A DNA stretch of 28,502 nt. It comes from a virus. Positions 1-28,502 of the stretch are shown here, in pieces. How positions within the stretch are numbered: position 1 is the first letter of the stretch; each line of letters opens with the position of its first letter. A program made the translations under genes and the position numbers. The stretch covers positions 1 through 28,502 of the IMG/VR virus record IMGVR_UViG_3300010354_000451; one strand, written 5' to 3'. Under the pieces are notes generated by a model. That model searched no databases. It had not been told where the DNA came from and saw only the letters and a program-made list of their open reading frames with translations.

Positions 1-1
1 A

Positions 2-421
2 ACGCAGTTTATGGTTACAAATAACGCAACATACAATTTGAATGATAACGGCTCAAACTACATCGCATACCTCTGGTCCGAGATCGAAGGCTTTTCTAAG
101 TTCGGCAGCTACACCGGCAACGGATCGACGGATGGGCCGTTCGTGTGGTGCGGGTTCCGTCCTCGGTACGTCCTCATAAAGAGCACGGGCACAGAGAACT
201 GGTCGGTGCAGGATTCTGCACGCAATCCGTACAACGTGGTTGACGCAAGGCTAAAGCCGAATAGCGCCGATGCGGAGGCTGTTTCGTCGTTTCAATATGT
301 CGATTTCCTGTCCAACGGGTTCAAGCTCCGAAACACGGACACGGAAAAGAACGGTAGCGGCACCACCTACGTCTTCGCCGCATTCGCCGAAAACCACTTT
401 AAGTATGCGAGGGCCCGATGA
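2..421 (+). CDS. Tail-fibre-type protein, C-terminal part (5' end outside the window)
   Basis: The reading frame is open to the left edge (codons from position 2), so only the last ~139 residues of a longer gene are present. The first internal ATG is at 11. The segment IAYLWSEIEGFSKFGSYTGN, followed by a GFRPRYVLIK stretch, a DFLSNGFKLR stretch and an ending AENHFKYARAR, matches the conserved C-terminal domain of many phage tail fibre/appendage proteins (the family I know as DUF7483). It probably lies at the distal end of a host-contacting virion protein. The stop overlaps the next start as ATGA (418-421), so the two genes are translationally coupled. Family placement is confident; receptor function is inferred from context. 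Confidence 0.8.
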   Translation, partial: TQFMVTNNATYNLNDNGSNYIAYLWSEIEGFSKFGSYTGNGSTDGPFVWCGFRPRYVLIKSTGTENWSVQDSARNPYNVVDARLKPNSADAEAVSSFQYVDFLSNGFKLRNTDTEKNGSGTTYVFAAFAENHFKYARAR

Positions 422-741
422 AGTTCTCTCTCCCCGACGGCCAGACCGTCCGCATCGACCAGGAGTTCGAGATGGGTGGCGTTCGCTACCCGTCGAACTG
501 GCTGAGGCTGATGACTCCAACAGAGCGCACGGAGTTCGGCGCGGTTGAGCTGCCGGAGCCGCCGGAGCAGGTCACGCCCTACATCCCGACGCCCCTCGAC
601 GAGATCCGCAACCTGGAAGCCCAGATCACGCCGCGCCGGTTGCGCGAGGCCGTGCTTACGCCGGAGGGCAAGGCCTGGCTTGAGGGCATCGATGCTCAGA
701 TCGCGGCGCTGCGGCCGCCCAAGCAGGAGGTCGCGCCGTGA
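418..741 (+). CDS. Tail-fibre-adjacent conserved phage protein
   Basis: The 107-residue protein begins MKFSLPDGQTVRID and carries a GVRYPSNWLRLMTPTERTEFG segment. This 'G-x-YP-x-NWL-x-x-x-T-x-x-ER' pattern is common in small proteins encoded directly behind phage tail fibres. The C-terminal half is a predicted amphipathic helix with an LREAVL/AWLEGIDAQIAALR pattern. The start overlaps the fibre stop (ATGA) and the stop overlaps the next start, so it belongs to a coupled tail-gene unit. It may be a fibre-assembly factor or small tail component. The position-based role is inference and there is no enzymatic motif. Confidence 0.7.
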   Translation: MKFSLPDGQTVRIDQEFEMGGVRYPSNWLRLMTPTERTEFGAVELPEPPEQVTPYIPTPLDEIRNLEAQITPRRLREAVLTPEGKAWLEGIDAQIAALRPPKQEVAP

Positions 742-1058
742 ACGAGATCATGTGGAAGATAGAGCGCCTCGATTGCGCTCCCACCCAGGGAACCCTCGCC
801 AACGTTGTCAACGTGGTGCATTGGCGCTGTAACGGCGTCGAAGGTGACCACGCCGGCACCTGTTACGGCAGCGTCGGTCTCGATGCGCCGGATGCCTCCT
901 TCGTGGCTTTTGACGATCTCACGGAGGCCGCGGTGCTGACGTGGGTGAAGGCGAAGCTGGGAGACGAGGTGGCGCGTATCGAGGCTTCGGTGGCGGCGCA
1001 GATTGCCGCGTCGAAGGCCCCGACGGTGACGTATCCTCCGCTGCCGTGGGTGGTGTGA
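738..1058 (+). CDS. Conserved phage protein of the tail/lysis junction (DUF7936-like)
   Basis: The 106-residue protein starts at ATG 738, overlapping the upstream stop by 4 nt. It shows an N-terminal MWKIERLDC strand, a VVNVVHWRCNGVEG segment, a CYGSV strand, the acidic FDDLTEAAVLTWVK helix, and a C-terminal helix ending in TYPPLPWVV. I recognise this order from a short phage family (DUF7936 as I recall it) often encoded between tail fibre and lysis genes. Homologues usually end in a similar PW motif. Its function is not established. The stop at 1056-1058 shares one base with the next start. Confidence 0.65.
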   Translation: MNEIMWKIERLDCAPTQGTLANVVNVVHWRCNGVEGDHAGTCYGSVGLDAPDASFVAFDDLTEAAVLTWVKAKLGDEVARIEASVAAQIAASKAPTVTYPPLPWVV

Positions 1059-1237
1059 TGAACGAGCACGCAAAGAACGCCATCGACGCCGCTTCGTTCG
1101 GAACTGCGGTTGCAACCGTGGCTGGGTGGCTCCCCTCTGTCGCTGCTGTCTTCACCATCGTGTGGACCGGAATCCGCATCTACGAGACCAAGACGATCCA
1201 GCACCTGGTGCAAAGGCTTCGGAAGCCTTCGGAATGA
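1058..1237 (+). CDS. Short holin candidate with one transmembrane helix
   Basis: The 59-residue protein starts at ATG 1058, one base inside the previous stop. A polar N-terminus (MNEHAKNAIDAASF) is followed by one hydrophobic segment, about residues 16-40 (AVATVAGWLPSVAAVFTIVW), then a basic amphipathic tail ending LVQRLRKPSE. This resembles short phage proteins commonly annotated as holins, which make inner-membrane lesions that release endolysin. It lies first in a cassette with other membrane proteins and an endolysin. A second holin-type gene at 1445 makes it unclear which one sets lysis timing; this one could be an antiholin. Confidence 0.65.
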   Translation: MNEHAKNAIDAASFGTAVATVAGWLPSVAAVFTIVWTGIRIYETKTIQHLVQRLRKPSE

Positions 1238-1240
1238 GCG

Positions 1241-1390
1241 ATGGAAGCCCTGGAGGCCGTCCTCAAGCTGTGGCCGCTTGCGATAGGTTTTATTACTTTG
1301 GTGATAGTGTTGGCCAAACTCGACCAGCGCGTGCTTGTTCTTGAGGAAAAAATAAAGGCTTTATTCGACTTGTGGAACAAGAAGGGATGA
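1241..1390 (+). CDS. Small membrane protein of the lysis cassette (49 aa)
   Basis: Starting at ATG 1241, three bases after the previous stop, this ORF encodes 49 residues. A hydrophobic segment (LWPLAIGFITLVIVLAKL, residues 10-27) is followed by a heptad-like charged helix (LDQRVLVLEEKIKALFDLW). A single membrane span with a coiled-coil tail fits a small lysis accessory protein, either spanin-like or holin-modulating. No lipobox or classical Rz/Rz1 overlap is visible. Its existence is supported by tight packing and a clear TM pattern. Its exact role is unknown. Confidence 0.55.
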   Translation: MEALEAVLKLWPLAIGFITLVIVLAKLDQRVLVLEEKIKALFDLWNKKG

Positions 1391-1391
1391 C

Positions 1392-1445
1392 ATGGCGTCT
1401 CAGGAAGAAAAGCGGATCACCGTTTTGGAAAAGGGGGCAAGGTAA
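1392..1445 (+). CDS. Possible 17-codon ORF coupled to the holin
   Basis: ATG at 1392, one base after the previous stop, opens a 17-residue frame (MASQEEKRITVLEKGAR). Its TAA at 1443-1445 overlaps the ATG of the three-helix holin by one base (TAATG). The AAAGGGGGCAAGG stretch at its end supplies the holin ribosome-binding site. It may be a real mini-gene, a leader peptide coupling holin translation to upstream genes, or only a spacer that happens to be open. It is too short for a homology judgement. Confidence 0.25.
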   Translation: MASQEEKRITVLEKGAR

Positions 1446-1966
1446 TGGACTTCACGAAGATCATTGGAGCAATTGCCCCCACGCTTGCAACCGCGGTAGG
1501 CGGTCCGATTGGGGGAATGGCGTACAAGGTCATTGCGGATGCCCTGGGGCTTCCGAGTGGCGCCTCCAAAGACGAGATGGCGAAAGCCCTCAACAATGCT
1601 TCCGCGGATCAGTTGCTGGCTCTCAAGAAGGCCGATAACGACTTCGCGGTGCAGATGCGGGAACTTGATATCGACCTCGAACGAATCGCCGCGTCGGACC
1701 GCGACAGCGCCAGGCGGCGCGAGGCGCAGGTCCGTGACTGGATGCCGCGCGTTCTGGCGTTCGTCGTCGTGGCCGGGTTCATGGCGACGGTATTTTTGGT
1801 TTTGTTGGGATACGTCGAGGGCATGAAGGACCCCCTCATGGCAACGACTGTGGGGACCCTCATCGGGTTCGTCAGCGCCAAGTGCGAGCAGGTAGTGGCA
1901 TACTACTTCGGCTCCAGCAGCTCGTCGCAGCAGAAGACTCAGATGCTCGCGGGGAACTCGAAATGA
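1445..1966 (+). CDS. Three-helix holin (GTA_holin_3TM-like)
   Basis: The 173-residue protein has a glycine-rich hydrophobic N-terminus (residues 5-35, APTLATAVGGPIGG), a charged helical middle with LLALKKADNDF and LDIDLERIAASDRDSARRRE, two clear membrane segments (about 102-125 and 130-155), and an ending YYFGSSSSSQQKT. This is the layout of the 'holin of 3TMs' family known from gene-transfer agents and phages (Pfam GTA_holin_3TM). It should permeabilise the inner membrane at lysis. It is coupled to the endolysin by an ATGA overlap (1963-1966), which supports a shared lysis role. Confidence 0.8.
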   Translation: MDFTKIIGAIAPTLATAVGGPIGGMAYKVIADALGLPSGASKDEMAKALNNASADQLLALKKADNDFAVQMRELDIDLERIAASDRDSARRREAQVRDWMPRVLAFVVVAGFMATVFLVLLGYVEGMKDPLMATTVGTLIGFVSAKCEQVVAYYFGSSSSSQQKTQMLAGNSK

Positions 1967-2577
1967 GCCGTTCGTTTGTTGGAGAGGCTAAGAAAGTCTC
2001 CTCTGGCGAGATAGACTCGCTGGCCAACCTCCTTGGCGTGGAGCCGGCCGCGTTCCGAGCAGTCATCGCGGTCGAGGCCGCGGGGTCTGGTTTCGACGCC
2101 AAGAGCCGGCCGAAAGCCTTGTTCGAGAGGCACCTGTTCTACCGGCACCTTGCCGGCAACCCTGACGTCCAGGCCAAGGCCGTCGAGCAGGGACTCGCGT
2201 ACCGCGCCTGGGGGATGAAGCCGTACCCAAAAGGTTCGGATGGCGTGTACGCGGAGATCGAGAAGGCCTGCGAACTCGACGACCAGGCGGCGCTCCTGTC
2301 GACGTCCTGGGGCCTGGGCCAGGTGCTGGGCTCGAACTTCCGGATGGCGGGCTGCACCTCTGTCGACCACATGCTCCGCGAGGCCATGGAGTCTGAGGGC
2401 TACCAGCTCCGGCACATGGCCTGCTTCATCTCCAGCGCGAATCTTGTCCGTCCTCTTCAGTTCAAGGATTGGAGAGCGTTTGCAAAGGGGTATAATGGGC
2501 CTGGGTACGAGAAGAACTCGTACCACACGAAGCTCGAAAACGCTTACGCTGCGGCTGTTGGAAAAGCCGCCTCGTAG
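1963..2577 (+). CDS. Endolysin, N-acetylmuramidase family
   Basis: The start is ATG 1963, overlapping the holin stop; the frame stays open upstream inside the holin, but that part is a shadow. The 204-residue product has the muramidase features of the DUF3380 family: VIAVEAAGSGF with candidate catalytic Glu38, the nearby LFERHLFYRHL segment (53-63), an STSWGLGQVLG core motif, and a C-terminal FAKGYNGPGYEKNSYHTKL stretch. It should cleave the glycan backbone of peptidoglycan. There is no signal peptide or cell-wall-binding domain, so release depends on the holins. Single-domain size is typical for phages of Gram-negative hosts. Confidence 0.88.
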   Translation: MSRSFVGEAKKVSSGEIDSLANLLGVEPAAFRAVIAVEAAGSGFDAKSRPKALFERHLFYRHLAGNPDVQAKAVEQGLAYRAWGMKPYPKGSDGVYAEIEKACELDDQAALLSTSWGLGQVLGSNFRMAGCTSVDHMLREAMESEGYQLRHMACFISSANLVRPLQFKDWRAFAKGYNGPGYEKNSYHTKLENAYAAAVGKAAS

Positions 2578-2594
2578 GCCGCCGGAGGCCTCGG

Positions 2595-4718
2595 ATGCCG
2601 CTGACGAAACTTCAATTCAGGCCTGGGGTAAACAGGGATGTCACCTCGTACACCAACGAGGGCGGCTGGTTCGACTGCGAGAAGGTGCGTTTCCGACTGG
2701 GGTTCCCGGAGAAGATCGGGGGCTGGACGCGGACGTCGAACAACAGCTTCCTGGGGACCTGCCGGTCCATTCATCCCTTCGTCGCCCTGGATGGAAGCAG
2801 CTACATCGGCGTCGGGACGCACCTGAAGTTCTACATTTCTGAGGGTGGCGCCTACAACGACATCACCCCGATCCGCCTGACCACGGCGGCAGGTGCAGCC
2901 ACGTTCTCGGTTCCGGTCGACACGCTTTCGGCTGGCATCTCGGCGTCTGACGCAACCATCCCGCTGACAAGCGTCACGGGGTTCCCGTCGTCTGGCCGGA
3001 TCAAGATCGACTCCGAGCAGATCACCTACAGCGCCATCAGCGGGAGCAGCCTGGTCGGATGCACCCGCGGCGTTGACGGGACCACGGCGGCGACTCACTC
3101 GTCGGCCGCGGACGTCTTTTGCAGCACGGTGACCGTGACGGTCATCGGCCACGGTGCCCGGCAGGGGGACTTCGTGACGTTTTCGGCCGCGGCCTCCCTG
3201 GGCGGAAACATCACGGCGGCGATCCTGAACCAGGAGTACGAGATCCTCTCCATCGAGGACAGCGACACGTTCACCATCGACGCTCGCACAGTCTCAACCC
3301 TGGCTTCGATCCTCACCGCCGGCGTTCTCAACCCCACCTACGTCTTCTCCAATGCGTCGGACACGGGATCCGGAGGAGCATCGACCGTCGCGGAGTTCCA
3401 GATCAACACCGGCCTCGACACGACGGTCCAGGGGACTGGATGGGGCGCCGGCTCCTGGAGCCGCGGGTCGTGGGGTTCGGGCTCTTCGTCGCTGATCTCT
3501 GGCGAGACGCTGCGCCTGTGGAGCCAGGACAACTACGGCGAGGACCTTGTCTTCGGGATCCGGGACGGCGGGATCTTCTACTGGGACAAGAGCACCAGCT
3601 CTTCTCCTTTTGCCCGTGGAGTTGCGCTCAGCGACCTTGCTGGAGCGGATGCGACCACTCCCACCGTGGCACGAAAGGTACTGGTGTCGAACCGTGACCG
3701 GCACATCCTGGCGTTCGGATGCGACCCGGAGACGGACATCGGGACGCAGGATCCTCTGCTGATCCGGTTCTCCAGCCAGGAGAGCCCGACGACGTGGACG
3801 ACGCTGCCGACGAACAGCGCCGGCGAGCTGCGTCTGAGCACGGGTTCCAAGATCATCACCGCAATCGAGACCAGGCAGCAGATCCTGGTGTTCACGGACG
3901 TGTCGGTGAACGCCATGCAGTATCTTGGCCCACCGTACACGTTCGGAATTGCCCAGCTCTCCGACAACACGACGATTTGCGGGCCTAATTCTGCAATCGC
4001 CGTCGACGACAACGTCTTCTGGATGGGCATAGACAACTTCTACGTCTACACCGGACAGGTGAATGTCCTTCCTTGCCCGATTGAGAGCTACATCTTCAAT
4101 GACTTCAACAAGGGGCAGGCGGAAAAGTCCTTCGCGACATTGAACTCTTCGTTTTCGGAGGTGTGGTGGTTCTACTGCTCTTCCTCGTCCAGCGAGATCG
4201 ACCGGTACACCGTGTTCAACTACAAGGAAAACGCTTGGTACTACGGCCAGCTTGTTCGCACGGCATGGGTTGATCGCGGCATCCTTCCGTACCCTGTTGC
4301 GGCGGCATCGGATGGCAGGCTGTACTACCATGAGAACGGGCTGGATGACGGAACCACGGAGCCCGCGTCGGCCATTACAAGCTACATCAAGAGCAGCGAC
4401 CTCGCGATTGGGGCCGGGGATCACTTTGTGTTCCTCAACCGGCTGCTTCCAGACGTAACTTTCGATGCTTCTACAGCCGTCTCGCCGGCGGTCGACCTTG
4501 TTCTCGAGTCTCGAAATTTTCCTGGGCAGAGCTACCAGCAGACCGAGTCTTCAACCACGACGCGTTCTGCTACCGTCCCCGTCGAGCAGTTCACCAACCA
4601 GGTCAACCTTCGACTTCGCGGTCGGTCGTTTGCCTTGAAGGTCCAGTCAACGGCGGCCGGCGTCCAATGGCGCCTTGGCTCCCCGCGGGTCGAGGTTCGC
4701 CCTGACGGGAGGCGCTGA
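2595..4718 (+). CDS. Large tail nozzle / DNA-stabilisation-type structural protein
   Basis: The 707-residue protein opens with a conserved phage signature, MPLTKLQFRPGVNRDVTSY followed by GGWFDCEKVRFRLG. A long beta-rich region follows with repeated W/F/G motifs such as DLVFGIRDGGIFYWD, MQYLGPPYTFGIAQLSD and VFWMGIDNFYVYTG. The pattern fits a propeller-like tail protein comparable to the P22 gp10 / T7 nozzle type; I infer that role without a structural match. Residues ~109-176 hold an additional beta module (FPSSGRIKIDSEQITYS and CTRGVDGTTAATHSS) found in many phage tail proteins. SD GGAGG at 2583-2587 supports ATG 2595. The stop overlaps the next ATG. Confidence 0.7.
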   Translation: MPLTKLQFRPGVNRDVTSYTNEGGWFDCEKVRFRLGFPEKIGGWTRTSNNSFLGTCRSIHPFVALDGSSYIGVGTHLKFYISEGGAYNDITPIRLTTAAGAATFSVPVDTLSAGISASDATIPLTSVTGFPSSGRIKIDSEQITYSAISGSSLVGCTRGVDGTTAATHSSAADVFCSTVTVTVIGHGARQGDFVTFSAAASLGGNITAAILNQEYEILSIEDSDTFTIDARTVSTLASILTAGVLNPTYVFSNASDTGSGGASTVAEFQINTGLDTTVQGTGWGAGSWSRGSWGSGSSSLISGETLRLWSQDNYGEDLVFGIRDGGIFYWDKSTSSSPFARGVALSDLAGADATTPTVARKVLVSNRDRHILAFGCDPETDIGTQDPLLIRFSSQESPTTWTTLPTNSAGELRLSTGSKIITAIETRQQILVFTDVSVNAMQYLGPPYTFGIAQLSDNTTICGPNSAIAVDDNVFWMGIDNFYVYTGQVNVLPCPIESYIFNDFNKGQAEKSFATLNSSFSEVWWFYCSSSSSEIDRYTVFNYKENAWYYGQLVRTAWVDRGILPYPVAAASDGRLYYHENGLDDGTTEPASAITSYIKSSDLAIGAGDHFVFLNRLLPDVTFDASTAVSPAVDLVLESRNFPGQSYQQTESSTTTRSATVPVEQFTNQVNLRLRGRSFALKVQSTAAGVQWRLGSPRVEVRPDGRR

Positions 4719-5014
4719 TGTCCAGGTCTGTTGTTGTACCGTTCTTTCCAAACGCTCCGTCGACGTATGATCCGCGGTATCTAGCCGAAGTTGTTCGAGC
4801 GTTTTCGGTGTACTTGCAACAGTACCAGAACCCCGGCGATTGGCGCGCGACGACGCTTACTCTGACTGCGCTTCCTCAGGACGATTACGGCCTGGAGCTT
4901 GGATCGGTATTCCAGCAAGAGGGCATCCTGAAGATCTCGGTGCAGGGAAGACCGCATGTCCGAGGAGTTTCCGCGGCGGTTTCGGTCGGCTCTGTCACGG
5001 TCACGACGTCCTAG
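4718..5014 (+). CDS. Small conserved virion-operon protein
   Basis: The 98-residue product (MSRSVVVPFFPNAPSTYDPRY...) has YLAEVVRAFSVYLQQYQNPG followed by the strands TLTLTALPQDDYGLELG and GILKISV. This arrangement is familiar from small proteins encoded directly after the 700-residue nozzle-type gene in several phage groups. Its ATG shares one base with that gene's stop, so coupled translation and a joint structural or assembly role are likely. There are no catalytic or membrane motifs. It is the last gene before a transcriptional break. Confidence 0.65.
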   Translation: MSRSVVVPFFPNAPSTYDPRYLAEVVRAFSVYLQQYQNPGDWRATTLTLTALPQDDYGLELGSVFQQEGILKISVQGRPHVRGVSAAVSVGSVTVTTS

Positions 5015-5021
5015 AAGCTGC

Positions 5022-5049
5022 TTGGAACTTTTCAACGCCTTGGTATAGT
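5022..5049 (+). promoter_or_regulatory. Sigma70-like promoter for the internal virion operon
   Basis: A -35-like TTGGAA (5022-5027) and a -10-like TATAGT (5044-5049) are separated by 16 bp in one of the few gaps between forward genes. It starts just after the stop of the 98-residue gene and would initiate around 5056, just ahead of or within the hairpin. Host RNA polymerase use is inferred; no phage RNA polymerase is in the window. Confidence 0.5.
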
Positions 5050-5052
5050 CGC

Positions 5053-5100
5053 CCAGACACCCCTGCGGAAGCAGCTTCCTCCCTTCAGGATGGTGTCTGG
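5053..5100 (+). promoter_or_regulatory. Long leader hairpin upstream of the 433-residue virion protein
   Basis: CCAGACACC (5053-5061) pairs perfectly with GGTGTCTGG (5092-5100). Inside, CCTG (5062-5065) pairs with CAGG (5086-5089), and GGAAG (5067-5071) pairs with CTTCC (5075-5079) around a CAG loop. That gives 18 base pairs with small internal bulges, ending 20 nt before the start codon and just ahead of the SD at about 5106-5113. No T-tract follows, so it is not a simple terminator. An RNA-processing site, transcript-end stabiliser or translation control element are options. Confidence 0.55.
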
Positions 5101-5120
5101 CGAGCGGAAGGGAGAACTCG

Positions 5121-6422
5121 ATGGCTCAGGTTGCGAGCTTTTCTGACGTCGGCATCGGTGGCCTTCCCGCCATCGCCCAGCGCATGGCCGAGTTTGGCCG
5201 GAACGGTGACCGGTTCCTCGGTCACCTGGAGCAGAACGACACCGTCATCCCCATGGCGGTGCTGGACGCCAACCCGGCTCTCAAGGAGTCGCTGTTCGCG
5301 CACATGCGCCAGATGGGCGTCGACCCCAACCGCTACATCGTCGGCACCAACTTCAACTCGATCAACCCGGACACGGGCCTCCCGGAATTCTTCCTGAAGA
5401 ACCTGTTCAACGGGATCAAGGACGTCGTCAAGAAGGCGGCCCCCGTCGTCCTCCCGTTTGCGCTGAACGCGATTTTCCCGGGCCTTGGTCCGGTCCTCAG
5501 CGGTGCGATTGGTGCCGGAGTGGGTTCTCTCCTTGGCGGCGCAAAGGCTGGCGATGCCCTGAAGGCCGCCGCCATCGGCGGCGCTGCCGGCGGCATTTTC
5601 AGCGGCTTGCGTGCGGGCTTTACCGGCGCAGAAGGCACGTTTGCGGAGAGGTTCACGGAGGGTGTCGCACAGCCGTTCCGGGACCTGGGCGTGCCGATTC
5701 CTGGGGGTCCTCAGGCTCCTCAAGTCCCGGCGGGAAGAATCCCCATCGAGAACCAGCCTCCCGGACTTCAGCCCGGCGAACCCCTGGTCACGGCTCCGCC
5801 TCCCCCGCCTCCGCCTCCCCCTCCCACGCAGCCCGGGATGATCGACCGGGCCATCGACTTCTTCACTCCCAAGTCCGGGCCGTCGCTTGCGCAATCGCTG
5901 CAAGCAATGGGGGTCACGGATCCCAGCAAGGCCACCGTGGGGCAGTTGGCCCTTGCCCAGGACTACATGAAGGCCAACACCCCCGGCCTGCTCCGCAACT
6001 ACGGCCCGCTCGTCGCCCTGGGTGGCATCGGGGCGTACGCCCTAGGCGCCTTCGACCAGCCCAAGGCTCCGCCTCCGGCCGACTTCTACAGCGGTCAGAC
6101 CGGGGCCAGCCTGCTGGCAAGCTCTCCGGACAGGTATCGTCTTGGGCTGCCGGCCATGCGCCGGCCCCAGATGACGGCCATGGCGCCGGCGTATCAGCAG
6201 CCAGGCTATCCGGCATTTGCGGCCGGCGGCCCGGCCTTCCCCCGGCGCACGGGCGGAATCTCCGGTCCTGGCACGGGCACGTCCGACAGCATCCCTGCCA
6301 TGCTCTCTGACGGCGAGTTCGTCATGACCGCGCGCGCCGTGCGCGGCGCGGGCAACGGATCGCGCAAGGATGGCGTTCGTACGATGTACGAACTCATGCG
6401 CAAATTTGAGAGGAATGCCTGA
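5121..6422 (+). CDS. Virion protein with polyproline linker (433 aa)
   Basis: The N-terminus (about residues 1-95, including LGHLEQNDTVIPMAVLDANP and NRYIVGTNFNSINPDTGLPE) and C-terminus (GTGTSDSIPAMLSDGEFVMT, then RKDGVRTMYELMRKFE) match conserved ends of a phage virion protein family. The middle has a Gly/Ala-rich hydrophobic stretch (about 105-160) able to associate with membranes, and a Pro-rich linker with ten consecutive prolines (226-235). This fits an internal or ejected protein; that role is inference. The SD GGAAGGGA at 5106-5113 supports ATG 5121. The stop overlaps the next ATG (TGATG). Confidence 0.7.
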   Translation: MAQVASFSDVGIGGLPAIAQRMAEFGRNGDRFLGHLEQNDTVIPMAVLDANPALKESLFAHMRQMGVDPNRYIVGTNFNSINPDTGLPEFFLKNLFNGIKDVVKKAAPVVLPFALNAIFPGLGPVLSGAIGAGVGSLLGGAKAGDALKAAAIGGAAGGIFSGLRAGFTGAEGTFAERFTEGVAQPFRDLGVPIPGGPQAPQVPAGRIPIENQPPGLQPGEPLVTAPPPPPPPPPPTQPGMIDRAIDFFTPKSGPSLAQSLQAMGVTDPSKATVGQLALAQDYMKANTPGLLRNYGPLVALGGIGAYALGAFDQPKAPPPADFYSGQTGASLLASSPDRYRLGLPAMRRPQMTAMAPAYQQPGYPAFAAGGPAFPRRTGGISGPGTGTSDSIPAMLSDGEFVMTARAVRGAGNGSRKDGVRTMYELMRKFERNA

Positions 6423-7570
6423 TGTCCTCCACGACCACCCAGATCGTCCGCGAAAACCCCGAGATCGAAGCCTACAGGCTTGCCCTTCTCGGGGACGTCC
6501 AGGGCTTCCTCAAGGACCAGCTCGCGCGCGAGACCTCCGGCCTTCCTGGGTACCAGGTCGCCGGACTGACGCCGGCAGAGACCACGGCTTCGCAGATTGC
6601 CCAGATGGGTGTCGGCTCCTACCTCCCCTATCTGAAAGGTGGGGCCCAGAACATCCAGGCCGCCCAGAACGTCCTGGCCGGAACCGCCCTCCCGGCCATC
6701 CAGGGCGCCGGCCAGTACATGGGACAGGCCGCGAACCTGGCCGCGGCCACCCGTGGCATCCCCTCCCAGTACCAGCAGGCCGCCTACCAGGGCCTGGCCG
6801 GCACCGGCGCCGCGTACGACCCCAGCCAGGTCACGTCCTTCCTCAATCCCTTCGAGCAGGCCGCCATCGACCAGACGATGGCCGACATCAACCGCCAGGG
6901 GCTCTTGCAGCAGCAGGCTGCGAACGCGCAGGCCGTCGGTCAGGGCGCGTTCGGCGGCTCGCGGGCCGCGATCCAGCAGGCGGAGATCGGCCGGAACGTC
7001 CTGGAGCAGCAAGCGCGGACCGCGGCCCAGATGCGGATGGCCGGCTTCCAGCAGGCGTCGCAGCAGGCGCAGCAGGCCTTTGAGCAGGCGCAGGCTCGGC
7101 GGCTCCAGGGTTCGCAGCTCACGGGCCAGCTCGGCCTTGGCTATGGCCAGTTGGCGCAGGGTGACGTCGGACAGCTCGCGGCCATCGGCCAGGGCATCGG
7201 CGGCCTTGGCACGGCGGCCGGCAACCTGGGCATGCAGGTGGCGCAGACCGGTCTCCAGCAGACGCAGCTCGGCCAGGCGCTCCAGGCCGGCGAGACCGCC
7301 GACATCGCGCGCCTGATGAACGTAGGCGCGGTGGGCAGGTCGCAGCAGCAGGCCGCGCTGGACGCTGCGCGGCTCACGGCTCTCCAGGAGGCGCAGTTCC
7401 CGTACCAGCAGTACTCCTACATGTCTGATATCCTGTCCAAGACCCCGTCGTCGCAGCAGTCCATGGGCGCGACGACGGCCCAGCCGGTGTCTCCGTTCCA
7501 GCAGCTTGTCGGGACGGGGATTGCCGGCCTCACCGCCGCCGCAGGCGCGCAGAAGCTGGGGCTGTTCTGA
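6422..7570 (+). CDS. Gln/Ala-rich internal virion protein candidate (382 aa)
   Basis: The protein begins with a conserved-looking TQIVRENPEIEAYRLALL segment. Most of it is low-complexity helix rich in Gln, Ala and Gly (QQAANAQAVGQGAFGGSRAA; QQASQQAQQAFEQAQARR). It ends with a distinct FPYQQYSYMSDIL motif and a hydrophobic, Ala-rich tail (LVGTGIAGLTAAAGAQKLGLF). The composition resembles small ejection/internal core proteins of podoviruses (the T7 gp14-like role). This is an analogy from size, position and composition rather than detected homology. It is coupled to both neighbours by one-base stop/start overlaps. Confidence 0.65.
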   Translation: MSSTTTQIVRENPEIEAYRLALLGDVQGFLKDQLARETSGLPGYQVAGLTPAETTASQIAQMGVGSYLPYLKGGAQNIQAAQNVLAGTALPAIQGAGQYMGQAANLAAATRGIPSQYQQAAYQGLAGTGAAYDPSQVTSFLNPFEQAAIDQTMADINRQGLLQQQAANAQAVGQGAFGGSRAAIQQAEIGRNVLEQQARTAAQMRMAGFQQASQQAQQAFEQAQARRLQGSQLTGQLGLGYGQLAQGDVGQLAAIGQGIGGLGTAAGNLGMQVAQTGLQQTQLGQALQAGETADIARLMNVGAVGRSQQQAALDAARLTALQEAQFPYQQYSYMSDILSKTPSSQQSMGATTAQPVSPFQQLVGTGIAGLTAAAGAQKLGLF

Positions 7571-10062
7571 TGAATCCTCTCACGCGTCCTCTGTTCCGAC
7601 AGGCCGGTGGTCCGGCGAGCCCCATGCCGCAGGACATGGCTCCTATGGGTGGCGTGGCATCGTTTGGTGCGCCGCAGCATATGCAGATCGTGCAAAGCAC
7701 GGCGCAGAAGCAGATGGCTCCGGTGGGCGAGGAGTATGCTCGCCAGACGATGGCGGGGATCGACCAGTCGCAGGACCCGGAGAGCCTGATCAACGCCATC
7801 CGCGGTAACCAGAAGCCCCTGGAGGCCCGGTACCAGGAGCTGGCACAGCTCGTGGGGTCTCAGGATGCGATGCAGACGCCGGAGTCGGTCCTGGCCCTGG
7901 TCCAGCCGGCCCTGATGATGACGGAGCAGGGCGCGGTCGACAGCGGAATTGGCGAGCTGATGCAGAAGATCGCCGGCGGCGTGGCGATGGAGGGTCCGGA
8001 GGGACAGCCTGGGAACATGGGCGCCGGCGTGGGCTCCCTGATGATGCAGGGGGCTGGCCAGGCGCCGCCCGCAAATTTTAACCTGCCCCCTGGGATCCAG
8101 GGGTTCCAGGAAGGCGGCGACGTGTCCCCGGACAGCCGGGGAGGCACACGCGTCGATCCTGAGACGTACAAGCGCTATCTCGCGGAGCTTCAGGGCCTGG
8201 AGAAGACGCCGATCACCAAGGAGCTGTCCGAGGCTCGGGACGTCGCGCAGGCGCAGGCGCTGTTCGACATCGCCCAGGGCGGCCTCCTCCTGGCCGGCGG
8301 TGCTCCTGGTGGAGGGTCGTTCGCCCAGCAGGCGGCCGCGGCCTTCGCCCCGGTTGCCGGCAGCCTGGGCAAGCGCGGCGCGGAACTCCAGGCCGCGGAG
8401 CGCGCGCTGAAGAAGGAAGCGCGCGCGGAAGACATCGCCCTGCGCAAGCTCGCGGCGGAAATGGCTCGCATCCCGGATCGGGCGACGAATCTGCACCAGC
8501 TCGTCGACCGAAACGGAAACGTCCTGGCCACGGCAAACATCAACGATCCAAAGGCGTACGCCACCCTGGAGACCTTGCGCGCCAAGACCCCTGGTTCGGA
8601 AATCTTCCGTGTCGGCACGCCTCCCGCTCCGCGGGAGTACACTCCGAAATTCATGCAGCTCCTGGATTCCAGCGGGAGCCAGGTCGGGGTGTTCGACGCC
8701 AAGAATCCGTCGTCCATGGCGGCTGCCCTGAAGTATCAGCAGGAAAACGGTGGGCAGATCCTCGACATCGGCACGCCCGTATCTCCTCGCGCGCCAAACC
8801 TGGTCAAGGTCGTCACTCCGGACGGGGAAGAGTTCGTCGTCAACATGGCGAATCCTGGTGCGGAAGCCAGGCTTCAAGAGATTCGCCAACGCAAGCCTGG
8901 AAGCAGGGTATTCTCCGTTAGCGCAGAACCCGCACCGGCGGCTCCTAATACGGTCACTTTTGTGGGATCCGACGATTCCAGGATCGTTCTTGACCTCAAG
9001 AATCCGCGGGACATGGCAACGCTTCGGGAAATTCAGCTGAAAGATCCTAACGGGAGGTTCTATCTTCCCGGAACAGAGCCCAAGCCTACCAAGGATACGC
9101 TTGCTGAAAAGCAGGCTACGCTCCTCGGAAATCCCGACATCGCTCGCCGGTACGCCAACAACACCCTCGACGAGGCCACCACCGGAGAAGTCGAAGCCTT
9201 GCTTGCCAGCAAGGCAAAGGATGCCCCGGAGATATCGACCACGGTCAACGGAGTGCTGGTCAAGAGGCGAGCGCTTCCGTTCGCGAGTTTCTGGGGGGAT
9301 GCAATCACCGCGCGCCAGGCGAGGGGCCTGCCCGTTCCCCCGATCACGATGGAAGGAGTCCTGTTCACCTCGGCCGGAGCAGCGCCGCCTGCCGCAGTTC
9401 CGCCTGCCGCAGCTCCGCCCGCCGCACCTGCGCCCGCCGCACCTGCGCCCGCCGCACCTGCGCCTGCCGCAGCTCCGCCCGCCGGAGCGCGACCTGCCGG
9501 CGCTGCTGCTCCGGCAATCCAAGACAGGCAGGCTGCCGCAGAAATTGGCCAGATCCAGAACGCGTTTGGTGTTGGCGCGGCCGTTTACAATGCCCTGAAT
9601 TGGCTTGGTGGAACCGCGGAAATTGGTTCCGCCGATCCCGACACGGCAAAGGCCATAGCGTCCATCCGGCTCCTCAACGAGCGCACCGTCAAGACCATCC
9701 TCAAGACCTATGGTCGAGACACGGCTGAGAAACTTCGTCAAGACCTCAAGGCACTTGTTCCTGTGCCGGGGTCTGTTGGTGGGGGCGGTACCAGCGGAGC
9801 CCGCACCAAAATCACGGCTCTTGTCGGCTACCTCGACAACGAGATCCAGCTCCTTCAGGAAAGCCTCACGGAAGAAGGGCAACGGGAGGCTTTCAAACGC
9901 GCTCCTGGGCTTGAATCCAGCGGCGACCGCAGGCGTCAGTCCCTTGCAGAGTTGCAGAATATCCGAGAACTTTGGTCCAGGGTCCTGGGAGCGAAGAGCC
10001 CCGAGGAAGAGGTCAACGCGGTACAGCGCGGCAGGGAGATCCTGCAACAGCGCCGGAAATAA
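7570..10062 (+). CDS. Repeat-containing internal virion protein candidate (830 aa)
   Basis: The N-terminal third is helix-prone and includes GGDVSPDSRGGTRVDPETYKRY. Residues ~307-508 hold four consecutive ~50-residue units, starting near 307 (NLHQLVD), 360 (KFMQLLD), 410 (NLVKVVT) and 460 (NTVTFVG). Each has a beta hairpin with a G/D turn, an 'NDP/NP' motif, a helix, and an ending like GSEIFRVGTPPAP. After residue ~598 a Pro/Ala linker is encoded by six 15-bp units (9391-9480), followed by a helical C-terminus. Size and place between the 382- and 1294-residue proteins fit an internal core protein (T7 gp15-like position). Function is inferred. The ATG overlaps the previous stop. Confidence 0.7.
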   Translation: MNPLTRPLFRQAGGPASPMPQDMAPMGGVASFGAPQHMQIVQSTAQKQMAPVGEEYARQTMAGIDQSQDPESLINAIRGNQKPLEARYQELAQLVGSQDAMQTPESVLALVQPALMMTEQGAVDSGIGELMQKIAGGVAMEGPEGQPGNMGAGVGSLMMQGAGQAPPANFNLPPGIQGFQEGGDVSPDSRGGTRVDPETYKRYLAELQGLEKTPITKELSEARDVAQAQALFDIAQGGLLLAGGAPGGGSFAQQAAAAFAPVAGSLGKRGAELQAAERALKKEARAEDIALRKLAAEMARIPDRATNLHQLVDRNGNVLATANINDPKAYATLETLRAKTPGSEIFRVGTPPAPREYTPKFMQLLDSSGSQVGVFDAKNPSSMAAALKYQQENGGQILDIGTPVSPRAPNLVKVVTPDGEEFVVNMANPGAEARLQEIRQRKPGSRVFSVSAEPAPAAPNTVTFVGSDDSRIVLDLKNPRDMATLREIQLKDPNGRFYLPGTEPKPTKDTLAEKQATLLGNPDIARRYANNTLDEATTGEVEALLASKAKDAPEISTTVNGVLVKRRALPFASFWGDAITARQARGLPVPPITMEGVLFTSAGAAPPAAVPPAAAPPAAPAPAAPAPAAPAPAAAPPAGARPAGAAAPAIQDRQAAAEIGQIQNAFGVGAAVYNALNWLGGTAEIGSADPDTAKAIASIRLLNERTVKTILKTYGRDTAEKLRQDLKALVPVPGSVGGGGTSGARTKITALVGYLDNEIQLLQESLTEEGQREAFKRAPGLESSGDRRRQSLAELQNIRELWSRVLGAKSPEEEVNAVQRGREILQQRRK
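9391..9480 (+). repeat. Six tandem 15-bp units encoding a Pro/Ala linker
   Basis: Units begin at 9391, 9406, 9421, 9436, 9451 and 9466. The 9421 and 9436 units are identical (GCCGCACCTGCGCCC), the 9451 unit differs only at its last base, and the others differ at a few bases. They encode AAVPP, AAAPP, three AAPAP and AAAPP. The near-identity of the middle units indicates recent slippage expansion inside a flexible linker. Confidence 0.85.
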
Positions 10063-10083
10063 GATCGCCAGGAGATTTACCCC

Positions 10084-13000
10084 GTGGCAAATACGAACCC
10101 GTTCCCCACTCCCGTCCCGTTCCTTGCCGCGGGTTCCACGGAACCCGTGCTTGAGGAGGAAAAGGCACCCGCGGAGCCCAAGGAGTGGAAAGACCCTGCG
10201 CTCCTGACGGACCGCAATCGGTTCGTCGAGTCGTATCAGACCCTTAGGCAGCAGGGTCTCGACCGAGGGCAGGCCGAGGAGGCCCTTGCGCGGTACGTCG
10301 TTGGCCTGGTCGACAATGCTTCGGACGATGACTACAACTCCGCGTTCGAGGGCGTGTCCCCGGAAGCCGTGCTCAAGGAGTACCTTGGTCTTCGCGATCC
10401 AGGATTCTTCGGGGCTCTGGCAGAAGGCGCCGGACGCGGAGTGGTCTCCGCCGTTCCCACGACGGGCGGCTTCTATGGAGGCTTCCGCGCCGGAATGGCG
10501 CTTCCTGGTCCTGCGGCAATCCGGGTGCCTGCGGCTATCGGCATGGGCCTTGCGGGAGCTTTTGGCGGAGCGCTGGCTGGCCAGGCCGCCGAATCTGCGG
10601 TGTTTCCGGAAACCAACGTCGTGCCGTACCAGCTTCCCGCCGTGGAGGCCGGGAGGACCGCGGGCTCGACGGTTGGAGGCCTTCCGGCGTCGACCGCGCT
10701 GATCCGGATGATCCCTGCCGGAGCTGCCCAGATCCTGGAGAACACCGCGGGCCTGAAGTACGTGACCAAGGCCGGCGCGGTCATGGGCGAGGCTGCGCGC
10801 AAGGCTCCGGTGTCGTTCACCATGGGGCAGACCCCAGGTGCGGTGGGAGCTGCGGCAGGAGCAGGCGCAGCAGAAGTCTTTGATCCGGGCGACTTCTCGA
10901 CCCGCCTGATCTCGGAGACCTTGGGATCGTTCCTCTATCCGATGCGTCTGGCCGGAGGTGCGGCCGGCGCCGTCCTGGACGAGACCAAGGGGTCCACCGG
11001 GCCGGCCGTTCGTTTCCTGAAGTCGTCTCAGGAGCGCGCCGCGGCGCGCACGCTGATCGAGGCGATCATGGAATTCGGAGACGATCCGCAGCGGATCGCG
11101 GATGCGCTTGCCGGCAGGGTGCCGCTCATGGGGGCGGATGGGAAGGAGATCAAACTTCCTATTGAGGTCATCACGCAAAGCCCCGCCCTGGCGGCGCTTG
11201 CCAACGCGGCCGCGCGGCGTAGCCCGGGCGTTTCTCAGCGTCGCGCGGAATCCTTTGAAGATGCCAACCAGGCGATATCGGCACTCATCAAGACGTTCTC
11301 TGCCACCGGCACTCCAGAGGCGCTGCAAGTCGCGGCCGACATGCGCCGCAAGCTGGCCGAGGCATACGTCACCGCCATGGTGACTGATCCTCTCGACCGC
11401 GCGCAGAAAGTCCAGGCCCTGGCCACGGCACGACTGGCCCCCGGGGCCGCCGAGGGAGAGGCCGCGCGGAGGTTCGGGGAGACGGTCTACAAGATCGTCG
11501 ACGACTCCATCACCGCCTGGCGCGCGGCGGAGAACAAGGCGTGGGGCAGCGTCGATCTCGCGAACATGTCCGGGGAGGCAACCAACGTCCTCGCGGCGTG
11601 GGAGAAGCTCAAGGCCAACACGCTGATCCCGGAGACCGAGGGCAATGTCCCGAAGATCGTCAAGGACTTCGTCGACCGCGTGTCCGGAACCGGGGAGTTC
11701 AGCCCGCCCCTGCCCAATTTACCGGGTGGAGAGAATCTGTTCCGACTGCGCAACCAGGCCGAGGCTGCGCAGAAGAAGGTCAACTCTTTTGCGGATAGGA
11801 TAGACAAGAAATACAGCGACAATCCCGGCTCCCCGATGGAACGTAAGTCCCTCGGCCAGGATTTCCGGGAATTGTTCAGCTACTTCCTCGGCGACTTCAC
11901 CAAGGAAGAGTACGACCTCGTGCGCACGGTTATCGAACCGGGGTACTCGGCTCCGACCACGAGCATGATCAAGAGCGCCGCGAACGAAGACGGTCTCGCT
12001 ACGCTCCGTAACGTCTTCGAGAGAATGCTCGGAAGCATGCTTGTCCCTGCGGATGACTCCAGCATCCCGGCAACGGTGTTTCCGACAGACAACCGAAATG
12101 CCGTCATTGCGACACTCCGGGACTATATCGGGATGGTCGATGCGCGCATGACGGCCCTGCCGGGAGAGACGGCCCTGCGGGATTTCGAGGCGGCAAGAGC
12201 AGCGGGTACGGCAGCCGCTCCGAGCATCTCCCTATACGACATCCAGAAGTTCCGTGCGGACATGCTGGCGCGTGCGCGCGAGGCGCGTTCGAAGAACGAG
12301 TTCTTCGATGCGCGCATCTACAGCACGATGGCCGAGGCTGCCCTGGACGACCTGGGCGTCAGCGAGAAGGCCGTCCAGGACCTCTTGGCAAAGGGCGTTG
12401 CCGTGAGCCCCGAGCAGCAGGCAATACTCGACGCCATGGCGGTATCCAGGGCAGGCAACGACATCTTCACCCGCACGTTCGCGGGGGAGGTTGTCGAAAA
12501 GTCCAGAGCGGGCGGCTTGCGGATCATCCCAGAGCTTTTGGCCAGGGAATTCGTCAACACGGCTGACGACGTTGCCGCGTCGCGGTTCGCCCAGCTCCAG
12601 AACGCCATCCGGAACACCCCGGGGGTCAATCCCAACGATGCTGCGGCCAGGGCAGCCACGGTGGACTCCGTAACGGACTACCTGTTCCGCACGGAAGCCT
12701 CGAAGTACGTGAAGCCGACGGAGATCGTCGATCCGGTCACAGGCAACGCGAAGACGGTCCAGCTCTTCGACGAAGCGGGCCTCCAGAGGTTCCTCGACGA
12801 CAATCGCGTGCTTCTCGACATGCCGGCAATGCGCTCGCTGCGCAATGACCTGCGCGACGTGGTGACGGCGAACAACACCCTGGCCGCACGCACCACCGAG
12901 GCCGGCAAGCTCGCCAAGGACATCGAGCGCGACGCCTGGTTCTCTCGCCTCCTTGGTGGGGACAGCCCGGCGACGGCTTTCGCTTCGGCTCTCGGCCACA

Positions 13001-13968
13001 AGACCAGGCCCGAGACGGAGTTCCGAAAGCTCCTCCAGGTGCTCAAGAAGGATCCCGGCAACATCCCCGGTCCCGGGGCGGACTCTGCCGAGAACCTCCG
13101 CCTGGCGGTGCGCGACAACGTGTTCGCCGTGGCGCAGATGCGCGCGACGCGGCCCGACGGAACCCTGGACGTGCAGAAGTTCCGTGACGTGCTGTACAAG
13201 CCGCTGAGCCCAACGGGCGGCAAGTCGGTGATGGACATCCTGATGGAGGACAAGGTCGGGGTCGTCGACAAGACGTTCCGCGACAAGATGAACCTCCTGC
13301 TGGGCCACCTCGACTCGGTCCAGTCCGCGATGAAGTTCAAGACCGTCTACGACGCGCCGGTGTTCAACGAGAACCTGGCCGAACAGTACCTCATCCGGTT
13401 CGTCGGCGCGAATATCGGCGGCAACCTCTCCGGGGGCGCGCCGTCGTTGCAGACCGCGTCGTTCGGTGCGCAGGCGATGCGCAAGCTGTTCGAGCACGTC
13501 CCGACCAGCAAGGCGACCGACCTCCTGACGTTGGCCATGGAGCCGACCCCAAAGGGGCGCGAGCTGTTCCGCCGACTGCTACAGCGCGGCATGCAGGACA
13601 GCCCCATGACTGCCCAGGGACTGCTCTCCCCCGCCACGTCGGCACTCGAACGAGCGGTCCTTCGCATCGTCGGAGCCCCGGTCAGCTTCCAGCCGGCGGT
13701 CCAGCGCAGCATGGAGGAGGTGGTCGAGCCGCCGACTCGCCAACAGCAGCTCGTGCCGCCTCCCGAGCAGCGTCGTCCTCCCTCGGCGCCGCCTCCCGCG
13801 GCCGCGCCGGCGAGGCCGGCGATGCCTCCGCCGCCCACCCCTGCCAGGCCGGCGCCGCCTCCGCCGGCCGCACCGATCCAGCAGCAGGGGTCCGTCACGT
13901 CCCCGGACAGCAGGGCGCGCTTCGCGGCCCTGTTCCCGGACGACTTCGTCTCGTCGATGATCCGCTAG
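10084..13968 (+). CDS. Giant internal virion protein (1294 aa)
   Basis: The start is GTG 10084, supported by AGGAG at 10070-10074 with a 9-nt spacer. The N-terminal ~70 residues are acidic and Pro-rich. A hydrophobic Gly/Ala-rich belt follows (about residues 116-185). Most of the remainder is helical and charged. The C-terminus is Pro-rich from about residue 1220 and ends in SPDSRARFAALFPDDFVSSM. The size is comparable to the largest ejected core protein of podoviruses (T7 gp16), and it is last in the virion operon, so a DNA-ejection role is a reasonable inference. No transglycosylase motif was recognised. Its stop shares CTAG with the converging helicase. Confidence 0.7.
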   Translation: MANTNPFPTPVPFLAAGSTEPVLEEEKAPAEPKEWKDPALLTDRNRFVESYQTLRQQGLDRGQAEEALARYVVGLVDNASDDDYNSAFEGVSPEAVLKEYLGLRDPGFFGALAEGAGRGVVSAVPTTGGFYGGFRAGMALPGPAAIRVPAAIGMGLAGAFGGALAGQAAESAVFPETNVVPYQLPAVEAGRTAGSTVGGLPASTALIRMIPAGAAQILENTAGLKYVTKAGAVMGEAARKAPVSFTMGQTPGAVGAAAGAGAAEVFDPGDFSTRLISETLGSFLYPMRLAGGAAGAVLDETKGSTGPAVRFLKSSQERAAARTLIEAIMEFGDDPQRIADALAGRVPLMGADGKEIKLPIEVITQSPALAALANAAARRSPGVSQRRAESFEDANQAISALIKTFSATGTPEALQVAADMRRKLAEAYVTAMVTDPLDRAQKVQALATARLAPGAAEGEAARRFGETVYKIVDDSITAWRAAENKAWGSVDLANMSGEATNVLAAWEKLKANTLIPETEGNVPKIVKDFVDRVSGTGEFSPPLPNLPGGENLFRLRNQAEAAQKKVNSFADRIDKKYSDNPGSPMERKSLGQDFRELFSYFLGDFTKEEYDLVRTVIEPGYSAPTTSMIKSAANEDGLATLRNVFERMLGSMLVPADDSSIPATVFPTDNRNAVIATLRDYIGMVDARMTALPGETALRDFEAARAAGTAAAPSISLYDIQKFRADMLARAREARSKNEFFDARIYSTMAEAALDDLGVSEKAVQDLLAKGVAVSPEQQAILDAMAVSRAGNDIFTRTFAGEVVEKSRAGGLRIIPELLAREFVNTADDVAASRFAQLQNAIRNTPGVNPNDAAARAATVDSVTDYLFRTEASKYVKPTEIVDPVTGNAKTVQLFDEAGLQRFLDDNRVLLDMPAMRSLRNDLRDVVTANNTLAARTTEAGKLAKDIERDAWFSRLLGGDSPATAFASALGHKTRPETEFRKLLQVLKKDPGNIPGPGADSAENLRLAVRDNVFAVAQMRATRPDGTLDVQKFRDVLYKPLSPTGGKSVMDILMEDKVGVVDKTFRDKMNLLLGHLDSVQSAMKFKTVYDAPVFNENLAEQYLIRFVGANIGGNLSGGAPSLQTASFGAQAMRKLFEHVPTSKATDLLTLAMEPTPKGRELFRRLLQRGMQDSPMTAQGLLSPATSALERAVLRIVGAPVSFQPAVQRSMEEVVEPPTRQQQLVPPPEQRRPPSAPPPAAAPARPAMPPPPTPARPAPPPPAAPIQQQGSVTSPDSRARFAALFPDDFVSSMIR

Positions 13969-15431
13969 GCGGGTGCCAGCCAGTCCCTGGGGTCGTCCCC
14001 AAGGACCTGGTTGGCCAGGTTGATCTTGGACCTGAGGGCGTCGAGGATCTTCTCGTCGACGGTCTTGGGCGAGACGAGGTCGATGTAGGTGACCGTCTGC
14101 TTCTGGCCGATGCGATGCGCACGGTCCTCCGACTGGAGCCGGATCTCCAGGTCGTAGCTGTTGGAGAAGTAGACCATCGTCGTGGCGGCCGTCAGGGTGA
14201 TGCCGTACCCGCCGGTGCGGGGCTGCCCGACGAAGAACCGCAGGGGACTGTCGAGGTCCTGGAACCGGTCGACGATGGGCTGGCGGTCGACGGTTTCACC
14301 GAAATACTTGGCAACGGAGTCCTTTCCGTATTCCTTCGCCAGGGCGGCCGCGATCTGCTGGATGTCGTGCGTCCAGGTGGCCCAGATGATGGCCTTGCCG
14401 TCGACCTCTTCGAGGACCTGCATCAGCTCGTCCAGCCGGTTGCTCTTGAGCTGGCGCAGCTCCCCGTCGTCGGTCTTCAGGTGCCCGCAGGTGATCTGCT
14501 GCAAGCGCATGATCTGGGTCAGAACGGACTGAGTGGTCGTCAGCTCGCCAGTCTCCAGGAGCACCATGGCCTGGCGCCGCATCTGCTCGTAGGCCCCGCG
14601 CTGCTCGTCGGTCATGGGCACCTCGCGGCGCAGGTAGACCTTGTCGGGCAGGTCCAGGCAGTCCTTCTTCAGGACCCTGGTCGAGAACCGTTCGAGCTTG
14701 GTGTTCAGCTCGTCGAGCCGGCGGTAGCCGACGATCTCCTGGAACGACCGGTGCCCCATCTTGCGCTGCACGATCAGGGCGTACCTCGACTGGAAGCTGA
14801 AATAGCTGTCGAAGCCGAGGGCGCGCGGATGCAAGAAGGCGCATTGCGCGTAGAGGTCCATGGGGCTCTTCGTCACCGGCGAGCCCGTCAGGATGCGTCG
14901 ATACTTCGCCAGCGCCGAGCACTTGATCAGCGCCTTCGTCCTGGCGGCGTTGCGGTTCTTGATCGTCGTCGACTCGTCGACCACCACGATGTTTTTCGGG
15001 AACTCCTTGAGGAACGCCAGCGCCACGTCCTTCCCGCGGTCCGTGGACAGGGCCTCGACGTTCATGACGAACACGCCCAGGCCGGTCACCTTCTCGTTGC
15101 GCGGTGCACGCATGCGCGCGTGGAACAGCCGCTGCATCTCGTTCTCGAAGGCCTTCGTCACGTTCGCCTGCCACCGCACGACGTGCCGGGGGATGTGGTC
15201 CGGCAGGTGCCGCGGGATCTCGTTCGAGACCCAGTTGTCGTAGACCCCCTTCGGTGCCAGGATGAGGGCGCTGTCGATCTCGCCACGCTCGTACAGATGG
15301 CCGATGGTGTCGATGGCGACCTTCGTCTTGCCGGTGCCCATCTCCATGAACAGGGCGTAGAAGGCCGCATCGCGGCTCGCGGACCAGGCGTCGAGCTGAT
15401 GGCGGTAGGGGTCAGTCTTCATCGTGTACAT
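13965..15431 (-). CDS. SNF2-type (SF2) DEAD/DEAH-like helicase
   Basis: The 488-residue protein is the only convincing reverse-strand gene. It carries Walker A MGTGKTK (Lys35), motif II VVDEST (Asp152-Glu153), motif III LTGSP, a C-terminal helicase lobe with GYGITLTAA, and motif VI LQSEDRAHRIGQ, diagnostic of SNF2/SWI2-type ATPases. Such phage enzymes are compact translocases acting on duplex DNA, with likely roles in replication, recombination or removal of bound proteins. ATG 15431 has an SD GGAGG (reverse complement of 15436-15440) with a short 4-nt spacer; a second in-frame ATG at 15422 is possible. It diverges from the replication operon. Confidence 0.92.
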   Translation of the reverse strand: MYTMKTDPYRHQLDAWSASRDAAFYALFMEMGTGKTKVAIDTIGHLYERGEIDSALILAPKGVYDNWVSNEIPRHLPDHIPRHVVRWQANVTKAFENEMQRLFHARMRAPRNEKVTGLGVFVMNVEALSTDRGKDVALAFLKEFPKNIVVVDESTTIKNRNAARTKALIKCSALAKYRRILTGSPVTKSPMDLYAQCAFLHPRALGFDSYFSFQSRYALIVQRKMGHRSFQEIVGYRRLDELNTKLERFSTRVLKKDCLDLPDKVYLRREVPMTDEQRGAYEQMRRQAMVLLETGELTTTQSVLTQIMRLQQITCGHLKTDDGELRQLKSNRLDELMQVLEEVDGKAIIWATWTHDIQQIAAALAKEYGKDSVAKYFGETVDRQPIVDRFQDLDSPLRFFVGQPRTGGYGITLTAATTMVYFSNSYDLEIRLQSEDRAHRIGQKQTVTYIDLVSPKTVDEKILDALRSKINLANQVLGDDPRDWLAPA

Positions 15432-15440
15432 TTTTCCTCC

Positions 15441-15470
15441 TTGACAACCGGTCGGGCTGTATCGTATTGA
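15441..15470 (+). promoter_or_regulatory. Candidate promoter of the replication operon
   Basis: A perfect -35 hexamer TTGACA lies at 15441-15446, with TATTGA at 15465-15470 (18-bp spacing) as the best -10 candidate, though it is a weak match. It sits 50 bp before the first replication gene. The -10 falls inside an imperfect palindrome, as expected if a repressor controls it. Confidence 0.4.
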
Positions 15471-15478
15471 CGAGATAC
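15459..15478. promoter_or_regulatory. Imperfect palindrome, operator candidate
   Basis: GTATCGT (15459-15465) and ACG-AG-ATAC (15470-15478) form an inverted repeat around ATTG, with a 2-nt bulge. It lies between the divergent start sites of the reverse helicase and the forward replication operon. Control by the XRE or ribbon-helix-helix protein encoded downstream is possible but unproven. Confidence 0.35.
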
Positions 15479-15505
15479 GCTACGCCAATGACGGTAGAGC
15501 GTCAA
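15477..15505 (-). promoter_or_regulatory. Candidate promoter of the reverse-strand helicase
   Basis: On the reverse strand, TTGACG (complement of 15500-15505) and TAGCGT (complement of 15477-15482) are 17 bp apart. An overlapping alternative is TTGGCG (complement of 15483-15488) with TACGAT (complement of 15461-15466), 16 bp apart. Either would give a short leader before the helicase SD. Confidence 0.35.
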
Positions 15506-15519
15506 CCACGGAGTGACCA

Positions 15520-16104
15520 ATGACGGTCGAAAACGAAGTTTTCGGAATGATGGAGGAGGACGTCAGCACCGCGGCGTCCACCTCCGTCGAGAGTGCCGGC
15601 CTCGGCAAGGTCGGTGAGCTGGCCCGCAAGATTCGCGAGAAGGAGCACGCGCTCGCGAACCTGGAGGAGATGGCCAAGCAGGCCAAGGTCGAGCTGCTCA
15701 AGCTCACCGACGAGGACCTCCCGGCCGTGATGCAGGAGATCGGCCTGCGGAGCTTCAAGCTCGACGACGGCTCGACCGTCGAGATCAAGCCCCTGTACGG
15801 CGGCCACATCAAGGCCGACAACAAGCCGGCAGCCTTCGACTGGCTGCGTGACCACGGCTACGGGGACATCATCAAGAACACCGTGACCGTGGCCTTCGGT
15901 GCCGGCGACGACGAGAAGGCGAACCAGTTCGTCCTCGACGTCCTGCACCAGGGTTTCCAGCCGGAGCAGAAGACCGACGTCAACGCCATGACCCTGAAAG
16001 CCTGGGTCAAGGAACGCGTCGAAGCCGGACACGAGTTCCCGATGAACCTCTTCGGAGCCTTCGTCGGCCAGCGCGCAACCATCAAGCCCGCCAAGGGGAA
16101 GTGA
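15520..16104 (+). CDS. Conserved phage replication-cassette protein (194 aa)
   Basis: After an acidic, Ser/Thr-rich N-terminus, residues ~28-72 form a charged coiled coil (LARKIREKEHALANLEEMAK). A compact domain follows with DLPAVMQEIGLRSFKLDDGS, strands around VEIKPLYGGH, FDWLRDHGYGDIIKNTVTV and a C-terminal LKAWVKERVEAGHEFPMNLF. I recognise this pattern from a widespread phage family encoded beside SSB/primase genes, but no biochemical function is established to my knowledge. As first gene of the operon it is probably expressed early. The ATG at 15520 lies in the second copy of an 11-bp direct repeat. Confidence 0.7.
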   Translation: MTVENEVFGMMEEDVSTAASTSVESAGLGKVGELARKIREKEHALANLEEMAKQAKVELLKLTDEDLPAVMQEIGLRSFKLDDGSTVEIKPLYGGHIKADNKPAAFDWLRDHGYGDIIKNTVTVAFGAGDDEKANQFVLDVLHQGFQPEQKTDVNAMTLKAWVKERVEAGHEFPMNLFGAFVGQRATIKPAKGK

Positions 16105-16106
16105 AC

Positions 16107-16880
16107 ATGGCCATCACCAAGCCCGAGACCGCCGCCCTGCCGTCGGTCGATTCGTCGATGTTCGAGGCCGATGCCGGCCTCGGCCTCCAGGGGATGTCGC
16201 AGAGCGACTACGCGCTGCCGTTCCTCAAGGTCCTGTCCAGGCAGGACCCGATCCTCGATGACCTGGAGGCGGCCCGTCCGGGCGACATCCTCAACACGGT
16301 CACCAACCACGTCTACAAGGGCAAGGATGGCGTCCGCGTCATCCCCTGCGCCTACCAGCGCCGCTACATCGAGTGGGCGCCGCGTGGCCAGGGCAACGGG
16401 GCTCCGGTCAACATCTTCACCCCGGAGGACCCGCTCCCCAAGACCGAGAGGTCGAAGGACGACAACCGCGAGTACATCGTCGGCGGCGGCGGCAACTACC
16501 TCGACGAGACGCACCAGCACTTCGTGCTCGTCGTGAACGAGGATGGATCCTTCTCCCAGGCCATCATTGCCATGAAGTCCACCCAGCTCAAGAAGAGCCG
16601 GAAGTGGAACTCCATGATCGCCGGCCGCGTCATGATGGGCAAGGCCGGGCCCTTCGTGCCGCCGCGGTTCTCGCACGTCTATCTGCTCAAGACCGTGCAC
16701 GAGGAGAACTCCAAGGGCTCCTGGCACGGGTGGGAGATCTCCGTGCAGGGCGCCGTCCTCGATGCCGCTCTCTACCAGCAGGCCAAGGGCTTCGCCGCGA
16801 GCATTGCGCGCGGCGACGTCAAGGTGAAGCACACCGACGACGGAGAGGCCACCAGCGTGGGTGACGACGTCCCCTTCTGA
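16107..16880 (+). CDS. SSB-like protein with DDVPF tail (257 aa)
   Basis: ATG 16107 is preferred because AGGGG at about 16094-16098 is correctly spaced; an upstream GTG at 16101 is almost on top of that SD. The protein has a conserved ALPFLKVLSRQDP entry, a PGDILNTVTNHVYKGKDGVRVIPC strand region, a YIEWAPRG segment, a long central domain with aromatic strands, and an acidic C-terminal tip GDDVPF resembling the partner-binding DDIPF tip of bacterial SSB. Together with its position beside primase, helicase and polymerase, a single-stranded-DNA-binding role is likely though inferred. Homologues are often left as hypothetical proteins. Confidence 0.65.
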   Translation: MAITKPETAALPSVDSSMFEADAGLGLQGMSQSDYALPFLKVLSRQDPILDDLEAARPGDILNTVTNHVYKGKDGVRVIPCAYQRRYIEWAPRGQGNGAPVNIFTPEDPLPKTERSKDDNREYIVGGGGNYLDETHQHFVLVVNEDGSFSQAIIAMKSTQLKKSRKWNSMIAGRVMMGKAGPFVPPRFSHVYLLKTVHEENSKGSWHGWEISVQGAVLDAALYQQAKGFAASIARGDVKVKHTDDGEATSVGDDVPF

Positions 16881-16890
16881 CCAGCCCTGG

Positions 16891-16921
16891 GCGGGGCTCG
16901 CGGATCATCCGCGGGCTCCGC
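16891..16921 (+). promoter_or_regulatory. Strong intergenic hairpin ahead of the primase
   Basis: GCGGGGCTCGCGG (16891-16903) pairs with CCGCGGGCTCCGC (16909-16921) around an ATCAT loop. That makes 13 pairs, two of them G-U in the + RNA. It begins 10 nt after the SSB-like stop and ends about 14 nt before the primase SD. There is no following T-tract, so processing or translation control is more likely than termination. Confidence 0.55.
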
Positions 16922-16947
16922 CCATTCTGTTCAAGAGGGAGATGGAC

Positions 16948-18489
16948 GTGTCGGACGCTGAACGCTTTGCGAAAATCTTCGACGGACTGAAGTCCGCATA
17001 CGGCACGTACCGCATCGAAAAGCGGGCGGCCAACGGCAAGCATACCGGCAAGGCGACCGTCATCCACGAACCGCGGACCACGGCCCTATGGCGTGCTCAT
17101 CTGCAAGGTTCCGGAGACGGGCTTGCCATCATCCCGATCAACGAAGACAACGCCTGCATCTGGGGCTGCATCGACGTGGACCAGTACCCGCTGGACCACA
17201 AGCTCCTGGTCGAGAAGATCCGGAAGCAGAAGGCGCCCCTGGTTGTCTGCCGCTCCAAGAGCGGCGGCGCGCATGCCTACCTGTTCGTGAAGGAGCAGAT
17301 AGCTGCGGCGCAGATGCGCGACGTGTTGCGCCACCTGGCGTCGTCGCTAGGCATCAGCAACGGCTCGGAGATCTTCCCTAAGCAGGTGGAGCTGAACCTA
17401 GAACGCGGCGACGTCGGCAACATGCTGAACGTCCCCTACTTCGACGCCGATAATGGGCTCCGCTACGCGTTCCTCGACGACGGGACGTCGGCCACGTTGG
17501 AGCAGTTCTTCGAGCTGTATGAGAAGCACGTACAGACTCCAGAGCAGGTCGTCGCCCTGATGGTGGAGAAGCCACGGGAAGACGGGAAGCCCCTGAAGGA
17601 CGGTCCGCCATGTCTACAGGTATTGGCCGAGCAGAAGATTTCGGAAGGAGGCCGCAACAACGGACTTTTCAACCTCGGGGTCTACCTGCGTAAAGCCTTC
17701 CCAGACTCCTGGGAGGCAGAGATCCTCACCTACAACCTGGCCTACCTTGACCCGCCCCTGCCCCTCGGGGAGGTCAACATCATCGTCAAGCAGCTACGGA
17801 AAAAGGACTACGCCTACCGGTGCAAGGACGCGCCGATCAACGCCTACTGCAATTCAGACCTCTGTCGCACACGCCTGCACGGAATTGGCGCGGCCCTCAG
17901 CGGCATGAACATCGCCAACCTCCGCAAATACGACTCCGTGCCGCCCGTGTGGTTCGTGGACGTCAACGGCAGGCCCCTGGAGATCGACACGGAAGCGCTG
18001 ATGAACCAGTCGTACTTCCAGAAGGCCTGCATAGAGCAGCTCAACTTCCTGCCGCGGTCGACATCGAAGCAGGTGTGGGAAGGACGGGTCAACGGCCTCC
18101 TGACCGACATGACCGACACCGACGGCGCGGTGATCAAGGTCTCGCAGGACTCCTCCGTGGTAGGCCAGCTCTACGAGCACCTCGAAGAATGGTGCACCAG
18201 CATGCAACAGGCCGCGACCAAGGAAGAGATCCTGCTGCGCCGGCCATACAAGGACGAGGACGGGCGCATCGTCTTCCGCCTCAAGGATTTCGAAAACTAC
18301 CTGAAGAAGCTGCGGTTCTACGAATTCAAGAGCCACAAGATCGCCCAGCGCCTGCGCGACATGCACGGCACGAGCCTGCTGGTGAAGATCCGAGGTCGGC
18401 CTGTCCGGGTATGGTCCATCCCGCCATTCGAGGGCGATGACGTCGTCGTCGAGGCGCCAAGGTTCGAGAAGAAGGTGGAGCCCTTCTGA
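16948..18489 (+). CDS. Archaeo-eukaryotic-type DNA primase
   Basis: The catalytic core shows the AEP pattern: metal-binding CIDVDQY (Asp76, Asp78), SKSGGAHAYLF (His109), an NGSEIFPKQ strand and DVGNMLNVPYF. A helical PriCT-like part follows (GGRNNGLFNLGVYLRKAFPD), then a Cys cluster (CKDAPINAYCNSDLC) suggesting metal binding. The family resembles phage and TOTE-type AEP primases. I chose GTG 16948 because GAGG at 16935-16938 is correctly spaced and yields an MSDAERF-like N-terminus. ATG 16942 is nearly on the SD, and GTG 16861 would translate through the hairpin. It makes primers for the adjacent polymerase. No helicase domain is fused. Confidence 0.85.
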   Translation: MSDAERFAKIFDGLKSAYGTYRIEKRAANGKHTGKATVIHEPRTTALWRAHLQGSGDGLAIIPINEDNACIWGCIDVDQYPLDHKLLVEKIRKQKAPLVVCRSKSGGAHAYLFVKEQIAAAQMRDVLRHLASSLGISNGSEIFPKQVELNLERGDVGNMLNVPYFDADNGLRYAFLDDGTSATLEQFFELYEKHVQTPEQVVALMVEKPREDGKPLKDGPPCLQVLAEQKISEGGRNNGLFNLGVYLRKAFPDSWEAEILTYNLAYLDPPLPLGEVNIIVKQLRKKDYAYRCKDAPINAYCNSDLCRTRLHGIGAALSGMNIANLRKYDSVPPVWFVDVNGRPLEIDTEALMNQSYFQKACIEQLNFLPRSTSKQVWEGRVNGLLTDMTDTDGAVIKVSQDSSVVGQLYEHLEEWCTSMQQAATKEEILLRRPYKDEDGRIVFRLKDFENYLKKLRFYEFKSHKIAQRLRDMHGTSLLVKIRGRPVRVWSIPPFEGDDVVVEAPRFEKKVEPF

Positions 18490-19985
18490 TGTTCCGGATC
18501 TTCGGACCACCAGGCACAGGCAAGACGACCACCCTCCTGGACATGGTGGACAAGGCCCTGTCCTCCGGCATCCGACCGAACGAGATCGCCTTCCTGGCGT
18601 TCACGCGCCGCGCCGCCACGGAGGCGCGCGAGCGCGCGGCCGCACGCTTCGGTCTCGACCCCAAGAACGACCTCGTTCATTTCCGCACGCTCCACTCCCT
18701 GGCCTACCGCAGCATGGGCATCCGGGAAACCATGCTCATGCAGAGGCAGCACTTTGCGGAACTCTCCAACCGGCTGGGCCTCGACATGGCCACGCAGGTG
18801 GAGGACGACGAGATCGGCCTTGTCACCACCGACCACCCCATCCTCGCGCTGGTCAACCTGGCACGACTGCGCAAGGTCAGCGTCCGAAGGCAGTACGACG
18901 AGAGCAACCTGTCCGAGCCGTGGATGCTCGTCGACTACGTGGCCCGCGGGTACCAGAGCTATCGCGCGGCCAACAACCTCCTCGACTACACCGACATGCT
19001 GGAGATGTTCGCCCGCACCGCCACGGAGCGCTGCCCGCGGTTCAAGCTGGCGTTCCTGGACGAGGCGCAGGACCTGTCTCCCCTGCAATGGGACATCGCC
19101 CACGCCATCGACGAGATCTCAGATCGCATGTACGTCGCCGGCGACGACGATCAGGCGATCTACCGGTGGGCCGGCGCGGACGTCGACCACTTCATCAACC
19201 TTCCCGGCGGCAGCGAAGTCCTGCGCCAGAGCTACCGGATCCCCGCGAAGGTGCACGAGCTGGCGGAGTCCGTGTCCCGGCGCATCCGTGCGCGCTTCCC
19301 CAAGACCTACCTGCCCCGAGATGAGGCCGGCGTCGTGGAGCGCGTGGAGGGCATCGACCAGATCGACATGTCCAGCGGCTCGTGGCTCGTTCTCACGCAG
19401 GCGAACTACATGTCGTCGCCGCTCGCCTCCGACCTGCGCGACCGCGGCATCCTCTTCGAGCGGAACGGGCGCCGGTCCATCCCCCTGGACGTCTCCCTGG
19501 CCGTCACCGGCTGGGAGCGCCTGCGCAAGGGCCAGGAGATCTCCCTGGACATGGCCAAGAACGTCTACTCGTTCATGTCCGGAAACGGAAAGCGCATCGC
19601 CCGCGGGAAGAAGGTCATCACCGCCCCGGACACGTCATCCTTCACCCTCGAAGACCTCCAAAAGGACCACGGCCTCCTGGTCGGCCGCGAGCTGATCTGG
19701 CACGAGGCCCTCGACCGGCTACCCGACGTCGACAAGACCTACGTGATTGCCATGCTCCGGAGGGGAGAGAAGTTCAACGCCACTCCACGCGTGCGCCTGT
19801 CCACCATCCACGGTTCGAAGGGCGCGGAAGCCGACAACGTCATCCTGTTCCCGGACCTGTCTCCCATCGCAGCCAGGGAGCCATCCGACGACACCCACCG
19901 GCTCTTCTACGTCGGCCTCACCCGGGCCAAGAGGTGCCTCTACATCCCCTTCCCCCACGACACAGCGCGGAGTTACGAAATATGA
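18489..19985 (+). CDS. UvrD/Rep-like superfamily 1 helicase
   Basis: The 498-residue protein has all main SF1 motifs: Walker A GPPGTGKTTT (Lys12), Ia-like FLAFTRRAATEARERA, motif II LDEAQDLSPLQ (Asp191-Glu192), motif III GDDDQAIYRWAGA, motif IV QSYRIP, motif V STIHGSKGAEADNVI and motif VI FYVGLTRAKRCLYI. It is shorter than cellular UvrD (~720 residues) and starts directly at the Walker A strand, so it is a minimal helicase. It likely unwinds DNA 3'-5' during phage replication or repair (family knowledge). Start and stop overlap the primase and the next gene, placing it in the replisome operon. Confidence 0.93.
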   Translation: MFRIFGPPGTGKTTTLLDMVDKALSSGIRPNEIAFLAFTRRAATEARERAAARFGLDPKNDLVHFRTLHSLAYRSMGIRETMLMQRQHFAELSNRLGLDMATQVEDDEIGLVTTDHPILALVNLARLRKVSVRRQYDESNLSEPWMLVDYVARGYQSYRAANNLLDYTDMLEMFARTATERCPRFKLAFLDEAQDLSPLQWDIAHAIDEISDRMYVAGDDDQAIYRWAGADVDHFINLPGGSEVLRQSYRIPAKVHELAESVSRRIRARFPKTYLPRDEAGVVERVEGIDQIDMSSGSWLVLTQANYMSSPLASDLRDRGILFERNGRRSIPLDVSLAVTGWERLRKGQEISLDMAKNVYSFMSGNGKRIARGKKVITAPDTSSFTLEDLQKDHGLLVGRELIWHEALDRLPDVDKTYVIAMLRRGEKFNATPRVRLSTIHGSKGAEADNVILFPDLSPIAAREPSDDTHRLFYVGLTRAKRCLYIPFPHDTARSYEI

Positions 19986-20266
19986 AAAGACACGAGGTTC
20001 TCATCCAGGCCGCCGACCTGATCGACGGCGCGCGCCACCAGAACTACGGGTCGGCCCACAAGAATTTCGACGACATCGCACGCATCTGGAGCGTCCTGAG
20101 GGACGGCAGCAAGGACGAATTCGACGGCGTCGATGTCGCCATGTTCATGATCGCCACCAAGCTGGCCAGGCTCATGAAGAGCCCGAACAACCCCGACCAT
20201 TGGATCGACATCGCGGGGTACGCGGCCCTCGGTGCAGAGATCGCCACCATGGACTCCAATCCATGA
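19982..20266 (+). CDS. DUF6378-like small phage protein
   Basis: ATG 19982 overlaps the helicase stop by 4 nt; the upstream open frame is a shadow inside the helicase. The 94-residue protein contains LIQAADLIDGARHQNYGSAH, NFDDIARIW, DVAMFMIATKLARLM and DHWIDIAGYAAL, the conserved order of the DUF6378 family. The acidic helices with DHWIDIAGYA recall all-alpha nucleotide pyrophosphatase-like proteins, but the function of this family is unproven. Position between helicase and polymerase suggests support of DNA synthesis. Confidence 0.75.
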   Translation: MKRHEVLIQAADLIDGARHQNYGSAHKNFDDIARIWSVLRDGSKDEFDGVDVAMFMIATKLARLMKSPNNPDHWIDIAGYAALGAEIATMDSNP

Positions 20267-22164
20267 CTACGAAGCTCCAGTTCCCCATGTTCTCCAAGCC
20301 TTCGGAATGGCTCCCGGTGGCCGAGTTCCCGTCCATCGAGGGCTTTGACGAGATCGCCGTCGACACGGAAACGCGCGACCCGAACCTCAAGACGATGGGG
20401 CCCGGCTGGCCGCGCCAGGACGGCGAGATCATCGGCTTCGCCGTCGCCACCAAGGGATGGAGCGTCTACCTTCCCATCGCCCACCTGGGAGGCGGCAACC
20501 TCGACAAGCGCCTCGTCCTGAAGTGGATGAAGCACGTCTGCGAGAGCCCCGTCGACAAGGTCATGCACAACGCCCAGTACGACCTGGGATGGCTGCGCGC
20601 CACGGGGATCGAGGTCAAGGGACGCGTCTTCGACACCATGGTCGCCGCCAGCCTCGTCGACGAGAACCGCTTCAGCTACAGCCTCAACGCCCTGGCCTAC
20701 GACTACCTCGGCAAGGTCAAGGCGGAGGGCGGCCTGACCGCCGCGGCTCGCGAATTCGGCGTCGACCCGAAGGGGGAGATGTGGAAGCTGCCGGCCATGT
20801 ACGTCGGACCCTACGCAGAGGGCGACGCGTCCCTGACGCTGGAGCTGTGGGACCACCTCAAGGCGACCATCGCCAAGGAGTCCCTGACCACCGTCTGGGA
20901 CCTGGAGACGCGCCTGCTGCCCTGCATCCTCGACATGACGTGGCGCGGCGTGCGCTTCGACATCGACAAGGCCGAGCGGGCACGCCAATACGTCCGGAAG
21001 GTGGAGAAGGACGCCCTGGCCAGCATCCGCTCCATGGCCGGCATGGACGTCGAGATCTGGGCGGCCCAGAGCATCGCCAAGGCCTTCGACAAGCTCTCCA
21101 TCGCCTACCCGCGCACGGACAAGGGCTCGCCCTCCTTCAAGTCGTCGTTCCTGTCGTCCTGCGAGCACCCGCTGGCCAAGGCCATCCACGAGGCGCGCGA
21201 GGTCAACAAGATCAACGGCACCTTCATCGACGGGCTGATGAACACCGTGCGCAACGGGCGCATCCACAGCCACATCAACCAGATCCGGTCCGACGACGGC
21301 GGCACCGTCACCGGCCGCATTTCGATGAGCAACCCCAACCTCCAGCAGATCCCGGGCCGCAACCCGGTCCTCGGGCCGCTTGTCCGAGGCCTGTTCCTGC
21401 CGGAAGAGGGCGAGACCTGGGCCGGCATCGACTTCAGCCAGCAGGAGCCCCGCATCCTCGTCCACTACGCGGCGCTCTACGGCCAGAGCCGCGGCATCGA
21501 ACTCCCCGGCGTTTCGGAATTCGTCCGCAGCTACAACGAGAACCCCAACCACGACTTCCACCAGCTCGTCGCGGACATGGCCGGCATCTCCCGCAAGGAG
21601 GCCAAGGTCATCAACCTCGCCATGATGTACGGCATGGGGGTCAACAAGCTCGCCGGCGAACTCGACGTCTCCGTCGACGAGGCCAAGGACCTCACCAAGC
21701 AGTACCACGAGCGCGTCCCCTTCGTGCGGGCCCTCAGCCAGGCCGTCCAGAACAGGGTCGACGACCCGCGGTCCGAGGGCGCCCTGCGCACCCTCAAGGG
21801 ACGGAAGTGCCGCTTCGACCTCTGGGAGCCCCAGGGCTTCCAGGCCCACAAGGCCCTGAAGCACGTCGAGGCGCTCGCGACCCACGGCCCGGGCGTCCGC
21901 CTGCGCCGCGCCTACACCTACAAGGCCCTCAACCGGCTCATCCAGGGCAGCGCGGCCGACATGACCAAGCAGGCGATGGTCAACCTCTACGAGGCCGGCA
22001 CCACGCCGATCCTCCAGGTGCACGACGAGCTGTGCATGTCCGTCCGCGATGCGGACCAGGCCCGGGCCATGTCCTGGGCCATGCAATCGGCCATCCCCCT
22101 GGCCGTTCCACTCAAGTGCGACATCGCACTTGGGCCTTCCTGGGGCGAGTCAGTTGAAGTATAG
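20263..22164 (+). CDS. polA: Family A DNA polymerase with 3'-5' exonuclease
   Basis: The start is ATG 20263, overlapping the previous stop (ATGA). The 633-residue protein has an intact exonuclease domain: VDTET (Asp34, Glu36), HNAQYD (Asp107) and YAEGD (Tyr184, Asp188). The polymerase domain has TGRISMSNPNLQQIPG, motif A GIDFSQQEPRI (Asp390), motif B RKEAKVINLAMMYGMG and motif C QVHDEL (His587-Asp588-Glu589). It lacks the 5' nuclease domain, as T7 polymerase does. The residue equivalent to E. coli Phe762 is Leu452 (the INL of motif B), placing it in the Leu762 class of phage enzymes. It is the replicative polymerase, last in the operon. Confidence 0.97.
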   Translation: MTTKLQFPMFSKPSEWLPVAEFPSIEGFDEIAVDTETRDPNLKTMGPGWPRQDGEIIGFAVATKGWSVYLPIAHLGGGNLDKRLVLKWMKHVCESPVDKVMHNAQYDLGWLRATGIEVKGRVFDTMVAASLVDENRFSYSLNALAYDYLGKVKAEGGLTAAAREFGVDPKGEMWKLPAMYVGPYAEGDASLTLELWDHLKATIAKESLTTVWDLETRLLPCILDMTWRGVRFDIDKAERARQYVRKVEKDALASIRSMAGMDVEIWAAQSIAKAFDKLSIAYPRTDKGSPSFKSSFLSSCEHPLAKAIHEAREVNKINGTFIDGLMNTVRNGRIHSHINQIRSDDGGTVTGRISMSNPNLQQIPGRNPVLGPLVRGLFLPEEGETWAGIDFSQQEPRILVHYAALYGQSRGIELPGVSEFVRSYNENPNHDFHQLVADMAGISRKEAKVINLAMMYGMGVNKLAGELDVSVDEAKDLTKQYHERVPFVRALSQAVQNRVDDPRSEGALRTLKGRKCRFDLWEPQGFQAHKALKHVEALATHGPGVRLRRAYTYKALNRLIQGSAADMTKQAMVNLYEAGTTPILQVHDELCMSVRDADQARAMSWAMQSAIPLAVPLKCDIALGPSWGESVEV

Positions 22165-22181
22165 GATTGGTGAGATAAGAG
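22154..22181 (+). promoter_or_regulatory. Weak promoter candidate before the ribbon-helix-helix gene
   Basis: TTGAAG (22154-22159) and TAAGAG (22176-22181) are 16 bp apart across the polymerase stop and the 27-bp gap that follows. The match is moderate and only positional context supports it. Confidence 0.25.
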
Positions 22182-22191
22182 CGAGGTAACG

Positions 22192-22599
22192 ATGCCCCCA
22201 GTTCCAGTCTTCGGCTCCAAGAGCCGCAAGTACAAGTCCATCATCATCCATCGAGAGAACTACGAGGAGCTGGCGGTCATCGCCAAGATCGAGGGACGGT
22301 ACATCACCGGACAGTTCCGCATCATCCTCGACACCTGGAAGCGACAGAACCTCTCCAAGAATGACCTGGCCTTCCTCTCCGCGGAACTCTCCGCCCTGCG
22401 CGCAGAGCGCGACAAGCGCGAAGAGGCCGAGATCGCCTCCGAGCGCAGGCTCCGCGAGCTGGAGGAGTCCGGCATCATCCCCCGACGGGTAAAGCTGCCG
22501 CCAAGGCCAGGGCGTCAGAAGAAGCGAGAAATGTCCGAAGCGGATGAAATCCTCTCCAAGATCCCCCAGACGGCAGACAAGGAGCCATCCGATGGGTAA
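22192..22599 (+). CDS. Ribbon-helix-helix-like DNA-binding protein candidate
   Basis: The 135-residue basic protein has a strand (KSIIIHR, residues 15-21), a helix (NYEELAVIAKIEG), a turn and a second helix (TGQFRIILDTWKRQ), which fits the ribbon-helix-helix fold of Arc/MetJ-type regulators. Residues 55-93 form a charged coiled coil (LSALRAERDKREEAE), and the tail is Lys/Arg/Pro-rich. It may be a phage transcription regulator; the fold assignment comes from pattern only. SD GAGG at 22183-22186 supports ATG 22192. The stop overlaps the methyltransferase start by 8 nt. Confidence 0.5.
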   Translation: MPPVPVFGSKSRKYKSIIIHRENYEELAVIAKIEGRYITGQFRIILDTWKRQNLSKNDLAFLSAELSALRAERDKREEAEIASERRLRELEESGIIPRRVKLPPRPGRQKKREMSEADEILSKIPQTADKEPSDG

Positions 22600-23182
22600 G
22601 CGCAGCTCGTTCGAACGCCACCCCCAGGACTTCTACGTCACCCCCAAGGTCGCCATCTGGCCGCTCCTCCCGCACCTCGAAGGACAGCATCTGATGACGG
22701 AGTCGGCTTCGGTCGACACCTTCTACGAGCCCTGCGCCGGCGACGGCGCACTCGTCAGGCACCTCCTCGAAGAAGGACTGGGCTGCGCCGGCGCGTCAGA
22801 CACCACGCCTCGCGGCCCGCGGATCGCGACCAAGGATGCCCTCACCCTGACCGAGGCCGACATCGCCTACTGCGACGCCATCATCACCAACCCGCCCTGG
22901 GACAGGAAGGTCCTCCACCCGCTCATCGAGCGCCTCTCCAGCCTGCGGCCGACCTGGCTGCTTCTGGACTCCGACTGGGTGCACACGCGCCAGGCCATCC
23001 CCTACATGCCCAGGCTGCGCACCATCGTCAGCGTCGGGAGGCTCAAGTGGATCCCTGGCAGCAAGATGACCGGCAAGGACAACTGCTCATGGCACGAGTT
23101 CGTCGACCCCGAAATTCATCCGTTCCAGGCGACCGCATTCTACGGTCGTCTGAGCCACGCAAATGGACACGATGCCTCCTGA
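22592..23182 (+). CDS. Adenine-specific DNA methyltransferase candidate
   Basis: The 196-residue protein has the SAM-binding motif FYEPCAGDG (residues 44-52) followed by the amino-methyltransferase catalytic motif TNPPWDR (NPPW at 100-103), typical of N6-adenine methyltransferases. It is short and has no obvious target-recognition domain or partner restriction enzyme, so it looks like an orphan phage enzyme, possibly protecting phage DNA or marking replication. ATG 22592 is supported by AAGGAG at about 22579-22584; the upstream open frame is not needed. It overlaps the upstream gene by 8 nt. Confidence 0.8.
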   Translation: MGKRSSFERHPQDFYVTPKVAIWPLLPHLEGQHLMTESASVDTFYEPCAGDGALVRHLLEEGLGCAGASDTTPRGPRIATKDALTLTEADIAYCDAIITNPPWDRKVLHPLIERLSSLRPTWLLLDSDWVHTRQAIPYMPRLRTIVSVGRLKWIPGSKMTGKDNCSWHEFVDPEIHPFQATAFYGRLSHANGHDAS

Positions 23183-23686
23183 TCCCGGCCAAGGAGAAGG
23201 ACTTCGAGCCATGGGCACGGCTGCGAAGAGAGCCGGTTCGAACTTGAGCCCTATGAACCGAAGTGGAGCGCAGACGAACTGTCCTACGACAACTACCTGG
23301 GCTTCCTGGCGATGCAGCGCACGCATGGACGCGCGCACTTCTTCGCCTTCGCGGAATTCGAGGACAGCCAGGACCCGGAATTCGTCGGCGGCGTCTACTT
23401 CAGTCACTTCTTCGTCGGCAGCGAAAGCTCCTGCCGCATCGCCTACTGGATCGGGACCAGGTACCACGGCATGGGCCTGGCCACCGAAGCTGTCCGCGGC
23501 GCGTGCCGCTTCGCGTTCAACAATTTCCGTCGCGTCGAGGCCTTCGTCGCTGAGGACAACGTGGCCAGCCAGAGGGTCCTTGAACGCAACGGCTTCCACA
23601 TGGAGGGCTTCTGCCGCGAGAACCTCCAGGTCAACGGCAAGTGGACCGACCACATACTTTACGCCATCTTGAGGAATGACCAATGA
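23163..23686 (+). CDS. RimJ-type GNAT N-acetyltransferase with broken N-terminal frame
   Basis: The intact part (frame open from 23183, first ATG 23312) encodes the GNAT core: YWIGTRYHGMGLATEAV (acetyl-CoA loop), FNNFRRVEAFVAEDNVASQR, VLERNGFHMEGF and a final NGKWTDHILYAIL. The expected N-terminus is in other frames. RCLLIPAKEKDFEPWARLRRE (about 23170-23232) lies in the next frame and ends at a stop at 23245. It joins SRFELEPYEPKW (from 23231) exactly if two bases of the AGAGAG run at 23227-23232 are restored. A similar ACAC site at 23166-23170 would connect it to ATG 23163. It may be a pseudogene, sequencing error or programmed shift. Confidence 0.75.
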
Positions 23687-24072
23687 CCTCCTCCAAATCC
23701 CGAAACGGCAGGTACCTCGTCACCCACGATTCGCTCTGGGAAAAGGTAAGCAAGATCGACGGTGAGTTCACGTCGAGCGATGTCATGCTGCTCTTCGAGA
23801 ATGCCAACCCGAACGCCGTTTCGGGAGGGCTGACCCACCTCGTGCGCAAGAAAAAGCTCATCTGTTCGCGGACCGAGGTGCACAAGAGCAATCGCCACGT
23901 TGTCTACTACACCGTCAACCCCGACTACGACGAAGAGGACGACGATGGCCATTCCTCCGTCGGGATCGGCAATGGGGACAAGATCTTTGCAAAGTTGATG
24001 GGATCACGCCGGTATCAGGACTTCATCCCCGCGCGCCACGCGTCCAAGGAATCCAAAAGTTCTTCTGCCTGA
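23683..24072 (+). CDS. Possible winged-helix protein (129 aa)
   Basis: ATG 23683 overlaps the acetyltransferase stop (ATGA). Residues ~15-80 look like a winged helix: SLWEKVSKIDGEFTSSDVML (helix-turn), NPNAVSGGLTHLVRKKKLI (candidate recognition helix), and two strands CSRTEVHK and HVVYYTVNP (wing). This is followed by an acidic stretch DEEDDD and a basic Ser/Lys-rich tail. This resembles small phage DNA-binding proteins that sense whether genes can be expressed; the fold is inferred. It is the last gene before a probable transcription break. Confidence 0.5.
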   Translation: MTSSKSRNGRYLVTHDSLWEKVSKIDGEFTSSDVMLLFENANPNAVSGGLTHLVRKKKLICSRTEVHKSNRHVVYYTVNPDYDEEDDDGHSSVGIGNGDKIFAKLMGSRRYQDFIPARHASKESKSSSA

Positions 24073-24079
24073 ACTTTTT
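24055..24079 (+). terminator. Terminator-like hairpin at the end of the 129-residue gene
   Basis: AAAAGTTC (24055-24062) pairs with GAACTTTT (24071-24078) around an 8-nt loop, followed by a further T. The stem overlaps the last codons and stop of the upstream gene. The stem is AT-rich, which makes it weak, but the run of T after it is typical of intrinsic terminators. Confidence 0.4.
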
Positions 24080-24082
24080 GTC

Positions 24083-24111
24083 TTGACCCCACGACTCAGG
24101 CTGTGCTCTTC
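24083..24111 (+). promoter_or_regulatory. Tentative promoter for the accessory operon
   Basis: TTGACC (24083-24088) is a good -35, but no good -10 is present at 16-18 bp (best CTCTTC at 24106). The 62-bp gap 24073-24134 and the hairpin just upstream suggest a new transcript starts here. Confidence 0.25.
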
Positions 24112-24134
24112 TCTGTTCTGAAGGGAGTACACCG

Positions 24135-24320
24135 ATGCCTAAGATGCTATGGGGCGAGGCCACGATAGTGCTGGCGAACGCCCTTCAACACTACAAGAAG
24201 CTGATCGAACGACAGCAAAACGAAATCGTCAGCGGAGCGCCTTCTTCCGAGCCCGCGCCGCCGCCTCCATTCCCGGCAGAGCAGGTGACGCGAGCCTGGA
24301 AAAGAATCCTTGAGGGCTGA
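24135..24320 (+). CDS. Small hypothetical protein (61 aa)
   Basis: ATG 24135 follows a good SD (AAGGGAG at 24121-24127). The 61-residue protein has an N-terminal helix (EATIVLANALQHYKKLIERQ), a Ser/Pro-rich middle including PAPPPPFP, and a C-terminal helix (QVTRAWKRILEG). The function is not recognised. The stop overlaps the next start (TGATG), so it is first in a coupled run of small genes. Confidence 0.5.
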   Translation: MPKMLWGEATIVLANALQHYKKLIERQQNEIVSGAPSSEPAPPPPFPAEQVTRAWKRILEG

Positions 24321-24556
24321 TGCCTTTCCTCAAGGACCGACGCGAGAACGGTCGGCTGGATGACCCTCTGTCCGCTCCCGACGTCAACCTGATCCGAACT
24401 GAACGTACCCTGGTCGTCACCGAGAAAAAGGCGATGAGAAGGAAGTGTGTTCAGTCCGAAACAGGAGAGAAATGCTCCGGTGCCTCATGCCCCGCCTGGC
24501 GCCGGATCGACGACAACAAGGGGTTCTGTACCTTCTGGAGAAGGAGAATACTGTGA
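24320..24556 (+). CDS. Four-cysteine small protein (metal-binding candidate)
   Basis: The 78-residue protein shares a base with the upstream stop (ATG 24320). The C-terminal half holds Cys43, Cys52, Cys57 and Cys70 (spacing x8, x4, x12) with KCVQSETGEKCSGASCPAW, which suggests zinc or iron-sulphur binding. A later in-frame ATG at 24434 would keep the Cys region only. Upstream residues look unstructured. The function is unknown. It is coupled to the next gene through GTG 24553. Confidence 0.5.
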   Translation: MPFLKDRRENGRLDDPLSAPDVNLIRTERTLVVTEKKAMRRKCVQSETGEKCSGASCPAWRRIDDNKGFCTFWRRRIL

Positions 24557-25041
24557 AGAAAAACGCACAGCTCGCACGTCTTGTCGACAAGCTCAACAAG
24601 GCAACTCGGCTCCTGGCCGAGACGGCTTCCGCCCTCACCGTCGAGGTCGAGTCCCGCCACCGCGTGATCGACATGCTGTCCAGCATGCCGGCCGCCGGCC
24701 GGGCCCAGGCCGCGCCGAAGGCGAGCGCAAAGGCCAAGGCCAAGGTGAAGCCGAAGACCAAGGTCAAGGCCAAGAAGCTCGCCTCCAAGCCTCGTGACCC
24801 CAACGCTCCGCGCCGCGGTCGCCCGGCCGGCACCGGCCGCTTCGAGACCAGGTCCGACCTGGAGGCCTTCGTTCGCGGTCGTCGCCGCGCCGGAGATCCC
24901 CTGTCGGTCATCGCTGACGGGGCCGGGGTATCCACCGCGGTCGTCGTCCGCATCCTCCAGAACTCCAAGGGTGCGGCCCACGTCGACTCCTTCAGCACCG
25001 TCGCCTCCCCGTCCGGCATGACCGTCGAGGCAGCGGCCTGA
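24553..25041 (+). CDS. Histone-H1-like protein with AT-hook
   Basis: I start at GTG 24553 (SD AAGGAG at 24541-24546); an open extension from 24445 overlaps the previous gene and is unlikely. The 162-residue product has a helical N-terminus (residues 1-42), a Lys/Ala/Pro-rich linker (56-79, KAKAKVKPKTKVKAKK), an AT-hook core PRRGRPAG (86-93), and a C-terminal helix-turn-helix-like segment (LEAFVRGRRRAGDPLSVIAD, then GVSTAVVVRILQ). Such a combination predicts minor-groove DNA binding and DNA compaction or transcription control. It is coupled to the XRE gene by a stop/start overlap (25039-25041). Confidence 0.6.
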   Translation: MKKNAQLARLVDKLNKATRLLAETASALTVEVESRHRVIDMLSSMPAAGRAQAAPKASAKAKAKVKPKTKVKAKKLASKPRDPNAPRRGRPAGTGRFETRSDLEAFVRGRRRAGDPLSVIADGAGVSTAVVVRILQNSKGAAHVDSFSTVASPSGMTVEAAA

Positions 25042-25352
25042 TGGACCGCGAGACCATCTCGGCCAGGATGTCGGTGCTGGGCCTGCGTGGCGCGATCCGC
25101 GGCGCGCTGACCCGCACCAAGCCGCCTGCGCGGGGGCTCCCGCCCCTCGTTGCGCGGCTCATGGCCGAGATGGTCCGGCAGGCGGCTGGCGACATCCGCG
25201 GTGTCGCCAGCCGCGTCGGGGTCGACGTGCAGACCCTGAGGAACTGGAAGGCGGGACGCTCCGACCCCAAGCTCTCGCTCTTTCTTGCAACCGCGGACGT
25301 TCTGGGGTACAAACTCGTGTTGCAGAAAAAAACAGGAGAGAACGATGGCTAG
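25041..25352 (+). CDS. XRE-family transcription regulator
   Basis: The 103-residue protein carries a Cro/CI-type helix-turn-helix at residues ~51-90 (DIRGVASRVGVDVQTLRNWK, then DPKLSLFLATADVLGYKLVL). The N-terminal half is basic and helical. It could repress the divergent promoter region at 15441-15505 or control its own operon; this is inference. It overlaps the preceding gene by one base and the following gene by 8 nt. Confidence 0.7.
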   Translation: MDRETISARMSVLGLRGAIRGALTRTKPPARGLPPLVARLMAEMVRQAAGDIRGVASRVGVDVQTLRNWKAGRSDPKLSLFLATADVLGYKLVLQKKTGENDG

Positions 25353-25650
25353 TGGATTCTACGGAACCATGTACGTGAGCCCGGACGCCGAGATACCCGA
25401 GATCAAGGTCAACCCGCTCGCAGACTCCGAGTACGGCACGATCATGATCTTCTTCGAGTCGGTCCATGTCCACCTGACGGCTCAACAGGGCAGGCAACTC
25501 CACGCGCGCCTGTCCGAAGTCTTCGGGATGCCGCAACTGCCCGCGGACAAGACGCCCTCCAGGAGCCCCGACGAAGAGGCGGCCGCGCGACTGATCAAGG
25601 CGCTGCACGACTCCGGCTACCACATCGTCGAAGCGGAGGATGGGAGATGA
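25345..25650 (+). CDS. Hypothetical protein (101 aa)
   Basis: ATG 25345 has an SD AGGAGAG at 25334-25340. The protein shows beta strands (GFYGTMYVSP, GTIMIFFESVHVHLT) followed by a helix (QQGRQLHARLSEVF) and a charged C-terminal helix (DEEAAARLIKALHDSGYHIV). It is probably a small alpha/beta domain. I do not recognise the family. It overlaps the XRE gene by 8 nt and the next gene by 4 nt, so it is co-translated. Confidence 0.5.
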   Translation: MASGFYGTMYVSPDAEIPEIKVNPLADSEYGTIMIFFESVHVHLTAQQGRQLHARLSEVFGMPQLPADKTPSRSPDEEAAARLIKALHDSGYHIVEAEDGR

Positions 25651-25964
25651 GCGACGACCTAATCACATCTTTGCGCGCACTAGCTGCCGCGCGACACGAC
25701 GATCTCTCCATCGCCGTTGATGCGGTGATTGAGATTGAGCGGCTGCGGGCCGAACGCGATGCGCTGCGATACGCGGCCAGAGAATATCTGGAGACGCTGG
25801 GCGGCGCGATGAAGTCTGGCAGGTTCGAGATGAGCGGATCTGCCGAGATGGCGCATTTCGTCCGGCAGGCGATGCAGCGTTTGGATTCGCTTGTGTTCGA
25901 CCGCGCCGGTCCGCGCCCAGCCGGTTTAGAGAAACTGCACGAACCGCACGGGAGGGCCTCATGA
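25647..25964 (+). CDS. Coiled-coil small protein 1 (105 aa)
   Basis: ATGA overlap at 25647-25650. It contains IEIERLRAERDALRYAAREY, the first copy of a coiled-coil module that recurs in three later genes. A second helix holds EMAHFVRQAMQRLD. The stop overlaps the next ATG, with an SD (GGGAGG, 25950-25955) in its last codons. Function unknown; a structural or oligomerisation role is possible. Confidence 0.5.
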   Translation: MSDDLITSLRALAAARHDDLSIAVDAVIEIERLRAERDALRYAAREYLETLGGAMKSGRFEMSGSAEMAHFVRQAMQRLDSLVFDRAGPRPAGLEKLHEPHGRAS

Positions 25965-26656
25965 AGCAAGATCCATTTGCAAACGTCTATCGCGCGCTGA
26001 CGCCGAAAGAATTGGCTGAGATGTTCATGAACCCAAATGCTCCTAAGACAGAAGCAGAGCATTGGGCTGTGCGCGAGATTGAGCGGCTGCGCGCGGAGAT
26101 CGAGCGGATGCGCGACGAGGACACCAAGACCAGACACGCTCTGAAAGGGTGGGTCTTCGTCTGCCCAGACGGAGGCGATGAGCCGACGCATGAGCGTGTC
26201 TCTGCGGTCGTGGCAGAGGTCGAGAAACTGCGCGCGGAGCTGGCTCTGGAGAAGTCTGGTTTCGTCTTGCAACGAGGCCGGATCGAGAAGCTGCGCGCGA
26301 AGATCGACGAACTGATGCGCTCCCACGAGATGATCGCGGACGTTATGCGGAAGGAGTCCAACCGAGCCGACGAGGCTTGGGCAGAGGTCGAGAGGCAGCG
26401 CGCGGAGATCGAGCGGCTGCGCTCGCAGGTAGAGGCCGTTAATCTTCTAAAGGCCGAAATCACGCTGCTGCGCAAGGCTCTTGAACCTCTCGCCCAGCTA
26501 TATCTATGGCCCGACGATCTTGGAGAAGACATGGCAAACCTCATTCGCTCAGATGATGATTGGAGCGAGGAAGCTAACGAGGATGCGGACAGCGACGTCT
26601 TCATCAAGCGGAAATACATTCGGGCAGCGCGTCACGCTTTGGAGGGGAAGCCATGA
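25961..26656 (+). CDS. Coiled-coil protein 2 (231 aa), multi-copy heptad module
   Basis: The N-terminus (FANVYRALTPKELAEMFMNP) is followed by several module copies: EIERLRAEIERMRDED, VEKLRAELALE, RIEKLRAKIDELMRSHEMIAD and VERQRAEIERLRSQVE. The C-terminal region is acidic (DDWSEEANEDADSD) and ends RHALEGKP. Heptads with Leu/Ile at the core positions predict a parallel or antiparallel coiled coil. There is no enzymatic motif. The last five codons include GGAGGG, which serves as SD for the next gene (ATGA overlap). Confidence 0.55.
   Translation: MKQDPFANVYRALTPKELAEMFMNPNAPKTEAEHWAVREIERLRAEIERMRDEDTKTRHALKGWVFVCPDGGDEPTHERVSAVVAEVEKLRAELALEKSGFVLQRGRIEKLRAKIDELMRSHEMIADVMRKESNRADEAWAEVERQRAEIERLRSQVEAVNLLKAEITLLRKALEPLAQLYLWPDDLGEDMANLIRSDDDWSEEANEDADSDVFIKRKYIRAARHALEGKP
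26075..26113 (+). repeat. Coiled-coil DNA module, copy in gene 25961
   Basis: GAGATTGAGCGGCTGCGCGC leads into a second GAGATCGAGCGG half. Comparable copies lie at 26384-26422, 26758-26796, 26866-26892, 26980-27018, 27971-27994 and 28037-28063, with a divergent one at 25728-25757. The shared core is CGCGGAGATCGAGCGGCTGC. Confidence 0.7.
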
Positions 26657-27129
26657 CCGACATCATCGCACTAGCGCGGCGCCACAAGCACATCGCCTCG
26701 CACTACGAGGGCTGCGAGGCCGATCACATTGGCTGCCTCGTTAACCGATTGGCCGACGAGGTCGAGAGGCTGCGCGCGGAGATCGAGCGGCTAGGCGCAA
26801 GCATCCTGAGCCTAGCAAAGAGCCTGCGTGCATCGCTTGACGCCGCGATCCGTCAACGCGACGAAGCGCGCGCGGAGATCGAGCGGCTGCGCGTCGATCT
26901 CGCCACCCAGCAGAACTGCTGCGATGGAGCAGCGGCGCAGGATGCTCACGTCCGCCGGGAGCGCGAGGAGCATCGGGCCGAGGTCGAGAAGCTGCGCGCG
27001 GAGATCGAGCGGCTGAAGCAGGAGCCCGAGCTTCTGCGCGCGGAACTGATCGCGCTCACCAACGCCGCGCGCAAGGCGCTGGCGAACGCCTACGACCGGG
27101 CGCGCAATGCGCCGGAGGGCAAGCCATGA
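26653..27129 (+). CDS. Coiled-coil protein 3 (158 aa)
   Basis: The N-terminus (ALARRHKHIASHYEGCEADH) with two Cys (CEADHIGC) could bind metal with nearby His. The rest has module copies VERLRAEIERLGA, ARAEIERLRVDLA and VEKLRAEIERLKQ, and a tail ending APEGKP. The gene shares its repeat DNA with the flanking genes, indicating intragenic and intergenic duplication. Function not recognised. The stop overlaps the next ATG within the EGKP/SD unit. Confidence 0.5.
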   Translation: MTDIIALARRHKHIASHYEGCEADHIGCLVNRLADEVERLRAEIERLGASILSLAKSLRASLDAAIRQRDEARAEIERLRVDLATQQNCCDGAAAQDAHVRREREEHRAEVEKLRAEIERLKQEPELLRAELIALTNAARKALANAYDRARNAPEGKP

Positions 27130-27320
27130 GCAAGTATTCCCCAGACAACGGGCCGCGGCCCGCGGGCCTGATCGACACGCCGGCCGGCCTGCGCGCCAGG
27201 GCGCGGTACAGGATCGAGGAGGCCAGGCGCCATCCGGACGGAAGCGCGGAGCAGCGCAGGCACCTGGTCATCGCCAACGAATACCTGGATCGCGCCGACG
27301 CGGCCCAGCGCCCTTCTTGA
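27126..27320 (+). CDS. Small basic protein (64 aa)
   Basis: ATG 27126 overlaps the previous stop and uses GGAGGG at 27114-27119 as SD. The protein has a disordered N-terminus (KYSPDNGPRPAGLIDTPAG) and an Arg-rich helical C-terminal half (RARARYRIEEARRHP, HLVIANEYLDRADAAQ). It is not recognised as a known family. Coupling suggests co-expression with the coiled-coil genes. Confidence 0.45.
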   Translation: MSKYSPDNGPRPAGLIDTPAGLRARARYRIEEARRHPDGSAEQRRHLVIANEYLDRADAAQRPS

Positions 27321-27334
27321 TAGGGGCGACCGTC

Positions 27335-27565
27335 GTGGCGGACATTTCCAGGTGGAACCGCGCGCATCGAGGCGCCTTCCTGAAAGGCGTGCACGCCAGG
27401 CTCCTGGACGAGCCGATCAGCTCGTGCCCCTACGAGGACAAGCGCAAGCCAAGTGGCCGCCTGAGCTGGTCGAGGTCGTTCATCTCGGCGTGGAGAGACG
27501 GGTGGATGCACGCAGACACGGACCGTCAACAGGCCCTGATCACCCTGCAATATGCGAGGAAGTGA
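27335..27565 (+). CDS. RMF/CrpP-like small protein (76 aa)
   Basis: I place the start at GTG 27335, with AGGGG at 27322-27326 eight bases upstream; TTG 27317 is an alternative. The protein has RGAFLKGVHARLLDEPISSC then PYEDKRKPSGRL and FISAWRDGWMHADTD. The C-P-Y motif followed by W-x-x-GW resembles the ribosome modulation factor/CrpP-like fold, small proteins that bind ribosomes or affect host enzymes. This is a pattern match only. It lies in the accessory gene run. Confidence 0.5.
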   Translation: MADISRWNRAHRGAFLKGVHARLLDEPISSCPYEDKRKPSGRLSWSRSFISAWRDGWMHADTDRQQALITLQYARK

Positions 27566-27568
27566 CCC

Positions 27569-27814
27569 GTGCGCATCACCCCACTTGAGGCTGTTCCGGA
27601 TGCCGTATGCCCGGGGTGCGGAGGGACTGGCGGCGTCCACAAGGACACGCGCCTGGTCTACGTGACCGGCGAGCTGGGGAACAAGATCGTGCTCCTGTGC
27701 CGGAAGCCCGTCAGGGTCTGCTGCGGGTGCGGCGCTGAATTCGAAAACACCCAGGACGGAGACTGGCGGGCAGAGGCCTACGAGGCCATGAAGAAGATGG
27801 AGGGCAAGACGTGA
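27569..27814 (+). CDS. Zinc-ribbon-like protein (81 aa)
   Basis: GTG 27569 starts 4 nt after the previous stop. Two CxxC-like knuckles, CPGCGG (Cys14, Cys17) and CCGCGAEF (Cys51/52, Cys54), flank a beta hairpin (RLVYVTGELGNKIVLL), the hallmark of a zinc ribbon. A C-terminal acidic/basic helix (WRAEAYEAMKKMEGKT) ends with GGAGGG coding for EGK, the SD of the next gene. The function is unknown; protein or nucleic-acid binding is likely. Confidence 0.55.
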   Translation: MRITPLEAVPDAVCPGCGGTGGVHKDTRLVYVTGELGNKIVLLCRKPVRVCCGCGAEFENTQDGDWRAEAYEAMKKMEGKT

Positions 27815-28170
27815 ACAGACCACGGCCGGCGCAACTGGATCTGCTGCTGACGATCTCCGAGGGCCTGTCCCGGGGGGCGTACGAGATGCTGCGGGTCTCT
27901 CCGACGGACGCTCTTCACCCTCCGTCGTGCGGCCTCGCAATCCGAGATGCCGTCGAGGAACTCAAGTGGATGCGCGCGGAGATCAAGCGACTGCATCAGG
28001 CGCATCAGGCTGCATGTGAGGGCGGTGATCTGCTGCGCGAGGAAATCGAGCGGCTGCGCGCGGCGTTGACGGACATCGCGAATCAAGAGACGGCTGGGCC
28101 GTACAAGTGGCATTTAGTTGTTGAGCATCTTTGCGAAATTGCACAAGAGGCGCTGGAGGGCAAGCCATGA
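27811..28170 (+). CDS. Coiled-coil protein 4 (119 aa)
   Basis: GTG 27811 overlaps the upstream stop (GTGA) with the SD at 27799-27804. The N-terminus (RPAQLDLLLTISEGLSRGAY) precedes two divergent module copies (WMRAEIKRLHQAH and LREEIERLRAALTD). The tail ends AQEALEGKP. It belongs to the same repeat-built group as the genes at 25647, 25961 and 26653. No function recognised. Confidence 0.5.
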   Translation: MNRPRPAQLDLLLTISEGLSRGAYEMLRVSPTDALHPPSCGLAIRDAVEELKWMRAEIKRLHQAHQAACEGGDLLREEIERLRAALTDIANQETAGPYKWHLVVEHLCEIAQEALEGKP

Positions 28171-28385
28171 CCAAGCGCAAGATGACAGACGGCGAGCGCA
28201 TCGCTGCCAGACTGTATGGCCTCGAAGCCGACGATCAGGAGCCAAAATGGCTCTCCGCACAAATCGACCGCCTCCTCCGCAAGCGCATGAGTGAGGCATG
28301 GGAGGAGGGGTGGTTCGACCGGGACTGCCAAGAGGCCGACTGGAACGAAAACCCATACCGACCATACCGAAAGAGGAAGAAATGA
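28167..28385 (+). CDS. Small charged protein (72 aa)
   Basis: ATG 28167 overlaps the previous stop and uses the GGAGGG unit at 28155-28160. It begins MTKRKMTDGERIAARLYGLE and continues with KWLSAQIDRLLRKRMSEAWE and a Tyr/Lys-rich tail (YRPYRKRKK). It is a helical, highly charged protein without known motif; nucleic-acid binding is possible because of its basic ends. The start upstream at 28131 is not needed. Confidence 0.45.
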   Translation: MTKRKMTDGERIAARLYGLEADDQEPKWLSAQIDRLLRKRMSEAWEEGWFDRDCQEADWNENPYRPYRKRKK

Positions 28386-28480
28386 AGCACTCGCAGGGCA
28401 ATCTGTTCAGGGAGCGACCGGGGCTCCTGCTCATGCTGGCGCTCGCCGCCGCACTCATAGCACTCGGAATCTTCACCTGA
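28382..28480 (+). CDS. Single-span membrane mini-protein (32 aa)
   Basis: ATG 28382 overlaps the preceding stop (ATGA). A basic/polar N-terminus (MKHSQGNLFRERPG) precedes a clear hydrophobic segment (LLLMLALAAALIALGIF). One-span mini-proteins of this kind are common in phages but their roles are rarely known. An ATG at 28495 may start the next gene, cut by the window edge. Confidence 0.4.
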   Translation: MKHSQGNLFRERPGLLLMLALAAALIALGIFT

Positions 28481-28502
28481 CGGAGACGTTCGAAATGATC
28501 TT

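Follow-up and report, generated by a model that had tools for sequence, protein, structure and literature searches.

An acetyltransferase gene split over two reading frames in a phage contig is probably a recently disrupted accessory gene

The virus record IMGVR_UViG_3300010354_000451, a linear sequence of 28,502 bases that was analysed over its whole length (hereafter the window), codes for phage structural and replication proteins and contains an acetyltransferase gene of the RimJ/RimL type that is distributed over two reading frames. On balance, we favour the reading that this accessory GNAT gene was disrupted near its 5' end in the phage itself and probably represents a recent pseudogene. 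A base loss during the determination of the contig sequence is a possible but less likely explanation, and translational recoding appears improbable. The split gene is flanked by a methyltransferase-like open reading frame (22544-23182) and a reading frame of unknown function (23683-24072), for which no relatives were found in the viral contigs searched.

The N-terminal segment of the acetyltransferase, RCLLIPAKEKDFEPWARLRRE, is encoded on the plus strand in frame 1 at 23170-23232 and comprises 21 residues; its reading frame is closed by a TGA at 23245-23247. The remainder of the protein including the acetyl-CoA-binding core is encoded on the same strand in frame 2 at 23231-23686 without an internal stop, and this core frame is open over 23183-23686. 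These frames and coordinates correspond to the description given in the sequence-only reading, and three lines of evidence agree with its proposal of a RimJ-type GNAT protein split between them. First, a scoring matrix built from homologues only was applied along the window in all six frames, and RCLLIPAKEKDFEPWARLRRE in frame 1 obtained the top score of 56,880 positions against the homologous GNAT N-terminus; the score at 23170 was 29.7 compared to 10.7 for the next best position (6.8 versus 4.4 SD above the mean), a match that is not fully independent because the joined protein was used for the choice of matrix columns. Second, the codon-usage model, which is independent of homology and was trained on other genes, excluding those for the GNAT and the methylase, placed 23176-23223 in frame 1 and 23224-23682 in frame 2, giving the order frame 2, frame 1, frame 2 along the locus. 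Third, frame 2 alone matched the PF13302 profile over positions 38-138 with 67.9 bits, and full coverage of the profile (positions 1-138, 77.4 bits, above the gathering score of 25.4) was reached only when both segments were read. Judged by these comparisons, the segment 23170-23232 is a genuine GNAT N-terminus. A read-through of the methylase stop codon TGA 23180 into the in-frame core was considered and rejected, because the codon-usage signal of frame 2 is strongly negative at 23183-23230.

Homology settles the GNAT fold, and the match to the PF13302 (Acetyltransf_3) domain exceeds the gathering score. With 64.1 bits, obtained with the core, against an equivalog cut-off of 190 bits for RimJ (NF008072), the predicted acetyltransferase is RimJ-like but not RimJ itself. 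It resembles the RimJ/RimL-type GNATs in covering the full PF13302 profile when both frames are read, and shares about 30-36% identity with RimJ-like proteins of Alphaproteobacteria, but differs in that its coding frame is split after 21 residues.

The position of the break was determined by trying each breakpoint with a shift of -2 and +1. The best breakpoint was a -2 shift at 23228/23231, i.e. at the plus-strand AGAGAG run at 23227-23232, with a homology score of 40.6, while the best +1 reading reached 29.9 and the reading without shift -22.4. Hence, the earlier suggestion that both parts join at the right length with a net change of -2 at this run was borne out, and the shift preserves the distance from the conserved Trp to the WEP/YEP motif in the ungapped block of homologues. 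Dinucleotide runs of 6 nt are present in only 2% of the 12-nt intervals in the window. The coincidence of the breakpoint with a slippage-prone AG run is therefore notable, and slippage offers a natural explanation of the break. A search with a degenerate DNA pattern spanning the junction returned no match, and neither it nor the scan of viral contigs with the GNAT core gave a near-identical record.

The sequence-only reading had regarded a contraction at a second repeat as an equal alternative; restoring AC in GACAC (23166-23170) would link the ATG at 23163-23165, which lies on the plus strand in frame 0 and thus outside the frames of both GNAT pieces, to frame 1. This equality was not upheld: a repeat of the type XYXY is found in 40% of the 16-nt intervals, such that this one cannot be told from chance, the restored AC would remove the methylase stop at 23180 and carry that protein past it, and with AC restored in place of AG, translation in the N-terminal frame would still end at TGA 23245. 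The start of the acetyltransferase represents a separate problem. The N-terminal frame has no ATG, GTG or TTG after 23089, the only usual start upstream near the gene with no stop in between being ATG 23089, 94 bases inside the methylase reading frame, and the first usual start codon of the core frame is ATG 23312. Candidates for the original start are CTG 23179, which overlaps the methylase TGA 23180, or ATG 23089.

The window polA is about 65% identical to the polA of many viral contigs, and in three phages found through it (L048, L051 and L053) a GNAT gene occurs at the same genomic place, i.e. after polA and a small gene homologous to 22192-22599, each time as a single unbroken frame. Five further viral contigs (L104, L105, L107, L108 and L109) also carry single-frame homologues, and another one (L103) is cut at the end of its contig but open from the first base; L106, L110 and L111 duplicate the contigs L048, L051 and L053 and were left out of the count. 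In the profile search over all loci, the matches of the viral-contig homologues start at profile positions 6-13, compared to position 34 for the open frame of the window. A bacterial protein of L020 also begins late (position 68) and is more distantly related. When viral contigs and genomes were scanned with the GNAT core as a single query sequence, no relative or one distant one was obtained, and an apparent N-terminal match in L008 sits in another gene and is a chance hit. The GNAT genes of the three syntenic phages share place and collinear N-terminus with that of the window, but are encoded in a single frame that begins with ATG and includes a leader of about 40 residues, and no methyltransferase gene lies between them and the preceding small gene. 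In L048, the GNAT gene (3363-4031) with this extra N-terminal leader overlaps a preceding reading frame of 57 amino acids by 38 nt.

The window, in turn, carries, after the small gene downstream of polA and before the GNAT gene, the adenine-specific DNA methyltransferase-like reading frame (phrog_799; 22544-23182, plus strand, frame 2). Its homology to relatives stops at FYGR (about 23149) and is followed by a tail of 10 residues, LSHANGHDAS, extending past the point where most relatives end. As L048, L051 and L053 are without the methylase gene at this place, its insertion may have removed or replaced the original GNAT start.

These relatives also argue against a regulated use of the two frames. 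It can be imagined that tRNA-Glu on GAG 23230-23232 re-pairs with GAG 23228-23230, such that a programmed -2 frameshift gives the full-length enzyme; the re-pairing would be perfect, the product would have the right length, and -2 shifting is known from phage Mu (PMC5009743). However, neither a two-frame arrangement nor an AG run occurs at this site in any of the homologues, L048 for example showing no such run at the position equivalent to 23227-23232, whereas conservation of both frames and of the shift site among relatives characterizes programmed frameshifting. In phage Mu, which shares the net -2 change, the shift occurs in a tail gene and makes two products. No reason is seen why an enzyme should need two products. 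An AAGGAG-like stretch exists upstream, though it encodes KEK and lies 30 nt or more away; the downstream fold appears unremarkable (z -1.4, with 18 of 200 shuffles folding equally well), and the N-terminal frame lacks a good start codon. We therefore regard programmed frameshifting as improbable. Similarly slim is the chance that an unconserved -2 slip at GAG-GAG lets the recently broken gene still yield low amounts of full-length enzyme ('corrective' frameshifting). Another explanation, a functional short acetyltransferase of 124 amino acids starting at ATG 23312, is also very unlikely: its best Pfam match still has an E value of 6e-18, but PF13302 positions 1-55 are missing, no homologue has a Met at this position, no Shine-Dalgarno-like sequence precedes the ATG, and the upstream frame-1 codon usage indicates that the N-terminus was coding. 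Related phages sharing the window's frames and a conserved start between 23183 and 23312 had been named in the sequence-only reading as evidence that would count against it; none was present among the homologues, and single-frame relatives without such a start speak against both programmed frameshifting and the short form. Of its three readings, a broken gene and a loss of AG in the assembly remain, while a shift of the ribosome is disfavoured, because all homologues found, from phages and bacteria alike, use a single frame. Hence, a frame oddity that could be mistaken for recoding was resolved by syntenic relatives.

The intact single-frame homologues are those expected for a frameshifted pseudogene. 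Alternatively, the gene may be intact in the real phage, the contig having lost two bases of the AG run. This consensus or assembly error is compatible with the break at a tandem repeat and with the intact core collinear with homologues on both sides; the core shows strong codon usage over about 450 nt without stop, as would a working gene with such an error. Moreover, homology-validated singleton frameshifts in prokaryotic database genomes are expected to be mostly sequencing errors (Antonov et al., PMC3711429). Against an error stands the absence of any other frame break across 28.5 kb. No sense-strand splits were found in other genes of the window that have homologues, such that the damage is confined to GNAT, and within conserved genes the codon model showed no further frame switch that lacks an explanation. 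A switch at 1055-1445 is ambiguous, and apparent split frames at 16140 and 20220-20280 proved to be antisense shadows at gene boundaries. Furthermore, the sole break hits a rare accessory gene making up about 2% of the contig, and the absence of a start codon would have to be explained separately. GNAT is carried by only 3 of the 65 polA relatives counted, namely those with at least 1.5 kb of downstream DNA, which makes it a dispensable accessory gene and shows that the acetyltransferase is swappable in this phage group. On this indirect evidence, the lack of any other split gene together with the accessory status leads us to prefer a real recent lesion to an error. In such a lesion, slippage would have deleted a dinucleotide in the phage lineage and thereby turned GNAT into a pseudogene, the still intact core indicating a young event. 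The missing N-terminal start might be a second sign of decay, perhaps caused by the insertion of the methyltransferase gene just upstream. The full-length enzyme would then not be made, and the most that could appear is a peptide terminating at TGA 23245 or a shortened core beginning at ATG 23312.

Two minor observations concern other parts of the window. The codon model briefly changes frame at 9376-9511, where the reading frame 7570-10062 encodes a Pro-Ala repeat (APAAPAPAAP), probably reflecting composition only. Finally, a run of small reading frames at 25961-28170 has coiled-coil stretches similar to IERLRAEIERL in common and possibly represents duplicated genes.
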